A DNA stretch of 64,000 bases, taken from NCBI RefSeq assembly GCF_900167975.1, contig NZ_FUZU01000001.1, positions 1,336,580 to 1,400,579 on the forward strand. The letters are read 5' to 3'. Below, one piece after another: positions 1 through 64,000 of this stretch. Origin of the DNA: Ohtaekwangia koreensis. GTDB taxonomy: Bacteria; Bacteroidota; Bacteroidia; Cytophagales; Cyclobacteriaceae. Under the pieces are notes generated by a model, which searched no databases, was not told the DNA's origin, and was given only the letters and a program-made list of their open reading frames with translations. A program made the position numbers and the translations under genes. Numbering within the stretch: the stretch's first letter is position 1; each line of letters starts with the position of its first letter.

Positions 1-2
1 TA

Positions 3-290
3 TTGCGTAAAGACTTTGAACTGATGTTGGGCATTCCTTTCCGCAAGGGGATTTCAGAAGCATGGGGGCAGGATGGAGAACGCTATTTTGGCGCACCTCA
101 AAAAAAGGAAACGGCCTATTTCATTACAGGCGCAGATTGTGCTTCTTTGCGAAGAATAGAGTTGGGCTCCAAACGCAAGAAGAAAGTTACTGTTGAAATG
201 TGGGGAAGCGATCGCACTGCTCCGGATTCTGTAAAAGTGAAACACTATACTTTCAATATGGTGATTGGTTTGAAGAAAATTGAACGCTAA
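3..290 (+). CDS. C-terminal fragment of an unrecognised protein (gene cut by window edge)
   Basis: The reading frame is open from the first full codon and ends at TAA 288-290, so this is the tail (about 95 residues) of a gene that begins outside the window; the TTG at position 3 is simply the first codon in frame. The visible part is basic (several Lys/Arg clusters) and ends in a beta-like segment. I do not recognise the family. It lies one base upstream of the next gene start and in the same orientation, so it is very probably part of the same flexirubin/aryl-polyene operon. Confidence 0.6.
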   Translation: MRKDFELMLGIPFRKGISEAWGQDGERYFGAPQKKETAYFITGADCASLRRIELGSKRKKKVTVEMWGSDRTAPDSVKVKHYTFNMVIGLKKIER

Positions 291-291
291 A

Positions 292-657
292 ATGTTACTG
301 GATAACTTCTATAGTATAACGAAAAAGGAATTGTCTGCTGGAGCAGGAACTGCTGTTATAGCGATCAACGCTGAACACAAAATTCTGCAAGGGCACTTTC
401 CAGGACAACCGGTTGTGCCGGGAGTTTGCATGATGCAGATCGTACGCGAACTCACGGAGATGGCAGTCTCTAAAAAGTTAAGAATTATAGAAGGCGATAA
501 CCTGAAATTTCTTTCCATCATTGATCCACGTCAGAATAGTGAAATAGAAGTGACGCTAACGACTAAGGAAGAAAATGATACCTATATCGTGACTGCTACG
601 CTCTTTGCAGGAGCGACTATATTTTTCAAATTCAAGGGAACCTTGCAGGCTATATGA
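292..657 (+). CDS. FabZ/ApeI-like 3-hydroxyacyl-ACP dehydratase (hotdog fold)
   Basis: A 121-residue hotdog-fold protein. It carries the FabZ signature HFPGQPVVPG at about residue 33, with the histidine in the usual catalytic place. The second catalytic residue of FabA/FabZ (Glu/Asp in the following helix) appears to be Gln in the segment CMMQIVRE, as in divergent dehydratases of pigment clusters. It is shorter than housekeeping FabZ (about 145 residues). Expected role: dehydration of 3-hydroxyacyl intermediates on a carrier protein during polyene chain extension. ATG 292 is preferred over the TTG at 280 because it follows the preceding stop by one base. The stop overlaps the next start (ATGA). 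Confidence 0.8.
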   Translation: MLLDNFYSITKKELSAGAGTAVIAINAEHKILQGHFPGQPVVPGVCMMQIVRELTEMAVSKKLRIIEGDNLKFLSIIDPRQNSEIEVTLTTKEENDTYIVTATLFAGATIFFKFKGTLQAI

Positions 658-1412
658 ACGAAGCATTCGAAAAACATAAGGTCTGTGTTCTTATACCCAC
701 CTATAATAACCACCTGACATTAGAGAATGTTTTGAAAGATGTGATGCGCTTTACAACACACATCATGGTAGTGAACGATGGTTCCACCGACAGCACGCCC
801 GCTATACTTAGCAAGTATCCATCGGTAAAAGTAGTGCAGTATGAAAAGAATCAAGGTAAAGGTCATGCACTGCGTCTGGGTTTTAAAAAAGCCGTTGAGT
901 ATGGATATGATTATGCAATCACCATCGATTCGGACGGACAACATTTTGCTGAAGACCTCCCGAAGTTTATTGAAAAATTAAAGCAGCACCCGCAGGCTAT
1001 CATCATGGGCGCGCGCAACATGGACCAGGCAAGTGTTCCTGGTAAAAGTAGTTTCGGACATAAGTTCTCTAACTTCTGGTTTAAGGTTGAAACCGGAGTG
1101 CAGATGAGCGATACGCAAAGCGGATATCGCTTATACCCTGTTAAACTGTTGCAGAATTTTAAATTCATGACGAAGAAGTTTGAATTTGAAATCGAGGTGA
1201 TGGTACGTGCGGTATGGAGTGGTATAGAAATTACAGAAGTACCTGTACGCGTTTTCTATGCGGAGAAAGGTGAACGCATTTCACACTTTCGTCCCTTTAA
1301 AGATTTTACCAGGATCAGCATTCTGAATACAGTACTCGTCACGTTAGCCCTCCTATACTATAAACCCCGCGATCTATACCGGAGCATTAAAAAAAAAACT
1401 TCAGGCAAATAG
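654..1412 (+). CDS. Family 2 glycosyltransferase (DPM1-like), N-terminal part of a GT2-DUF2062 protein
   Basis: A GT-A fold glycosyltransferase of 252 residues. Visible motifs are the N-terminal LIPTYNN, the nucleotide-binding VVNDGSTDST, the DXD-type TIDSDGQH near residue 90, GARNM, and the acceptor-side SDTQSGYRLYP. It overlaps the dehydratase gene by 4 bases. The frame ends shortly after a run of ten adenines (1389-1398) inside the codons for Ile-Lys-Lys-Lys. A shift of one base there continues straight into the DUF2062 segment downstream, so the intact protein is probably a fusion of about 397 residues. Related genes in flexirubin/aryl-polyene clusters join these two domains. The acceptor is unknown. 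Confidence 0.85.
   Translation: MNEAFEKHKVCVLIPTYNNHLTLENVLKDVMRFTTHIMVVNDGSTDSTPAILSKYPSVKVVQYEKNQGKGHALRLGFKKAVEYGYDYAITIDSDGQHFAEDLPKFIEKLKQHPQAIIMGARNMDQASVPGKSSFGHKFSNFWFKVETGVQMSDTQSGYRLYPVKLLQNFKFMTKKFEFEIEVMVRAVWSGIEITEVPVRVFYAEKGERISHFRPFKDFTRISILNTVLVTLALLYYKPRDLYRSIKKKTSGK
1389..1398 (+). other. A10 homopolymer: probable frameshift site
   Basis: Ten consecutive adenines within the 3' end of the glycosyltransferase gene. In frame the protein stops four codons after the run (TAG 1410-1412). Re-reading one A (-1), or having an eleventh A in the genome, opens the frame through to 1846 and yields a GT2-DUF2062 fusion. It is either a homopolymer length error in the assembly, a phase-variation tract, or programmed slippage. 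Confidence 0.7.
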
Positions 1413-1846
1413 TTCGCGAGCAACTTCTCAATCCTGACGAGTCCGCAGCAGTAAAGGCTACCTCCGTCGGTTTTGGAGTTTTCATGGGAATTGTGCCATT
1501 GTGGGGATTTCAACTTGCCATAGCAATAGCGTTGGCGTTTGCGTTTCGTCTCAATAAAGCATTGGTCATTATTGCCGCGAACATTAGTATTCCTCCGATG
1601 ATCCCGCTGATTCTTTTTTTAAGCCATAGAACAGGAGCGATCTGGATGGGCGATCAGGCGCAATTGATTTCATTTACCAGTGGCATTACACTGGAGATGG
1701 TTCATAATAATTTTATACAGTATGTAGTGGGCGCGGTAACACTTTCCATTGTTGCAGGAATTGGTTTTGGACTGGTAACCTATATACTGCTGAAGATTTT
1801 TAAGATTGATGCAGTTAAGAGCCGAGATATAGCAGACAAAGTATAA
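1397..1846 (+). CDS. DUF2062 membrane domain (C-terminal part of the split glycosyltransferase)
   Basis: The frame opens at 1391 and contains no ATG, GTG or TTG before the ATG at 1484. That ATG lies inside the conserved DUF2062 region (motif VGFGVFMGIVPLWGFQ), so an independent gene starting there would lack the domain's beginning. Codons upstream encode a plausible linker (NFRQIVREQLLNPDES). It has three or four hydrophobic segments typical of DUF2062 membrane domains. I read it as the tail of the preceding glycosyltransferase, reached through the A10 run. If not fused, it is a truncated 120-residue protein. DUF2062 function is unknown; in fusions it probably anchors the glycosyltransferase. 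Confidence 0.7.
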   Translation, partial: NFRQIVREQLLNPDESAAVKATSVGFGVFMGIVPLWGFQLAIAIALAFAFRLNKALVIIAANISIPPMIPLILFLSHRTGAIWMGDQAQLISFTSGITLEMVHNNFIQYVVGAVTLSIVAGIGFGLVTYILLKIFKIDAVKSRDIADKV

Positions 1847-1888
1847 AGTAGTATATAACACGGATGCTATATCCGATGCGTGTATTTT

Positions 1889-4800
1889 ATGGAACAGATT
1901 TTTTTAGCCATTTATAATTTTTTTAAAAGACGCAGGCAAACCTTCTGGGCTGTCTTTGTCGGTACCCTTGTGCTGATCAGCTGGGGTGCTTCCCGCATTG
2001 AGCTGGAAGAAGACATTACTAAATTTTTCCCGGATGATGAGCGTGTAGAAAAGCTGAACTATATCTTCCGTAATTCAAAGTTTGTAGAGCGCGTAGTGGT
2101 TATGGTGTCCATGAAGGACAGTACATCACAGCCACAGCCGGATAGTTTAGTTGCTTTCGCGGACTCCTTGGTTGTGCGTATGGAAAGCGAACTGAAGCCT
2201 TTTGTGAAAAAGATCTCTGCGAAAGTAGATGATCAAAAAGTGATGGAAGTCTTTAACTCCATACAACAGGCGCTGCCTATATACCTGGATGAAAAGGACT
2301 ACAAGCAACTCGATTCACTGACGCATCCCGAAGTTGCACGCAAGGTTCTTCAAAATAATTATCAGCAATTGATATCGCCTTCCGGTATAGTTACCAAAAG
2401 AATCATTGTGCAGGATCCGCTTGGCTTTTCTTTTCTTGCACTTAAGAAGTTACAGCAGCTTCAGTACGATGAAAACTTTGAGCTATACGATAACTATATA
2501 ATTACAAAGGACCACCGGCATATACTATTCTTTTTACAGCCAGCGTATCCTCCTGCCGAAACGCGCCACAACTCTGAATTTGTGGAGGTTTTAAAAAATA
2601 TTGTTGATGAGACTTCTGTAGGCCACGACCAGTTAATGGCTTCTTATTTCGGAGCGGCTATAGTAGCGGTAGGCAATGCACAACAACTTCGAAGCGATAC
2701 GATCATTACACTAAGCATCATGATGATTTTGCTCATGGTGGTGATTCTCGGTTTCTTCAGAAAGAAGCGCGTGCCTTTACTGATGATGGTGCCGGTATTT
2801 TTTGGCGCCTTGTTTTCGCTTTGCTGCATTGCGTTGATGCAAGGCACGCTTTCAATTTTAGCACTGGCAGTTGGAGCTATAGTCTTGGGTATAGCAGTTA
2901 ATTATTCATTACACTACCTAACTATACTGCGGCAAGAACACTCTGCCAAACATGTTATCAAAGAGTTAGCGAAGCCGCTTACGATTGGAAGCACTACCAC
3001 GGTACTCGCTTTTCTTTGTCTTCAGTTTACGAATGCTACAGTATTAGGGGATATAGGTTTATTTGCTGGATTGAGTTTGATTGGTGCAGCGTTATGCTCG
3101 CTGATCTTTTTACCTCACCTGGTTCGCGAAGATTTGTTTGTAGGTCATAAAAGCAACGCCCGTGTTGAACGCATCACGTCTTTTTCTTTTGAATCCAATA
3201 AATATCTGGTATACGGCATTCTCATTTTAACACCAGTGTTCTTTTACTTCGCAGGGCAAGTTGAATTCAACTCAGACATGAGCAAGCTCAACTTCATGAA
3301 GGCGGAAACCCAGGCAGCACAAGTACGGCTCGAGACAATCAGTAAATCATCGCTTACTGCAGTATATGTAGTATCGGATGGAAATACATTGGAGAAGGCA
3401 CTTCGTAGGAATGAACAAACCATGCCCGTACTTGATGAGTTGAAACGATCGGGATTGGTCACGAAAGTGTCATCGGTTTCATCCTTTATGATTTCTGATT
3501 CGCTGCAGCAGGTACGTATAGCACGTTGGAATACATTCTGGAATGATTCACGTAAAGAAGCCCTCAGCAAAGTTGTACACGAAGAAGGAGAGACGCTGCA
3601 CTTTTCACCACGGGTATTGCAAAATTTTGATACGCTGATCACGCGCACTTTTAAACCTATATCATCCGAAGATGCACAGTCATTGCGCACAGCTTTTTTT
3701 GATGACTTCATTATTGAAAAGGATGGTGTTGCTACCGTGATAACTTTAGCGAATGTAAAGCCTGAAAATAAGAAGGCGGTATACCAGCAACTGGAGAGAA
3801 CACCCGCACATGGAGTCGACCGCCAGATGATGACCAACTTGTTTGTGGAGTATGTTCATAGTGATTTTAATTTCATCGTGACCTTTACTTCCATTCTCGT
3901 GTTTGTCGCTTTGTTGATTTCCTACGGGCGTATAGAGCTTACGTTGATTACGTTTGTGCCCATGCTCATTACGTGGATCTGGATTCTGGGAATCATGGCA
4001 CTGGCAGGCATCGAATTTAACATCATCAATGTAATGATCTCAACGTTCATCTTCGGCTTGGGAGATGATTATTCCATCTTTACCATGGATGGTTTACAGC
4101 AGGAATATCAAACAGGCAAGAAAGTCCTGTCTACAATCCGAACATCTATTTTTCTGTCTGCTATAACAACGATCTGCGGCTTGGGTGTACTCATCTTTGC
4201 AAAACATCCTGCACTAAGGTCTATAGCGGCTATATCTATCATTGGTATAGTATGCGTGTTTATAATGGCGCAAACGATTATGCCGTTTTTGTTCCGTACG
4301 TTAATTACAAATCGTACTGCAAAAGGTTTTACACCGATTACTTTACTTAGTTTTTTTAGAACATTTGTTACCTATAGCTTTTTTGTAGGCGGTGCTTTAT
4401 TGTTAACAGTATTAGGCTTTGTTCTCAAGCTCATCCCGGTAGGTAAGCAACGGATCAAACTGTTCTATCACACATTACTCAAAGCGTGCGCGTGGCTTGT
4501 TATATATGTAGAGCCCAATGTTAAGAAACGAATTATAGGGCTGACTCCCGACATGTTTGCGCGCCCCAGTGTGATCATTGCCAATCACACATCCTTCCTT
4601 GATATTTTACTCACCGTAATGTTGCACCCCAAACTTATATTGCTTACAAATCAGTGGGTTTGGGACTCACCTATATTTGGAGGTGTTGTTCGGCTGGCAG
4701 ATTATTATCCCGTAAGTGAAGGTGCAGAAGACAGTGTTGAGCGATTAAGAGATCGTGTGAAAGAAGGTTACTCCATTGTTGTATTCCCGGAAGGTTCGCG

Positions 4801-5728
4801 CGCTGCCGATGGCAAGATCAAACGCTTTCACAAAGGTGCGTTCTATCTTGCAGAAACATTTCAGATTCCTATTCGACCATTGCTGATTCATGGTGCAAGT
4901 GATGCTATACCAAAAGGCAGTTTTATTCTAAACGCAGAACCGCTCACATTAAAATTTCTTCCGGCTATAGAAGCGAATGATATACGCTTTGGTGAAAAGT
5001 ATTCGCAGCGCACCAAAGAAGTAAGCCGGTATTTTAAAGAAGAGTATAAAACCCTGTCGCGTGAACTTGAAACACCCGATTACTTTGCAAAGCGATTGAT
5101 CTCAAACTATATCTACAAAGGTCCGGTGCTGGAGTGGTATATGCGCGTGAAGCTTCGTTTGGAAAAGAACTATATACCTTTCGAGAAGCTGATACCTGCC
5201 AAGGCTTCTATTCTTGATATGGGTTGTGGATATGGATTCTTATCCTATATGCTCCAGTTCATGTCAGAGGAGCGCACCATTACAGGTGTGGATTACGATG
5301 AAGATAAAATAGCCACAGCGAGCAACGGGTATCTGAAAACAGATCGCCTTCGATTCTTTTGTGGTGATGCAACAACTTTCCCGGTAGAAGATTATGATGT
5401 TATCATCATCAGCGATGTACTTCATTATCTCACCACCGCAGCACAAGATGCACTCCTGGTGAAATGTTTCCTCGCTTTGAATCCCGGGGGCATGCTCATT
5501 CTTCGCGATGGGAATGCAGATCTCAAGGAGCGTCACAAGGGAACAAAGCTCACCGAATTCTTTTCGATTAAAGTAATGAAGTTTAATAAATCCGAAAATG
5601 AGCTTAATTTCATTTCAGGTAAGAAAATCAGGCATTTAGCACAGGAATATGGGATGAAAGTAGAGGAGGTAGATGATACAAAGTTTACTTCCAATGTTAT
5701 TTTTGTGATTCGGAAAATAGCCTCATGA
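1889..5728 (+). CDS. Trifunctional MMPL exporter / lysophospholipid acyltransferase / SAM methyltransferase
   Basis: A 1,279-residue three-module protein. Residues 1-860: RND/MMPL-type permease with an N-terminal membrane anchor, a large periplasmic loop, a membrane block near 270-420, a second loop and a second block near 650-830. Residues about 870-1070: PlsC-type acyltransferase with the HX4D motif NHTSFLD near 898 and FPEGSR near 965. Residues about 1100-1279: class I methyltransferase with ILDMGCGYG near 1108 and the acidic GVDYDED after strand 2. This architecture is typical of Bacteroidota flexirubin/aryl-polyene loci; a role in acylating and exporting the finished lipid-pigment is inferred. 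The start is ATG 1889, three codons inside the longest frame (GTG 1880). Confidence 0.88.
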   Translation: MEQIFLAIYNFFKRRRQTFWAVFVGTLVLISWGASRIELEEDITKFFPDDERVEKLNYIFRNSKFVERVVVMVSMKDSTSQPQPDSLVAFADSLVVRMESELKPFVKKISAKVDDQKVMEVFNSIQQALPIYLDEKDYKQLDSLTHPEVARKVLQNNYQQLISPSGIVTKRIIVQDPLGFSFLALKKLQQLQYDENFELYDNYIITKDHRHILFFLQPAYPPAETRHNSEFVEVLKNIVDETSVGHDQLMASYFGAAIVAVGNAQQLRSDTIITLSIMMILLMVVILGFFRKKRVPLLMMVPVFFGALFSLCCIALMQGTLSILALAVGAIVLGIAVNYSLHYLTILRQEHSAKHVIKELAKPLTIGSTTTVLAFLCLQFTNATVLGDIGLFAGLSLIGAALCSLIFLPHLVREDLFVGHKSNARVERITSFSFESNKYLVYGILILTPVFFYFAGQVEFNSDMSKLNFMKAETQAAQVRLETISKSSLTAVYVVSDGNTLEKALRRNEQTMPVLDELKRSGLVTKVSSVSSFMISDSLQQVRIARWNTFWNDSRKEALSKVVHEEGETLHFSPRVLQNFDTLITRTFKPISSEDAQSLRTAFFDDFIIEKDGVATVITLANVKPENKKAVYQQLERTPAHGVDRQMMTNLFVEYVHSDFNFIVTFTSILVFVALLISYGRIELTLITFVPMLITWIWILGIMALAGIEFNIINVMISTFIFGLGDDYSIFTMDGLQQEYQTGKKVLSTIRTSIFLSAITTICGLGVLIFAKHPALRSIAAISIIGIVCVFIMAQTIMPFLFRTLITNRTAKGFTPITLLSFFRTFVTYSFFVGGALLLTVLGFVLKLIPVGKQRIKLFYHTLLKACAWLVIYVEPNVKKRIIGLTPDMFARPSVIIANHTSFLDILLTVMLHPKLILLTNQWVWDSPIFGGVVRLADYYPVSEGAEDSVERLRDRVKEGYSIVVFPEGSRAADGKIKRFHKGAFYLAETFQIPIRPLLIHGASDAIPKGSFILNAEPLTLKFLPAIEANDIRFGEKYSQRTKEVSRYFKEEYKTLSRELETPDYFAKRLISNYIYKGPVLEWYMRVKLRLEKNYIPFEKLIPAKASILDMGCGYGFLSYMLQFMSEERTITGVDYDEDKIATASNGYLKTDRLRFFCGDATTFPVEDYDVIIISDVLHYLTTAAQDALLVKCFLALNPGGMLILRDGNADLKERHKGTKLTEFFSIKVMKFNKSENELNFISGKKIRHLAQEYGMKVEEVDDTKFTSNVIFVIRKIAS

Positions 5729-5796
5729 ACAGGCACAGACGACAAGGACATTAGTAAAGATTGATGGTAGTAATTCGGATAAGTAGCAAATAGCAA

Positions 5797-7317
5797 ATGC
5801 AGCAATACGATGTAGTAATTATTGGTAGCGGATTGGGCGGTCTCGCCTGTGGTACAATCCTGGCCAAGGAAGGTTATAATGTCTGTGTCCTTGAAAAGAA
5901 CAAACAGATAGGAGGTATGCTCCAAACCTTTGCACGCGAGAAAGTAATATTCGACACGGGCGTGCATTACGTTGGCGGTCTTAACGAAGGACAGAACCTA
6001 TACCAGTTTTTCAAATACTTCGGTATTATGGATAAACTGAAGCTGCGTAAAATGGACGAGGATTTTGTTGATGGATTAATCTTCGGGGAAGATCCTACCA
6101 TTTATAAGTATGCGCAAGGCTATGATAATTTTATCCGCCAGATGGTGGAGTACTTTCCGAATGAAGGGCCTGCCATTCATAAATATTGCGAAACGATACA
6201 AGACATCTGTAAGAACTTTCCGCTTTACAACGTACAGGCTGGATCATACACCGATTCGTCAAAAGCATACCAGACGGATACACAAACTTTCCTTGAATCT
6301 TTAACGGAGAATAAGAAGTTACAAACGGTATTGGCAGGCACGAATCTGCTATATGCCGGTGATGCATACAAGACTCCGCTCTTTGTTCATGCATTGATCG
6401 TAAATCATTATGTTGAAAGCTCCTGGAAATTTGTAGATGGAGGTTCGCAGATCGCCAGACTTCTCGCGCGTGAGATCACATCACGGGGTGGTAAAGTGGT
6501 GAAGCATGTGAAGATCGTGAAGCTGAAAGAAGAGGACAGAAAGATTGTATACGCTGAAGCGGAAGGTGGGGAACGTTATTACGCAAACACTTTTATTTCC
6601 AACGTACATCCACTGAAGACTGTGGAGATGACGGAGACGCAGATGATTAAAAACGCATATCGCTCAAGATTGAAAAGTTTGGAGAGCACGATATCTGTAT
6701 TCTATGCGAACGTGGTAATGAAGAAAGACTCCTTCAAGTATATCAATAGCAACTTCTATTATTTCTCTGAAGAGAACGCCTGGTGTGGTGATAAATATAC
6801 CGATGAAACGTGGCCGAAAGGATATGCACTATTCTTTACCACTTCATCACGATCACCTGATTATGCAGAAGGTATTACGGTGATGTCGTACATGAAAATG
6901 GAAGACGTTAAAAAATGGCAGAATACATTTAACACGGTGTCGCATGAAGATAACCGTGGAGAAGATTATGAAGCTTTTAAACGTGAAAAAGCAGAGAAGC
7001 TTTTTGATATGGTTGAAAAGCATTTTCCAGGTTTTAAAGAATCCATCAAGTCCTATACCTGTGCTACACCGCTTTCAGCGCGCGATTATATTGGTACAGA
7101 CGATGGTTCCCTCTACGGCTATGCCAAGGATTATCGCGAACCATTAAAGACTTTTATAGCGCCTCAAACGAAAATCCCAAACCTGTTGTTAACAGGACAG
7201 AATATAAACATGCACGGTGTATTGGGAGTAACGATCAGCGCGATTATGACGTGTGCGCAGCTTGTTGGTCTTGATCACCTGATTGAAAAAATTAAAGATG
7301 CTCAAAAAGTTAGCTAA
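5797..7317 (+). CDS. Phytoene desaturase/carotenoid isomerase-like FAD oxidoreductase
   Basis: A 506-residue flavoprotein. It begins with a dinucleotide-binding fold, VVIIGSGLGGLACG and the ribose-binding Glu in VLEKN, followed by GGMLQTF typical of the phytoene desaturase/retinol saturase family. The C-terminal FAD-binding stretch is seen in LLLTGQNINMHGVLGV. The family oxidises or isomerises polyene double bonds. In the flexirubin context the substrate is probably the aryl polyene chain or its precursor. It follows the trifunctional exporter by about 70 bases and overlaps the next gene's start. Confidence 0.85.
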   Translation: MQQYDVVIIGSGLGGLACGTILAKEGYNVCVLEKNKQIGGMLQTFAREKVIFDTGVHYVGGLNEGQNLYQFFKYFGIMDKLKLRKMDEDFVDGLIFGEDPTIYKYAQGYDNFIRQMVEYFPNEGPAIHKYCETIQDICKNFPLYNVQAGSYTDSSKAYQTDTQTFLESLTENKKLQTVLAGTNLLYAGDAYKTPLFVHALIVNHYVESSWKFVDGGSQIARLLAREITSRGGKVVKHVKIVKLKEEDRKIVYAEAEGGERYYANTFISNVHPLKTVEMTETQMIKNAYRSRLKSLESTISVFYANVVMKKDSFKYINSNFYYFSEENAWCGDKYTDETWPKGYALFFTTSSRSPDYAEGITVMSYMKMEDVKKWQNTFNTVSHEDNRGEDYEAFKREKAEKLFDMVEKHFPGFKESIKSYTCATPLSARDYIGTDDGSLYGYAKDYREPLKTFIAPQTKIPNLLLTGQNINMHGVLGVTISAIMTCAQLVGLDHLIEKIKDAQKVS

Positions 7318-8956
7318 GATTTTCGCGTGGATTCTCGCTGTCCTGGTGTTGCTTCTGGTAATTCTGCTGCTATATGTACGCAGTGTTGCCAAAGTTGATC
7401 CTCCGGTACCGGCATCCATGGCTATACTGGATGTAAAAGTTACACAACCTGATTCGGGTTTATATATCATCGGCAATAACTGGTTTCGTAAAAGTGAGAG
7501 TGGTTTATATGAACTATATATAGAGGGAGCTCCGTTTGAACGTGGCGTAGTGAATGGTAAGCTTACACATGAATTGGTGCAATATCAAGAAGAGGTTTTT
7601 ACCAATCAGCTCCATCGTCTTGTTCCTTCCTCTTTTTATCTGAGTATACTGAAGTATTTTGTAGGATGGTTTAACCGCGATCTGGACAAGAATATATCTG
7701 ACGAGTATAAACTTGAGATTTATGGAGTATCACAAGTTGCTTCCCACGACTTTGATGACATCGCCCCACCATATCAGCGTATTCTGAATTATCATGCAGC
7801 GCATGATATAGGGCATGCGTTGCAAAACATGTCGCTGGTAGGATGCACTGCCTTTGCTACCTGGGATTCACGCTCGGAGGACAGTACATTAATCATCGGT
7901 CGTAATTTTGATTTTTATGTAGGAGATGATTTTGCACGTGATAAGATCGTTGCTTTCTATAATCCTGATAAGGGCTATAAATTTATGATGGTAACGTTCG
8001 GTGGTATGACCGGAGTGTTGTCGGGTATGAATGCGGAAGGGTTGACTGTTACGATCAATGCTGCGAAATCAGATGTGCCGTCTGCTTCAGCAACACCTGT
8101 CTCCTTGGTAGCGCGAGAAATATTACAGTATGCTTCTACAATAAAGGAAGCGTATACTATAGCAGAGAAACATAAAATGTTCGTAGCCGAATCTTTTCTG
8201 ATAGGCTCAGCAAAAGATGGAAAAGCTTCTATCATTGAGAAGACTCCTGAGGGTATAGATTTTTACGAAGTAAACGGCGATCAGATTGTTAGTACAAATC
8301 ATTTTCTTGGAAAAGTTTTAGGACAAACTCCACTCAACCAGGAGCACATTCGTACCAGCGCTTCACCTTATAGATTTCAGCGTGTAGAGGAATTGTTGCA
8401 GGAAAACGGAAAGAACTCCGTGTTAAAAACAGCATCTATACTTCGTAATCAAAAAGGATTGGGTGGTAAAGATATAGGGTTGGGTAACGAAAAACTTATT
8501 AACCAACTCGTGGCACATCACGGTATAATTTTTCAACCTGAAAAAAGACTCGTGTGGATTTCTACTGCGCCCTGGCAGTTGGGTAAATTTGTTTGTTACG
8601 ATCTGAATAAAGTTTTTGCAAGAAAGATGGAACGTGATGAAGAAATTTATGAAGCTACGTTGACGATTCCTGCTGATACTTTTTTGACTACATCTGCCTA
8701 TAAGGATTATCGTAAGTTCCATCCGTATCGCTTTCCATTTAATCCGCGAACAGATATACAACCTGATAGTCTTGTGGTGTGGAATCCTAATTCATATCAT
8801 GCCTATATGCTGGCGGGAGATTACTACCTCGATCATGAGCAATATAGTGCTGCTGCACAGAAATATAGGGAGGGCTTAACAAAAGAGGTTGCCACACTCC
8901 AGGAGCGCGAACACATGGAGAAGAATCTTAAAAAAGCTGAGGAGCAACTTAAATGA
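7298..8956 (+). CDS. C45-type autoproteolytic acyltransferase/hydrolase with membrane anchor
   Basis: A 552-residue protein with an N-terminal hydrophobic anchor (FAWILAVLVLLLVILLLY), so it should face the periplasm. The central domain matches the acyl-CoA:6-aminopenicillanate acyltransferase-like Ntn hydrolases (peptidase C45). The probable nucleophile/autocleavage Cys sits in VGCTAF near residue 183, followed by GRNFDFYVGDDF. The C-terminal part has a TPR-like helical repeat ending in basic/acidic helices. A role in acyl transfer in flexirubin or aryl-polyene maturation is inferred from its position between the oxidoreductase and the phosphopantetheinyl transferase. ATG 7298 lies within the end of the previous gene; the 3' end overlaps the next start (ATGA). 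Confidence 0.8.
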   Translation: MLKKLAKIFAWILAVLVLLLVILLLYVRSVAKVDPPVPASMAILDVKVTQPDSGLYIIGNNWFRKSESGLYELYIEGAPFERGVVNGKLTHELVQYQEEVFTNQLHRLVPSSFYLSILKYFVGWFNRDLDKNISDEYKLEIYGVSQVASHDFDDIAPPYQRILNYHAAHDIGHALQNMSLVGCTAFATWDSRSEDSTLIIGRNFDFYVGDDFARDKIVAFYNPDKGYKFMMVTFGGMTGVLSGMNAEGLTVTINAAKSDVPSASATPVSLVAREILQYASTIKEAYTIAEKHKMFVAESFLIGSAKDGKASIIEKTPEGIDFYEVNGDQIVSTNHFLGKVLGQTPLNQEHIRTSASPYRFQRVEELLQENGKNSVLKTASILRNQKGLGGKDIGLGNEKLINQLVAHHGIIFQPEKRLVWISTAPWQLGKFVCYDLNKVFARKMERDEEIYEATLTIPADTFLTTSAYKDYRKFHPYRFPFNPRTDIQPDSLVVWNPNSYHAYMLAGDYYLDHEQYSAAAQKYREGLTKEVATLQEREHMEKNLKKAEEQLK

Positions 8957-9327
8957 TTCTGGGCACAGGCATCGATATTATTGAAGTAGAGCGTGTGGCA
9001 GCGCATATCGGCCGGGGAAATGGATTCACAGAAAAAGTTTTTTCGAAAGCAGAAATTTCTTTTTGTGAATCGAAAGCAAACAAACATGAACATTATGCGG
9101 TAAGGTTTGCCGCGAAGGAAGCTTTCTTAAAAGCAACTGGAAAAGGTTTACTAGCTGGGCATGATCTCTATGAGATTGAGGTTATTCAAGATGAACTTGG
9201 AAGGCCGGGTATAAAACTTCATGGTAATTTTTACGATCAGGCTGTTAAGAATAACTGGAATAGAATACATGTATCACTCTCGCACGTAAAAGCTATGGCG
9301 TGCGCAGTAGTCATTATTGAGCAATGA
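8953..9327 (+). CDS. AcpS-type holo-ACP synthase (4'-phosphopantetheinyl transferase)
   Basis: 124 residues, the normal size for AcpS. The N-terminal GTGIDIIEVERV carries the metal-binding Asp; RFAAKEAFLKATGKG carries the second metal-binding Glu and the CoA-binding lysine; the C-terminal HVSLSHVKAMACA is the conserved end of the fold. It transfers phosphopantetheine from CoA to a serine of an acyl carrier protein. Its place inside the pigment cluster, overlapping both neighbours by 4 bases, suggests it primes the cluster's own carrier proteins, though it could also serve fatty acid synthesis. Confidence 0.88.
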   Translation: MILGTGIDIIEVERVAAHIGRGNGFTEKVFSKAEISFCESKANKHEHYAVRFAAKEAFLKATGKGLLAGHDLYEIEVIQDELGRPGIKLHGNFYDQAVKNNWNRIHVSLSHVKAMACAVVIIEQ

Positions 9328-10619
9328 AACACACACCGGAAATAGAATTCAAATCAAAAGCTGAAATCAAAAGATTTCAGGAAGGCAAACTGCAGGGACT
9401 GTTGGTTTACCTGAAGGAGTATTCTCTCTTTTATCAAAGACATTTTGCAAAGAACAATATAGATATAGCGGCTATAAAAAGCCTGGAGGATCTCGTCAAC
9501 ATTCCGGCAACGACAAAGGATGATCTTCAGCAATATAACTGGGATTTTTTGTGTGTTCCTAAAAGCGAGATCGTTGAATTCGCAAGTACATCCGGTACGT
9601 TAGGTAAACCGGTAACGCTCGCGTTAACGGATAGTGATCTCCATCGCCTGGCATACAACGAATGTATATCATTCGCATGTGCTGATGGCACACAAGATGA
9701 TCTATACCAGTTGATGCTTACTCTCGATCGGCAGTTCATGGCAGGTATAGCGTACTATGAAGGTATTCGTAAACTTGGTGCGGGCCTCGTGCGTGTAGGC
9801 CCGGGGCTTCCCGCAATGCAGTGGGAGACGATCGAACGATTGAATCCAACAACGTTGGTAGCGGTACCTTCTTTCATTGTTAAGCTAATCGAGTTTGCAA
9901 AGCAAAATGGTATTGATCCCAACAAGAGCTCAGTGAAGAAAGCTATATGTATAGGCGAGGGATTGCGTACTGGCTCATTTGATTTGAATATCATCGGCCA
10001 AAGAATTAAGGACTCATGGAATATTCAACTATATAGTACATATGCGTCTACTGAGATGCAAACTGCTTTTACAGAATGTACGCATGGAGCAGGAGGGCAC
10101 CATCATCCGGAATTGTTGATACTAGAAGTGATCGGTGATGATGGTATGCCGGTAAGCAACGGTCGACCTGGTGAAGTGACGATTACAACGCTAGGGGTAC
10201 AGGGTATGCCACTGCTACGGTATAAGACTGGAGATATAGCGGTTGCCTATACCGAGCCTTGTGCATGTGGCAGAACTACATCGCGTCTAGGTCCGGTACT
10301 CGGACGGAAACAGCAACTCATCAAGCTAAAAGGAACTACGATATACCCTCCGGGTGTGTTTGAGTTGCTGAATGAGATGTCTTCTATTCGTGATTACGTA
10401 GTGGAAGCATCCACAGGAGAACTCGGTACCGATGAGTTAAAACTTCATTTGCTAGTAAGCGAAGAAATGAAGGAAGACATCAAACAAAAACTTTTTGCGA
10501 TATTTCAGGCACGCCTTCGCGTTGTTCCTGAGATATACTTTGCTACCGCACAAGAGTTAGAGAAACTTCAGTTTGGTAAGATCGATCGGAAAATCAGGAA
10601 GTTTATTGATAACAGATAG
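9324..10619 (+). CDS. PaaK-like phenylacetate-CoA ligase family adenylate-forming enzyme
   Basis: 431 residues, the length of PaaK-type ligases. The phosphate-binding loop is STSGTLGKPV, followed later by the YSTYASTE adenine-site region, the ATP-hydroxyl Asp in TGDIAV, a CACGR cluster typical of this family, and a C-terminal lid ending in FGKIDRKIRKF. The family activates aryl or short acyl acids as adenylates, then thioesters. In flexirubin-type clusters such a ligase is expected to activate an aromatic starter such as 4-hydroxycinnamate; the substrate cannot be read from the sequence. It is the last gene of the + strand run. Confidence 0.82.
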   Translation: MKHTPEIEFKSKAEIKRFQEGKLQGLLVYLKEYSLFYQRHFAKNNIDIAAIKSLEDLVNIPATTKDDLQQYNWDFLCVPKSEIVEFASTSGTLGKPVTLALTDSDLHRLAYNECISFACADGTQDDLYQLMLTLDRQFMAGIAYYEGIRKLGAGLVRVGPGLPAMQWETIERLNPTTLVAVPSFIVKLIEFAKQNGIDPNKSSVKKAICIGEGLRTGSFDLNIIGQRIKDSWNIQLYSTYASTEMQTAFTECTHGAGGHHHPELLILEVIGDDGMPVSNGRPGEVTITTLGVQGMPLLRYKTGDIAVAYTEPCACGRTTSRLGPVLGRKQQLIKLKGTTIYPPGVFELLNEMSSIRDYVVEASTGELGTDELKLHLLVSEEMKEDIKQKLFAIFQARLRVVPEIYFATAQELEKLQFGKIDRKIRKFIDNR

Positions 10620-10654
10620 TATAGGTTTATAGAAGTAATAGTCTATAGATCAAA

Positions 10655-10680
10655 CTGTATCTATAATAGTATAGATACAG
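10655..10680. repeat. Perfect 11-bp inverted repeat with 4-base loop
   Basis: Arms CTGTATCTATA (10655-10665) and TATAGATACAG (10670-10680) pair perfectly around the loop ATAG. It lies between convergent genes, without a T run on the + side, 19 bases before the next hairpin. It may act as part of a bidirectional termination region. Confidence 0.6.
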
Positions 10681-10698
10681 AACCCCTATAAATAAGGA

Positions 10699-10727
10699 AA
10701 GGTGCCACCCCACCTGGGTGCCACCTT
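10699..10727. terminator. Hairpin between convergent genes
   Basis: Arms AAGGTGCCACC (10699-10709) and GGTGCCACCTT (10717-10727) pair with one central mismatch across a 7-base loop. It sits between the CoA ligase (+) and the lipoprotein gene (-). T-rich flanks are weak, so termination in either direction is inferred from position and stem strength. Confidence 0.55.
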
Positions 10728-10762
10728 AACTCTACTCTAACCTACCTGTCTGAGCAATTAAC

Positions 10763-11512
10763 CTAACTTATTGCTTTCTCTAATTCTTCGATTTTAGTTT
10801 GAGCCTCAGTCTTACCAAGTGATAAGGAAAGCTTGTACAATTCCAAAGCTTCACGTTGAGTCTCTTTCTTCTTCTTAGGAGCAAACTTTGTACGTGCAGC
10901 AGCAGTTTCTAAAGCAGCAGCTTGTGCATAGTACATGTCAGCCTGAGTTTTGTTAGCCTGAGCGTTGATTTCAACAACTTTGTTCTCAAGATTTGCTACA
11001 TCCTGTTCGCGCATTTTGATCATGCCTTCTCTTTCAGCAAGAGTAGAATCTTTTTGGCTTACAGTCATAGCAAGTTGTTGATTCTCACCACGCATTTTCT
11101 CAACTTCTGTTTGCAGTGATGCAATTTGTTGAGTGCTTACTTCTAGATCATTTTTCAGACGCTTGATTGTAGCGTTGTAGCCAGCAGAAGAATTCTTGGA
11201 AGTCTTCACTGATTTTTCAAGCTCAGCAATTTTAGCTTCTGTATCTCTGATGTGGCGGTTGATAGCTTGCAGACGGCTCTTATAGTCCTTATAAGAAGTT
11301 CCTTCTACAACATCTGTGCGAAGCAGTTGTCTGCTTGCATCGATAGAATCTATAAGTGAACCAACTTCTTCTAATGTAGCAGCAGTTTGCTGGCTCATTT
11401 GAAGTTCAGTGCGAAGTGAATCTACTTGTGCACGAAGTTGTTCTTTCTCTTTGGTACCACAGCTCCAAAGCATACCTATAACGGGCAGTGCAAATACTAT
11501 TCTCTTGATCAT
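10763..11512 (-). CDS. Coiled-coil lipoprotein of unknown function
   Basis: 249 residues. The N-terminus is a lipoprotein signal peptide with the lipobox LWSC at about residue 18. The rest is almost entirely heptad-rich coiled coil (RAQVDSLRTELQ through SLQTEVEKMRGENQ), followed by an Ala-rich helix and a C-terminal helical part resembling a single TPR (LELYKLSLSLGKTEAQ). It is presumably anchored in the outer membrane facing the periplasm. Monocistronic by appearance, with a hairpin region downstream. I do not recognise a named family. Confidence 0.75.
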   Translation of the reverse strand: MIKRIVFALPVIGMLWSCGTKEKEQLRAQVDSLRTELQMSQQTAATLEEVGSLIDSIDASRQLLRTDVVEGTSYKDYKSRLQAINRHIRDTEAKIAELEKSVKTSKNSSAGYNATIKRLKNDLEVSTQQIASLQTEVEKMRGENQQLAMTVSQKDSTLAEREGMIKMREQDVANLENKVVEINAQANKTQADMYYAQAAALETAAARTKFAPKKKKETQREALELYKLSLSLGKTEAQTKIEELEKAIS

Positions 11513-11712
11513 AGCCTTATTGTTTAGTTTTGATAACCCTTCTTCAAACTTTTGTACAATCTGTTGAGAGGTTTACTAAACCGGAGATAAGCAGTAGTTT
11601 ATAGCGACTGATATCGTATTTATGGCTTCGAAATGAGAAACGGCCAAAAGCTCACTTATTGGTATGTTGTGTAAATATTACTCACATTGGGGAGGATTCT
11701 GAGAAAAAATGA

Positions 11713-11733
11713 GGGCAGCCTAACAGGCTGCCC
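11713..11733 (-). terminator. Intrinsic terminator of the downstream-facing minus-strand gene
   Basis: The arms GGGCAGCC and GGCTGCCC pair perfectly around TAACA. On the minus strand they are followed by a T run (TCATTTTTTCTC). It lies 33 bases beyond the stop of the minus-strand gene at 11766-12359. Confidence 0.8.
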
Positions 11734-11765
11734 ATAATATTCTTCGAATATACACAGTGGAAGAA

Positions 11766-12359
11766 TTATTTTGTCTCTTTGGAAACTAGTTTACCTAACT
11801 CTTTACCAGCCTTAGCATACGCTTCTTGTAAACGTGCTCCGGTTTCGAAATCCATTCCCATAGCCTGGGCTCCGGGAGATTTCAACATTGTTATTTTAGC
11901 AATAACTTTTGATGGATTAGCAGTTTCAACCACGAGTATCTCCGCATCGATGTAAGCAGGTTTGCTTGCTACACCAACGTTAAATCCAACCTCTGTACGA
12001 GTAGTGTGAAATATTACAGTGTATTGAGCTTTTTCATCAACCGTAGAAAGGTCGGAATGCTTAGAGAATAACTCGCGGAACTGAGGTTCGAAGCGTTCTT
12101 TACGGTCTGAGACCCAAGCTTGCTCGAACTTATCACCTCTTCCGGCTTCTTTTTCGTCAAGCTCTTTCTTTCTCTTTTCGATATAAGCTTTTTCTTCCAG
12201 ACCCTTTCCACCGATAAGCATGTTATCATAAGTGAACTGAGTGTTTACAGACTTTTGTCCTTTCAAAGGCGCTAAGCTGCCTTCAACGATTTTGATCTTT
12301 TGCGCATACCCTGTAAGTGACAAGGCGAGTAACATAACTGTAAAAATTTTCTTTACCAT
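11766..12359 (-). CDS. Conserved secreted protein of unknown function
   Basis: 197 residues with a clear signal peptide (cleavage expected after TGYAQ). The mature part begins KIKIVEGSLAPLKGQ, has a charged helical middle rich in Lys/Glu, and then beta-rich segments (YTVIFHTTRTEVGF, YIDAEILVVETANP). The pattern resembles small Bacteroidota periplasmic proteins of undefined role. Transcribed alone, with a promoter-like element upstream and a strong terminator downstream. Confidence 0.7.
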   Translation of the reverse strand: MVKKIFTVMLLALSLTGYAQKIKIVEGSLAPLKGQKSVNTQFTYDNMLIGGKGLEEKAYIEKRKKELDEKEAGRGDKFEQAWVSDRKERFEPQFRELFSKHSDLSTVDEKAQYTVIFHTTRTEVGFNVGVASKPAYIDAEILVVETANPSKVIAKITMLKSPGAQAMGMDFETGARLQEAYAKAGKELGKLVSKETK

Positions 12360-12384
12360 GATTTTTAGGTTTATGAGGCGTCAA

Positions 12385-12412
12385 GAAAGCTAAATCTTGT
12401 ATTTATAACAAA
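12385..12412 (-). promoter_or_regulatory. Candidate Bacteroidota promoter (TTTG ... TAGCTTTC)
   Basis: Read on the minus strand, TTTG (12409-12412) is followed after 16 bases by TAGCTTTC (12385-12392), one base off the TAnnTTTG -7 consensus. It lies 26 bases upstream of the start of the secreted protein gene at 12359. Confidence 0.5.
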
Positions 12413-12656
12413 GAATTTGAACTCAATTAACGTCCATTTTATACTTTAATAATACCTCTATAAGATGTATCTGTAAAATTAAGAATCCGTAGCTATTAAT
12501 TGACGCGTTTCGGCAAAACATCACGTTTGTCAGTATTTGAGTAAAAGTTAATTTCTCTTTTTGTAAGTGTATTTCTAACTTTACTTCCTTCATTTGTTGA
12601 ATGCCTTTGTAAAATTGTGGTCGTCAGATCACTTTTCATTACGGCATCAGAAGACT

Positions 12657-14462
12657 ATGATAAAGATATTCTATACCTGCCTGGCAATAGCCCAATTAGC
12701 GTTATTCGCTAAAATTCCTGTTTTAGCGCAAACTGGTCCTGGTGGTGTAGGCATCGGAACAGGTACGTTGGAACTATGGCTTGATGGGCAACGGGTAAAT
12801 TCAAATGGTTCAAATCCGACTGTTGGCAGTACCGTTACTACCTGGTACGATAAATCGGGTAATGGCGTGAACGTAACGCAGAATATAGCGAACGTTGCCA
12901 CCTATAGTGCAAGCGGAGTTACATTCAATAATACAGGGTACTTAACGGGCAGCGATGCAACTTTTCCGTCAGGCACTGCCGATAGGACTGTTTTTATCTG
13001 TGCATCAACGCCAACAACGGCAACAGATGATGCACTCTTTTTTTATGGATCCACAAACAATAATCAGTCTTATGGAATTCTGAAATTAGCGAGTGGAGGC
13101 GTCAGGAATTATTTTTATAATAATGACCTTGATGACGCCAATGGATGGCTACCGGCAGGACAAATGAAAATTGTCAACACATGGTATCAGTCCAGCTCTA
13201 GTTCTCAGCAAATTCACATCAATGGTACGTTAAGCGTAAGCAGAACGGCAACCCCAAATACAGTTCTGGGTAGTTTGCAGATTGGCGGATGGAACAGTTT
13301 CACACTGAATTCTCAGGCGACAATCGGTGAAGTAATCGTATATTCGACGATCCTGAATTCCGCTCAGCGGATTATGGTAAATAACTACCTGGCCGCAAAA
13401 TATAGCCTCACCCTATCCAGCAATGATATATATACTATGGATAATCCGGCCAACGGAAACTATGATTATGATGTTGCCGGGATAGGAAGAGTAGATGCCT
13501 CGAATATACACAACGACTCTCAAGGAGCAGGAATTTTAAGAGTGTCGACTCCGAGTAATTTGGGTAATAATGAATTTTTAATCTGGGGGCATGACAATGG
13601 AAATCTGCGTGCTCTGAATTCTTCAGATGTTCCTGCCGGAGTGCAGGCGAGATACACCCGCGTATGGCGCGCTACAGAGACAAACGCAGCGGGTACAGCA
13701 GTAGATGTAGGAAGTATTACCATGCGTTGGGACTTAACGGGCCAGGGTACAGTAACAACTTCCGATTTAAGACTTTTAGTAGATACAGATAATGATGGTC
13801 TATTCAACGATGAGACTCCAATATCAGGGGCCACTTCATTAGGAAGTAATATATATCAATTTGCAGGTGTAACCGCTATCACAAACGGCAGAAGATTTAC
13901 GCTGGGCACTGCCAGTATAAGTCAAACACCGTTGCCCGTTACGCTTATTTCATTTGAAGCAACGGCTGTGCAAGGAAAAGTAAAATTGAATTGGGAGACT
14001 GCTTCTGAAACCAATAACGACTACTTCGAAATACAACGGTCAACAAATGGTGCGCTCTGGGAAAATCTGAACAAAGTAAAGGGATCAGGTAACTCAAATA
14101 CGAAAGTAAACTATGAAGAGACAGATGAGTTGCCTATGCTGGGTACAAGCTATTACCGATTAAAGCAAGTTGACTACGATGGTGTGTATGAATACTCTGT
14201 TGTAGAGAGCGTGAACATCGCACGTCAGAATACTATATTTCCGAATCCTACGGTGGGGAACGTGATACTGACCAGTAATGATGACAACCTTAATCTCGAT
14301 CAAATCATGGTGTTCAGTGCTTCAGGAAAATCGGTTAATGACAAAGTTGTTATAAAGGTGCTTTCAGGAACACAGCTTGAAATTGATTTGTCGTCATTGC
14401 CTTCCGGTCTATATCTTATTAAAACTAAAACAGGCTCTGTTTCTGTCGAGAAAAAACAGTAA
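12657..14462 (+). CDS. T9SS type A cargo protein with LamG-like and DUF8202-like domains
   Basis: 601 residues. The signal peptide (cleavage near PVLAQ) supports ATG 12657; the frame stays open a further 21 codons upstream, but those residues are not signal-like. Residues about 30-230 form a concanavalin A/LamG-like beta domain (LWLDGQRVNS, WYDKSGNGVN). Next comes a region typical of DUF8202 (YDYDVAGIGR, NNEFLIWGHDNG). The last 75 residues are a T9SS type A sorting domain (FPNPTVGNVIL ... SSLPSGLYLIKTK). It is secreted or surface-attached; the ligand is unknown. Confidence 0.82.
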   Translation: MIKIFYTCLAIAQLALFAKIPVLAQTGPGGVGIGTGTLELWLDGQRVNSNGSNPTVGSTVTTWYDKSGNGVNVTQNIANVATYSASGVTFNNTGYLTGSDATFPSGTADRTVFICASTPTTATDDALFFYGSTNNNQSYGILKLASGGVRNYFYNNDLDDANGWLPAGQMKIVNTWYQSSSSSQQIHINGTLSVSRTATPNTVLGSLQIGGWNSFTLNSQATIGEVIVYSTILNSAQRIMVNNYLAAKYSLTLSSNDIYTMDNPANGNYDYDVAGIGRVDASNIHNDSQGAGILRVSTPSNLGNNEFLIWGHDNGNLRALNSSDVPAGVQARYTRVWRATETNAAGTAVDVGSITMRWDLTGQGTVTTSDLRLLVDTDNDGLFNDETPISGATSLGSNIYQFAGVTAITNGRRFTLGTASISQTPLPVTLISFEATAVQGKVKLNWETASETNNDYFEIQRSTNGALWENLNKVKGSGNSNTKVNYEETDELPMLGTSYYRLKQVDYDGVYEYSVVESVNIARQNTIFPNPTVGNVILTSNDDNLNLDQIMVFSASGKSVNDKVVIKVLSGTQLEIDLSSLPSGLYLIKTKTGSVSVEKKQ

Positions 14463-14571
14463 TCACTATCTTCTGGAAAGAAATGTAGATGAAATTCAGA
14501 ATATCTGATACGGCAGATGCTATAGTTATGCCGGTGTATACTATTTTTATAGCGTACATTATACCTACCGT

Positions 14572-15804
14572 ATGCGTAAAGTATTTATTGCGTTTCTCGT
14601 TTTTTTGAAATTCATCGGGGCTACCGCTCAGATTAAAAACACAAAAGTTGCTGAAGTAGAAAACACAGGTTGTAAAACTTCAATCGCATTCAACCCCAGA
14701 AATCCTAAAAATATAGCCGTAGCAGCAGGCAACACTGTCTTTTATAGTATTGATGGCGGCACTGCGTGGCAGAAAGCATCCACTGTTTTTAAAAACGGTA
14801 ATAACTCTACACTGATCGCAGATAGCAAAGGTGGCTTGTATTACTTTTTACAGGCAAACGAAAATGGAGCTCATAGAATTATAAGCTATACATCTGATGA
14901 CGGAGGTGTAACCTGGAGCGAAGGAATTCCTGTAAATGCCGAATCGACCAAAGATCAGGTTGGTCCTAACGCCATCATCGATGATAAGAACAACATTTAT
15001 CTTACCTATGCACAGTTCGATAAATATAGCAGTGCGGAGGCCAGTTGCCTTTCTTACATTCAGTTAAGTAAATCCTCGAACGGCAAGAAGTGGAGTTCAA
15101 CACTCGAGCTTTCACAAACACCTGGAAATTGTATCGATGATCGTAACACCACTATGGGCGCTATGACTACCATCGGTGCTGACGGCAAGGAGTATTGTGC
15201 ATGGTCAAATCAAAGTAAGATCTTTTTAGATCGTTCATTCAATGGAAAGCTTTGGCTTTCAAATGATATAGCCATTGTGAGGCAGTCGGAAGGATGTGAT
15301 GAAAAAACGCAAGGTGGTAAGCGATGCTATAGCGCACCTGTACTATCTACAGATCGAAGCAAAAGCCCTTACAGAGGAAGTCTATATTTAGTATGGTCAG
15401 ATTGGCTACACCAGGAGAGTGACGTGCTGTTTGTTCGGTCTCATAATTTTGGGGATAACTGGACTTCCTTGCTAGCTATAAATGACAATGCTGCTATAGG
15501 GCATCAGTATAGTCCCTGGCTCACAGTAGATCAGGTTACGGGTTATGTATATATAGTATATTTCGGGAAAGACGAGGATGATAAAACAGATGTTTATCTC
15601 GCATACTCAATCGATGGCGGATCCAGTTTTAAAAACATTAAGATCAGTGAGACCCCGTTTGCCACAACAAACCTTGCTACTGCTACTTGCTACACATCTG
15701 CTAACAAAGGTACGATTACTTCGGTATGGACGAGGATCGAAGGTGATAAGGCAAGTGTCGTTACAGCCATAGTAACACACGAAGACCTGGCGAAGATCAA
15801 ATAG
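14572..15804 (+). CDS. Secreted BNR/Asp-box beta-propeller protein (sialidase fold)
   Basis: 410 residues with a signal peptide ending near GATAQ. At least four Asp-box repeats are visible: SIDGGTAW, TSDDGGVTW, HNFGDNW and SIDGGSSF. This is the pattern of the six-bladed sialidase-type propeller. I do not see enough of the sialidase arginine triad to claim neuraminidase activity. There is no T9SS sorting domain, so it may remain periplasmic. It is followed by a strong terminator. Confidence 0.75.
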   Translation: MRKVFIAFLVFLKFIGATAQIKNTKVAEVENTGCKTSIAFNPRNPKNIAVAAGNTVFYSIDGGTAWQKASTVFKNGNNSTLIADSKGGLYYFLQANENGAHRIISYTSDDGGVTWSEGIPVNAESTKDQVGPNAIIDDKNNIYLTYAQFDKYSSAEASCLSYIQLSKSSNGKKWSSTLELSQTPGNCIDDRNTTMGAMTTIGADGKEYCAWSNQSKIFLDRSFNGKLWLSNDIAIVRQSEGCDEKTQGGKRCYSAPVLSTDRSKSPYRGSLYLVWSDWLHQESDVLFVRSHNFGDNWTSLLAINDNAAIGHQYSPWLTVDQVTGYVYIVYFGKDEDDKTDVYLAYSIDGGSSFKNIKISETPFATTNLATATCYTSANKGTITSVWTRIEGDKASVVTAIVTHEDLAKIK

Positions 15805-15836
15805 AATCGTTATGATCTATATCACAACGATTCTAT
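15801..15836 (+). terminator. Intrinsic terminator
   Basis: Arms ATAGAATCGTT (15801-15811) and AACGATTCTAT (15826-15836) pair perfectly and are followed by TTTTTATT. The stem includes the stop codon of the propeller gene. It sits between convergent genes. Confidence 0.8.
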
Positions 15837-15849
15837 TTTTATTATAAGA

Positions 15850-16572
15850 TCAGCAATTTTTACCATCAACATCACAGGCGTCACCAGCGGCAACCTCTTT
15901 ACTTACTTCTTTAAAAACATTTATAAACGTTTCTGAAGGTTGTGCTCCAGAAACACCGTACTTGTTGTTGATAATATAAAACGGCACACCACTGATACCG
16001 AGTTTAGACATCTCTTTCTCAAGTAAAGCCACCTGCAACAACGAAGCTTCCTCTGCTAAAACTTTCTCAACGTCTTGTTTATCCAGGCCTGCATGAACAG
16101 CTATTGCGATCAAATTCTTATCGTCTGAAAGATCTACACCATCCGTAAAGTATGCTTTGAATAAATTTTCAACGACTGCTATAGCTTTGTTCTTTAATTT
16201 TGCTAACTGGACAATCGCATGTGCTTTTCGTGTGTTGGGAGATATAGCTTGCTTATCGAAATCGAATTTTAATCCTTCAGCGGCAGCAACCTGTGTAGTA
16301 TGGTTTGTGATCTGCTCATAACGATCTTCACTTCCAAATTTTTCAGTAAGATATTCCTTTTGATTTGTGCCGTTTACGGGCATCTCCGGATTCAGTTCGA
16401 AGGGATGATATTCTACTTCAAAGGTATATTTAGCTGAGAGTTCCTGCATCGCTTTTTCTAACCTGCGCTTTCCTATATAGCACCAGGGGCACACCACGTC
16501 TGATACAACATCAATTTTGATCGTAGGCTTATTTAAAATTGTAATAGGCTTCATCGTAATAGGCTTCTCCAT
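15850..16572 (-). CDS. DsbA family oxidoreductase (FrnE/2-hydroxychromene carboxylate isomerase-like)
   Basis: 240 residues with a thioredoxin fold. The active site CPWC lies in SDVVCPWCYIGKRR near residue 28, immediately after the first strand, as in FrnE-type DsbA proteins, and the cis-Pro loop is GISGVPFYII. There is no signal peptide, so it is cytoplasmic, unlike classical DsbA. The C-terminus holds a further Cys pair (GDACDVDGKNC). FrnE proteins act as disulfide isomerases or redox chaperones; the target is unknown. The start at 16572 precedes a repeated KPIT motif; a second ATG six codons later is an alternative. Confidence 0.85.
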   Translation of the reverse strand: MEKPITMKPITILNKPTIKIDVVSDVVCPWCYIGKRRLEKAMQELSAKYTFEVEYHPFELNPEMPVNGTNQKEYLTEKFGSEDRYEQITNHTTQVAAAEGLKFDFDKQAISPNTRKAHAIVQLAKLKNKAIAVVENLFKAYFTDGVDLSDDKNLIAIAVHAGLDKQDVEKVLAEEASLLQVALLEKEMSKLGISGVPFYIINNKYGVSGAQPSETFINVFKEVSKEVAAGDACDVDGKNC

Positions 16573-16688
16573 TATTTTTTGTTTCCACTGCCTAACAGCG
16601 ATCCAAAATCAATAGTTCAGAGCGATATGAAGCTTATGAAGCCTGCCAGTAGCTCACCTTTATTGCCATCAATGTCAAACCTTTGTTG

Positions 16689-16696
16689 TACTTTTG
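16689..16696 (+). promoter_or_regulatory. -7 promoter box TAnnTTTG upstream of ahcY
   Basis: TACTTTTG exactly fits the Bacteroidota -7 consensus TAnnTTTG and lies 33 bases before the ahcY start. A TTG about 23 bases further upstream could serve as the -33 element, although the spacing is on the long side. Confidence 0.55.
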
Positions 16697-16729
16697 TGTT
16701 CCCAGTTTAAAGAAAAATCCATATTAAAA

Positions 16730-18037
16730 ATGACTGTAGACGAAAAACTTAAATTCAAGGTGAAAGACCCATCCCTGGCTGCCTGGGGAAGAAAAGAGAT
16801 CACGTTAGCAGAGGCTGAAATGCCAGGTTTAATGGCCCTTCGCGAAGAATTCGGCAAAGTTAAGCCATTAAAAGACGCTCGTATCGCTGGCTGTCTTCAC
16901 ATGACTATTCAGACTGCTGTATTGATTGAGACCCTTGTTGAGCTTGGCGCTGAAGTATCCTGGTCATCTTGTAACATCTTCTCGACACAAGACCACGCTG
17001 CTGCTGCTATTGCTGCTGCCGGAATTCCTGTATTTGCCTGGAAAGGAATGAATGAAAAGGAATTTGACTGGTGTATTGAACAAACACTATATGCCTTCAA
17101 AGATGGCAAGCCTTTGAATATGATCCTCGATGATGGAGGAGATCTTACCAACATGGTATTAGACCGTTTCCCTGAATTGGCGGCTGGTATCCGTGGTATA
17201 TCTGAAGAAACTACGACTGGTGTACACCGTCTTGTTGAACGTATGCACAATGGCAAATTGCCGTTGCCTGCTATCAACATCAACGACTCTGTAACAAAGT
17301 CAAAATTTGATAATAAATACGGTTGTAAAGAATCTTGCGTTGATGCAATCCGCAGAGCTACTGATGTAATGATCGCTGGTAAAGTAGCGGTGGTTGCGGG
17401 ATATGGCGATGTAGGTAAAGGTTCTGCCGCTTCTTTGCGTGGTGCTGGTGCGCGTGTTATCGTAACAGAGATCGATCCGATCTGCGCGTTACAAGCTGCT
17501 ATGGATGGCTATGCTGTTAAGAGAATGGATGATGCAGTAAAAGAAGCTGACATCCTGGTAACGGCAACCGGTAACTTCAACATTGTTGTTGATCGTCATT
17601 TCCTGAACATGAAGGACAAGGCGATTGTTTGTAACATCGGTCACTTCGATAATGAAATCGATGTTGCCTGGTTGAATAAGAACGCTACGAAAGACGAGAT
17701 TAAGCCTCAGGTAGATCTATATACATTGAAGAATGGCCGTCAGGTTATTCTGTTGGCTGAAGGCCGCCTGGTAAACCTGGGTTGTGCTATGGGACACCCT
17801 TCTTTTGTAATGTCTAACTCCTTTACAAACCAGACATTGGCTCAAATGGAACTTTGGAATCATTCTGATAAGTATGAGAACAAGGTATATATGTTGCCAA
17901 AGCATTTGGACGAGAAAGTAGCATTCCTCCACTTGAAGAAAATTGGTGTTGAACTGGATATACTTTCCGATTCACAAGCTAAATATATCGGTGTAGAAGT
18001 GAAAGGCCCTTTTAAGCCTGACTACTACAGGTATTAA
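16730..18037 (+). CDS. ahcY: S-adenosylhomocysteine hydrolase
   Basis: 435 residues from ATG 16730, the usual bacterial length; an upstream extension of 12 codons (GTG 16694) overlaps the -7 promoter box and is less likely. Conserved features: [17 protein letters not shown] near the N-terminus, [15 protein letters not shown], the substrate Asp in DDGGD, the NAD fold [15 protein letters not shown], and the C-terminal [10 protein letters not shown] with the Lys/Tyr tail that closes the NAD site. It splits S-adenosylhomocysteine to adenosine and homocysteine, relieving product inhibition of methyltransferases. Single gene flanked by its own promoter and terminator. Confidence 0.96.
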
Positions 18038-18059
18038 TATATTCTGAGATCAAAATTTG

Positions 18060-18085
18060 AAGTCCATGATTTTAATCATGGACTT
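18060..18085 (+). terminator. Intrinsic terminator of ahcY
   Basis: AAGTCCATGATT and AATCATGGACTT pair perfectly around a two-base centre and run directly into a T tract of nine. It starts 23 bases after the ahcY stop. Confidence 0.9.
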
Positions 18086-18185
18086 TTTTTTTGTGCTATA
18101 CATTTGCCTGCTTTGAAATCATTTATGTGGTCTATAGAACCGATCAGCTGTATATGAGCCGTTTTAAAATCCTTGTTGCCTTTGT

Positions 18186-18193
18186 TATCTTTG
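18186..18193 (+). promoter_or_regulatory. -7 promoter box of the small secreted protein gene
   Basis: TATCTTTG fits TAnnTTTG and ends 19 bases before the ATG at 18213. No convincing -33 element is seen at the right distance. Confidence 0.45.
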
Positions 18194-18212
18194 GATAATA
18201 GAAATTGAAAAT

Positions 18213-18509
18213 ATGAAAACGTCTTTTTATTGTATTCTTCTTTCCATTATTGTAATAACAGGTTTCAGAAGATATGATCAGGGTGAGAATATAGAATTCT
18301 CCTGTATGAAAACTCACAAGGCATCCAATACATGTCATTTCAATTTCAAGGTAGACGGTGCCAAGTATCGCTACGTGGACATCGGCTGTAAATTCAGCAA
18401 GAAGCGCGATGAAGTAATCAAGAAAGCGAAAGAAGGAACCATAGCTCTTTCCAGAGAATGGAAGATTGAATGCCCCGAGCCGAAGGAGCAACCGGAAGGC
18501 GGACTTTAG
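18213..18509 (+). CDS. Small secreted protein of unknown function
   Basis: 98 residues. The N-terminus looks like a short signal peptide or signal anchor (FYCILLSIIVITG). The mature part is basic and holds Cys residues in FSCMKTH, NTCHFNF and IGCKF plus a late one near the C-terminus (IECPEP), so disulfide bonding is possible. A proper promoter box and the ahcY terminator upstream argue for an independent gene. No family recognised. Confidence 0.55.
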   Translation: MKTSFYCILLSIIVITGFRRYDQGENIEFSCMKTHKASNTCHFNFKVDGAKYRYVDIGCKFSKKRDEVIKKAKEGTIALSREWKIECPEPKEQPEGGL

Positions 18510-18570
18510 CAGCCTCTATAGTATACCCTGGATTATATACTATATACGTGCAGGAATTGCCACTGGTATC

Positions 18571-19089
18571 CTACGCCTGCATTCTTCGTTGGAAATAAGG
18601 ACGTAGAATTGTCCTGTCAAGAACAATCCATGCCAGTACAATGTTCAGCAGGATAATAATGTTGATCATCAACTTGCCGCTCAATGTAAAAGATGGAAGC
18701 TGCTCACGTAGTATTTTGTTGGGCAATTCAGATTGATTCAGATTAATGGTAGTGGTACTATCAAATATACCTGTGGTGAGTAATAATGATATAGCACCTA
18801 ATGCAGCCAGAACACCAACCAATAAAAGCACACCGTTTCGTATGGACCATGTTGATGACGCTGGCGCACTGTCCAGTTTCATCATAACCTGCTCTGTGAA
18901 ATTTTTTGAAGGTTGCTCTAATGACAAGTTTTGAAATATAGCATTCATAGCACGCAATTCTTCGAGCCTTGTTTTCAATAACACATTGCTGCTGATCTCA
19001 TCCTCAAATTGTTTCTCCACTATAGCATCAAGGTTGCCATCCAGGTAATCCAACAATTTATCTTCCTGTGCTTGTGATATTCTTTTCAT
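18571..19089 (-). CDS. Anti-sigma factor-like membrane protein
   Basis: 172 residues. The N-terminal 80 are charged and helical (EDKLLDYLDGNLD, a pattern common in zinc-less anti-sigma domains), followed by two hydrophobic segments (GVLLLVGVLAALGAISLLL and LMINIIILLNIVLAWIVL). It follows the ECF sigma gene by 3 bases, the usual order for a cognate anti-sigma factor. It would hold the sigma factor at the inner membrane until a signal arrives. No metal-binding HxxxCxxC motif is seen. Confidence 0.75.
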   Translation of the reverse strand: MKRISQAQEDKLLDYLDGNLDAIVEKQFEDEISSNVLLKTRLEELRAMNAIFQNLSLEQPSKNFTEQVMMKLDSAPASSTWSIRNGVLLLVGVLAALGAISLLLTTGIFDSTTTINLNQSELPNKILREQLPSFTLSGKLMINIIILLNIVLAWIVLDRTILRPYFQRRMQA

Positions 19090-19092
19090 GTC

Positions 19093-19650
19093 CTACAAAG
19101 TTAATGCTTCGTGGTTCAATATAACTTTCAATTCGTCTGCCAGTCGCTGGCGCGCGCGATGAATACGGACCTTAACTGTATTTGCCTGCATACCTGTGAT
19201 CGCTGCAATTTCATCCAGTGAAAATTCATCGAGGTAAAACAAAGACAATGCAGTCCGGTCTGCCTCATTCAGTTTGGCCATCGCCAGGTTAAGGTACTTG
19301 GTCTTATCCGTTTTCTCAAGTAAACCTTCGCCCTCCTGAGTATATACCACTACCGTATTCTCTATACTTTGAAATACTTTGTTATTCTTTCGCTTATAAC
19401 TGATCGAAGTATTAAAGACAATTCTATACAGCCATGTAGAAAATCGGGCCTCCCGGTTAAAGGTCTTGAGATTCTGATATGCTTTAATAAACGAGTCCTG
19501 CGCAGCCTCTTCTGCCTCAGGTCTATTCTGTAGTATCTTAAACGCAATAGTATATGCATAGCTTTTATGCCGACCAATGAGTTCGGCATAAGCGTTCTGC
19601 TCCCCGGCCAGAATCCTGTCAATAAACGGTAGATCCGGATCAATTATCAT
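19093..19650 (-). CDS. ECF-type RNA polymerase sigma factor
   Basis: 185 residues. Region 2 is seen in AYAELIGRHKSYAYTIAFKILQN with AEEAAQDSFIKAYQNL and FSTWLYRIVFNTSI; region 4 in LNEADRTALSLFYLDEFSLDEIAAITGM followed by the recognition helix KVRIHRARQRL. It is first in a two-gene unit with the anti-sigma factor and divergent from the DUF6249-like gene, which may be a target. The stimulus is unknown. Confidence 0.9.
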   Translation of the reverse strand: MIIDPDLPFIDRILAGEQNAYAELIGRHKSYAYTIAFKILQNRPEAEEAAQDSFIKAYQNLKTFNREARFSTWLYRIVFNTSISYKRKNNKVFQSIENTVVVYTQEGEGLLEKTDKTKYLNLAMAKLNEADRTALSLFYLDEFSLDEIAAITGMQANTVKVRIHRARQRLADELKVILNHEALTL

Positions 19651-19795
19651 GTTGCCGTTTGACGCAGGTTATTTAAATGAAGTTACACGTTCTTCGGAAA
19701 TTACCTGATATACTTTTTGTAAAGCTTTTTCAAGGCGAGCTGTAACGAAGTAATAAAAGGTTGCGTCAAAGCGTCAAATCCATAAATGAAGCACT

Positions 19796-20152
19796 ATGAA
19801 TATTGAATTTCTTGCAATCATGATTCCTATAATCGCTATTATCGGAGTCTTTACCATGATCATCTACTTGCGCAAGTATGATAACATCGAACGTATGGCA
19901 ATGATAGAAAAAGGCGTGAGTCCGGAATTTCTGAATATAAAGAAGCCCAGGAATACATCCTTTCCACTTCGTGCCTCTTTATTATTAATAGGAGCGGGCC
20001 TCGGTCTTTTTATCGGTCATATACTGGAGCGTAACTTTAATCTCGAAGAGGAAGTAGCTTATTTCTCGATGCTCTTTATTTTCGGTGGTATAGGCTTGGG
20101 GTTAGCATACATAATTGAAGAAAATAAGAATATCAAGGAAAGAAATTTATAG
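19796..20152 (+). CDS. DUF6249-like small membrane protein
   Basis: 118 residues with one N-terminal membrane helix (FLAIMIPIIAIIGVFTMIIYL), a cytoplasmic stretch containing RMAMIEKGVSPEF, and two further helices. The helix followed by a MIEKG segment matches the DUF6249 pattern often found beside ECF sigma factors in Bacteroidota. It is divergent from the sigma gene here. Its function is unknown; involvement in the same stress circuit is inferred only from position. Confidence 0.65.
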   Translation: MNIEFLAIMIPIIAIIGVFTMIIYLRKYDNIERMAMIEKGVSPEFLNIKKPRNTSFPLRASLLLIGAGLGLFIGHILERNFNLEEEVAYFSMLFIFGGIGLGLAYIIEENKNIKERNL

Positions 20153-20174
20153 TCATTGATGTCGTAACATGAAT

Positions 20175-20198
20175 AGCTGACAATATTGCTTGTCAGCT
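20175..20198 (+). terminator. Intrinsic terminator
   Basis: AGCTGACAA and TTGTCAGCT pair perfectly across a six-base loop and run into TTTTTTTAT. It lies 22 bases after the stop of the DUF6249-like gene. Confidence 0.88.
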
Positions 20199-20410
20199 TT
20201 TTTTATGTCTACATTTTCTATGTGTTACGATAACGCTAAGGTATAAAGTGCTTTCACTAAATATAGTGTGTTACGCTATGAGACAAACGTATACGATTTC
20301 CAACAGGTTGTAGAACTATTCAACACAAACTGCAGGAATTATTTTTTATAAGATATGTAAGTGATTGTTATGCAGTAATTTATTGATATTGGTCTTCGCT
20401 GGCATACAAT

Positions 20411-20428
20411 TGTATAATTAGTTATACA
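20411..20428 (+). promoter_or_regulatory. Perfect inverted repeat upstream of the PepSY-like gene
   Basis: TGTATAA-TTAG-TTATACA, 7-base arms and a 4-base centre, 30 bases before the ATG at 20459. It could be an operator or a 5' mRNA hairpin. The rest of the interval 20199-20410 shows no gene. Confidence 0.45.
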
Positions 20429-20458
20429 GAATGAATGTTTAACTTAATTATTAAAACC

Positions 20459-20764
20459 ATGAAAAAAGTATTGTTCGTTTTCGCTTTAGTTGCAGGTATA
20501 GGTGCTGCAAATGCTCAAGTATCAAGTGAACCAGCTCCAGCTGCAGCTACTGAGTCAACACAACTGCAAGGTGACAAAGTTAAAATTAAGGCTGAAGAAC
20601 TGCCTCAAACAGTGAAAAAAGAATTGGAGGGTGAAGATTACCGTGGTTGGTTGATCAATGCTGCTTACCATGACAAAACAAAGAATACATACGAAGTTGA
20701 ACTGAAAAACGGAGCAGAAACTAAAACTGTGAAGTTCGACAAAGAAGGTAAGAAAGTAGACTAA
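20459..20764 (+). CDS. Small periplasmic PepSY-like protein
   Basis: 101 residues. ATG 20459 starts a textbook signal peptide (cleavage after ANAQ). After an Ala/Pro/Glu linker, the last 60 residues (ELPQTVKKELEGEDYRGWLINAAYH ... EVELKNGAETKTVKFDKEGKKVD) resemble the PepSY-like DUF2874 domain found in Bacteroidota periplasmic proteins. The role is unknown; related proteins are often stress-induced. It stands alone between two terminators. Confidence 0.7.
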   Translation: MKKVLFVFALVAGIGAANAQVSSEPAPAAATESTQLQGDKVKIKAEELPQTVKKELEGEDYRGWLINAAYHDKTKNTYEVELKNGAETKTVKFDKEGKKVD

Positions 20765-20789
20765 TTGTTCTTCCAAACAATCCTTATTT

Positions 20790-20820
20790 AAAGAAAGCCG
20801 GAAATTATCCGGCTTTCTTT
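20790..20820 (+). terminator. Intrinsic terminator
   Basis: AAAGAAAGCCGGA and TCCGGCTTTCTTT pair perfectly across a 5-base loop, followed by TTTATTTTTC. It separates the PepSY-like gene from the response regulator. Confidence 0.9.
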
Positions 20821-20838
20821 TTTATTTTTCGGGCCAGT

Positions 20839-22191
20839 ATGGCAAGCATATTAGTAATTGAAGACGATCTTACCTTTTCAAGGATATTGGAAGGGTTTCT
20901 AAAAAAACATAAATACTCAGTTCAACTCAGTCATAAAGGGAAGGAGGGTGTAAAGGCTTTCTCCTCAGGCTCATTTGATCTGGTGCTGGTAGACTATCGC
21001 TTGCCTGATGCTACCGGTATGGATGTAATGCTCGAGATCAAGAGTATATCTCCCGAAACTCCGGTTATTATCATGACAAGCTTCTCCGATATACGCACCG
21101 CTGTAAAAGCTATTAAAGCCGGAGCATTCGAGTATATCACGAAGCCGGTAAATCCGGACGAACTGCTCATGATCGTTTTGCAGGCTTTAAAGAAAGAGAA
21201 GAGAAATATATCTGAAGTGTCCGTTGCCCCGGTAACGAACGGAGCCTTTGTACAAGGTAAAAGTGTACAATCCGAGCAACTTCACGAATATATAAGATTA
21301 GTAGCACCCACCGATATGTCGGTGATCATCGAAGGAGAAAGCGGAACCGGAAAAGAATATGTAGCGCGAACCATTCATCAGCAGAGTAAACGTTCGAAGC
21401 AGACTTTTGTGGCGGTAGATTGTGGAGCGCTTTCAAAAGATCTTGCAGCAAGTGAATTGTTCGGACATGTGAAAGGCGCTTTTACAGGAGCTTCACAAGA
21501 TAAGACAGGTCAGTTTGAAATGGCCAATGGTGGTACATTGTTCCTGGATGAAGTTGGTAATCTCTCATATGAAGTACAAGTAAAATTACTGCGCGCGATA
21601 CAGGAACGCATTGTGCAGCCTGTAGGAAGTAATAAAGAGATCCGGGTGGATGTACGCATCATTACAGCAACGAATGATGATCTGCAGGAAAGCGTTCGCA
21701 AAGGACAATTCCGCGAAGACCTCTATCACCGGTTGAATGAATTTAAGATGCGCGTTCCGTCTTTGCGTGAGCGACATGACGATGTGGAGGAGTTCCTGAA
21801 TTTTTTCAGAACCAGTGCGAATAAAGAGTTAGGCAAAAATGTGATTGGCTTTGATGATGAAGTGCGTTCGATTTTTGCATCATACGATTGGCCGGGCAAC
21901 CTGCGTGAACTTAAAAATGTAGTGAAGCGTGCCGTATTGCTTACCACAGGTGAGCTGGTGCATGCCGAAGCTATACCTTCGGAGATGTTTGCTGCGATAA
22001 AAGAACTGGAGGCAAAAGGTAAACCCGCTGCACCGGTATATGATCTCAAGGCATTACAGGAAGTACAAGAGCGTGAAATGATCGTTCGTACCTTGAAGGA
22101 AGCACGCTATAATAAATCGAAAGCAGCGCGTATACTAAACATCGATCGCAAAACGCTATACCTGAAAATGGAAAAGTACGGTATAGAATAA
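20839..22191 (+). CDS. NtrC-family sigma-54-dependent response regulator
   Basis: 450 residues in three domains. Receiver 1-120: EDD at the N-terminus, phospho-acceptor Asp near residue 52 in LVLVDYRLPDATG, Thr in IMTSFS and Lys in YITKPV. AAA+ domain: Walker A GESGTGKE near 164, the sigma-54 contact loop GAFTGA near 213, Walker B in GTLFLDEVG. C-terminal Fis-type helix-turn-helix (NKSKAARILNIDRKTLYLKM). It activates sigma-54 promoters on phosphorylation. It lies tail to tail with the hybrid kinase, one base between stops, making that kinase a likely partner. Confidence 0.93.
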   Translation: MASILVIEDDLTFSRILEGFLKKHKYSVQLSHKGKEGVKAFSSGSFDLVLVDYRLPDATGMDVMLEIKSISPETPVIIMTSFSDIRTAVKAIKAGAFEYITKPVNPDELLMIVLQALKKEKRNISEVSVAPVTNGAFVQGKSVQSEQLHEYIRLVAPTDMSVIIEGESGTGKEYVARTIHQQSKRSKQTFVAVDCGALSKDLAASELFGHVKGAFTGASQDKTGQFEMANGGTLFLDEVGNLSYEVQVKLLRAIQERIVQPVGSNKEIRVDVRIITATNDDLQESVRKGQFREDLYHRLNEFKMRVPSLRERHDDVEEFLNFFRTSANKELGKNVIGFDDEVRSIFASYDWPGNLRELKNVVKRAVLLTTGELVHAEAIPSEMFAAIKELEAKGKPAAPVYDLKALQEVQEREMIVRTLKEARYNKSKAARILNIDRKTLYLKMEKYGIE

Positions 22192-22192
22192 A

Positions 22193-24700
22193 CTATTCTG
22201 CGGCTACACGAACACCTTTTACCAGCGTCTCGACTTCATCTTTTAAGACATTGATCTCGTCTGATAGGGCACTCAATTTCTCGCCACCAATCAGGATGTG
22301 CTCCATATTGCGAAGTTTTTTACTGAGTGCAACTGCGCCCATCTGTCCTACGCGGCCAGCGAGTTTATGAATGATCTCGCGAACAGGATCGGCATCCATT
22401 AAAATCAATTGCTCTTCAAGACGATTAAGATCGGCTTCGGTCTCTTCTACAAACTGATTGATGATCGATTGGAATAACTCTTCATCGCCCATGGTCATTT
22501 TGCGCACCGCTGAAAAATCGATGACAGCACTTTCTGCCAGGGATGCCGTAGATACTGCTGCAGAGATATCGAGTACATTCAGCAATTCATATTCATGGAA
22601 TGGTTTCGATAATACTTTATCAAAGCCCTCATCCAATAATTTTTGCTGGTCTTGTGGGAATACGTGAGCAGTGAGCCCTATAAATTTTGTGGTACTGGAA
22701 TATTTTTTGCGCAACGCATGGCAAAGATCTATACCATTGATATTAGGCATGCGAATGTCGATCAGTATATGCGTTACTTCCGGGTCAGGATGTTCTGCCA
22801 ATAATTTTTCAGATTGCTGATATATAGTATTGGGTATAGCATGCTTATCCAGGATGAGTGTGCCCAGCCTCAGAATCATGGTATCATCATCTACTAATAT
22901 TACTTTACCTTGAAATGGTTTAGCAGCACGCGAGGAGGGTATATATTCATGACTCTGGTCATGTATAACAGAATTGCTGGGAGCTTTTGCAAAAGTAAGT
23001 TGAACCGTAAAGGTAGAACCAACACCGGGTTCACTATATACTTCCAGCGTGCCATGCTGTACTTCCACCAACGAGCGCACAATGGTAAGTCCTAAACCAG
23101 AACCACCACCTTGCTGTTGCAGAATAGAGGATCCGGCTTGTTCAAACTGATTAAAAATTCTCTTAATGTCCTCCGGACGAATGCCAACTCCCGTATCATG
23201 TATATCAAACCTGCATGCTAATGTATCGGCATACTCGATCGTTTTAATGGTAAGTTTTACAAAGCCGTGATGTGTAAACTTGATGGCGTTGCCCAATAAA
23301 TTGTACAATACCTGGCGAAGACGAAATGGATCGCCTATAACCGTATGTTCGGTGGCTTGTTCAGTGTCGAGTAGAAACGTAAGATTCTTTTTGTCGGCTT
23401 GTACATGCATCGCGTCTTCAACCTCTTGTACCAATTCCAGCAACCTGAACGGCTCACTGACAATCGAAAAATTACCGGAAGCTATTCTGCTGTAATCCAA
23501 TACTTCGTTAACAATATGCAGAAGATGTTCAGATGAACTATAGATGGCATCTGCCGCTTCGTGATTACTTTTCGGGTTGTTCTTCAACTGTTCTGCAAAA
23601 CCGATGATGGATTGAAGTGGTGTGCGGATTTCATGACTCATGTTGGCCAGGAAGCGTTCTTTGATCTTGCTAAGTTCTTCCGCTTCATCACGTGCATGCT
23701 CCAGTTGCTCTTTGTAATAATTGCTTTTACTGATATCGATCCAGATGAAATATACCAGGATAGCAGCGATCAGGAAGAACGCGATCACCAATATACTCAT
23801 GCGTGATATACTTTGATTGAAGAGTATACCTGCGCGATTATTGTTGTCGCGCATTTTTTGTAGTTCTTCGTTCTCAACTTCATGCAATGTATTCAGCAGA
23901 CGATTTATGAAAAGACTGTTTGCATGAATGAGTTCCAGTTCGCGATGCTGTAGTTTTTTACTTTGTGACTGCTGGCTGGCTTCCAGGTCAAGCATGATGC
24001 GCTCAACTTCTTCCAGTGCTTTATTCTGGCGTGCAAAAGCCAGCGTGTCCACTTTAACACTATACTCTTCCTGTACTTTGATGTGGGTTTCAGGGACAGC
24101 TGTTGTTTTCTTTTTTCCAAATAGCTTCCCTAGACCTGAACGTTCCTGTTCCTTTTGAACGATGGAATCGGTATACGTGGTAATCGTCTTGCGTTGGGTC
24201 GTAACAACGCTGGTGTCAATCTGACTTTGTTCGATAATCGTAGAAAGTGTATCGAGTCGCTTGGTGAATTGTTTTTTCTCGGCATACTTGGATTTTAATT
24301 TCAGGTATGAAAAGAAAAGTTTGTTACGTTGATGAAGTATATCTTTCATGGACCGGAGCCGCTCCAGTTGCAACGTGTCCCATGACATCAGCATTAATGA
24401 ATCAATCATAACCGAGAGTGATTTGGACTGATTCAGAAAAGCTTTATAAGGCTTTTGCGGATTCTTGATAGCCTCGGCTCGCTGGAGTTGATCGAGCGTA
24501 GTGATCTCTTCAAATACACGGCTCAGTATCGTAATCTTTTCGTTTGGAGCAGAGAGTTCATCTACCGTATTCAGAATCTCGCGAAAAGAAAAATGTGTGA
24601 TGCCTAACGCCAGTATGATAGCAACAAATGCAAACAGGAAGCCCGCCAGCACTTTTTGCTTCATGGATGTAGGGTATAATTTGTCGCGTAAATATTGCAT
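22193..24700 (-). CDS. Hybrid histidine kinase with receiver and HPt domains
   Basis: 835 residues. N-terminal membrane helix, a long (about 270-residue) periplasmic coiled-coil-like sensor, a second helix near 305-325, then HisKA with the phospho-acceptor His near 355 (ANMSHEIRTPLQ). The ATPase domain has the N box around LGNAIKF and DTGVGI, GGGSGLGL. The receiver has Asp near 647 (HILIDIRMPNINGIDL), and the HPt domain has His near 777 (IIHKLAGRVGQMGA). All relay steps (His-Asp-His) are in one chain, so an external receiver such as the adjacent NtrC-type regulator is the logical output. The signal is unknown. Confidence 0.92.
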   Translation of the reverse strand: MQYLRDKLYPTSMKQKVLAGFLFAFVAIILALGITHFSFREILNTVDELSAPNEKITILSRVFEEITTLDQLQRAEAIKNPQKPYKAFLNQSKSLSVMIDSLMLMSWDTLQLERLRSMKDILHQRNKLFFSYLKLKSKYAEKKQFTKRLDTLSTIIEQSQIDTSVVTTQRKTITTYTDSIVQKEQERSGLGKLFGKKKTTAVPETHIKVQEEYSVKVDTLAFARQNKALEEVERIMLDLEASQQSQSKKLQHRELELIHANSLFINRLLNTLHEVENEELQKMRDNNNRAGILFNQSISRMSILVIAFFLIAAILVYFIWIDISKSNYYKEQLEHARDEAEELSKIKERFLANMSHEIRTPLQSIIGFAEQLKNNPKSNHEAADAIYSSSEHLLHIVNEVLDYSRIASGNFSIVSEPFRLLELVQEVEDAMHVQADKKNLTFLLDTEQATEHTVIGDPFRLRQVLYNLLGNAIKFTHHGFVKLTIKTIEYADTLACRFDIHDTGVGIRPEDIKRIFNQFEQAGSSILQQQGGGSGLGLTIVRSLVEVQHGTLEVYSEPGVGSTFTVQLTFAKAPSNSVIHDQSHEYIPSSRAAKPFQGKVILVDDDTMILRLGTLILDKHAIPNTIYQQSEKLLAEHPDPEVTHILIDIRMPNINGIDLCHALRKKYSSTTKFIGLTAHVFPQDQQKLLDEGFDKVLSKPFHEYELLNVLDISAAVSTASLAESAVIDFSAVRKMTMGDEELFQSIINQFVEETEADLNRLEEQLILMDADPVREIIHKLAGRVGQMGAVALSKKLRNMEHILIGGEKLSALSDEINVLKDEVETLVKGVRVAAE

Positions 24701-24867
24701 CGTTTGTCAATTCACTTTCCCGTATGATCAGTTCACCGGAATGTGTCTCTAAATTTACCAGTTATATACCTGTAAACCGCCATCATCCCGGGTTCTTTTC
24801 AGACAGAATGTTTTTAATCTCTTTGGAAGTATATTTTCCGGAAAACTCAATGTCCTTTATTCGAATA

Positions 24868-24875
24868 CAAAGCTA
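24868..24875 (-). promoter_or_regulatory. -7 promoter box on the minus strand upstream of the hybrid kinase
   Basis: Minus-strand TAGCTTTG fits TAnnTTTG and lies just after the DASS transporter stop, 168 bases before the kinase start. The same octamer occurs before pgk, Sua5 and the 53-residue membrane protein gene. Between box and kinase the minus strand contains a short open stretch without a normal start codon. Confidence 0.45.
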
Positions 24876-24881
24876 CAGCGG

Positions 24882-26345
24882 TTATCCGAATATCCATACC
24901 AGCAACGTTACAGATGCCAGGAGTATGATCAGGATGGACAATACATCCAATAGAAAACCAGCTTTCACCATATCTTTTATCCGGATATAGCCACTTGAAA
25001 AAACGATCGCGTTAGGAGGTGTTGCCACCGGGAACATAAAGCCTATGCTGGCGCTAAGTGTAACCGGCAGCGCAAGTAATATGGGGTTCACCTTTAAACC
25101 ATCTGCAATGCCAAAGATTACGGGAACAAAAATCTGTACCAAAGCAACATTACTCATGAATTCCGATAACACGACACCGGCTGTGATCAGCATAAAAACC
25201 AGCCAAACATTAAATGTACTCTGTGCGGCAATCCAGTTGCCTACAACCTGAATGACACCGGTACGCTCAAGCCCGCCCGCCAGACAAAGCCCGCCTCCGA
25301 AAAGAAGTAATATACCCCACTGCATCTGCTTGGTATCCTTCCATTCCAGAAGAAATTTTTTATTCGCCAGGTCTACCGGTATCAGGAACATGAGCATGCC
25401 TCCCATCATCGCTATATTTGTGTCATTCAGAATCTCTTTACCAAGTATATAGGTATCTATAGCTTCCTGAAAAATCCAGAAGAATGAAGTGATCGCAAAA
25501 ACGGCGAGTACATATTTCTCTTCCTTTTTAATGCTTCCGATTTCCTTCAGCTTGTCTGCAATGAGTTTATCAGATCCTTCAATTTTATCAAGACGATTTG
25601 GAAAAAGAAATCGGGTAATCATCCAGTACGTCATTAACAATAAAGTTGTAGCGACCGGTACACCGAGCAACATCCATTTTCCAAAATCAATCTTTTCATG
25701 ATAGAAGCGCTCAAGCAGTCCTTTGAAAACAACGTTTGGTGGTGTGCCAATCACGGTAGCAAGTCCGCCAAGCGTAGAGGCATATCCTACCATAAGCATT
25801 AGTCCCAATGCAAAATTCCGCTCTGCCTTTGGTAGTTCATGTGGCAACTGCGTTTTATCTTTTTTTACAAGCTCTATAACTGATAGCGCAATAGGCAACA
25901 TCATCATGGCCGTAGCTGTATTACTGATCCACATACTGATAAATGCTGTCGCAATCATAAATCCCATAATTATACCATTACCGGACGTGCCGGTAATACG
26001 AATGAGATTGAGTGCTATGCGTTCATGAAGCTTATGTTTTTCGAGCGCCATCGCGATCATGAAGCCACCCATAAAAAGAAATATAATAGGGTCTGCATAC
26101 GGTAAAGCTGCCTCCTTCGGATTCATCACATTCATGAAAGGAAACAGTACAAGTGGCAGTAAAGCTGTTACGGGTATAGCAACGGCTTCTGTTACCCACC
26201 ATGTAATCATCATTGCAGCTACAGCCAATACCTTGTTGGCTCCTGGCGAAATAAAATCTGCGGGTATAAATAATAGTGCAAAAAGAAATAATAGCGGGCC
26301 AAGAAAAAAACCAATGACGCGTGCTGAGAGGAGTTGCTTGTTCAC
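24882..26345 (-). CDS. DASS (SLC13) family sodium/anion symporter
   Basis: 487 residues with 11-12 hydrophobic segments. Family features: the paired SNT-type motifs WISNTATAMMMLPIA in the first half and TPPN segments (IGTPPNVVF and ATPPNAIVF), which form the sodium sites. It should import dicarboxylates, tricarboxylates or possibly sulfate/phosphate with Na+ across the inner membrane; the substrate cannot be read. The start codon is GTG at 26345. Upstream of the kinase in the same direction, but with its own 180-base gap. Confidence 0.88.
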   Translation of the reverse strand: MNKQLLSARVIGFFLGPLLFLFALLFIPADFISPGANKVLAVAAMMITWWVTEAVAIPVTALLPLVLFPFMNVMNPKEAALPYADPIIFLFMGGFMIAMALEKHKLHERIALNLIRITGTSGNGIIMGFMIATAFISMWISNTATAMMMLPIALSVIELVKKDKTQLPHELPKAERNFALGLMLMVGYASTLGGLATVIGTPPNVVFKGLLERFYHEKIDFGKWMLLGVPVATTLLLMTYWMITRFLFPNRLDKIEGSDKLIADKLKEIGSIKKEEKYVLAVFAITSFFWIFQEAIDTYILGKEILNDTNIAMMGGMLMFLIPVDLANKKFLLEWKDTKQMQWGILLLFGGGLCLAGGLERTGVIQVVGNWIAAQSTFNVWLVFMLITAGVVLSEFMSNVALVQIFVPVIFGIADGLKVNPILLALPVTLSASIGFMFPVATPPNAIVFSSGYIRIKDMVKAGFLLDVLSILIILLASVTLLVWIFG

Positions 26346-26423
26346 GTGTGGGTTAATGTTAGTGATGTTAAATATAGAATTAACTTTTAGAAATGCTAAG
26401 CGGTATATCTATAAATACAAAAA

Positions 26424-26444
26424 GTCCCCTGCATATCAGAGGAC
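26424..26444 (-). terminator. Probable terminator of the RRM protein gene
   Basis: GTCCCCTG and CAGAGGAC pair with one mismatch. On the minus strand the stem is followed by ACTTTTTGTATTT. It lies 30 bases beyond the RRM gene stop. Confidence 0.6.
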
Positions 26445-26473
26445 CCTTTTATTAATAGAAGTAACAACAAGAA

Positions 26474-26737
26474 TTAATAATTACCAGAAGCAGCAGGCTT
26501 GGCGTTAGCCGGCTTTACTACGATTACTTTGCCATCAAATTCTTTTTCGTTGAGGGCCGCAATAGCGTTATTGGCCTCGTCATCATTTGTCATTTCAATA
26601 AAACCATAGCCCTTCGAGCGGCCGGTTTCTTTATCGCGAACGATCTTGGCGGATGTAACCTGACCAAACTTTGCGAAGGCAGCTTCAAGTTCTTCTTTGC
26701 GTGTCTTGAAGTTTAATTTTGCGACAAAAATATTCAT
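26474..26737 (-). CDS. RRM-type RNA-binding protein
   Basis: 87 residues, one RNA recognition motif. RNP2 is IFVAKL at residues 3-8 and RNP1 is KGYGFIEM near residue 44, both with the aromatic residues that stack on RNA. The tail is short (KPAASGNY) rather than Gly-rich. Such single-RRM proteins in Bacteroidota and Cyanobacteria are abundant, often cold-induced, and bind mRNA broadly. Single gene with its own terminator. Confidence 0.92.
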   Translation of the reverse strand: MNIFVAKLNFKTRKEELEAAFAKFGQVTSAKIVRDKETGRSKGYGFIEMTNDDEANNAIAALNEKEFDGKVIVVKPANAKPAASGNY

Positions 26738-26851
26738 GATACAAAATGTTAAGTAATTAAATTATGTATATAGAAGACTTCGTATACACTAATATAGCGA
26801 ATTAATACTTCAGATACTGCGATAATTATTGACGATGGGTAGTACATAAAA

Positions 26852-26879
26852 AAGGCCTCACACGATGGTGTGAGGCCTT
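26852..26879 (-). terminator. Strong intrinsic terminator
   Basis: AAGGCCTCACAC and GTGTGAGGCCTT pair perfectly (12 bp) around GATG. On the minus strand it is followed by TTTTTTATG. It terminates the small membrane protein gene ending at 26907. Confidence 0.9.
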
Positions 26880-26906
26880 GCCCATAGAATGAATCCAGAA
26901 TAACCG

Positions 26907-27059
26907 CTAAACACTTCTGCCGCGAATGAGTCGCAACAGTATAGCTATAATAGCAATCACTAAAAGTAAATGAATTATACTTCCAGCACTGAATACAAAA
27001 GCTCCCAATACCCATCCTATAATCAGGATGACTGCGATGATATATAGTAAGTCTCCCAT
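26907..27059 (-). CDS. lmo0937-family small membrane protein
   Basis: A 50-residue gene: ATG at 27059, TAG at 26907-26909. The protein starts MGDLLYIIAVILIIGWVLG, has a second hydrophobic segment (HLLLVIAIIAILL) and ends in the basic RLIRGRSV. Two helices with the WVLGAF motif and a basic tail match the lmo0937/DUF5670 family. It is followed 28 bases later by a strong terminator, which supports a real transcript. The function is unknown; relatives are often stress-induced. Confidence 0.8.
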   Translation of the reverse strand: MGDLLYIIAVILIIGWVLGAFVFSAGSIIHLLLVIAIIAILLRLIRGRSV

Positions 27060-27307
27060 AAATATTGTTTATCTGTAGATATAAAAACTAATGCCATGGT
27101 ATACCATGCCTGGTTAAATGGCAGTATTAAAAGATGTGCTACTGGATTAATGTCCACATTCAAAATGAGAAATCGAGTGGTGTAAAGTGGGGAATAGTGT
27201 CCGCAAAATTGTAGACAATTTCAGCACAAGCCGGTTTTGAGTGCCTCTGAAAGCCCTGTTTTTTCTGGCATTTATTTTTCACTGACAGTGTTTAAATTTT
27301 ACTGTCT

Positions 27308-27520
27308 ATGAATGTTTTAACGATCATCTTAACTTTTGTAGTAGCCTACGTGGTGTTTATCACAGGTACTTATTTTCTCGCACGGGTTTTCTTCCCCCTG
27401 GAAGACACAACTGAAAAGAGCTTAAAGAAGATTCGTCACACGACTACAATCCGCAATATGCGGAAGCAGATGTTGGACCGGGCGTCTTCTAAAGTTTTGG
27501 TAAACAAAGCGATGGCATAG
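27308..27520 (+). CDS. Small single-helix membrane protein, unknown
   Basis: 70 residues with one N-terminal transmembrane segment (LTIILTFVVAYVVFITGTYFLA) and a basic cytoplasmic tail. No family recognised. Upstream bases 27060-27307 hold no gene that I can see. No clear promoter box is visible. Codon choice looks ordinary. Confidence 0.5.
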   Translation: MNVLTIILTFVVAYVVFITGTYFLARVFFPLEDTTEKSLKKIRHTTTIRNMRKQMLDRASSKVLVNKAMA

Positions 27521-27563
27521 CCATCTGTGAAATTTAATCTCCTATACATGTAAAGGATTCCTG

Positions 27564-27728
27564 CTATTTTCTGGCAGGAAGGTAGATGCTCTTTTGATAT
27601 AGTTTCTGAGCGTTTGCCTGCGTGCTGTTACGCATTGGTTTGTCTTCAGTAAAATACAACAGAAGTGTTATTATGATTGTAAATATTGATCCAATCCAAA
27701 AACACCTTTGATTAAATTTCTTTCTCAT
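27564..27728 (-). CDS. Possible 54-residue single-pass membrane protein
   Basis: ATG at 27728, TAG at 27564-27566. The product begins with basic residues (MRKKFNQR), has a hydrophobic segment (FWIGSIFTIIITLLLYF) and a polar tail ending SIYLPARK. A small inverted repeat (TTCCTGC/GCAGGAA) covers its 3' end. The layout (positive N-terminus, helix, polar tail) is protein-like, but there is no homology evidence. Confidence 0.4.
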   Translation of the reverse strand: MRKKFNQRCFWIGSIFTIIITLLLYFTEDKPMRNSTQANAQKLYQKSIYLPARK

Positions 27729-27847
27729 TATAGGAACATTAAAATCATTGAGTAACCGAAATTTTTATGCCACACTAAATTTGAATTCATTGGCATAGGG
27801 AGAACGATAGATGCTAATAATTATTACCCATTACCTATTTATATCCT

Positions 27848-28006
27848 ATGATCTTTTTAAAAAGAGTTCAGAACATATTTAGAAGAAGAAATTATAGGAC
27901 TTCTGCTGCTGTGATGCTGTGCGATGCACATACATCCCTATACACAGAAATAGAAAAGAATAAAAAGGAATTATTAGACCTTATTAAATTTTTGAATACG
28001 CTATAA
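27848..28006 (+). CDS. Possible 52-residue basic protein upstream of lipoprotein gene
   Basis: ATG 27848 to TAA 28006. The product has a basic amphipathic N-terminus (FLKRVQNIFRRR), one Cys and a Lys/Glu/Leu-rich helical end. It ends 12 bases before the ATG of the coiled-coil lipoprotein, so the two may be co-transcribed. No family recognised; could also be part of that gene's 5' leader. Confidence 0.35.
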   Translation: MIFLKRVQNIFRRRNYRTSAAVMLCDAHTSLYTEIEKNKKELLDLIKFLNTL

Positions 28007-28018
28007 ATATATATTGAT

Positions 28019-28453
28019 ATGAAGACTTTGCTTAGAATAGTTGTTTCTGCTTTGCTTACGTATGGTTTGCTGATATTGTCAGCCTGCGAGTCGAGGAAAA
28101 GCGAAACTGTGGAAGGTTTAAAGAAAGATCTCCACGCAACAAAAGAAAATATACAAGAGGAACGTGAAGAATTATCAAAAGACCTTCGCGAACTACGCGA
28201 TGCTATTGATGAAAAAATTGAAGCTGTAAATCATAAAATGGATGATGCATCCGAAGATGGAAAAAGAAAACTCAATAAAGCGAATGATGAACTGAAAGAA
28301 GAACGTGCGCGCGTAGAGAAAGCGTTGGATAAAGTTGAGAACTCTTCTGAAGAAACTTGGAAAGATGTGCGCAAAAGTGCCCGCAATACTTTTAAAGATG
28401 TAAAAAGAGGATTCAATGAATTGGGCGATCGCCTTGCTGTGCTCTTTGAATAG
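28019..28453 (+). CDS. Coiled-coil lipoprotein
   Basis: 144 residues. Lipoprotein signal peptide with lipobox LSAC near residue 23. The mature part is one long charged coiled coil (ENIQEEREELSKDLRELRDAIDEKIEAV and on), ending in KDVKRGFNELGDRLAVLFE. It resembles apolipoprotein-like stress proteins of Bacteroidota; no function is established here. A bidirectional terminator follows. Confidence 0.7.
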   Translation: MKTLLRIVVSALLTYGLLILSACESRKSETVEGLKKDLHATKENIQEEREELSKDLRELRDAIDEKIEAVNHKMDDASEDGKRKLNKANDELKEERARVEKALDKVENSSEETWKDVRKSARNTFKDVKRGFNELGDRLAVLFE

Positions 28454-28480
28454 AGAATCAGCTTTATATATAGTAAAAAA

Positions 28481-28504
28481 AATGCCCTGATTTATCAGGG
28501 CATT
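28481..28504. terminator. Bidirectional intrinsic terminator
   Basis: AATGCCCTGA and TCAGGGCATT pair perfectly around TTTA. T runs follow on both strands, so it can serve both the lipoprotein gene (+) and the large gene ending at 28509 (-). Confidence 0.88.
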
Positions 28505-28508
28505 TTTT

Positions 28509-31061
28509 TTATAAAGTTTTAGTCTTCATTTTCTGATAATCCGCGCGAATGGTCTCTGCCTGGATTTCATCTATTTGATAGTTCGATTTTTTGTTGTCGA
28601 GTTCTGCTACTGCCTTCTTCTGATACTTTACTGCTTCTTTTAACTTTCCACTTCTATACAGAAGGTGGGCATAGGTATCCAGATAGTAAGGATTTTTAGG
28701 GTCAAGTATAAGGGAAGATTTGGACCAGGTAAGGGCCTGCTGAAGTTTATTTTTATCAGCAACGTGTTGATAATAATGCCACGCTACATGATTGAGTGCC
28801 TCGGCATGTTTAAAGTATCCATACTTTGTATTGGCAAGTTCATCTGTATTATACCGGTAATTGCCACCGAGGAAGTAATAGTAATTATTGGAATAATCAT
28901 AGTTCATTGCTTCCGGTATATTATCACGGTTTAATTGTTTCATGATAGCATCTGTGGTTGTGATAGCTGCATCAGGGTTGCCTCCAATTTCATTCAGGTA
29001 GTCGGTTACAAAAGGTTGCTCCAGGTCATTGTTATGAAGTGTATCATACCAGGCAACCTGGTTACTGATATAGAGCGGCATCTCCAATGCTTTGAGTGGT
29101 GGCAGGCGTTTGATCAATTCTCTTTGAAATGTAAGTGCCTTTTGTTTCTCTGCAGGAGAGGTGTCTATATAATTGATAAACCGGTTTACGCGCTTGCTGA
29201 TGAGCTCATATAGCGAAATTGTATATCCGGAATAAGAATATGCATAGGAAGAGTATGCATACGCAGAAAGCGTTTTGTAATTCTGCACCAGGTACCGAAG
29301 GGATATCCGGGGATTAAACAATGTATCGTTCTGTGTAAGAAAAGCGCTGCTGTAATAAGGACAATAGTAATCATCGAATTGGTATACGATATATATTATC
29401 TGCGCTGCCATAGCGCTGTCGGCTGGTATATGTATATAGTACTTCGCCACCAACGAATCAAGAATTGCCTGCGCAAAAGTAGTATCTGCACGAAGAGTGA
29501 AGTCGCTATGGTAGCTGTCATCTAACGGCAATGCATAATAATATGGCGATTCTGTATAGGCCAAACTATCATACGACAAAGTGTCAATATTTGTGTCTTC
29601 ACTATATACATCGACTATGGCATCGTACGCTGGTGAGACGACCGAATCTTCATATACAGGGACTGGCGGTGGAATATCCGTGACGATGCTCTCATATTGA
29701 ATTTCATTTTTGTATTGTCCGGAAAGTGGCACGTATTTCAAATATTTATTGATATAGGTGCTATCAAAACCGCTCGCTTTGATCTTATCCGGCAGGAATG
29801 TAAAAGCATTGTGAATTTCAAGCTTTTGATAAAACGTATCTGAGTCGTAACCACAATAACCGGATTTCGTGATGTTGAAGTTTTCGCCGTAGGCTATGTA
29901 TAGCAGCTTTTCATCAGGTGTAAGCACTACCGTTGCCGGGAATTCTTTTGCGCCCAGCGTACGAAACCGGAGGCTGTCTTTATCAGGTGCCATATAGAGT
30001 ATATACCGGCTGTTAAAGGCAGCGGGTAAATTAGAGTAATCGTACGGATTGTTTAGCCCTTGCATCGCATCCTTTAGCGTATTGGAACCACAGTCTTTGC
30101 AGTTGCTGGGATGATAATATAGCACAAGATATCGGGCGGAATCCTGTGCTTGCTTCAAGGCTTTTTTATAGTCTGTTACGTATCGAACCGTGTCATGACT
30201 ATACCAATCGTCAACGGGGTAGGTGGTAGTGTCGGTATAGGCATCGTAGTTGTAAAGATCTGCTGGCGGATCGATCAACTCAGAAATCGGAAGGTAAGTA
30301 TACTCTTTAAGCATGGGGTAATGCTGTGGTTTTGCCTGAAACATATTTTCATCAAATGAGACATATCGTAGCGTGTCGATGCGATTATTGGCTTTGTTTC
30401 CCTGCGACTCTGTTAAGGCAAGCCCTATATCTGTTTTCCAGGCAATTAAACTTGTGGTGAAGGTATTGTCAATGTTACGGATGACGTAGAAGTCATTCGC
30501 TTTATCTGGTATAGTATAGGAATACGTTCTTTCACTTCCATAACCCTGGTGAAGAAATTGAATTTTATCTCCAGGTAATGCTTTAATAAGTTGAGAGTAT
30601 ATAGAGTCTTGGCTCTCAAAGTCTGTGACGTAATACGGATTTGATACGCTGTCCTTATCCAATGTAGTCACCAGTATACCATACGAAGATATAGGTGTAT
30701 CACGTACGGAAACTTTAATAAGCCCATTCTTTATCTTTTTGTTATAGCGCATCCCGACATGAAATTCCTGAAAGTAAGGATCGATCGAAAGATGGATAGT
30801 GTCGTCTACGATGGAGTAAGTTCCCCAATAATTTCTGGAAAGCTTCTCTGCAGAAACTTGTAGAGAAAATTGATACTGATCGTTAAGACATACATTCAAC
30901 TCGATGCTGCTAACTGTTGAATCAAGATTAATTTCAAAACGTTGATAATAGCAGCCTTTCAACTCGACAGGCGTTAAAGTCTGCGACCAGCTTTGTGTTA
31001 TGGTTAGCAGCGAGAAAAGATTAATGACAGTAAACCGAGTAATAAATTTTAAAAGGGTCAT
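28509..31061 (-). CDS. Large secreted thioredoxin-like/TPR protein of unknown function
   Basis: 850 residues from ATG 31061, which starts a signal peptide (cleavage near SWSQ); the frame extends further upstream without signal-like character. The N-terminal beta-rich region is followed near residue 315-400 by a thioredoxin-fold segment with YYHPSNCKDCGS in the active-site place (CxxC as CKDC) and a cis-Pro-like FPATVVL. The middle is strikingly Tyr/Asp/Ser-rich. The last 100 residues form TPR-like helices (LTWSKSSLILDPKNPYYLDTYAHLLYRSGKLKEAV). The combination suggests a periplasmic redox or assembly protein. No named family. Confidence 0.65.
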   Translation of the reverse strand: MTLLKFITRFTVINLFSLLTITQSWSQTLTPVELKGCYYQRFEINLDSTVSSIELNVCLNDQYQFSLQVSAEKLSRNYWGTYSIVDDTIHLSIDPYFQEFHVGMRYNKKIKNGLIKVSVRDTPISSYGILVTTLDKDSVSNPYYVTDFESQDSIYSQLIKALPGDKIQFLHQGYGSERTYSYTIPDKANDFYVIRNIDNTFTTSLIAWKTDIGLALTESQGNKANNRIDTLRYVSFDENMFQAKPQHYPMLKEYTYLPISELIDPPADLYNYDAYTDTTTYPVDDWYSHDTVRYVTDYKKALKQAQDSARYLVLYYHPSNCKDCGSNTLKDAMQGLNNPYDYSNLPAAFNSRYILYMAPDKDSLRFRTLGAKEFPATVVLTPDEKLLYIAYGENFNITKSGYCGYDSDTFYQKLEIHNAFTFLPDKIKASGFDSTYINKYLKYVPLSGQYKNEIQYESIVTDIPPPVPVYEDSVVSPAYDAIVDVYSEDTNIDTLSYDSLAYTESPYYYALPLDDSYHSDFTLRADTTFAQAILDSLVAKYYIHIPADSAMAAQIIYIVYQFDDYYCPYYSSAFLTQNDTLFNPRISLRYLVQNYKTLSAYAYSSYAYSYSGYTISLYELISKRVNRFINYIDTSPAEKQKALTFQRELIKRLPPLKALEMPLYISNQVAWYDTLHNNDLEQPFVTDYLNEIGGNPDAAITTTDAIMKQLNRDNIPEAMNYDYSNNYYYFLGGNYRYNTDELANTKYGYFKHAEALNHVAWHYYQHVADKNKLQQALTWSKSSLILDPKNPYYLDTYAHLLYRSGKLKEAVKYQKKAVAELDNKKSNYQIDEIQAETIRADYQKMKTKTL

Positions 31062-31146
31062 GATGATAGATTCGGCAGCAAAACTATAATAATTTGATGA
31101 ATCGTGATGAGGAGTTTGATTATTCAGGTCTGTTGTTAAAACAAAA

Positions 31147-31171
31147 CAGCCCACAGTAAAACTATGGGCTG
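31147..31171 (-). terminator. Intrinsic terminator of pgk
   Basis: CAGCCCA and TGGGCTG pair across an 11-base loop. On the minus strand the stem is followed by TTTTGTTTT. It begins 30 bases beyond the pgk stop. Confidence 0.7.
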
Positions 31172-31200
31172 CTATATATAGGTATATCTTTCGAAGATGA

Positions 31201-32385
31201 TTATTCCAGTGCTTTTACACCCGGTAATACTTTGCCTTCAAAATATTCAAGCAGCGCACCACCACCGGTGGATACGTAGCTTACATCGTCATTGAATCCG
31301 AATTGATTAACAGCCGCAGCAGAGTCACCACCACCGATCAGAGAGAAGCCTCCGTTTTTGGTTGCTTTTACAACGGCCTCGGCAACAGCTTTTGTGCCGG
31401 CAGCAAATTTCTCCATCTCAAATACACCCATCGGGCCGTTCCATAATATAGTCTTGGAGTTCTCAATTGCTTTCGCGAACACCTGTGTTGCTTCAGGGCC
31501 AATGTCAAGTCCCATCCAGCCATCTTTTATAGCGTTGTTGTTCGCTATATCTGTGTTGGCATCTGCTGCAAATTTATCAGCAACGATAGAGTCGATCGGC
31601 AATAAAAGCTCAACACCTTTTGCTTTTGCTTTTTGGATAAGCTCTTTTGCAAGATCAAGTTTATCGGCTTCCACTAATGAATTACCAATGTTACCACCCA
31701 ATGCTTTAAAGAATGTATAGGCCATTCCACCGCCGATGATCAGGTTGTTTACTTTATCAAGTAAATTCTCGATGATCAGGATCTTGTCAGAAATTTTTGC
31801 ACCACCCATAATCGCAGTGAAAGGTTTAGCAGCATTGCCTATAACTTTCTTTGCGTTCTCAAGTTCAGCAGACATTACGTAACCAGCACATTTATCTTTG
31901 AAGAATTGCGCTACGATAGTAGTCGAAGCATGTGCGCGGTGTGCTGTTCCGAAGGCATCGTTCACATATATATCACCATGCTTGGAAAGTTTTTCCGCGA
32001 AAGCGACATCGCCTTTTTCTTCTTGCTTATAGAAGCGTAAGTTCTCAAGCAAAAGTACTTCTCCTGGTTTCAACGCAGCAGAAAGTTTGAACGCTTCATC
32101 ACCGATACAGTCACCACCAAATTTTACAGGGCGACCCAAGAGCTCTTCCGTTTTTTTGATGGTATGCTTTAATGAATATTTATCTTCAGGACCTTCTTTC
32201 GGGCGGCCAAGATGTGACATCAAAATACAGCTTCCTCCGTCATTCAAAATCTTTGTAAGGGTAGGGATAGTTGCACTGATACGGTTGTCGTCAGTAACGT
32301 TGAAACTCTTATCGAGCGGAACATTAAAGTCAACGCGAATGAGCGCGCGCTTGCCGTTAAAATTGATGTCATTAATTGTCTTCAT
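31201..32385 (-). CDS. pgk: Phosphoglycerate kinase
   Basis: 394 residues, the standard size. N-domain signature [13 protein letters not shown], substrate-binding [20 protein letters not shown]; the C-domain has MGGAKISDK, the hinge, WNGPMGVFE and the ATP-phosphate loop [12 protein letters not shown]. It interconverts 1,3-bisphosphoglycerate and 3-phosphoglycerate with ATP formation in glycolysis/gluconeogenesis. It is close to the Pfk gene but has its own -7 box, so the two are probably separate units. Confidence 0.97.
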
Positions 32386-32422
32386 GGTCGGATGTAGTTT
32401 GTTGTAAAATTTTTACGGACAG

Positions 32423-32430
32423 CAAAGCTA
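32423..32430 (-). promoter_or_regulatory. -7 promoter box of pgk
   Basis: Minus-strand TAGCTTTG fits TAnnTTTG and ends 37 bases before the pgk ATG. A clear -33 TTG is not seen. Confidence 0.5.
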
Positions 32431-32468
32431 AGATTTTTGCGTTTTTACGGTAATGTGAACAGACAAAA

Positions 32469-32493
32469 AAGCCGGATTCTATTTGGTATTCGG
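32469..32493 (-). terminator. Weak terminator-like hairpin after pfk
   Basis: On the minus strand, CCGAAT and ATCCGG pair with one mismatch, followed directly by CTTTTTT. It lies about 80 bases beyond the Pfk stop. Confidence 0.45.
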
Positions 32494-32575
32494 GAAATTT
32501 CTCAAAACAAACGATTGCTAAATGGTGATTTCCTTTAATCAACTTTTCGTTATTGGAGGGAACTGAAATTGAAAT

Positions 32576-33676
32576 TCAATCTCCAAAACTAATTCCGAGG
32601 CCTTTGGCAGCTTGCACCAGGTATGAATCCTTGTTTACTCCGTGATAGTCTTGCGTTGCTTCTTCCAATGATACAGCAGTGATCTCATTATTTTTGAACG
32701 CAACCATTTTACCAAAATCTTTGGTGAGTGCGAGTTCAAAAGCTTTCACGCCAAACAATGTAGCGAGTACACGGTCATACGCTACCGGAGTGCCACCTCG
32801 TTGTACGTGTCCTAATACAGTTTCGCGAATCTCTGCAGTACATCCGGCATCTTTCAATTGCTTTGAGAGTTGGAACGCAACACCACCGAGGCGTACGTGT
32901 TCTGATCCCTTATCTCCGGCCGAAGATGTAATGGTTCCTTCTTTAGGTCTTGCTCCTTCGGCTACCACTATATTTACGAAGCCTCTGCCTTTTTTATAGC
33001 GAAGGTTAATACGTTTTACCAGCTTATGTATATCATAGGGTATCTCGGGGATCAAACATATTTCTGCACCACCTGCTATAGCAGTATGTAATGCGATCCA
33101 CCCGGCATCACGCCCCATAACTTCCATGATCATCGTACGATGATGGCTCTCTGCGGTTGTTACCAGTTTATCAAAGCTGTCTGTACCAATTTGTACAGCG
33201 GTTTGAAAACCAAACGTGACATCCGTTGCCGAGAGATCATTATCTATAGTCTTCGGTACACCAATCATGGGAATACCTTTGTCATATAGTACTTTCGATA
33301 TCTTCTGCGAACCATCACCACCAATGTTGACGATGGCATCAAACTTCAATGCTTTTAATTTCTTTACAAGCTCGTCTGAGCGATCTATAAATTTTACAGT
33401 GCCATCTTTTTGTGGTACCGGGAATTTTATGGGGTTCGATTTGTTTGTTGTTTTCAATACTGTGCCACCACGCACATGTATACCTGCCGTAAATTTACTG
33501 GTGATTCTAACGATCTCCTGAGGATCATTCAATACACCGTTAAACGCTTCGATGCTTCCATATACTTCCCAGTTTTTTTCCTTGCGTGCGCGCTTGGCTA
33601 CACCTCTGATCACAGCATTTAATCCAGGACAATCACCACCACCGGTGAGAATAAGTATTTTTTTAGGTTTCTCCAT
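32576..33676 (-). CDS. pfkA: 6-phosphofructokinase
   Basis: 366 residues from ATG 33676; the frame continues 11 codons upstream but the family start is MEKPKKILIL. Key motifs: GGGDCPGLNAVIRG (phosphate loop), NIGGDGSQK, GVPKTIDNDL with the catalytic Asp, MEVMGRDAGWIA. The position equivalent to E. coli residue 104 is Gly (GGDGS), which favours ATP over pyrophosphate, whereas residue 124 is Lys (PKTIDND) rather than the E. coli Gly. That Gly/Lys pair is typical of the longer, plant-like ATP enzymes. It phosphorylates fructose 6-phosphate. Confidence 0.93.
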   Translation of the reverse strand: MEKPKKILILTGGGDCPGLNAVIRGVAKRARKEKNWEVYGSIEAFNGVLNDPQEIVRITSKFTAGIHVRGGTVLKTTNKSNPIKFPVPQKDGTVKFIDRSDELVKKLKALKFDAIVNIGGDGSQKISKVLYDKGIPMIGVPKTIDNDLSATDVTFGFQTAVQIGTDSFDKLVTTAESHHRTMIMEVMGRDAGWIALHTAIAGGAEICLIPEIPYDIHKLVKRINLRYKKGRGFVNIVVAEGARPKEGTITSSAGDKGSEHVRLGGVAFQLSKQLKDAGCTAEIRETVLGHVQRGGTPVAYDRVLATLFGVKAFELALTKDFGKMVAFKNNEITAVSLEEATQDYHGVNKDSYLVQAAKGLGISFGD

Positions 33677-33813
33677 ACTGATATAAGGCCCGTGTTTTAT
33701 ATAAAGCAACTAAAAAGTAAGCAGTAGGCAAAATGGACAATGATCTTTTTCAAATCATCGCATGATTGGCAGAACAGGGCGTGCAAGAATATAATACGAT
33801 CTTTATGATCATG

Positions 33814-34770
33814 TTAAAAACTATCCACCGCTGCTGCTCTTCTGAGACGGTCATTGATTGCCCGACCTAATCCAACGTCAGGAACAAATTCAGCAAGTAT
33901 ATAGTCGATCGGCATTTTGTCGAAGGCACGCAGTGCAGTGAATAAATTTTGCGCTGCTTCTTCAAGATCACCGGAAGGTGAGAGTACAAATTGAAAGGGG
34001 GAATTAAAGTCAGACTGAAATGTAAGCAAGCCCGTAGCGTGTGCCGGGTATTGCTGAAGGAGATCTATAATGTTACCTATAATAACTTTTTTACCCGGAG
34101 CATAATGACTTTTTAATTGACCGGGGGCCTGTGGATTAGACGTGGAATGCGCTTGTACCTGAACAGGACCTGTAACGTTTTCAATTTGCTCGAGGCTTAA
34201 TCCTCCCATACGATACACTATAGGTATATCATTTTCAAAACCTACTATTGTAGATTCTATACCTACGCGACACGGACCACCATCCAGTATATAGGCAATC
34301 TTGTCACCGAGTTGTTCATTGACATGTTGAGGTGTAGTAGGGCTCACATACCCAAACGGATTTGCACTCGGAGCCGCTAATGGAAATGAAAGTTCAGAGA
34401 GGAGTTGTCGTGTCAATGCATGATCCGGACAACGAATTCCTACCGTGTCTAAACCGGAAGTAACAAGATCAGGAATTATACTCTTCTTCTTGAGAAGCAA
34501 TGTAAGTGGCCCGGGCCAAAACTGGTCCGTCAATCGTTTTACTGCAGCAGGTATATCCAGGGTATACTCATGCGCTGCCTCAAGATCGGGTACATGAACA
34601 ATAAGGGGATCGAACTGTGGTCGGTTCTTGACCTCAAATATTTTTGTAACAGCGGAAACGTTCAGTGCATTTCCGGCCAGCCCATAAACTGTTTCGGTTG
34701 GTATTGCCACCACTTCGCCTTGCTCCAGCAGTGTTTTGGCGTACTCAATATTTGTTCCGATCTCTGCCAT
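33814..34770 (-). CDS. L-threonylcarbamoyladenylate synthase, Sua5 type
   Basis: 318 residues. The N-terminal YrdC fold has VVAIPTETVYGLAGNA, the ligand-binding KNRPQFDPLIVHV, WPGPLTLLL and APSANPFGYVSPT. The C-terminal Sua5 domain (about residue 210 on) begins after the linker SNPQAPGQLKSHYAPGKK. It makes threonylcarbamoyl-AMP from threonine, bicarbonate and ATP for the t6A37 modification of tRNAs reading ANN codons. ATG 34770 is chosen because the promoter box lies just upstream of it. Confidence 0.93.
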   Translation of the reverse strand: MAEIGTNIEYAKTLLEQGEVVAIPTETVYGLAGNALNVSAVTKIFEVKNRPQFDPLIVHVPDLEAAHEYTLDIPAAVKRLTDQFWPGPLTLLLKKKSIIPDLVTSGLDTVGIRCPDHALTRQLLSELSFPLAAPSANPFGYVSPTTPQHVNEQLGDKIAYILDGGPCRVGIESTIVGFENDIPIVYRMGGLSLEQIENVTGPVQVQAHSTSNPQAPGQLKSHYAPGKKVIIGNIIDLLQQYPAHATGLLTFQSDFNSPFQFVLSPSGDLEEAAQNLFTALRAFDKMPIDYILAEFVPDVGLGRAINDRLRRAAAVDSF

Positions 34771-34776
34771 CGACCG

Positions 34777-34784
34777 CAAAGCTA
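34777..34784 (-). promoter_or_regulatory. -7 promoter box immediately before the Sua5 start
   Basis: Minus-strand TAGCTTTG ends only six bases before the ATG, so transcription would begin at or next to the start codon (leaderless mRNA). Confidence 0.45.
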
Positions 34785-34844
34785 AAATTTATTTGTTACC
34801 ATGGCGTAAAGGAAGTAAGTTGTATTCACTAAAAATTTTACAAC

Positions 34845-35750
34845 ATGCGGGTATATTTTGTCGTAGTGTTCGCATTGCTTTCGCTTGTATGCCAAGCACA
34901 AAAAGAGGATAAAGTTTTGCAACAAAAATTACAGGAACTGGTAAAGGGTTTTAAAGGCGATGTCGGTATTTATGTTCGGAATTTAAAGACTGGAAAAATT
35001 GCTGCGATTGATGCTGATACTTTATTCCCTACGGCATCCATGATCAAAGTGCCGATTACCGTTGGCATGTTCGATAAAATTGAAAAGCAGGAGATACGTT
35101 ATGACTCCATGCTTACCTATAAAGATTCCCTGCTATATGAAGGTGAAGATTTGCTGGGTTCATTTAAGGACGGTGAGAAGATTGCACTAAAAGCAGTGCT
35201 GATGTTAATGATCACCACGAGTGACAATACAGCCAGTTTATGGTGCCAGCTGATGGCAGGCAAGGGGACAACGATTAATGCCTGGCTCGACAATAATGGT
35301 TTCAAACAAACACGCGTCAATTCAAGAACTCCGGGGCGCGAAATGAATCGTACAAAATATGGCTGGGGGCAAACCACTCCTAAAGAAATGTCAGAACTTG
35401 TCGTACGCATTCGCGAAGGAAAAGTAATTAGTCCACGGGTAAGCGAACGTATCTATAGGAACCTGATTCGTATATACTGGGACACAGAGGCGTTGTCACA
35501 AATCCCACCGTACGTTCAGGTTGCTTCAAAGCAAGGGGCAGTAAACCAATCTCGATCGGAAGTTGCTTTGGTAAATGCACCACATGGTGATTATGTTTTT
35601 TGCGTCATCACTAAAAATCAAAAAGATGAAAGCTGGACCATCAATAACGAAGGCTGGGTATTGATCCGCAAAGTTTCATCTTTACTCTGGAATTACTTTG
35701 AGCCAGACTCCAAATGGAAACCAGCGAAGGGAATTGAAGAGTGGTATTGA
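34845..35750 (+). CDS. Class A beta-lactamase-fold serine hydrolase
   Basis: 301 residues with a signal peptide ending near CQAQ. Active-site motifs: SMIK near residue 65 (SxxK), SDN near 126, and KQG in place of KTG near 229. The omega-loop region reads TPGREMNRTK; I cannot place a canonical Glu166-xx-Leu-Asn there, so lactam hydrolysis is uncertain and a penicillin-binding or esterase role is possible. Periplasmic. It precedes the AT-rich KAP gene by 79 bases. Confidence 0.8.
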   Translation: MRVYFVVVFALLSLVCQAQKEDKVLQQKLQELVKGFKGDVGIYVRNLKTGKIAAIDADTLFPTASMIKVPITVGMFDKIEKQEIRYDSMLTYKDSLLYEGEDLLGSFKDGEKIALKAVLMLMITTSDNTASLWCQLMAGKGTTINAWLDNNGFKQTRVNSRTPGREMNRTKYGWGQTTPKEMSELVVRIREGKVISPRVSERIYRNLIRIYWDTEALSQIPPYVQVASKQGAVNQSRSEVALVNAPHGDYVFCVITKNQKDESWTINNEGWVLIRKVSSLLWNYFEPDSKWKPAKGIEEWY

Positions 35751-35803
35751 TAATGCCTCTTGGTTATTTTATTTTTTAGAACCATTTAAAGTATATAAAT
35801 TGA

Positions 35804-35817
35804 TAGTATATTTTTAG
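35804..35817 (+). repeat. 14-bp repeat, left copy
   Basis: TAGTATATTTTTAG, preceded by TATAAATT, 12 bases before the KAP NTPase ATG. An identical 14-mer with the same preceding word occurs at 37321-37334 on the other side of the gene. Confidence 0.6.
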
Positions 35818-35829
35818 ATATATTCTTAA

Positions 35830-37230
35830 ATGAAAATAAAGCATCATGAAATAGAAGTAGTAACGGATGCTCCGTTTACTAATTGTAAGCTTAATAGAGA
35901 ACCTTATGCAAAAGTCCTCACTGAAATAGTTAACAGTTATGCGGATGGTTTTGTCTTGGCTATTAACAACGAGTGGGGAACAGGAAAAACCACTTTTGTG
36001 AAAATGTGGAGACAGCAATTGAACAATGAGGGATTTCAAACTATTTATTTTAATGCTTGGGAAAACGATTTCAATGATAATCCACTTGTGGCGTTAATGT
36101 CGGAATTAAAACCACTAACCAAGGGTATAATTAATGGCGAAAAGGTGTTTAAATCAGTTGTTGAGAAGGGGGCTGTTTTAACAAAAAATGTTGCCCCTGC
36201 TATAGCAAGGTCTTTGATAAAGAAATATATTGTTGACGCCATTGAAAATACTACGAAAGCTGCTGCAGAGATACTCGAAGAAGAAATCAAAGAATACTCG
36301 GATAAAAAGAAGACCATTACAGAATTTCGAACCGAGTTAGAAAAATTCGTCAAGAAAAAGGGAGGTAATAAACCACTTATTTTTATTATTGATGAATTAG
36401 ATCGTTGTCGGCCGAATTATGCAGTTGAAGTTTTGGAACAGTTGAAGCATTTCTTTTCTGTTAATGGAATCGTATTTGTCCTGTCAATAGACAAAAAACA
36501 TTTAGCCAGTTCTGTAAGAGGGTTTTATGGAAGTGAGAAAATTAATACTGAAGAATATCTTAGGCGCTTTATTGATCTAGAGTATTCGATTCCTAGACCT
36601 TCAAATAAATTGTTTCTTAAATATTTATTTGATTATTATGAGTTAGATAAATTTTTTTATTCTAAAGAAAGAATACAATACGGTGAGCTACAAAGCGATG
36701 CTACCGATTTGCTTGACGTAGCTGAATTGTTATTCAATAAAACAAATCCAACACTTAGACAACAAGAAAAAATATTCGGTCAGACTCGATTGATTTTAAA
36801 TTCCTTTAAACCTAATCAATATACTTTTTCGCATCTACTCTTTGTTTTGATTTATATTAAAACATTGCAAATTGAGCTTTATCAAAAAATAGAGAACAAT
36901 GCTTTAACAATTCAGGAGTTAAGCGACAGTTTTGTCAGTGTAATGCCCTTAGAAATAAAAAATGATTACGGACGAAATCTACTCTATGTTGTCGCACTAT
37001 TATTACATTTCTATAATAATAATCAGGAACATCAAAATAGAATTCAATTGCTGGAAAGTGGAACAGACGGAAATATAGCAACTCCAATTAAAATAAAACT
37101 GGCTGACAATGACAGCAAAAAGTTGGCTGGACTATTTAAAGAAATTAAACAAAGGTCGAATTACACAGATGGAAGTTTGAAATACTTAATATGTAGGATA
37201 AATTTAACTGAATCAGTTATTATAAATTGA
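35830..37230 (+). CDS. KAP family P-loop NTPase, AT-rich and probably acquired
   Basis: 466 residues. Walker A near residue 49 (NEWGTGKTTF), Walker B near 190 (FIIDELDRCRP), and the long helical insertions and C-terminal helical region typical of KAP ATPases. There is no transmembrane pair in the P-loop domain (some KAP proteins have one). KAP proteins occur in animals and sporadically in bacteria, where several are carried with anti-phage systems; no partner gene is visible here. Sampled stretches are 12-30 percent G+C, against roughly 42 percent for neighbours. Its isoleucine codon pattern also differs, indicating horizontal transfer. Confidence 0.85.
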   Translation: MKIKHHEIEVVTDAPFTNCKLNREPYAKVLTEIVNSYADGFVLAINNEWGTGKTTFVKMWRQQLNNEGFQTIYFNAWENDFNDNPLVALMSELKPLTKGIINGEKVFKSVVEKGAVLTKNVAPAIARSLIKKYIVDAIENTTKAAAEILEEEIKEYSDKKKTITEFRTELEKFVKKKGGNKPLIFIIDELDRCRPNYAVEVLEQLKHFFSVNGIVFVLSIDKKHLASSVRGFYGSEKINTEEYLRRFIDLEYSIPRPSNKLFLKYLFDYYELDKFFYSKERIQYGELQSDATDLLDVAELLFNKTNPTLRQQEKIFGQTRLILNSFKPNQYTFSHLLFVLIYIKTLQIELYQKIENNALTIQELSDSFVSVMPLEIKNDYGRNLLYVVALLLHFYNNNQEHQNRIQLLESGTDGNIATPIKIKLADNDSKKLAGLFKEIKQRSNYTDGSLKYLICRINLTESVIIN

Positions 37231-37320
37231 TCGAACTAATCGCTGCTATCATCCGTCCCTCAGTTGTTATTGAAGGAGTAATTTTTTCGCGTCACGATAT
37301 CAATATTATATAAATTCTAA

Positions 37321-37334
37321 TAGTATATTTTTAG
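37321..37334 (+). repeat. 14-bp repeat, right copy
   Basis: TAGTATATTTTTAG, preceded by TATAAATTCTAA. Same 14-mer as at 35804-35817, so the pair brackets the KAP gene. Its end overlaps a -7 promoter box. Confidence 0.6.
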
Positions 37335-37339
37335 CTTTG
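37332..37339 (+). promoter_or_regulatory. -7 promoter box of the two-gene unit at 37366
   Basis: TAGCTTTG fits TAnnTTTG, 26 bases before the ATG at 37366. Confidence 0.5.
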
Positions 37340-37365
37340 CAATAATAACTGATGCCAAAACTACC

Positions 37366-37527
37366 ATGAGTAACAAAACCAGATCTATCCTCAAAGCTAT
37401 TGCTGTAATTTTAGTATTGCTTGCCGTACTGATGCATATAGGATGGGTGGCTATTCCCGTAATTACGGTATATAAGTTCTGGATTGTAGTAATAGCGTTT
37501 GGATTGCTTTTAATCAGTAGTAAATAA
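37366..37527 (+). CDS. 53-residue membrane protein
   Basis: ATG 37366 to TAA 37527. The protein starts MSNKTRSILKAIAVILVLLA and has two hydrophobic segments separated by a short turn (HIGWVAIPVITVYKFW). It has a -7 box upstream and ends two bases before the GTG of the next gene, so it is likely co-expressed with the MepA-like protein. No family recognised with certainty. Confidence 0.65.
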   Translation: MSNKTRSILKAIAVILVLLAVLMHIGWVAIPVITVYKFWIVVIAFGLLLISSK

Positions 37528-37529
37528 GC

Positions 37530-38357
37530 GTGATCCGGATAGTCGGAAAAATACTGCTGTTTGCTTTTTTACTGGCTATACTTACCGTGGTAACGCAGGT
37601 GGGTGGTATTATCCTGCTGCTGACACTGGGTATAGTTTCGATTCTCCGAAAGCGACTTAAATCGGTATGGTCGCAATACATATCTGCTTTCTTAATATTC
37701 ACCTGCCTGTATATATCGGGTACATTCTTGATTATACCCAGGACTGCAAAGCCATTCGGACGCGTGCCGTTGCCATTATACGGTAAGATAAAGCCACTTA
37801 TGATAAGCACTGTTTTATTGAACAGACATTATGTAATACCCGCGTTACGAGATGTTGTTACGCAGGCGTCCCTGGCGATTGAGAAGAAACACACTGGAAG
37901 TATAGTGAATTACCTCGATGGTGGTTTCCCTTTCTACGATGGATTTCCATTGCTTCCACATCTCAGTCACAATGACGGACGTAAGCTGGATATCGCTTTT
38001 TTCTACAAGGATGTAAACGGGAGCAAGCTCGATGACGCTCCATCAGTGATAGGGTATGGGGTGTATGAATCTCCACGAACATCGGAAGTAAATTACCCCG
38101 AGCGCTGTGCTAGCAAAGGGTTCTGGCAGTATGGCATCATGGAGCGCATCGTTTCACAAAGCAAAAAACGCGACTATATATTTGATGCAAACCGAACCGC
38201 CGATTTTGTAAATATAGTATCGAAAAATAAAGACGTGCAGAAGATCTTTATCGAGCCGCACTTAAAAGAGCGATTGAAACTGAGGTCAGCAAAGATCAGG
38301 TTTCATGGTTGCCAGGCTGTGCGTCATGACGATCATATTCACGTGCAGATCTATTAA
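37530..38357 (+). CDS. Membrane-anchored MepA-like LAS metallopeptidase
   Basis: 275 residues starting at GTG 37530. Two N-terminal membrane segments (to about residue 70) are followed by a periplasmic domain with HNDGRKLDIAF near residue 147 and a terminal HDDHIHVQ. His-x6-Asp plus His-x-His is the zinc site of the LAS superfamily, as in penicillin-insensitive murein endopeptidase MepA (M74). I infer a D,D- or D-Ala-mDAP endopeptidase acting on peptidoglycan. The domain is shorter than MepA, so activity is unproven. Confidence 0.65.
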   Translation: MIRIVGKILLFAFLLAILTVVTQVGGIILLLTLGIVSILRKRLKSVWSQYISAFLIFTCLYISGTFLIIPRTAKPFGRVPLPLYGKIKPLMISTVLLNRHYVIPALRDVVTQASLAIEKKHTGSIVNYLDGGFPFYDGFPLLPHLSHNDGRKLDIAFFYKDVNGSKLDDAPSVIGYGVYESPRTSEVNYPERCASKGFWQYGIMERIVSQSKKRDYIFDANRTADFVNIVSKNKDVQKIFIEPHLKERLKLRSAKIRFHGCQAVRHDDHIHVQIY

Positions 38358-38361
38358 TCCT

Positions 38362-38895
38362 CTATAGCTTTTTCAACATTCGGTCAATGGAGGCATTCGA
38401 TGTATAGGCAGAAACCTCTTGTATGGGAAACCATTTTAAATCGATGGATTCTTCCGTGATCAGAAGTTTTTCCTGCTGGTCGGCCTCGAACAGAAAACGA
38501 ACATCATAATGTAAATGCTCCGGAAAATCTTTTCGGGCAGGAATGGTATGTATATCCAAATCGAAAATATACTTGTCAAGAAGTTTAAATTTCTTGAGCC
38601 CGGTTTCTTCTTCTGCTTCGCGTAAGGCTACTCCCAATATATCTTCATCGCCATCAGCATGGCCACCCGGTTGGAGCCATTTGTCAAGCTTCGCATGATG
38701 TGTGAGGAGTATAGAACTTCTTGAAGAGTCAGTAATGAATGCTGAACCTGTGATGTGTCCGGGCAAGTGATCGCGGTGGAAGGCACGATCATGCGTGAGT
38801 AAATCCAGAAATTGCTGAACGAAATTTTTCTCTTCCGCGAACGATGTGGTATAGCTGGTAAGTGCCTCTACTAAAATCTGACGTGTATAGGTCAT
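38362..38895 (-). CDS. NUDIX hydrolase
   Basis: 177 residues from ATG 38895, which overlaps the upstream gene's TGA (ATGA). The Nudix box is GGHADGDEDILGVALREAEEETGL, matching GX5EX7REUXEEXGU. The preceding KLDKWLQPGGH is typical of the family that cleaves nucleoside diphosphate derivatives. Substrate unknown. It is last in a three-gene minus-strand unit and ends 5 bases from the convergent MepA-like gene. Confidence 0.88.
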   Translation of the reverse strand: MTYTRQILVEALTSYTTSFAEEKNFVQQFLDLLTHDRAFHRDHLPGHITGSAFITDSSRSSILLTHHAKLDKWLQPGGHADGDEDILGVALREAEEETGLKKFKLLDKYIFDLDIHTIPARKDFPEHLHYDVRFLFEADQQEKLLITEESIDLKWFPIQEVSAYTSNASIDRMLKKL

Positions 38896-39299
38896 TGTTT
38901 TGTCAGGTCGTATGATTGTTTGATCCATTGAATCACGGGCTTGGTAATGTCTTCGGGTTTTTCAAATCGTGCGGCATGCAGTACACGATTTTTCGATTGT
39001 TGCCTGGAGGCAAAGATTGGAAACTCTTCAGTTTTTTCAGGCAGGAAGAATGAAATATCCAGATATTTTTTGCGAGGCTTTATTGTGAGAAATGTACTTT
39101 TATGTTTCAGCATGATATAGTCCTTTATAGGACTCACTGAAAATACACCGGTCTTTTTAACGATATGTAAAAGGTGATCATATATTTCAATGATCACCTC
39201 TGGTTGATTTTTTAATTGAGCACCTGCTGTTGTACGTTCGCAGTGATGTCGCTGGTTGGTGCCTCTGAAGCTTCGTCCGCATGTCGGACATTCCCACAT
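38892..39299 (-). CDS. DUF5655 protein with N-terminal zinc ribbon
   Basis: 135 residues. ATG 39299 begins MWECPTCGRSF, a zinc-finger-like CPTC ... HHC cluster, followed by the DUF5655 domain (KDYIMLKHKSTFLTIKPRKKYLDISFFL). Choosing this start leaves 4 bases after the upstream stop. DUF5655 resembles small nucleic-acid or ligand binding alpha/beta domains; its function is not known. Translationally coupled to the NUDIX gene. Confidence 0.7.
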   Translation of the reverse strand: MWECPTCGRSFRGTNQRHHCERTTAGAQLKNQPEVIIEIYDHLLHIVKKTGVFSVSPIKDYIMLKHKSTFLTIKPRKKYLDISFFLPEKTEEFPIFASRQQSKNRVLHAARFEKPEDITKPVIQWIKQSYDLTKQ

Positions 39300-39303
39300 A
39301 GTC

Positions 39304-39651
39304 TTATTGAATAACGATGGTAACTTTATTAATGCGATTGGCTTCGAGTTTACCGGTTTGCTCGCCACCTCCAGTATTGTCTTTATCATCCTTGCGGGCG
39401 ATAACGTAATACGTAATAGCTTTCAGTTCTTTGAATTTCACAACGCCTTTCGCATCGGTCTTTCCTTCTGCTACAGGGTTCGTCTCTGCTTTATAGTCAT
39501 CTTCGGTTTCGAATAGTTGTACCGTTGTGCCTTGCTCTGTATTGCCTAAATCATTTCGGATTGTAATGGTAAGCTGTGTTTTGATCAATTGAAAACTGAG
39601 TGCAACAAGCAGGAAGCTTATGGCTGCAATAAATCTGAAGGTTGTCTTCAT
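39304..39651 (-). CDS. Secreted protein with carboxypeptidase-regulatory/SpaA-like beta domain
   Basis: 115 residues with a signal peptide or anchor (FIAAISFLLVALSFQLI). The rest reads as a beta-sandwich: LTITIRNDLGNTEQGTTVQLFETEDDY, then GKTDAKGVVKFKELKAITYYVIAR, the pattern of regulatory-like domains with a tip Gly-Val. Surface or periplasmic, probably structural. First of the unit with DUF5655 and NUDIX genes. Confidence 0.65.
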   Translation of the reverse strand: MKTTFRFIAAISFLLVALSFQLIKTQLTITIRNDLGNTEQGTTVQLFETEDDYKAETNPVAEGKTDAKGVVKFKELKAITYYVIARKDDKDNTGGGEQTGKLEANRINKVTIVIQ

Positions 39652-39724
39652 GGTTGTATACTATTTAGATTTTAAAATACAATTTATAGCACATTTCTTA
39701 TTCCTTTGGAATCGAAAATAAAAA

Positions 39725-39750
39725 GGGCTGCCGACATCTGCCAGCAGCCC
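39725..39750 (-). terminator. Intrinsic terminator of the hexosaminidase gene
   Basis: GGGCTGC and GCAGCCC pair perfectly across a 12-base loop. On the minus strand it is followed by TTTTTATTTT. Confidence 0.8.
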
Positions 39751-39811
39751 GAAGGTAAGCTTAAAGTTTATTTTATGCACTACAAAAATGAAGTGCTCTG
39801 CTAGTGGTCAA

Positions 39812-41455
39812 TTACTTCTTTGAGATGTTTAAACTGTCTATTTCTTTTTGGATGTGTTTGGCATAGTTTACCTTCCATTCATCCAATCTTTTAAAATGGG
39901 TATTCATACGCGTCAGGAAGTCTTTGTAATCGCGGCCTTCTTTCGGAGACCATACCACTTCTGCCATCGCGCACGCGCGTGGGTATACCATATACTCTGC
40001 ATGGTCGCTGGTAGGTATATATTCTGTCCACACATTGGCTTGTGCTCCCAGAATATGTTTAGCCTCGTCAGCCGTAAGCTGTGCCGGAACAGGTTCGTAT
40101 GAATATACTTCACGCACCGGAGTATAATTTCCGATTGCCAGAGGTTCAGACTTACTTGTATCCTGGTAATGATCAAAGTAACACCAGTTACCTGGAGTCA
40201 TAATCACATCGTGATTTTGCTTGGCAGCGGCGATGCCGCCTTCCTCACCACGCCAGCTCATTACAGTAGCATTCGGTGCAAGACCACCTTCGAGGATTTC
40301 ATCCCACCCAATAATTTGGCGGTTTTTTCCATTAAGGTATTTCTCTATGCGCTGTATAAAATAGCTCTGAAGCTCGTGCGTATTTTTAAGCTTTTCTTCC
40401 TTCATGCGCTTTTTGCAATGCGGACATTTCTCCCAGCGTGTTTTTGGACACTCATCGCCTCCTATATGTATATATTGGCTTGGGAAAAGTTCCAGAACTT
40501 CATCCAGTACATCTTGTAAAAAAACAAATGTATCTTCTTTGCCTGCGCAGAATACATCATCGAAAACGCCCCAGGTAGTAGCGACTTCGTAAGGTCCACC
40601 GGTACAGCCAAGATTGGGATATGCTGTGAGTGCCGCAAGTGCGTGGCCCGGCAATTCGATCTCCGGAATGATGGTCACATAGCGATCGGCTGCATACTTC
40701 ACGATGTCTTTCACTTCATCTTGTGTATAGAATCCACCGTATCGTTTGCCATCAAAGTTCTTCGCGTTGTTACGATCTGCGGTACGTGCGTGGCCTATAA
40801 CCGTTTCCTTTCTATAGGCTCCTATTTCCTGGAGCTTCGGATATTTTTTGATCTCGATTCTCCATCCCTGGTCTTCTGTAAGATGCCAGTGAAAGCGATT
40901 GAATTTATGATGTGCCAGGAGATCTATATACTTCTTGATAAACTCCGGAGGGAATGTATGTCTGCCTACATCAAGATGAAGTCCGCGATAGGCGAAGCGC
41001 GGATAATCGGTAATCGTAACGAATGGAACTTCTTTACTGTTCTCCGTAAGGATTTGTAGCAGCGTTTGTGCTCCGTAAAATAATCCGGCACCACTGTTGG
41101 CTTGTATACTTACACCTTTGTCGTCAACCGTAAGTTTATAGCCTTCCTCGTGAAGCGTAGAGTCTTCTATGGTATATAAGGCAATCTGGTTTTCATCTTT
41201 GGTGAATTCGGAAACCGTGGCGTCAATGTTTTTTGATTTGAGAAATATAGCAAGCAGATCCGCTACATTTTTTTCATCGGCAGATTTCGCAATGATAGCA
41301 ACCGATTTGTCCCAATGTATATGATCATTGCCGGGTGTTAATGAAACAGGTTTGGGAATGATGCCGGGTATAGTAACGGCTTCCTTCTGTTCTTCTTTCT
41401 TCGAACATCCTGCCAGCAGAAGCAAGACAACGAAGGGATAGATGAGTTTTTTCAT
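39812..41455 (-). CDS. GH20 beta-N-acetylhexosaminidase, lipoprotein
   Basis: 547 residues from ATG 41455. Lipoprotein signal with LLLAGC. A GH20b-like domain (about 30-150) precedes the TIM barrel: FHWHLTEDQGWRIEIKKYP, and the catalytic Asp-Glu pair in HIGGDECPK. WMSWRGEEGG-type and W-x-E (NVWTEYI) substrate motifs are present. It removes terminal GlcNAc/GalNAc from chitin oligomers, glycans or peptidoglycan fragments by substrate-assisted catalysis. Anchored to a membrane, facing periplasm or surface. Confidence 0.93.
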   Translation of the reverse strand: MKKLIYPFVVLLLLAGCSKKEEQKEAVTIPGIIPKPVSLTPGNDHIHWDKSVAIIAKSADEKNVADLLAIFLKSKNIDATVSEFTKDENQIALYTIEDSTLHEEGYKLTVDDKGVSIQANSGAGLFYGAQTLLQILTENSKEVPFVTITDYPRFAYRGLHLDVGRHTFPPEFIKKYIDLLAHHKFNRFHWHLTEDQGWRIEIKKYPKLQEIGAYRKETVIGHARTADRNNAKNFDGKRYGGFYTQDEVKDIVKYAADRYVTIIPEIELPGHALAALTAYPNLGCTGGPYEVATTWGVFDDVFCAGKEDTFVFLQDVLDEVLELFPSQYIHIGGDECPKTRWEKCPHCKKRMKEEKLKNTHELQSYFIQRIEKYLNGKNRQIIGWDEILEGGLAPNATVMSWRGEEGGIAAAKQNHDVIMTPGNWCYFDHYQDTSKSEPLAIGNYTPVREVYSYEPVPAQLTADEAKHILGAQANVWTEYIPTSDHAEYMVYPRACAMAEVVWSPKEGRDYKDFLTRMNTHFKRLDEWKVNYAKHIQKEIDSLNISKK

Positions 41456-41645
41456 GAAGTCTGATTGATTGGTTTTATGCAGTATAGAAAAACAATCTCC
41501 AATAACCAACGAAAGTGAAAGGTGTGTCTGTGTGCTTGTGATGACTGGGGATTACGTGGTAGAATTGGAGTAGGGAAGGTGATTCGAAGCTAAAAATTTA
41601 AAAGCCAACCGTATATATAGCGGGTCGAAAGGGCTGCATGAAAAG

Positions 41646-41676
41646 AAAAATGCCGGACGATTTGCCCGGCATTTTT
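41646..41676. terminator. Intrinsic terminator
   Basis: AAAAATGCCGG and CCGGCATTTTT pair perfectly across 9 bases; T runs lie on both sides. It ends the minus-strand cargo gene whose stop is at 41702. Confidence 0.88.
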
Positions 41677-41701
41677 TGATCATATTGAATCTTTTAATTT
41701 T

Positions 41702-44700
41702 CTATCTCACCAACAGAACGCCACCTCGTTTTTCCTTTGTTCCGTCTTGTGGGCGGTAGGAACTCTTGTAGCGAACAACGTATGAATATGTGCCTGCTGG
41801 CAAGATTTGCCCGGCATTGTTATTATAGCCACCATTCCATTCGAATTGACGATCGGTAGATGCAAATACCATCTCGCCCCAGCGATTGAAGATATATACC
41901 TGGAAGCCGTCATCATCGATAAAGAATGTAAAGAGTTTGAACGCTACGTTTTCCTCTAAACCATTTACAGGTCGGAAAGCATTCGGTCCTACAATTACCG
42001 GATCGCACTGAACACTTACGGTTGTACGATCTGAACTGAAGCATCCAAATGCATTTTCAAGTTCTACCTGAAATATACCAGCACGATCTGCTGTATAGGT
42101 TTGTGTTGTTTCACCTAATGGAGATGCCGAACCACTGATTACCTCGAACCATTCGTAGCTTACGAAGTCAGGTCCAGGATCAAGAATCGCTACACGTGTG
42201 TTCTCATCGGGGTTTGCCTCATCCGGACAGATCAATCGTGTATCGGTAAGTTTACCAGGCGTTGAAGGCGCAAGGAGTATATCAAGGTCAGCCGTTGCCG
42301 GACATATACCATCAGATACAGTTACAGAGTATAGTCCTTCTTGCGTCTGGCCATCCAGTTGAGCAGTGTTTCCTCCGGCAATAGCCGTTCCATCCAATGA
42401 CCATGTATAACTGCTCACCGCTCTGTTTGGTGTTGCTAACAGTGCGAATGGAGATCCGTCACACGGAGGATTTACCGTTGATATAGTAACGCTCAGCGGT
42501 CCAGATATAGTCACAGGTTTCAGTACTGTTTTAGGTGCACAACCAGAGATTGGACTTTGCATGCTAAGTGTATAGTTGCCTGAAGTTGTGACGCTAAACT
42601 GTTGACCAGTGCCTACTACGGATCCATTTAATGACCATATGTAGAAGTAACTTCCAACAGGGTTTGCATTTCCGGTGGGTGCGGCTACAAGTATAACCGG
42701 TGTTGTACAAGGGTCGAATGTAAAGTCAGGAACGAAGTTATCTACGGACACTGTTTGTGTCACAGTTGCAGGGCAAACTCCAGCAGGGCCATCATCAATC
42801 ACCACTTGTAAATTGTACGTTCCTTCATTTATCGTAACAGTTGCCTGTGAAGGATCGGTACTTATACCATTGGCTGGCGTTGATGTCCATGCAAACGTAG
42901 TTGCACCTGTGCCTGTCGCTGTGACTTGAGCAGAAGTACAGAGGTTGGTTGTGTTAATAGCTGCATTTGCTATAACAGCGCCTTGCGTCAACGTTACAGT
43001 TGCTCCTGCCACGCAGTTTCCTGCGTCCGTTACTTCAATTACATAGTCACCAGGAGTATACGAACCGGTAGTTGCCTGAGGATTTGTAGTAAGACTTCCA
43101 CTCTCAACGGCGACAGTCGGGTTTGCCACGGCAAAGATTTTATAGGTACCTGTGGTAGCCGGAGTTGTACTGATTGAAAGAGGTGCGGTATCGCAAATTG
43201 TAGCGGATGTATTGTTGACTGTAAATGTATTCGTACTTATCGTGGTTGCATCATTTGTAAAACATCCTGTTACCTGATCTACAACCTGTATTGAATATGT
43301 ACCTACTCCCAAGCCTGTGGCTGATCCTAAGAATGGCACGGCTATATTTGATTGACTATCCGTATAGCTTGGTCCTGCCATAGTATAGGAAACAGGCGAA
43401 CCAACAGGTTGCGAGATGTTAATCGAAACGACTCCCGTTAACGCTCCGCAGGCAATAGTACCACCTGGCGTAAGTGCAACCATTGGAGATCGATTCACAG
43501 TATACACCACCGTGTCACTTGTTATACACAATGTTGTTGGATCCGTATATACTACCAGATATTCAAACACTCCCGCTGTTGTAAAATCTACAGCCTGTGT
43601 TGGGCCAGTGTTACCTGCTATAGTGCCACCGTTCAGTTTCCAAACATGATTCTGGAGATTTATACCTGTATTCAAAGTTATACCTGCTCCTGCTGCAGAA
43701 CACACTGTCGAATCCGGTCCAAAGTCTATCGTTGTTAATGAAGGGTATACATCAATTTGTCCATCGGTAGTACATCCTGAAATTGTATTCGTAACAGTTA
43801 CTGAGTAGAAGCCTGGACGGCTGATGCTGATTGTTTTAGTAGTATCACCTGTTTCCCAAAGATACGCGAGATCAGCCGCGTTGGTTGGGTTTGCATCCAG
43901 CGTAAGCGGAGGAGTACAAAGTGCCAGCGTTGCTGAAGGATCTGCAGGAGGTGCATAAATTCTGAACTGTTGTGTTAATGTAGTATCCAGACCGCAACGA
44001 TTTGTGATCTGTAATGTAGCAGTATATAATCCGGCAGCGCCCATCAGGAAGTTAAAGGTCTCTTCTGTGGATGTTGTTACCACTGCTCCGCCCGATGACG
44101 TGATTTGCCAGAAGAATGAATCGATTGGATCGGTTCCTGATCCCGAGAAATTTGTTGAGTCTCCCAAACATTGCCCCGTCACAACAATAGACGGGCCTTG
44201 TATTGGATCGGAGATAATTTGTATGAAGTTTGGCAGTCCCAGGCGGCTCAACGTAGAGGCTGCTGGTACCGCAGGCTGAAGTGGAAACTGGCTCACGTTA
44301 AAGGTAGAGGCAATCGTTGTATCAGCGTTTACTTGAATCACACCTAAGTATGGCTTGTTGTTAACGGCCACGTAAATTTGTCCGTCAGGTCCAAGCTGTA
44401 TAGCACCCAATTCTTCATTATAATCGGTGTCAGACATAGCAGGAGGTCCATCTACTTCGAATGGTATACCGAGTGTATCGAACGCGAATTCATATACTTT
44501 AGAAGTCGAGCCTAGTAACGTTGCAAAAAGTTTGTTACCACCTGCACCAAATTCAACACCATATACTTGTCCGGTGGTGCTTCCTAAATTAACAGAACGG
44601 AAATTTGTAACGGCTCCGCTTGAATCCGCAAAGTCAAAAATCTCAACGATGTTGGAAACTCCGGGAGTCGAGAGCGCAACGGCTAATCTGTTCTGAGCAC

Positions 44701-46972
44701 CCAGCTTCATATAGCCTTGTCCATTCTGTGCACTGGCCATAGAGTGGTCTGAGCCTATACTTGAAATAACAGGATTACCAATTCCTAATGTGGAGATCTG
44801 ATAAGCACGAAAGGAGTTGTTTCCATATTCGTGTGCAATCAGCCAGTTACCATTACCGGTAATTCTTTCCGTACTCTTCGTAAAGAGTGTAACGTTTTGT
44901 TCAACAAGTCCACCACTTCCATTATTCAATTTAAGATCGAATAAAGAATAGCTTAAGCGGAATGTATAGGAGCCATAGATCTCTTGTGTAGTAAATATAT
45001 AGTATAGGGTTTCATCGCCAGGTACAGGTATAATCAGCACAGATTGTGCAGCACCGGGTTCTCCACCTATACCTGCAGCTATTTCTGTAAAGCTTCTGTC
45101 CCAGACTTTATCACCATCCGTAAAGAAAATTACCTGACCATTACGATCAGAGATTGTAGACGTTCCTTCCGGTGCATTCATAACAGGATTTGAAATTGCC
45201 TGTGCTGGTCCCGCGGGTACGTCAAACAATGGATTAAAATCTATACCGGCATTCTGTCCAAAGTACCAGATGTTGGCGCGTTGGTCCTGAACATCGTACT
45301 CTTTAATGTTTACACCAGCATAAGTAGAACAACCTCCTACGGTCGCTACGAGATAATAATATCCGGCAGAGTCAGGTTGAAGGGTAGCCGTTGTTCCGGA
45401 AGAAGGAGCGCCAATTGCACCAGCAGGTCCAAACCATTGCCAGGTAGGAGTACCGCTTCCCTGAATCTGGGCCGTTACACTAAACCGGTTACAAGGAGGT
45501 GGTGGGTTAGATGCCTTTGGAAATGGAAGTTCACAGCTACAGGCCGTAGTGTCTTGCACCAGGTTGATCTGCGTATCAAAATCATTTATAGTAATGGCTT
45601 GTGTAGTATCTTTTTGTTGTCCGTTGAGAAAAGCGGTAACCGTTACATCATAGGTTCCTCCTGCCTGATAGGTATATACCGGGCTCCAGTCACTGGAAGA
45701 TGTACCATCCCCGAAATCCCATGTGAGGCTGTCTGCGCCTGGTGCTACCGTTGGGAAGAAAGATGTAGGAGCGTTCGCACAAAATCCTTTTGCTTCAAAA
45801 TATACTTTCATCTTAACGCTATCGCGTGGTGCGAAGGAAGGAAATTGCCTTCCACCAAAATTCCCGGTAAAGGCTGTAGAAGCATATTCAACTTCACTGG
45901 CTATTGTATCAGTATCTGTGATCGCACCCAGGAAGAAAGATCCGCCTGACTGGTATAAATGATAGATCGTACTGTCAGGCCCCATCTGCAAGCCATAGCT
46001 TTCAGCAGGCTTCGTTGTTAAAACAGAAACAGGAGACAGTGTTGGTGCCGTGAGATCATATTGAAGTACATCTCCGGTAGCGGCTCCTTCACCAAAAACA
46101 GAGATATATAAGTATTGTCCATTGCTGCTGAATTCAGCATCATATATAGCTTGTGTAATGGCCCCGCTCACAGCAGAATTGTTCACACGTGTGCCGGTAA
46201 GCGTTGGTAATGTAGCGGGTGCTACGGGAAAAGCAATGTCAAAAATTTCCAGGTCACGGTTGGCTTCCTTCGGAGAAACAGCGATGCGCTTAGTCGCTGC
46301 GTTGTAAGCAAAGTTTGCAGCATTCTCAATTAACCCAATGGATACGCTGCCCTCGTATGTAACGCCCGTTGTACTGATCTTTACAAAATGATAGTTTGTC
46401 GTGTTAATCTCATGGGTCATCAGCCAAAAGTCACTGCCGGTTGTATCGGCAAGCATCAACATCCCTTCAGAAAGGTTGGACGGCAAGCTGGCAATTACCT
46501 GGTTCTTGGTAGTAACATCACCTAATGGAGGCTGACCGAAGTTAGTGGCGTTACCGATTTGAAGAGAGTCAACGATACTGAACCGGACGGTTCCGGCAGC
46601 ATCAGCATGAAAGATATAGTATTGATTGGAGCTCGCCGGATTCTGACAAATAACAACGGGTTGGTTCCTGGTGTTGTCTCCCGTTATAGCACCATTCGGC
46701 ATCGCCTGATGTGATGCATCGATCACGCGTGTTCCATCGGTATAGAAAAACAAATTACCCGTTACCGGATCACTTGCTACGGCGCTTCCTCCTGTACCAA
46801 AAGGTGTAAACTGATTTGTTACCAGAGACGCGGAGTTGTCAGTGCGGCTGAAACGTATGCCTCGATTACTGTTACCGAAGTACCAGTTATGACCGGCAAA
46901 GTTCTGTGCCATGGAGCAGACCGGTATGACTGCTGCTATAAAAAAAAGAAACCGGTAAAAAATTTTTCTCAC
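41702..46972 (-). CDS. Giant T9SS type B cargo protein (CHU_C) with PKD domains
   Basis: 1,756 residues, GTG start at 46972, signal peptide ending near SMAQ. Two related propeller-like modules occur, each opening with a WYFG motif (near residue 30 and near 575) and containing FFYTDGT/FFTDGD. Each is followed by PKD-type domains (DSLTWDFGDGTSSS). The centre has many Ig/adhesion-like beta repeats (KTISISRPGFYSVTVTN). The last 95 residues are the gliding-motility C-terminal domain (NRWGEMVFAS ... PAGTYSYVVRYK), the type B signal for T9SS. It is a surface adhesin in design, like SprB. Divergent from the PorP/SprF gene. Confidence 0.88.
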   Translation of the reverse strand: MRKIFYRFLFFIAAVIPVCSMAQNFAGHNWYFGNSNRGIRFSRTDNSASLVTNQFTPFGTGGSAVASDPVTGNLFFYTDGTRVIDASHQAMPNGAITGDNTRNQPVVICQNPASSNQYYIFHADAAGTVRFSIVDSLQIGNATNFGQPPLGDVTTKNQVIASLPSNLSEGMLMLADTTGSDFWLMTHEINTTNYHFVKISTTGVTYEGSVSIGLIENAANFAYNAATKRIAVSPKEANRDLEIFDIAFPVAPATLPTLTGTRVNNSAVSGAITQAIYDAEFSSNGQYLYISVFGEGAATGDVLQYDLTAPTLSPVSVLTTKPAESYGLQMGPDSTIYHLYQSGGSFFLGAITDTDTIASEVEYASTAFTGNFGGRQFPSFAPRDSVKMKVYFEAKGFCANAPTSFFPTVAPGADSLTWDFGDGTSSSDWSPVYTYQAGGTYDVTVTAFLNGQQKDTTQAITINDFDTQINLVQDTTACSCELPFPKASNPPPPCNRFSVTAQIQGSGTPTWQWFGPAGAIGAPSSGTTATLQPDSAGYYYLVATVGGCSTYAGVNIKEYDVQDQRANIWYFGQNAGIDFNPLFDVPAGPAQAISNPVMNAPEGTSTISDRNGQVIFFTDGDKVWDRSFTEIAAGIGGEPGAAQSVLIIPVPGDETLYYIFTTQEIYGSYTFRLSYSLFDLKLNNGSGGLVEQNVTLFTKSTERITGNGNWLIAHEYGNNSFRAYQISTLGIGNPVISSIGSDHSMASAQNGQGYMKLGAQNRLAVALSTPGVSNIVEIFDFADSSGAVTNFRSVNLGSTTGQVYGVEFGAGGNKLFATLLGSTSKVYEFAFDTLGIPFEVDGPPAMSDTDYNEELGAIQLGPDGQIYVAVNNKPYLGVIQVNADTTIASTFNVSQFPLQPAVPAASTLSRLGLPNFIQIISDPIQGPSIVVTGQCLGDSTNFSGSGTDPIDSFFWQITSSGGAVVTTSTEETFNFLMGAAGLYTATLQITNRCGLDTTLTQQFRIYAPPADPSATLALCTPPLTLDANPTNAADLAYLWETGDTTKTISISRPGFYSVTVTNTISGCTTDGQIDVYPSLTTIDFGPDSTVCSAAGAGITLNTGINLQNHVWKLNGGTIAGNTGPTQAVDFTTAGVFEYLVVYTDPTTLCITSDTVVYTVNRSPMVALTPGGTIACGALTGVVSINISQPVGSPVSYTMAGPSYTDSQSNIAVPFLGSATGLGVGTYSIQVVDQVTGCFTNDATTISTNTFTVNNTSATICDTAPLSISTTPATTGTYKIFAVANPTVAVESGSLTTNPQATTGSYTPGDYVIEVTDAGNCVAGATVTLTQGAVIANAAINTTNLCTSAQVTATGTGATTFAWTSTPANGISTDPSQATVTINEGTYNLQVVIDDGPAGVCPATVTQTVSVDNFVPDFTFDPCTTPVILVAAPTGNANPVGSYFYIWSLNGSVVGTGQQFSVTTSGNYTLSMQSPISGCAPKTVLKPVTISGPLSVTISTVNPPCDGSPFALLATPNRAVSSYTWSLDGTAIAGGNTAQLDGQTQEGLYSVTVSDGICPATADLDILLAPSTPGKLTDTRLICPDEANPDENTRVAILDPGPDFVSYEWFEVISGSASPLGETTQTYTADRAGIFQVELENAFGCFSSDRTTVSVQCDPVIVGPNAFRPVNGLEENVAFKLFTFFIDDDGFQVYIFNRWGEMVFASTDRQFEWNGGYNNNAGQILPAGTYSYVVRYKSSYRPQDGTKEKRGGVLLVR

Positions 46973-47070
46973 GTTCGTTCAGTGTTAGGTTCTGTAACTT
47001 ACCAATCTTCTCAATAATGTGTCAAATGTAAAACGCTCAAGTTGTTTTAAAGTATACAATTTGAGTTAAA

Positions 47071-47210
47071 ATTAACCGTTAATCGTTTGCTGCTTGCTGT
47101 TAATCGACAATACCGGGTATAGTCGTGTTAATCGGTGTTTGATACAACTGAACACTGAACGGTTAACGGATAACGGTTTTTCTGCGGATGGATAACGGAT
47201 AACGAATAAC
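47071..47210. promoter_or_regulatory. Repeated GTTAATCG and GGATAACG motifs between T9SS cargo and PorP genes
   Basis: GTTAATCG occurs at 47078-47085, 47099-47106 and 47127-47134. The palindrome ATTAACcGTTAAT covers 47071-47083. Further on, GGATAACG-like words recur in 47161-47210. The interval is the shared upstream region of two divergent genes (285 bases), so these are candidate binding sites of one regulator. Confidence 0.45.
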
Positions 47211-47257
47211 TTTTTATTACTTTGCCCCGATTGCACACTTTAAAAGAACACGACTCG

Positions 47258-48301
47258 ATGTACAGGATACTCCTGCTTTCAGGTATATTAATGCTGGTGC
47301 TGGTTGGTGCGGTAACTGCCCAGGATCCTCAATTTTCTCAATTTTATGCTGCTCCCCTATATCTGAACCCTGCACTTACCGGGGCTACGAACCAGGCAAG
47401 AGCTGGTATAAATTATAGAAATCAGTGGCCCGCTATTGATGCGAACTTCACTACGATGTCCGCATACTTCGATTATTTTATCGAAGACAAGAACAGTGGT
47501 ATTGGTGTTATTCTTACGCGTGACCGCGAGGGACTGGCTGGCTTGCAATCCATTAGTCTTGGGTTGCAATACTCATATGAACTTCAACTTACAAAATATC
47601 TGGGCTTCCGTCCCGGAGTACAGATCGCATTGTTTAACCGTGATGTAAACTTTGATAAGTTGACTTTTGGTGATCAGTTCGATCAGAGCACAGGACAGAT
47701 CATTAGCAGCGAAACGGCAGAAACATTTAATACACAATCCAGCAGAACATTTGTTGATCTTTCTTTTGGTGGAGTATTCTTTACCAGGAATGCATGGCTC
47801 GGAGTTTCAACGTGGCACCTTACCCGCCCTAATCAAAGCTTGATAGGAGAAGAAAGCAAACTGCCGGTAAAGATGTCGGTGCATGGTGGATTCAAATTTT
47901 ACATGAAGCCTGGAGTAGTAGGAAGCGGTGTATATGCCCGTAAATCCGAGCGAAGTATAGCACCGGCTTTTCAATATCGTCACCAGGGACAATGGGATCA
48001 GGTTGATCTCGGAATGTATTTTACTTTTGAGCCACTCGTTCTTGGAACGTGGTATCGTGGAGTACCTTTTAAAAATTTAGGAGGTGTTGTTAACAATGAG
48101 TCGATCGTATTGCTTCTTGGCTTTACCAAGCTCGGAGCAAAAGATGCTATCAACATAGGCTATAGCTACGACTTTACTATCTCCAAGCTTGGCTCCGGTA
48201 GCGGTGGTGCTCACGAATTCAGCCTTGTATATACCTGGCCCATGCGGAACCCCCGTAAGCCACCAAAGGATAAACTTATTATTCCTTGTCCTGATTTTTA
48301 G
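47258..48301 (+). CDS. PorP/SprF family T9SS outer-membrane protein
   Basis: 347 residues. ATG 47258 starts a signal peptide (cleavage after TAQD). The conserved family start QDPQFSQFYAAPLYLNPALTGA follows, then alternating beta strands of an outer-membrane barrel and a terminal aromatic-strand pattern. SprF proteins are needed for surface delivery of specific type B cargo such as SprB. The gene is divergent from the 1,756-residue type B cargo, making the two a likely pair. Confidence 0.92.
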   Translation: MYRILLLSGILMLVLVGAVTAQDPQFSQFYAAPLYLNPALTGATNQARAGINYRNQWPAIDANFTTMSAYFDYFIEDKNSGIGVILTRDREGLAGLQSISLGLQYSYELQLTKYLGFRPGVQIALFNRDVNFDKLTFGDQFDQSTGQIISSETAETFNTQSSRTFVDLSFGGVFFTRNAWLGVSTWHLTRPNQSLIGEESKLPVKMSVHGGFKFYMKPGVVGSGVYARKSERSIAPAFQYRHQGQWDQVDLGMYFTFEPLVLGTWYRGVPFKNLGGVVNNESIVLLLGFTKLGAKDAINIGYSYDFTISKLGSGSGGAHEFSLVYTWPMRNPRKPPKDKLIIPCPDF

Positions 48302-48320
48302 TGGACATGATCCCGATATA

Positions 48321-48347
48321 AAAAAGCTTCCTCATGGAAGCTTTTTT
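48321..48347 (+). terminator. Intrinsic terminator after porP/sprF
   Basis: AAAAAGCTTCC and GGAAGCTTTTTT pair around TCAT, with the T run forming the 3' arm and tail. It is 20 bases past the stop. Confidence 0.88.
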
Positions 48348-48436
48348 ATGAGCGTACCACTCTGATATTTTCAGTGATTGTTTGTATTCACTGTCAGGAT
48401 ATAATTCAGACCAATACTTCTCTTAACTTTAACACC

Positions 48437-49042
48437 ATGAATCTTCAATATTCACTGGAGCTTTTTGGTACATTCTTCTTTGCTATATCCGGAGCACTTG
48501 CCATCCAGGACAAAGAACACGATTGGTTTGGTGCCGGCTTCACCGGGTTTGTTACCGCTATAGGAGGCGGAAGTTTACGCGATATGATCCTGGGAAGTTA
48601 TCCGCTTGTGTGGGTTGGTGACATAAATTTTCTCTACAGCATTATAGCCGGTGTAATTTCAGCTATAGTTTTCTTTCGGTATATCATTCGGTTACGTAAA
48701 ACATTTTTCCTCTTCGATACTTTTGGAATAGCGTTCTTTACTGTGCTCGGTGTCGAGAAATCATTGAGTCTTGGTGTTCGCCCGGAGATCGCTGCAATCA
48801 TGGGAATGTTCTCGGCTATTATGGGAGGTGTGATCCGCGATACACTTACCAACGAGACACCGGTAATCTTTCGAAAAGAGATCTATGCGACAGCGTGTCT
48901 GGCAGGAGCAGTGTGTTACCTGTTACTTGATCTGCATACTTCCATGGAGCGAAACACTACGCTTCTAATCTCTGCAGGCGTTATCATCGCCATCCGCATC
49001 GTAGCGGTAAAATTCAAATTATCGTTGCCTGAGTTGAAATAG
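48437..49042 (+). CDS. TRIC/UPF0126 family membrane channel
   Basis: 201 residues from ATG 48437. Two repeats of three helices with the family motifs: FFFAISGALAIQDKEHDWFG and GFVTAIGGGSLRDM in repeat 1, AIMGMFSAIMGGVIRDTL in repeat 2. The GGGxxRD pattern in both halves is diagnostic of bacterial TRIC homologues, which form trimeric K+-permeable channels; others are suggested to transport glycine. The frame begins 21 codons earlier, but this ATG fits the family start. Confidence 0.88.
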   Translation: MNLQYSLELFGTFFFAISGALAIQDKEHDWFGAGFTGFVTAIGGGSLRDMILGSYPLVWVGDINFLYSIIAGVISAIVFFRYIIRLRKTFFLFDTFGIAFFTVLGVEKSLSLGVRPEIAAIMGMFSAIMGGVIRDTLTNETPVIFRKEIYATACLAGAVCYLLLDLHTSMERNTTLLISAGVIIAIRIVAVKFKLSLPELK

Positions 49043-49353
49043 TTGTTTGAAGTTATAACCTATAGTTGTTGCTATAGCATAGTCAGTAAAGTTGAAGAGA
49101 GCATCATACCTATCTGATGTATGATTTTAGATAGTAACATCTGATTACTTTATGAGTCTATAGCCTATACAGGAACGTTGAGATTTAGTGTGAGCAGCAT
49201 GAAGATCAAAGCGTCTAGCCGTCACGATTGAAGCAAAAATTCTCGGTTAATATTGCGCCTCTCTAGCGGTTGATTTACTAACGGAAGTTAGTGGTTGTAA
49301 AAAAAAAGTAAAGTTCTTATGCAAATGTTTGCCATTAAACAAACTTTTCCGTT
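49043..49353. other. Gene-free upstream region of the arginine operon
   Basis: No protein gene is supported here. The region contains several CTATAG/GCTATAGC words and an inverted repeat GTTTG ... CAAAC at 49327-49344, between the candidate -33 TTG (49329-49331) and the -7 box, which could be an operator. I see no tRNA or other structured RNA. Confidence 0.5.
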
Positions 49354-49361
49354 TAATTTTG
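49354..49361 (+). promoter_or_regulatory. -7 promoter box of the arginine operon
   Basis: TAATTTTG fits TAnnTTTG exactly; TTTG at 49328-49331 is a candidate -33 element with 22 bases between. Transcription from here gives a leader of about 320 bases before the first enzyme gene, long enough for an attenuator. Confidence 0.5.
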
Positions 49362-49440
49362 CATTTGGATTTAGAAAGAAAACAAAAACATAAACTGAAT
49401 GATTTTCATCTAACGTTTCACTTTAACGCTTGAAAAGAAA

Positions 49441-49569
49441 TTGAAAACATTGTTCACCATAATAAAAGCTGCTAAGGCTGCTTACCAATCTGATAGAACG
49501 TTCCAGTTCTTATTTAACGCCTGTATGGTGACCAGGCGACCGCGACCCGTACGCTTTGCGCGTATCTGA
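49441..49569 (+). CDS. Candidate arginine leader peptide
   Basis: An open frame of 42 codons from TTG 49441 (TTG 49450 is an alternative; an in-frame ATG lies at 49525) to TGA 49567-49569. The last 14 residues read MVTRRPRPVRFARI: five arginines in eleven codons, written AGG, CGA, CGA, CGC, CGT. It lies between the operon promoter box and a terminator hairpin that precedes the arginine biosynthesis genes, the classic position of an attenuation control peptide. Stalling at Arg codons when Arg-tRNA is scarce would change RNA pairing downstream. I inferred this from sequence only; the start codon is uncertain. Confidence 0.6.
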   Translation: MKTLFTIIKAAKAAYQSDRTFQFLFNACMVTRRPRPVRFARI

Positions 49570-49600
49570 TACCTCCATCATACAACTTGTTGTTGATTTA

Positions 49601-49627
49601 ACGTGATGTCAAGGACATTGCGTTTTT
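49601..49627 (+). terminator. Candidate attenuator terminator before the arginine operon
   Basis: ACGTGATGTC (49601-49610) and GACATTGCGT (49614-49623) form a 10-bp stem with two G-U pairs and an AAG loop, running into TTTTT (49623-49627). CATCAT at 49576-49581 can pair with GTGATG (49603-49608) in the 5' arm, an anti-terminator. CATAC (49579-49583) can pair with GTATG (49523-49527) at the start of the Arg-rich segment. Confidence 0.6.
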
Positions 49628-49687
49628 GTGCTTTTCCCCGGGCACGGAGTTTTCAATTCATCATCACTTTATAATTCAGAATTCACA

Positions 49688-50488
49688 TTGGAAAATCAAA
49701 TTATAATTGTCAGACTGGCAACAGCTGACGATAAACATTACGCAGAGACCATCACAAACGAGATGGAAGAATCTGCAAAAGCGCGTGGTACCGGTATTGC
49801 CAAGCGCTCACCTCTATACATCGAGAAGAAGATGGAAGAAGGTAAAGCGATCATCGCTGTAACAGATCAGGGTACATGGGTTGGCTTTTGCTATATAGAA
49901 GCATGGGAGCATGATAAGTATGTAGCCAACTCCGGTCTTATTGTTTCTCCTGCATTTCGTAAGACAGGTGTAGCAACGGAAATCAAACACAAAGTCTTCA
50001 ACTTGTCACGTGAGAAATATCCTCACGCTAAAATATTTGGTCTTACTACCGGTCTCGCAGTAATGAAGATCAACTCTGATCTTGGTTACGAGCCTGTTAC
50101 CTATTCTGAACTTACCAACGATGAAGAGTTTTGGAAAGGCTGCCAGAGCTGTGTGAACTATGAGATACTGATGAGCAAAGGCAGAAAGAACTGCATGTGT
50201 ACTGCCATGTTGTTTGACCCTGCAGAAGCAGAAGCAAAGATCAAAGCAGCAGAAGCTGCCAAAGCTCTGACACAAGCAACGCCTGTGAAAGTTGCTGAGA
50301 CAGTAGTGACGCCTGAAGGAGAACTGGTAACACATCGCCATCGCGAGTTCAAAGGCAACTTCAAACTGTTTGAACGCTGGGTGCGCTTCAAACAATTCGT
50401 TCTGTTGAAATCCTCCCGTAAAAAAGACGAAGGCAACGGAGATAAATCCGATAGGAAATCTTTGTTAAGCTTTTTCTTCTTTTGGTAA
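49688..50488 (+). CDS. GNAT N-acyltransferase, probable first enzyme of arginine synthesis
   Basis: 266 residues from TTG 49688. The frame runs back to GTG 49628, but that codon directly follows the attenuator T run and the extra residues are not conserved-looking. The GNAT fold is seen in VRLATADDKHYAETITNEME, the acetyl-CoA loop region IVSPAFRKTGVATEIKHKVF, and a Cys-containing end (CQSCVNYEILMSKGRKNCMCTAM), then a charged tail. It heads the arginine operon and so probably N-acylates glutamate (or an equivalent), replacing classical ArgA. Acetyl versus succinyl transfer cannot be told from sequence. Confidence 0.75.
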   Translation: MENQIIIVRLATADDKHYAETITNEMEESAKARGTGIAKRSPLYIEKKMEEGKAIIAVTDQGTWVGFCYIEAWEHDKYVANSGLIVSPAFRKTGVATEIKHKVFNLSREKYPHAKIFGLTTGLAVMKINSDLGYEPVTYSELTNDEEFWKGCQSCVNYEILMSKGRKNCMCTAMLFDPAEAEAKIKAAEAAKALTQATPVKVAETVVTPEGELVTHRHREFKGNFKLFERWVRFKQFVLLKSSRKKDEGNGDKSDRKSLLSFFFFW

Positions 50489-50641
50489 AATCAGAAGCAG
50501 AGAAGTAAGTCTATACTAAACAGTGTTGATTTAAGTCAGCATATAGTTTTGTATAAGATAGGTATGTCTAAATTTAGCTTCGCTTAAAGGAAGCGCACAC
50601 ATAAACAAACACACCCAGGCACAGCTTTAAAAAATATACAG

Positions 50642-51850
50642 ATGAGTAAAAAGAAAGTCGTATTAGCATTCAGCGGAGGTCTTGATACCTCGTATTGTGT
50701 AAAGTATTTAGGTGAAGAAAAAGGATATGAGATTCATACCATCACGGTAAATACCGGTGGTTTTGATGAAAAGGAAATCAAAGAGATTGAAGCGCGTGCT
50801 AAAAATCTTGGCGTTGCTTCACACAAAACAGTAGACGAAACAAAGAACTATTACGAGAAGGTAATCCGCTACCTCATCTATGGAAATATACTAAAGAACA
50901 ATACCTATCCGCTTAGTGTAAGTGCCGAGCGTATGTCGCAAGCGTTGGCTGTGGCGATCTATGCAAAGGAGATTAAAGCTGATGCAGTGGCACACGGAAG
51001 CACTGGAGCTGGTAACGACCAGGTTCGTTTCGATATGATCCTGAATATACTTGTGCCCGGTATAGAGATCATCACACCGATCCGTGAATTGAAACTGTCA
51101 CGTGAAGAAGAAATTGCTTTCCTGAAATCGAAAGGTGTACAAATGAATTTCGAGAAAGCGATATACTCCATCAACAAAGGTATATGGGGAACATCTGTAG
51201 GAGGGAAGGAGACATTGAAGTCGCTGGGCATGTTGCCCGAAGAAGCGTGGCCTACACAAGTTACGAAGGCAGGAAGTGAACAAGTGAAACTTACTTTCGA
51301 GAAAGGTGAGCTTAAGAAAATAAATGATAAAAGTTTCGCCCATCCGGTAGAAGCAATTCAACACCTGCAGTCTATAGCAGGCCCTTACGGGATTGGCAGA
51401 GATATACATGTAGGCGATACGATCATAGGTATAAAGGGTCGCGTAGGCTTTGAAGCTGCCGCTCCTATACTCGTGTTGAAGGCGCATCATGCACTGGAGA
51501 AACACGTGCTTACCAAATGGCAACTCAGCTGGAAAGATCAGCTTGCACAATTTTATGGTAACTGGTTACACGAAGGACAATACCTGGATCCGATCATGCG
51601 CGACATCGAGGCTTTCCTCACGAATGCTCAGCAAAATGTAACCGGTGATGTTACTATACAACTCCATCCCTATAGATACCAGGTGCTGGGCATTGAATCA
51701 TCCTATGATCTCATGTCATCGAAGTTTGGCAAGTACGGTGAAATGAATCTCGGTTGGACGGGCGATGATGTGAAAGGCTTCACGAAGATCTTCGGCAACC
51801 AGACTGCTATATATCATCAGGTGAAGGAAGAGAATGAAGCTAAAAGCTAA
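50642..51850 (+). CDS. argG: Argininosuccinate synthase
   Basis: 402 residues. The ATP pyrophosphatase loop AFSGGLDTS is at residues 9-17, followed by AHGSTGAGNDQVRF, the aspartate/citrulline-binding segment, and the family hallmark WGTSVGGKE. It joins citrulline and aspartate using ATP. The gene follows the GNAT gene by 153 bases and is 50 bases from argC, in the same direction. A start at ATG 50642 gives the normal N-terminus KKKVVLAFSGG. Confidence 0.96.
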   Translation: MSKKKVVLAFSGGLDTSYCVKYLGEEKGYEIHTITVNTGGFDEKEIKEIEARAKNLGVASHKTVDETKNYYEKVIRYLIYGNILKNNTYPLSVSAERMSQALAVAIYAKEIKADAVAHGSTGAGNDQVRFDMILNILVPGIEIITPIRELKLSREEEIAFLKSKGVQMNFEKAIYSINKGIWGTSVGGKETLKSLGMLPEEAWPTQVTKAGSEQVKLTFEKGELKKINDKSFAHPVEAIQHLQSIAGPYGIGRDIHVGDTIIGIKGRVGFEAAAPILVLKAHHALEKHVLTKWQLSWKDQLAQFYGNWLHEGQYLDPIMRDIEAFLTNAQQNVTGDVTIQLHPYRYQVLGIESSYDLMSSKFGKYGEMNLGWTGDDVKGFTKIFGNQTAIYHQVKEENEAKS

Positions 51851-51900
51851 AGGCGTAGGCCAAGGCTTTAGTTTTTCTATTCCGCTTAAAAAATAAAGAA

Positions 51901-52881
51901 ATGACGAACACAAAAATACGAGTAGGCATTATAGGCGGTGCAGGATACGGAGGCGGTGAAACGATCCGGTTGTTGCTGAACCATCCACAAGCCGAGTTGT
52001 CTTTTGTTCATAGCCGGAGTAATGCAGGTAATCCGCTATACTCTGTGCACGCAGATTTGCAGGGTGATACTGAACTGAAATTTACAGATACACTGCAGCA
52101 GGATGTAGACGCATTAATTATATGCCTTGGTCATGGGGAAAGTAAAAAGTTTCTTCAGGACAATGCTATTGATGCCAGGATTAAAGTTATAGATCTCAGT
52201 CAGGATTTCAGATTAGGAGAATCCGTTCAGGGCCGATCATTTGTATATGGATTGCCAGAGTTGAACAGAGAAGCTATAAAGAAGGCAAGTAATATAGCGA
52301 ATCCGGGATGCTTCGCTACCGCTATTCAGCTTGGATTACTTCCTTTAGCAAAGGCAGGTATATTAAAAGAAGTTTTTGCAACGGGTATCACAGGCTCTAC
52401 CGGAGCCGGGCAGAAGTTACAGGATACTACGCATTTTACGTGGCGTGCGAATAATATATCGGCCTATAAAACGCTTACGCACCAGCATCTGAAGGAGATC
52501 AATCAATCCTTGAAACAACTTCAGTCTGGATTCAGCGATGCTATAAATTTCATTCCATGGCGCGGTGATTTTGCGCGCGGAATTTTTGTGAGCTCCTGCA
52601 TTACAACGGATCGTTCACTCGATGACCTGAAGAGTATATATAAAGATTTTTATGCAGGTCATCCTTTTACGATCGTTTCCGATGATACGATCGATATGAA
52701 GCAAATCGTGAATACGAATAAATGTTTGATCGGTATAGAAAAAGAAGGTAATAAAGTAGTAGTTCATTCTGCTATCGACAACTTGCTGAAAGGCGCATCC
52801 GGTCAGGCTATTCAAAATATAAATTTGCTTTTTGGCTTGGAAGAAACGACCGGCTTGAAGTTGAAGAGCATTGTGTTTTAA
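51901..52881 (+). CDS. argC: N-acyl-gamma-glutamyl-phosphate reductase
   Basis: 326 residues. NADPH fold GIIGGAGYGGGETIRLL at the N-terminus, and the catalytic Cys near residue 138 in NPGCFATAIQLGLLPL. The later TGSTGAGQ and HQHLKEI segments contribute substrate and catalytic His residues. It reduces N-acylglutamyl phosphate to the semialdehyde. It belongs to the ArgC type 1 family. In the arginine operon between argG and argD. Confidence 0.94.
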   Translation: MTNTKIRVGIIGGAGYGGGETIRLLLNHPQAELSFVHSRSNAGNPLYSVHADLQGDTELKFTDTLQQDVDALIICLGHGESKKFLQDNAIDARIKVIDLSQDFRLGESVQGRSFVYGLPELNREAIKKASNIANPGCFATAIQLGLLPLAKAGILKEVFATGITGSTGAGQKLQDTTHFTWRANNISAYKTLTHQHLKEINQSLKQLQSGFSDAINFIPWRGDFARGIFVSSCITTDRSLDDLKSIYKDFYAGHPFTIVSDDTIDMKQIVNTNKCLIGIEKEGNKVVVHSAIDNLLKGASGQAIQNINLLFGLEETTGLKLKSIVF

Positions 52882-53044
52882 GGTATATATCTTTATCTGT
52901 GTTTTTCGGAGTATAGGTAAAGATATAAATGAAGTAAAGCATGCTTATCAATTACTGGACGTAATAAGAAAGGAACTTAAATTATAACCCAAAACCCGCC
53001 TTCAGCTTCCTCTTTAAGCTTTCGGCGAAAAACGCTCTACTGAA

Positions 53045-54166
53045 ATGAAATTATTTGATGTATACCCCTTATTCAATATAACTCCGGAAAGAGCGCAAGG
53101 CTCATGGCTTTGGGATGACAAAGGTGAAAAGTACCTGGATCTATATGGAGGTCATGCCGTTATTTCAATCGGCCATTCACATTCTCATTATGTAAAGTCA
53201 TTGAATGATCAGCTTGGTAAAATTGCATTTTACTCCAATAGCGTTCAAAATCCAATTCAGGAAAAGCTTGCTGACAAGTTAGGGCAACTCTCGGGCTATC
53301 CGGAATATCAACTCTTTCTTTGTAATTCCGGTGCTGAAGCGAACGAGAATGCATTGAAGCTTGCGTCCTTTATTACAGGGCGTAAAAAAGTTATAGCATT
53401 CAAAAAAGCATTTCACGGAAGAACATCAGGAGCTGTCGCGGCTACAGATAATCCAAAGATCGTGGCACCTTTCAATGCAGGTCATGATATAGCCTTTGTT
53501 CCGATGAACGATGAAGCTGCTTTTAACGAGGTGCTTGATGATACTATAGCGGCTGTTATTATAGAAGGTATACAAGGTGTTGGAGGTATACAATTGCCTT
53601 CCGATTCTTTTCTTCAGTTCCTTGAAAAGAAATGCAAAGAGAATGGATCTGTTTTTATACTCGATGAAATTCAATGTGGCTACGGAAGAACCGGAAAATT
53701 CTTCGCGCATCAACATGCAGGTGTCAAGCCACATTTGATCACTACTGCGAAAGGTATGGGCAATGGATTTCCTATAGGAGGCGTACTGATTCATCCGGAT
53801 ATAAAACCGTGGAGCGGTATGCTGGGAACTACATTCGGAGGAAATTACTTGGCGTCTGTGGCTGGTCTCGCTGTACTCGAAGTAATGGAAAAAGAGAACT
53901 TGATTCACAACGCAGCTGTGCAGGGTGATTATTGGATCGCTGCACTTAAGAAATACCCTTCACTAAAAGACGTACGCGGCAGAGGATTAATGATAGGTTT
54001 TGATTTGCCGGAAGAGAAAAAGTCCGTACGTAACGATCTTTTACAAAAACATAAGATATTTACAGGAGAAGCCAAGCCGAATACAATTCGCTTGCTGCCT
54101 TCATTGGCTTTAACAAAAGAAGAAGCTGATCTATTTTTAACAGCATTGACCGAAGAACTGAAATGA
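53045..54166 (+). CDS. argD: Acylornithine aminotransferase
   Basis: 373 residues, class III PLP aminotransferase. Substrate and cofactor motifs: GGHAVISIGHSH, NSGAEANENALKLA (phosphate of PLP), ILDEIQCGYGRTGKFFAHQH with the Asp under the pyridine ring, and the Schiff-base Lys in TTAKGMGNGFPIGG near 235. It transaminates the N-acylglutamate semialdehyde with glutamate. The last 4 bases overlap the start of argF' (ATGA), indicating coupled translation. Confidence 0.93.
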   Translation: MKLFDVYPLFNITPERAQGSWLWDDKGEKYLDLYGGHAVISIGHSHSHYVKSLNDQLGKIAFYSNSVQNPIQEKLADKLGQLSGYPEYQLFLCNSGAEANENALKLASFITGRKKVIAFKKAFHGRTSGAVAATDNPKIVAPFNAGHDIAFVPMNDEAAFNEVLDDTIAAVIIEGIQGVGGIQLPSDSFLQFLEKKCKENGSVFILDEIQCGYGRTGKFFAHQHAGVKPHLITTAKGMGNGFPIGGVLIHPDIKPWSGMLGTTFGGNYLASVAGLAVLEVMEKENLIHNAAVQGDYWIAALKKYPSLKDVRGRGLMIGFDLPEEKKSVRNDLLQKHKIFTGEAKPNTIRLLPSLALTKEEADLFLTALTEELK

Positions 54167-55122
54167 AAAACTTTATTTCCGTCAACGATGTGGCAGACAT
54201 CGATGCCCTCGTAGCAAAGGCACTCGACTTTAAAGCTAATCCGCTTACGAGCCAGGCTCTTGGTTCGAATAAGCGTATCGGCTTATTGTTTCTCAATCCA
54301 AGTATGCGCACAAGATTGAGTACACAGATTGCCGCTGAGAATCTCGGCATGAAGGTCATCGTATTTAATGTTGGTCAGGATGGCTGGGCGCTTGAGTTTG
54401 AAGATGAAGCGATCATGAGTGGCAATACAGTTGAGCACGTTAAAGATGCCGCTCCGATTATGGGCAAGTATTTTGATGTGTTGGGTATACGTACATTTCC
54501 TTCGTTGCAGAATAAGGTTGATGATTATAGCGAACTATATATCAACCAGTTTATTAAATATGCAGGTATACCGGTGCTGAGTCTTGAAAGTGCAACGCTG
54601 CATCCGCTGCAAAGTCTTACCGATATCATTACCATTCGCGAGACATTCCGCGAAAAGCGAAAGCCCAAAATTGTATTAACATGGGCACCTCACGTTAAAG
54701 CATTGCCCCAATGTGTAGCCAATAGTTTTTCACAGTGGATCAACGCCTGGGGTGAATCTGATTTTGTGATCACGCATCCGGAAGACTACGAACTGGATGA
54801 GAAATTTACCAAAGGAGCAAGTATAGAACTCGATCAGAAGAAAGCCTTGAAAGATGCTGACTTTGTTTACGTCAAGAACTGGAGTACATATACCGACTAC
54901 GGAAGAATTTATTGCAACGACCCTTCGTGGATGTTGACTAATGATAAATTACAGTTAACGAATAACGCAAAGGTTATGCATTGCCTTCCTGTAAGACGCA
55001 ATGTAGAATTAAGCGATGAGATATTGGATGGTGCCAACAGCGTTGTAACGCGACAAGCATCGAACCGCGTGTGGGCTGCGCAGGCAGTACTTCATGAGTT
55101 ATTAACAAACAAGCTTCAGTAA
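54163..55122 (+). CDS. argF': N-acylornithine carbamoyltransferase (ArgF' type)
   Basis: 319 residues. Carbamoyl-phosphate loop FLNPSMRTRLST (SMRTR in place of STRTR), the 80s-type loop GNTVEH, HPLQSLTD, and HCLPVRRNVELSDEI. The sequence belongs to the acetyl/succinyl-ornithine transcarbamylase branch, not ornithine transcarbamylase, so the acyl group is kept until after carbamoylation. The residue reported to set acetyl (Glu) versus succinyl (Pro) preference appears to be Val here by my eye alignment. The acyl group used is thus open. Confidence 0.9.
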   Translation: MKNFISVNDVADIDALVAKALDFKANPLTSQALGSNKRIGLLFLNPSMRTRLSTQIAAENLGMKVIVFNVGQDGWALEFEDEAIMSGNTVEHVKDAAPIMGKYFDVLGIRTFPSLQNKVDDYSELYINQFIKYAGIPVLSLESATLHPLQSLTDIITIRETFREKRKPKIVLTWAPHVKALPQCVANSFSQWINAWGESDFVITHPEDYELDEKFTKGASIELDQKKALKDADFVYVKNWSTYTDYGRIYCNDPSWMLTNDKLQLTNNAKVMHCLPVRRNVELSDEILDGANSVVTRQASNRVWAAQAVLHELLTNKLQ

Positions 55123-55134
55123 ACCGGAGTGTTC

Positions 55135-55923
55135 ATGAATAAGCTTTTCATTATAAAGATTGGAGGAAATGTGCTGGATAATCCCCAGGCATTAAGTTCT
55201 TTCTTAAAAGATTTTGCTTCGATCAAAGAATCAAAAATTTTGATTCATGGTGGAGGAAAGATTGCCACGAAACTTGGCGATCAGTTAGGCATCGAGTCAA
55301 AGTATATAAATGGAAGAAGAATTACCGATGCACAAACACTGGATGTAGTGACGATGGTATATGGCGGGCTGGTAAATAAACAGATCGTAGCCACGTTACA
55401 GACATTGAATTGCAACGCCATGGGCTTTACCGGTGCAGACGGTAATCTGATCAAAGCCGTGAAGCGCCCTGTGAAAGATATAGACTACGGTTTTGTAGGC
55501 GATGTCAAGGAAGAAGGAGTGAACGCATCGTTGCTATCTTTACTCTTGAAACAAGATATAGTGCCGGTGTTCGCGCCATTGACTCATGCAGACGGTTCAA
55601 TGCTGAACACAAATGCTGATACTATAGCTTCGGTATTATCCGTTGCACTAAGCAAGCATTTTGATGTACGACTCATTTTCTGCTTTGAGAAGAAAGGTGT
55701 TTTGATGGATGTTAATGATCCGGATTCTGTGATCACGCACTTGCCAAAGAATCGCTACGATGAGCTGTTGCCTAAAGGTATATTTGCTGATGGTATACTT
55801 CCGAAATTGGAAAATGCATATACTGCTATACAAACCGGAGTAAAAGAGGTTTTGATAGGAGAAGCGAAAGACCTCGTGAAAAATACCGGACCGGTAACAG
55901 AGGGAACGTTAATAACAATATAA
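55135..55923 (+). CDS. argB: N-acylglutamate kinase
   Basis: 262 residues from ATG 55135. Amino-acid kinase fold: IIKIGGNVLDN at the start, LIHGGGKIATKLG, glutamate-binding NGRRITDAQTLDVV, NADTIASVLSVAL, and the terminal GTLITI. It phosphorylates the gamma-carboxylate of N-acylglutamate. The N-terminal arginine-binding helix seen in feedback-sensitive kinases is missing, so direct arginine inhibition is unlikely. Twelve bases separate it from argF'. Confidence 0.94.
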   Translation: MNKLFIIKIGGNVLDNPQALSSFLKDFASIKESKILIHGGGKIATKLGDQLGIESKYINGRRITDAQTLDVVTMVYGGLVNKQIVATLQTLNCNAMGFTGADGNLIKAVKRPVKDIDYGFVGDVKEEGVNASLLSLLLKQDIVPVFAPLTHADGSMLNTNADTIASVLSVALSKHFDVRLIFCFEKKGVLMDVNDPDSVITHLPKNRYDELLPKGIFADGILPKLENAYTAIQTGVKEVLIGEAKDLVKNTGPVTEGTLITI

Positions 55924-56018
55924 AAGCTGTAAGCTTGAACGTAAGTCTCGGGTAAGTGAAGTGATTTGAGGAGAAAGTGCCTTGAAGCAATAAGCTCGCA
56001 GCTCTAAGCAATTAAATT

Positions 56019-57077
56019 ATGGATTCATTATACGAAAAAGCTACGAACCTGTTGATAAAACTCATTGCTGTTCCTTCGTTCAGCAAGGAGGAGGATGAAG
56101 TAGCTTCAGTATTGGAAGAATTTTTTGAGAAAGAGCGGGTTCATTCTTACCGTAAAGGCAACAACGTATGGGTGAAGAATCTATACTTTGACCCTGCGAA
56201 ACCTACCGTTCTGTTAAATTCACATCACGATACCGTAAAGCCAAATCCGCAGTATACACGCGATCCGTTCAAGCCTGAAATTATAGATGGTAAATTGTTT
56301 GGTTTAGGAAGCAATGATGCAGGCGGACCACTGGTTTCATTAATTGGTACATTCTTACATTATTATCCTCAGCAAAACCTGAAGTATAATATAGTGCTGG
56401 CAGCTACAGCAGAAGAAGAGATCTCCGGTACGGGGGGTGTTGAAAGTATATGGACGTCATTGCCCTCTATTGATTTTGCTATCGTAGGAGAGCCTACACT
56501 TTGCCAGATGGCAACAGCTGAAAAAGGTTTGATGGTGTTGGATTGTATTGCTCGCGGTAAGGCCGGACATGCTGCACGTGAAGAAGGCATCAATGCTATA
56601 TATGAAGCCTTGCCGGATATTGAGTGGTTCCGTAATTACAAGTTCCCAATTATATCTCAGACACTCGGTCCGATAAAAATGACAGTAACGATTATCAATG
56701 CCGGCAAGCAGCACAACGTGGTGCCTGCGGAATGTCATTATACAGTGGATGTTCGCGTTACCGATGCATATAGTCTTGAAGAGCTTCTCGAAGTGATCAA
56801 GCAAAATGTAAAAAGTGAAGTGTCGCCACGTTCCATGCGCATGCGTCCTTCCGGTATAGCGGAAGATCATCCGTTGGTACAGGCTGCAATTAAACTGGGT
56901 ATCGAGCGCTATGGCTCACCTACTACATCCGATCAGGCATTGATCCCAACTCCCTCTGTTAAAATGGGACCTGGTGATTCTGCACGTTCGCATTCTGCTG
57001 ACGAATTTATATATGCGGATGAAATCCGGCAGGGCATTGATACCTATATCAAGGTTCTCAACGAAGTGATTCTGTAG
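56019..57077 (+). CDS. M20 family N-acylcitrulline/acylornithine deacylase (ArgE-like)
   Basis: 352 residues, M20 metallopeptidase. Metal ligands sit in LNSHHDTV, GSNDAGG and ATAEEEIS (catalytic Glu plus metal Glu), and the late GPGDSARSHSADEF. The dimerisation domain lies in the middle (GKAGHAAREEGINAI). In this pathway it should remove the acyl group from N-acylcitrulline, releasing citrulline for ArgG. It is followed within 2 bases by the isochorismatase-like gene. Confidence 0.88.
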   Translation: MDSLYEKATNLLIKLIAVPSFSKEEDEVASVLEEFFEKERVHSYRKGNNVWVKNLYFDPAKPTVLLNSHHDTVKPNPQYTRDPFKPEIIDGKLFGLGSNDAGGPLVSLIGTFLHYYPQQNLKYNIVLAATAEEEISGTGGVESIWTSLPSIDFAIVGEPTLCQMATAEKGLMVLDCIARGKAGHAAREEGINAIYEALPDIEWFRNYKFPIISQTLGPIKMTVTIINAGKQHNVVPAECHYTVDVRVTDAYSLEELLEVIKQNVKSEVSPRSMRMRPSGIAEDHPLVQAAIKLGIERYGSPTTSDQALIPTPSVKMGPGDSARSHSADEFIYADEIRQGIDTYIKVLNEVIL

Positions 57078-57079
57078 GT

Positions 57080-57649
57080 ATGAAGAATCCCGCGCTGATC
57101 GTAATCGATGTTCAGAAAGGTATAGATGAAACTAACCATTGGGGCGGGAATCGTAATAATACCAACGCTGAACAAAATATAGCATTGCTGCTGGAATCCT
57201 GGAAGAAAAAAAATCTCCCTATCTTTATAGTTCAACACTGCTCTATATTTCCGTCATCTCCGTTTCGTCCGGGCTATCCTGGCAATGATTTGAAAGAGTT
57301 TGTAAAACCTTTTGTTTCTGAAAAAGTTTTTCAAAAATCTACTACCAATGCTTTTGTTGAAACCGATCTTCAACAGACACTCCATAACAATAATATTTCA
57401 GAACTTGTCATTGTTGGCTTTGTAACGAATAACTCGGTGGAGGCCACTGCGCGTATGGCTGGTGATCTCGGTTTTGTAACAACGGTGGTGTCGGATGCGA
57501 CTGCGGCATTTGATAAAACAGGTATAGATGGGACTACCTATTCATCTGAGCTGGTCCATAGTTTATCGCTGTCGCATTTGAAAGATGAGTATGCTTCGAT
57601 CTATACAACAGACGAAGTCTTAAACTATATATCAACGAATTCACTCTAA
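57080..57649 (+). CDS. Isochorismatase-fold hydrolase with Ser at the nucleophile position
   Basis: 189 residues of the cysteine hydrolase/isochorismatase fold. Asp of the triad in VIDVQKG, Lys in VFQKSTTNAF. The usual nucleophile motif TxxCVxxTxRxA reads GFVTNNSVEATARMAG, with Ser where Cys normally stands. It is placed between argE and argH, 2 and 17 bases from them, so it is part of the arginine operon. The function is unknown; a catalytically altered amidase or carbamoyl-handling enzyme is possible. Confidence 0.75.
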   Translation: MKNPALIVIDVQKGIDETNHWGGNRNNTNAEQNIALLLESWKKKNLPIFIVQHCSIFPSSPFRPGYPGNDLKEFVKPFVSEKVFQKSTTNAFVETDLQQTLHNNNISELVIVGFVTNNSVEATARMAGDLGFVTTVVSDATAAFDKTGIDGTTYSSELVHSLSLSHLKDEYASIYTTDEVLNYISTNSL

Positions 57650-57666
57650 ATTTAATTTTTCTATTC

Positions 57667-58998
57667 ATGAAGCTCTGGCAAAAAGATAAAACATCCCTTA
57701 AAGAAGTAGAGAAATTTACCGTCGGCAGAGATCAGGAGATGGATATGTTTCTGGCTCCTTTTGATGTTCAGGGTTCGCTCGCACATATCACCATGCTTGA
57801 ATCTATAGGGTTGCTGGAGAAGAATGAACTTGAGATTTTATCTGCGGAGTTAAAGAGTATATACAAGCGAATTCAGTCAGGTGATTTTAAAGTTGACGAA
57901 GGTGTTGAAGATGTACATTCGCAGGTAGAGCTTGAGCTCACGCGAACGCTGGGCGATGTAGGAAAGAAAATTCACAGTGGGCGTTCCCGCAACGACCAGG
58001 TTTTAGTAGATATAAAACTTTATCTCCGCCATGAGATAAAGGAAGTAACAGAAGAAGTTAAAAATCTGTTTGATCTGTTGATCGCGCAAAGCGACAAGTA
58101 TAAAAATCATCTTCTCCCGGGATATACTCATCTACAGTTGGCGATGCCTTCTTCCTTCGGACTTTGGTTTGGAGCGTATGCCGAAAGCTTGGTAGATGAT
58201 GTTATTACACTGCAGGCTGCCTATAAAGTGATCAATAAAAATCCGTTGGGATCGGCTGCAGGATATGGATCTTCGTTTCCGTTAAATAGAACGCTGACAA
58301 CAACGCTTTTGGGTTTCGATGATCTGAACTACAATGTAGTATATGCGCAGATGGGACGTGGCAAGGCGGAGCGCATCGTAGCTGCGGCGTTATCAAATAT
58401 AGCATTGACGCTGAGTAAATTGTCAATGGATGCTTGTTTGTTCCTGAATCAGAATTTTGGATTCATCAGTTTTCCGGACGAACTCACAACGGGCTCGAGC
58501 ATTATGCCGCATAAGAAAAATCCCGATGTATTTGAATTAATCCGTGCACGCTGCAATCAATTGGCTGCATTGCCCAATGATATTGCGTTGTCAACTGCTA
58601 ATTTACCCTCAGGGTATCATCGCGACATGCAATTGCTAAAAGAGATTTTGTTCCCGGCCATTCAACGCCTCAAAGACTGCTTACGCATGGCGCAGTTGAT
58701 GTTGTCAAATATATCGGTCAAAGAAAATATTTTGGCGGATGAAAAGTATAAATTCCTTTTCAGCGTGGAAGAAGTCAACAGACTTGTTTTATCAGGTATA
58801 CCTTTTCGCGATGCCTATAAAAAAGTTGGACTGGATATAGAACAAGGTAACTACAATCCGCAGACAACAGTCAATCATACACATGAAGGAAGCATTGGCA
58901 ACCTTAGCCTTGATGCGATTCGCAAAATGATGGATGGGACACTTGCAACGTTTCAGTTTTCGAAGTCTGAAAAAGCAATTGAGAAATTGATTTCATAA
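57667..58998 (+). CDS. argH: Argininosuccinate lyase
   Basis: 443 residues. Fumarase superfamily signatures: VEDVHSQVELELT, SGRSRNDQVLVDI, PGYTHLQLAMPSSFG and the catalytic-loop GSSIMPHKKNPDVFELIRA. It splits argininosuccinate to arginine and fumarate, the last step of the pathway. It is the terminal gene of the operon. No strong terminator is visible in the 158 bases after it. Confidence 0.96.
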   Translation: MKLWQKDKTSLKEVEKFTVGRDQEMDMFLAPFDVQGSLAHITMLESIGLLEKNELEILSAELKSIYKRIQSGDFKVDEGVEDVHSQVELELTRTLGDVGKKIHSGRSRNDQVLVDIKLYLRHEIKEVTEEVKNLFDLLIAQSDKYKNHLLPGYTHLQLAMPSSFGLWFGAYAESLVDDVITLQAAYKVINKNPLGSAAGYGSSFPLNRTLTTTLLGFDDLNYNVVYAQMGRGKAERIVAAALSNIALTLSKLSMDACLFLNQNFGFISFPDELTTGSSIMPHKKNPDVFELIRARCNQLAALPNDIALSTANLPSGYHRDMQLLKEILFPAIQRLKDCLRMAQLMLSNISVKENILADEKYKFLFSVEEVNRLVLSGIPFRDAYKKVGLDIEQGNYNPQTTVNHTHEGSIGNLSLDAIRKMMDGTLATFQFSKSEKAIEKLIS

Positions 58999-59156
58999 AC
59001 AAAGCAAAAAGTACCTTCCTTTCTGTTTTGTTTGTAGAATTAAATCATCGATTTGATTCCATAAGTTTACGCTACGAGAAATCAGTCTCGGCCACACATT
59101 ATATTTAAAAGCATTGGGCATGGTTTTTACCCCAAAGGATATACATCCCATGCTTT

Positions 59157-60308
59157 ATGAATTTAGATTACACTTCATCCAGAAGAAAATTCATTCAACA
59201 GGTTTCGTGCTCGATCGGATCGTCCTTTCTGGCATTTGCAACACCCGCTTTTTCCAAAGGGTTTACACTTCAGGAAGAAGCAGCAGCGTCTGCTGTGATA
59301 CAGGAACCTACGCGAAAGCTTGGCGTAGCACTGGTGGGATTGGGCAAATATAGCACCGATCAACTTGCACCTGCATTGCAGGAAACGCAGCGTTGTAAAC
59401 TTGTCGGGATAGTAACAGGCAGTCCAGATAAAGCTGAGGAGTGGAAACGTAAATACAATATTCCGGAGAAGAATGTTTATAGCTATCAGAATTTTGATTC
59501 TATAAAGGATAACCCGGCTATAGATATAGTATATGTTGTGCTTCCCAACTCGATGCATGCAGAGTATACCATTAGAGCTGCAAAGGCCGGCAAGCACGTG
59601 ATCTGCGAAAAGCCAATGGCTGTTTCTGTAAAAGAATGTGAGGACATGATACAGGCATGTAAGAGTGCAGATCGTTTATTGTCAATTGGCTATCGTTTAC
59701 ATTTCGAACCTTATAATCTCACCATGACTGAATTCGCAGCGAAGAAAACGCATGGTGCTGTAAAGGTCATCACAGCGAAAGACGGAATGGATATAGAGCC
59801 TGGCGTGTGGAGGCTTGATAAGAAATTAGCAGGTGGAGGGCCGCTGATGGATGTCGGTATATATTGTGTGCAAGGTGCATTATATACTGTGGGTAAAAAT
59901 CCAATAGCAGTAACAGCCAAGGAAGGCCCTAAAACGGATATGAAGCGATTCAGTCAGGTGGAGCAATCGCTTACCTGGAAGCTTGAATTTCCGGGAGGTA
60001 TAGTTGCTAACTGCGAATGTAGCTACGCGGAAGAAATGAACCTGCTGCGCGCAGATGCTGAACACGGATGGTTTGAGTTGAAGCCCGCATATGGCTATAA
60101 AGATCTAAAGGGGGAAACCAACCTCGGCAAACTAAATATAGCGCAGGTTAATCAGCAAGCATTGCAAATGGATGATTTCGCCAATTGTGTTCTGCAAAAG
60201 AAAAAGAGTAAAGTGCCTGGAGAAATGGGCTTACGTGATGTCAGGATATTAACGGCAATCTACGAAGCCGCAAGAACAGGCAAGAGAGTTGAATTGACAA
60301 ACCTTTAA
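59157..60308 (+). CDS. Tat-exported Gfo/Idh/MocA family oxidoreductase
   Basis: 383 residues. The N-terminus carries a twin-arginine signal (SSRRKFIQ, then a hydrophobic stretch ending at PAFSKG). The Rossmann motif VALVGLGKYS follows near residue 55; EKPMAV contains the conserved Lys of the family, and GGGPLMDVGIYCVQ the catalytic-site Asp/Tyr region. The C-terminal beta domain binds substrate. It is probably a periplasmic sugar or polyol oxidoreductase with a pre-bound NAD(P), as in glucose-fructose oxidoreductase. Substrate unknown. Confidence 0.88.
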   Translation: MNLDYTSSRRKFIQQVSCSIGSSFLAFATPAFSKGFTLQEEAAASAVIQEPTRKLGVALVGLGKYSTDQLAPALQETQRCKLVGIVTGSPDKAEEWKRKYNIPEKNVYSYQNFDSIKDNPAIDIVYVVLPNSMHAEYTIRAAKAGKHVICEKPMAVSVKECEDMIQACKSADRLLSIGYRLHFEPYNLTMTEFAAKKTHGAVKVITAKDGMDIEPGVWRLDKKLAGGGPLMDVGIYCVQGALYTVGKNPIAVTAKEGPKTDMKRFSQVEQSLTWKLEFPGGIVANCECSYAEEMNLLRADAEHGWFELKPAYGYKDLKGETNLGKLNIAQVNQQALQMDDFANCVLQKKKSKVPGEMGLRDVRILTAIYEAARTGKRVELTNL

Positions 60309-60320
60309 ATGTAAAAAGCC

Positions 60321-60773
60321 ATGAGAAAGAATAAAGTAACTTCGGAAAGCAAGGCGGGGAAGAGTAAGGAAAACAAACTTCCGGGTGAATATCCTCCAAG
60401 CGAAGACATCATGAATCCGATCAATGATGCTGAACGTGTTCATGTCGATCTCGATAACTTGAGCCTGTCACGGGCAACACCCATTGAAGTTGTTAAAGAT
60501 GCACCGCGTCCGCTTGACAATGAATCGAATCTTACAGAAGAAGATAAAGAAGCCCTCGGACCAAAAGATCTGAGTCTTGACGGAGGTGATGATGAACAGC
60601 TTAAGCATCGGAAATGGCCCGTAGATTTCACAGCGCGTGATCTGGATATACCGGGCAGCGAACTAGATGATCGAAATGAAATGGTAGGCTCCGAAGATGA
60701 AGAGAATAATTCCTATAGTCTCGGAGGGGATGGAAAAGAAAAACTGGAAGAAGATCCGACTAAAACATATTGA
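60321..60773 (+). CDS. Acidic disordered protein, unknown
   Basis: 150 residues with a short basic head (MRKNKVTSESKAGKSKENK) and a long acidic, Pro/Asp/Glu-rich body ending ELDDRNEMVGSEDEENNSYSLGGDG. The last segment looks like a conserved Bacteroidota short motif. No hydrophobic core, no signal peptide. It follows the oxidoreductase by 12 bases. Role unknown; the composition suggests an intrinsically disordered cytoplasmic protein. Confidence 0.6.
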   Translation: MRKNKVTSESKAGKSKENKLPGEYPPSEDIMNPINDAERVHVDLDNLSLSRATPIEVVKDAPRPLDNESNLTEEDKEALGPKDLSLDGGDDEQLKHRKWPVDFTARDLDIPGSELDDRNEMVGSEDEENNSYSLGGDGKEKLEEDPTKTY

Positions 60774-60804
60774 TCTTCTTGCAGGTATAGGTATATATTA
60801 TATC

Positions 60805-62613
60805 TTACAGGGCAACTGGTAGTGGCTGCGGATCTTCATTTGAAGATTCCGTAGCAACTTCCGATACCTGGTGTTCCCAAAGTTCTTTGAACACGAGACT
60901 CGTTCGCTTCAATTCTTCAAACGTTCCCTCCGCTACGACTGAACCGTTTTTCAAAATATATACATAGTCGAACTTCGTCAACAAGTGCAAGCGGTGAAGC
61001 GAAGATATTACAGCCTTTTTCTTGAATGATTTAAACAAGTTGTTATAGATCAGTTTCTCTGTTCGCGGGTCAACGCTGCTCGTAGGCTCATCCATCAAAA
61101 TAATACTGCTGCTGCGGGCAGCTAATATACCTCTCGCTAAAGCCAATCTTTGCTTTTGACCACCCGAGAGATTAACACCTTTCTCCTGTATATGTGTTTC
61201 AAGACCGTGAGGGAGTTTACGAATCACATCTGCAAAATGAGCTGCTTCACAAACTTCCATTACTTCCTGTTCTGTAAAGGGTAATCCGAGCGTAATGTTA
61301 TACAGGATTGTGTTTTCAAAAATCTCCGGGTCTTGCGGAAATAATGTTACGGCATTAGCGATGCTATCAAAATCACTGAGCTGTCCATTCTCCATTACCA
61401 CGGTTGATCCTTCCTTCGGAGTATATAGACCGCGGAGTAAAGCAAGTAATGTACTTTTACCGCTTCCGCTTTCGCCGATCAATGCGATACGTTGTCCTCT
61501 TTCAATACGCATGTTCAGGTCAGTCAACCCGGAAACACGTTCGGATCCTTTCCCACTTCGTTGAAAATTCAGATTTTGAATTTCAAGTTGCTTCCAGTCT
61601 TTTGGTAAAAGTCTTTCTTCCTGCACATGATGTAGTTGATCGTATGCGATCTCAATTTCACGTGCATTCTGGAGCTCAGCATCGTACTTTGTGATCTGTG
61701 TATAGTGTGATGCTATATCATTGAATACACTGGTAAACTGGTTTACATAGCCGAGCAGAATCACAAGGCCACCAATGAAAAATGTCTCGCCAGGAGTATA
61801 GTGCTGATATAGATAGCCAATGGTTGTTACAGCATAGATGAGTCCCACCATCATCTGGGCGATGAACCACTTCCATTCGTTGATAGTAACATTGCGTTTG
61901 AAAGGAGGGAACACCTTCATCAGTTTCTCCATGAAACTCTTTTGAATTCTTTTCTCAAGACGAAGTGTAATAACCGTTACGATGTTTGAAAGACTATCGA
62001 ACAAGGTAGATGAAACTTCATGCTCTCTTTCATTCACTTCTTTCAAAGATGCAATAAATGGTTTATCAAACCGGATAATGATTAATACAGTAAGCGCCCC
62101 CAATACAATGCCGATGGCTCCAAATAATGGTGAGAAATAAAGCATGGCGCTAAACGAAAAGAAAAACTTTCCGAAGGAGTACATGTATATAAATCCGTTT
62201 TGAAAAAAATCGCGGAGTGCTTCGTGTGCTTTACGCAGTCGGCTGATCGTAGCGCCACTGTGGTGATCCTGGTGCCACTTTACGGGCAGGTGTAAAACTT
62301 TGTGATATAGTTCTTCAATAAAATTCTTTCCAACACCAAAGGCGACCTGGCGCTCCATGACGCGGGCCGGACCGTGAAAGGCCCATTCCAATAATCGAAG
62401 TCCGAGGAAACCACCAACGTAGATCCAGCCACTGTGTAATGTACCGGCAGCATCCTGTTGAAGTGAATTGACGAACCAACCATAGAATAGTGGATTAATT
62501 GCCACAATGATGTTGGAGATAACGAACATACTATAAACTAGTATAAATCGCTTCTTCTCCTGACGGGCATATTTCCATGCAGTTTTAAGAAGGGATAAGT
62601 AGGGGTTACGCAT
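60805..62613 (-). CDS. ABC exporter, fused permease-ATPase
   Basis: 602 residues. Six transmembrane segments in 1-320 (first FILVYSMFVISNIIVAINPLF), then the ATPase with Walker A GESGSGKSTLL, signature LSGGQKQRLA, Walker B SSIILMDEPTSSVD, and the switch His in SSLHRLHLL. MsbA/multidrug half-transporter architecture; works as homodimer. Substrate unknown. It converges with the acidic protein gene. Confidence 0.92.
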   Translation of the reverse strand: MRNPYLSLLKTAWKYARQEKKRFILVYSMFVISNIIVAINPLFYGWFVNSLQQDAAGTLHSGWIYVGGFLGLRLLEWAFHGPARVMERQVAFGVGKNFIEELYHKVLHLPVKWHQDHHSGATISRLRKAHEALRDFFQNGFIYMYSFGKFFFSFSAMLYFSPLFGAIGIVLGALTVLIIIRFDKPFIASLKEVNEREHEVSSTLFDSLSNIVTVITLRLEKRIQKSFMEKLMKVFPPFKRNVTINEWKWFIAQMMVGLIYAVTTIGYLYQHYTPGETFFIGGLVILLGYVNQFTSVFNDIASHYTQITKYDAELQNAREIEIAYDQLHHVQEERLLPKDWKQLEIQNLNFQRSGKGSERVSGLTDLNMRIERGQRIALIGESGSGKSTLLALLRGLYTPKEGSTVVMENGQLSDFDSIANAVTLFPQDPEIFENTILYNITLGLPFTEQEVMEVCEAAHFADVIRKLPHGLETHIQEKGVNLSGGQKQRLALARGILAARSSSIILMDEPTSSVDPRTEKLIYNNLFKSFKKKAVISSLHRLHLLTKFDYVYILKNGSVVAEGTFEELKRTSLVFKELWEHQVSEVATESSNEDPQPLPVAL

Positions 62614-62940
62614 AATGAAATGAGGGGTGTTTTTCTATTACAAAGTTGCGAAGAGAACACATGTTGCAACCACTTAAATGTATTTCGAATATTACATCCT
62701 CTATATTTTATGAAATCTTAATTTTTTCAATCAATCCAAACCAGATTCCTGGATTTTATTTCAAAGATAAACCTTAGGGCTGGGGAATTTAAGCAACACT
62801 GATTAAGCGGTTTACAGTTACTAATATGATCAACCCATCCTTCAGCCATGTTAATGGTATATTTTTTTAAACGTTCATTAGGACATCGCTTATTTATGGA
62901 ATGCGCGTAAACCTTTATAAACTACTTTAAGACAAATACT
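62614..62940. other. Gene-free divergent interval
   Basis: AT-rich spacer between the ABC exporter (minus) and the DUF2892 gene (plus). On the minus strand CAACTTTG (62641-62648) is one base off TAnnTTTG and could drive the exporter. I see no RNA gene, repeat or open frame worth calling. Confidence 0.45.
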
Positions 62941-63246
62941 ATGAATGAATATAACACTTCCGAAGAAGAAAGATCGACAGGTGCTTTGTTAGCTTCTGTT
63001 TCAACCGTTACGAATGTTAATCCGGGAGAGCGCATGATCTCCCTGCTCAGTGGATTGGCACTTGCCACAGCAGGTATACGTAACTTTAAAAAAGGTAATG
63101 GTATTTCACTGGTTCTTGGCGGAGCATATTTAGTCGCCAGAGGTATCACGGGGTATTGCGTGGTAAATGCCTTGGTCAGCAAAAGCAAATTGGTTAAAAA
63201 TGTATTGCCACAAACTACAGGAACTTTCAAAGTAGTAAGTTATTAA
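62941..63246 (+). CDS. DUF2892 (YgaP-like) membrane protein
   Basis: 101 residues. The conserved DUF2892 core starts at NVNPGERMISLLSGLALATAG and continues to LVLGGAYLVARGITGYC, two short transmembrane helices with glycine-rich packing. There is a polar 25-residue head and a basic tail (SKSKLVKNVL). No rhodanese domain is attached. Function unknown; often stress-linked in relatives. Confidence 0.75.
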   Translation: MNEYNTSEEERSTGALLASVSTVTNVNPGERMISLLSGLALATAGIRNFKKGNGISLVLGGAYLVARGITGYCVVNALVSKSKLVKNVLPQTTGTFKVVSY

Positions 63247-63279
63247 TGTGAAGTTGATGAACATCAAATTTGAGTGAAC

Positions 63280-63939
63280 ATGAAATCAATACTTTTTTCG
63301 GTAGCGATAGCATTGACAGTAACGTGCGCGCAAGCACAAGTAAGTGACTCGACCAAACGAACACAGAGCAGGCGCCCGACTATAAATCAAAGCCAAGAGA
63401 AGCCAAGCGATAAGGAGCTTCTCGAATTGCAAATGAACCGTAAGCGAAACAAGGGAGCACAAGCAGATACAACTTCGGCCTCAGGTGCAAATGCCCGTAA
63501 GCAACCTGGTGAAAATAAAGCGCTGAAGAATGATGTTAACCAGGCAGAAGGAGACAATAATCCGAATAGTCCAACGAACTCAAATGCTGTATCAATTTTT
63601 GAGACCGGCACAAGTTCCGCAGGATCGCCCGGTACAATATCGGATGATAATGGTAAGGATCGTGATGGCACAAATACAGTTCAACGCAGTACGCCCAACA
63701 TGGCGGGCTCACCGGCACCTCGCAGAGGTAGTGCGAGCGCTTCTTCTGCACGTTCTGAGAAGGCTGCAAAAAACTCTAATGACAAGCAAAATGCTGATGT
63801 TAAAAATGACGAGAAGGCTGTGAAAGATAAAGGTGAGAAAGCCCAGGAAGACAAGGTTAAAGAATCCAAGGACAAAAAAAGTAAATCAAAAAAGAAAGAC
63901 AAAGACAGCAGCGAGAAGGACAAAGACAAAAATGACTGA
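63280..63939 (+). CDS. Low-complexity secreted Lys/Asp/Ser-rich protein
   Basis: 219 residues from ATG 63280 (GTG 63274 is possible). Signal peptide ends near TCAQAQ. The mature part is disordered: Asn/Ser/Gly-rich in the middle, then strongly basic and acidic alternation at the C-terminus (KDKKSKSKKKDKDSS). No domains recognised. The reading frame is unlikely to be by chance given the signal peptide. Surface or periplasmic; may coat or bind polyanions, which is speculation. Confidence 0.6.
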   Translation: MKSILFSVAIALTVTCAQAQVSDSTKRTQSRRPTINQSQEKPSDKELLELQMNRKRNKGAQADTTSASGANARKQPGENKALKNDVNQAEGDNNPNSPTNSNAVSIFETGTSSAGSPGTISDDNGKDRDGTNTVQRSTPNMAGSPAPRRGSASASSARSEKAAKNSNDKQNADVKNDEKAVKDKGEKAQEDKVKESKDKKSKSKKKDKDSSEKDKDKND

Positions 63940-64000
63940 GTCATTTTAAATTCTTGCTTATAACTTCTCACGGCTCCGGAAATAATAGCGGTTGGTTAAC

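Follow-up and report, generated by a model that had tools for sequence, protein, structure and literature searches.

The arginine biosynthesis operon of Ohtaekwangia koreensis is preceded by a promoter box, a 42-codon open reading frame (ORF) rich in Arg codons, and a hairpin with a T run, which together very probably constitute a ribosome-mediated arginine attenuator, as judged from sequence comparison. Our best reading is that this attenuator would stand in for the repressor ArgR. An attenuator had been proposed in an initial annotation of the window (the whole analysed stretch of 64,000 nucleotides); the Arg leader, the operon promoter, and the terminator of window-type leaders were borne out, and the RNA switch that it described is unproven or wrong. 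In the proposed mechanism, transcription would start shortly downstream of position 49361 and a ribosome would translate the leader. A shortage of charged Arg-tRNA would slow the ribosome at the AGG/CGA-rich cluster, and the operon would be read; with plentiful arginine, the ribosome would reach the stop codon and the post-stop hairpin (49600–49627) would end transcription before the genes GNAT-argG-argC-argD-argF'-argB-argE. The direction of control, the stalling, and the termination in vivo are what we infer from this arrangement.

All window features described here are on the forward strand. The promoter box TAATTTTG (49354–49361) is of the TAnnTTTG (-7) type and is the sole TAnnTTTG within 49200–49700. 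The leader peptide ORF (49441–49569) starts with TTG, encodes the 42 residues LKTLFTIIKAAKAAYQSDRTFQFLFNACMVTRRPRPVRFARI, and ends with the TGA at 49567–49569. Its terminal part, from the ATG at 49525 to the TGA, translates to MVTRRPRPVRFARI. The Arg-codon cluster (49534–49563) consists of AGG 49534, CGA 49537, CGA 49543, CGC 49552, and CGT 49561, that is to say, 5 of the 11 codons from AGG 49534 to the stop are Arg codons. A helix within the ORF, which we designate P1 (49454–49531), is formed by TCACCATA (49454–49461) and TATGGTGA (49524–49531) and encloses 2 hairpins (49467–49482 and 49495–49510), and a small hairpin ACGC-TTTGC-GCGT (49551–49563; 95.5% of cells paired) spans the final 2 Arg codons. 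Past the leader stop are CATCATAC (49576–49583) and the post-stop hairpin with TTTTT (49600–49627), a candidate intrinsic terminator by energy, covariation, and helix scan. The box, the Arg-rich frame end with its 5 Arg in 11 codons, CATCATAC, and the hairpin were thus all found where the initial annotation had placed them. The hairpin and the T run were confirmed, and the hairpin's length was corrected from 10 bp (49601–49623) to 11 bp (49600–49624): its arms are 49600–49610 and 49614–49624 with 2 G.U pairs, the TTTTT occupies 49623–49627, and the folding energy is -11.4 kcal/mol (z -4.26 versus shuffles). A second hairpin GTGC...GCAC followed by GGAGTTTT (49628–49653) is, by its sequence, a possible second terminator; inspection by eye revealed that a GTGCTTTT-type hairpin recurs in close relatives between the terminator and the gene. 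Neither the window (at the gathering score) nor 20 leader loci (at E 0.5) matched any Rfam covariance model, and Pfam and NCBIfam profiles gave no match to the 42-residue leader peptide.

The first operon gene encodes a GNAT acetyltransferase (49688–50488; PF00583, 22.7 bits, cut-off 20.7), which begins with TTG 49688; in relatives, either TTG or ATG stands as the start at the corresponding position (ATG in relative L010). It is followed by argG (50642–51850; TIGR00032, 274.7 bits, cut-off 268.2), argC (51901–52881; TIGR01850, 299.6 bits, cut-off 233.6), an argD-like aminotransferase gene (53045–54166; TIGR00707, 353.7 bits, under the cut-off of 410.05), an N-acyl-ornithine carbamoyltransferase-like gene (54163–55122; PRK04523, 280.5 bits, slightly under the cut-off of 288), argB (55129–55923; TIGR00761, 180.5 bits, cut-off 151.3), and an ArgE/DapE-like deacylase gene (56019–57077; TIGR01910, 136.9 bits, under the cut-off of 217.6).

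A search with the 42-residue peptide in 146 genomes, the organism's own included, gave 12 clear matches (E <= 0.004), all of 42 codons, with the N-terminus TTGAAAAC and upstream of the same GNAT gene; the remaining matches were weak and chance-like. The GNAT gene is present in 220 of 245 genomes of the window's family, Cyclobacteriaceae. Beyond the loci already collected, 80 GNAT upstream regions of this family were taken, mostly the top-ranked among the matches listed, and a profile built from 10 leader peptides matched 16 of them at E <= 1.3e-6 and 3 more weakly (E < 0.01). A pattern that demanded a first codon for Leu, a V-T/S/N-R-like core, and a terminal RI recovered 35 leaders (window type), 26 of exactly 42 codons and the others of 37, 38, 41, or 44 codons or with an earlier in-frame Leu. 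Codon counts used the 26 rows of 42 codons alone (24 distinct), and the constant length among them is therefore a product of row selection.

The leader ORF is, according to substitution patterns, under frame-specific purifying selection. The pN/pS of the whole leader was 0.54 in frame, and the 2 shifted frames gave 1.17 and 0.99 (113 pairs with less than 25% difference); the values were 0.57 versus 1.06 and 1.03 for codons 1–29, which the pattern barely touched, and 0.34 versus 1.92 and 0.74 for codons 30–42, which it did touch. The first codon (49441) is TTG in 24/24 distinct leaders, where the row filter required Leu and not TTG. The Arg-rich segment singled out in the initial annotation begins with ATG 49525, which is not the leader start: the codon is ATG in 13 of the 24 distinct leaders and ACG, CCG, or CTG in the other 11. 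The 5 Arg positions of the window are Arg in 117 of 120 cells across these leaders (the exceptions are W, S, and Q). Synonymous codons alternate in part (AGG/AGA, CGA/CGG/CGC, and CGT/CGG), and 2 positions are without codon variation. Within the final 13 codons of the 35 window-type leaders, AGG and CGA account for 19.5% and 34.9% of 169 Arg codons; in the window's genes, they account for 5.6% and 10.1% of 552. The TAnnTTTG box lies 59–88 nt before the ORF in 34 of the 35 leaders, and between the leader stop and the gene in none of the 35. Judged from this box, the leader and the arg operon appear to share one upstream promoter, and a transcription start downstream of 49600 seems unlikely because the box precedes the ORF and does not follow its stop.

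Structure was analyzed in an alignment of 22 of the 35 window-type leaders, from which near-duplicates and leaders of other lengths were excluded. In the post-stop hairpin, 8/8 pairs show two-sided changes and 92.6% of cells are paired; in hairpin 49467–49482, such changes are found at 4 of the 6 pairs. The P1 core TCACC/GGTGA is invariant in 22/22 leaders, so that no covariation exists there; in the small hairpin 49551–49563, 3 of the 4 pairs are invariant. A terminator was counted when a hairpin below -5 kcal/mol stood before a T-rich 8-mer between the leader stop and the gene. By this measure, 31/35 window-type leaders have a terminator versus 9.5 in shuffles, and the T run itself is not conserved even within the window type.

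The initial annotation had also proposed an exact switch, in which CATCATAC alternates between GTATG at the front of the Arg-rich segment and the 5' arm of the terminator. This special form of the attenuator, which does not exclude the general one, we consider unlikely. Its pairings look good by eye in the window and its closest relatives, and that of CATCATAC with GTGATG is slightly above shuffles (58.3% of cells paired versus 52.6%, reached by 6 of 500 shuffles; covariation score 0.197 versus 0.133, reached by 15 of 500), a small excess that does not support a conserved switch. By contrast, the pairing of CATCATAC with GTATGGTG is at chance level (55.7% in both the leaders and the shuffles), and more distant window-type leaders lack both pairings by eye. 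A duplex scan run window by window against both arms of the post-stop hairpin clearly detected the antiterminator of the genome's own trp leader (z -3.8); the his leader, also used as a control, gave z -2.6. Among the arg leaders, it gave a best mean z of -0.40 (22 window-type) and -0.74 (48 non-window-type; described below) for the 5' arm, that is, no common antiterminator strand, and for the 3' arm a best mean z of -1.16 approximately 70 nt before the stop in the window type and of -0.36 in the non-window type. An all-column helix scan of both alignments returned the post-stop hairpin as the top helix in each and no conserved antiterminator. We observed that GTTCT (49506–49510), located in one of the ORF hairpins, could base-pair with AGGAC (49612–49616), which belongs to the loop and 3' arm of the terminator; this pairing, a candidate switch, may be the source of the -1.16 signal. 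The initial annotation had named a lack of conservation of the Arg codons or of the alternative stems in relatives as evidence against it; the codons are conserved, and the stems are not.

Many other Cyclobacteriaceae regions have different Arg-rich mini-ORFs at the same place before GNAT, with ends such as PLRRFRNSFRA, TFRSVFRA, RRFFFRA, TIRQDRR, and FRPAFPGRR. In 51 loci of this non-window type, the ORF was taken as the frame with the most Arg, a choice that biases toward high Arg counts and that gave no sensible ORF at 2 loci (L089 and L099); ATG is the start in 39, and of the 102 alternative frames (2 per locus), 6 are open across the ORF. The stop lies 24–27 nt before a hairpin motif, of which CCTACGTGG is the commonest form, in 33/51 loci, and in most of the remaining loci the ORF extends a few codons past this position. 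AGG makes up 82.7% of the Arg codons of this type; those of other lineages are mostly CGN. The promoter box, sought with a looser pattern, was found upstream of the ORF in 34/50 and downstream in 7/50.

The structure alignment of the non-window type contains 48 leaders from L055–L110, excluding L061, L070, L075, L078, L095, L098, L104, and L105 as near-duplicates, wrongly anchored, or without the motif. Two-sided changes were found at 6/6 pairs of the post-stop hairpin (89.2% paired), 6/6 pairs of a helix within the ORF (70.8% paired), and 2/5 pairs of a hairpin over the last Arg codon and the stop (83.3% paired). The post-stop hairpin has a near-invariant loop YACGN (CC-YACGN-GG). A covariance model of this type (R1), searched in 118 Cyclobacteriaceae genomes, matched 43 of them at E <= 0.01. 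All 35 matches at E <= 2.6e-6 lie within 200 nt upstream of GNAT, many of these loci being the model's own seeds; among 10 weaker matches, at least 3 lie within 200 nt before GNAT and several elsewhere. R1 does not match the window's leader.

Arg is, by codon counts, the sole strongly enriched amino acid in the mini-ORFs. In the 80 Cyclobacteriaceae regions (family f1), the highest Arg count within the final 12 codons of a mini-ORF averaged 3.75 versus 1.76 in dinucleotide shuffles (z 22.6) and 2.31 on the reverse strand, and the next enriched amino acid was Glu (z 3.4); relatedness of the regions inflates these z values and those that follow. A further 60 regions were chosen by family out of 103 genomes of the phylum with GNAT and gave a pooled Arg z of 9.7. 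The enrichment was 3.88 versus 1.89 in shuffles in the 34 regions of f23, f24, f26, f27, and f42 (z 15.5; next Pro, 3.3), and no Arg excess was found in 21 regions of f25, f41, f43, f44, f46, f48, f56, f58, and f60 (z -0.6) or in the 2 ArgR-bearing loci of f30 (z 0.6). The regions that reached 3 or more Arg (reverse-strand numbers in brackets) were 67/80 (22) in f1, 1/1 (0) in f11, 0/2 (0) in f13, 3/4 (0) in f23, 6/6 (3) in f24, 0/3 (0) in f25, 10/12 (0) in f26, 3/4 (2) in f27, 0/2 (0) in f30, 0/4 (0) in f41, 8/8 (3) in f42, 2/5 (2) in f43, 0/1 (1) in f44, 0/2 (0) in f46, 1/2 (0) in f48, 1/2 (1) in f56, 0/1 (0) in f58, and 0/1 (1) in f60. At least 4 Arg were found in 51/80 f1 regions (reverse strand, 6) and fewer than 3 in 13/80, and some leaders have just 1 or 2 Arg codons. 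Nothing but Arg is common by eye to leader sequences across lineages such as TRRPRPVRFARI, PLRRFRNSFRA, TRRRP, RRPYMPRA, and FRIPRRR.

Further relatives examined included Chryseolinea, Chryseotalea, Cecembia, Lacibacter, Flavisolibacter, Parafilimonas, Rufibacter, Aureivirga, and a Saprospiraceae metagenome-assembled genome (MAG); because several of these assemblies also belong to the main set, they do not provide independent evidence. A mini-ORF with 3 or more Arg among its final 13 codons was found in 38 of 46 loci examined (reverse strand, 16), the forty-seventh (L156) beginning inside the gene, and argG is next after GNAT in 43/46. At one locus (L138), the counted ORF is not the likely leader, which ends in PARRPRL at -123. 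The 8 loci below 3 Arg include 2 from Adhaeribacter and 1 from Cyclobacterium qasimii, which have leader-like frames with 2 Arg; the others are from 2 Bacteroidetes MAGs, 2 Bacteroidales MAGs, and a Paludibacteraceae genome (L152). In the Paludibacteraceae locus, the gene upstream of GNAT reads as ArgR by eye.

Outside the window type, intrinsic terminators are mostly at the shuffled level: 12/51 versus 9.8 in the non-window type (no clear excess), 1/4 versus 0.6 in f23, 0/6 versus 1.15 in f24, 2/10 versus 1.15 in f26, and 0/8 versus 1.3 in f42, with the exception of f27 (3/4 versus 0.65); in these 5 families, the count excluded leaders that had less than 2 Arg, and the wrong ORF was used for L163. 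These counts indicate that the sensor is common to the lineages and that the intrinsic terminator mostly is not; because the hairpin in the other lineages is unlike an intrinsic terminator, the output there is probably different. In family f26, which we take to be Flavobacteriaceae, a post-stop hairpin (regions L171–L182) has the loop TAGGTGWGTCC in 9 of 10 leaders with a variable stem. In Chitinophagaceae (L128–L132) and f24 (L164, L165, and L167), a hairpin CTGACAGG...CCTGTCAG contains by eye the leader stop codon in its 5' arm. In the type without terminators, the G-poor and C-rich composition between stop and gene (C/G > 1.5 in 34/51 loci versus 5/35 in the window type) led us to consider Rho; Rho-dependent ending remains a guess because a stalled ribosome would not obviously protect a C-rich stretch. 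Tentatively, and with somewhat less than even confidence, we propose that the Arg-codon sensor replaces ArgR across much of Bacteroidota and is, in most of its lineages, coupled to an undescribed, non-terminator post-stop hairpin with a lineage-specific, near-invariant loop, perhaps acting via Rho, a pause, or a protein.

ArgR (PF02863) was found in 0 of 118 relatives, the organism's own genome included; 8 of 14 control genomes, among them 1 Bacteroides, were positive. In a phylum sample of 247 genomes, GNAT (E 1e-15) was found in 103, ArgR in 92, and both in 3. In one of the 3 (G335), the ArgR match is weak (E 8e-5) and has an internal stop; in the other 2 (G523 and G531, family f30), ArgR is directly upstream of GNAT and there is no Arg leader. 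In families f25 and f41 (L168–L170 and L192–L195), GNAT is present, but neither an ArgR match nor a leader of at least 3 Arg was found, and thus the leader need not be the sole alternative to ArgR; in f41, 3 of the 4 GNAT matches lie in frames of approximately 600 residues, so that the stretch taken may be gene-internal.

Other explanations of the conserved leader were weighed against the attenuator. The fungal arginine attenuator peptide (AAP) and SpeFL stall in the ribosomal exit tunnel with free arginine or ornithine bound. The peptide end of the arginine leaders (VTRRPRPxRFxRI in the window type, or FRA elsewhere) could stall likewise, which we regard as quite improbable. Non-Arg residues near the end of the window-type leader are conserved too, in a block ending at the stop, part of which the search pattern includes. 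However, the peptides differ across lineages with Arg as the only common feature, and conserved sequence beyond Arg, as expected of an arrest peptide of the AAP or SpeFL type, was found within lineages only. The conserved non-Arg positions also often retain the same nucleotides and may therefore be explained by RNA structure. An RNA whose structure is bound by arginine or a protein, with the ORF as a by-product, would in turn account for the strong covariation in the leader hairpins of both types, for the near-invariant loops YACGN and TAGGTGWGTCC, and for the non-window type, where one Arg codon itself makes up a hairpin's 5' arm. This explanation is highly unlikely in view of the in-frame pN/pS of the window-type leader, the frequent ATG starts and the mostly closed alternative frames of the non-window type (whose frame was chosen by Arg count), and the retention of Arg between families that encode it by other codons and whose leader RNAs are unrelated. 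That the ORF encodes a small functional protein without a regulatory role is scarcely credible: purifying selection on its 42 codons would fit, but it precedes the same operon, is Arg-rich in unrelated versions, and has the position and structures of a leader.

The same genome has further leaders of this kind. The hisG gene (locus L218; G000:C6, hisG at 1508760, minus strand) is preceded by MNNNITSGLHHHHHGNDTMRGTAF, with 5 consecutive His codons, and by a terminator hairpin with TTTTTGTTT. The trpE gene (L222; G000:C3, trpE at 563181, minus strand) is preceded by MKQFNNIAWWWHISRYDM, with 3 Trp, and by a hairpin with TTCTTTTTTT; a terminator and a clear antiterminator strand are present, and the NNIA start of this Trp leader resembles many Arg leaders of the non-window type. 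An Ile/Val/Leu-rich frame ending in TVLVNSVNILLVKPAGAIVI (L223:834–950), a candidate branched-chain leader by its composition, stands before a likely branched-chain aminotransferase gene (identified by eye), which is followed by ilvD. Attenuation by leader peptides is thus likely general in this genome, which supports the attenuator reading for the arg operon.

In the his, trp, and leu attenuators, a short ORF rich in codons for the product lies behind the operon promoter, with a terminator after it. The window leader resembles them in its product-codon-rich ORF behind a promoter, its terminator (in the window type), and its enrichment in rare codons, and differs from them in the amino acid arginine, in its occurrence in Bacteroidota, and in that no conserved antiterminator was detected; the non-window arg leaders differ also in showing no excess of intrinsic terminators. 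ArgR likewise confers arginine-dependent control on arg genes, but as a protein repressor. The orf34 leader of Salmonella speF is an ORF with Arg codons, and the speed of its translation is reported to set the RNA structure; this leader differs from ours in having 2 consecutive Arg codons, in controlling ornithine decarboxylase, and in acting through Rho, RNase G, and speF translation (PMC6386406). The LEU element of Actinobacteria combines conserved leader codons with a conserved RNA structure and, similar to the arg leader, has no clear classical switch; it concerns leucine, and mutation of its codons is cited as without influence on regulation, a caution for the arginine case (PMC1262725). 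Titles and the beginnings of abstracts in the open-access literature yielded no arginine leader in Bacteroidota; the work of Lopatovskaya et al. (2010) on bacterial attenuation (cited in PMC4833913) may cover part of this ground.

If the attenuator reading is correct, it would explain how arginine synthesis is controlled in many Bacteroidota without ArgR, and arginine biosynthesis would join the pathways that are sensed through leader peptides. The sensor would have been retained while the RNA output changed across lineages. Together with the His, Trp, and candidate Ile/Val/Leu leaders of the same genome, the arginine leader suggests that attenuation may be one of the main ways in which amino-acid pathways are controlled in this group.
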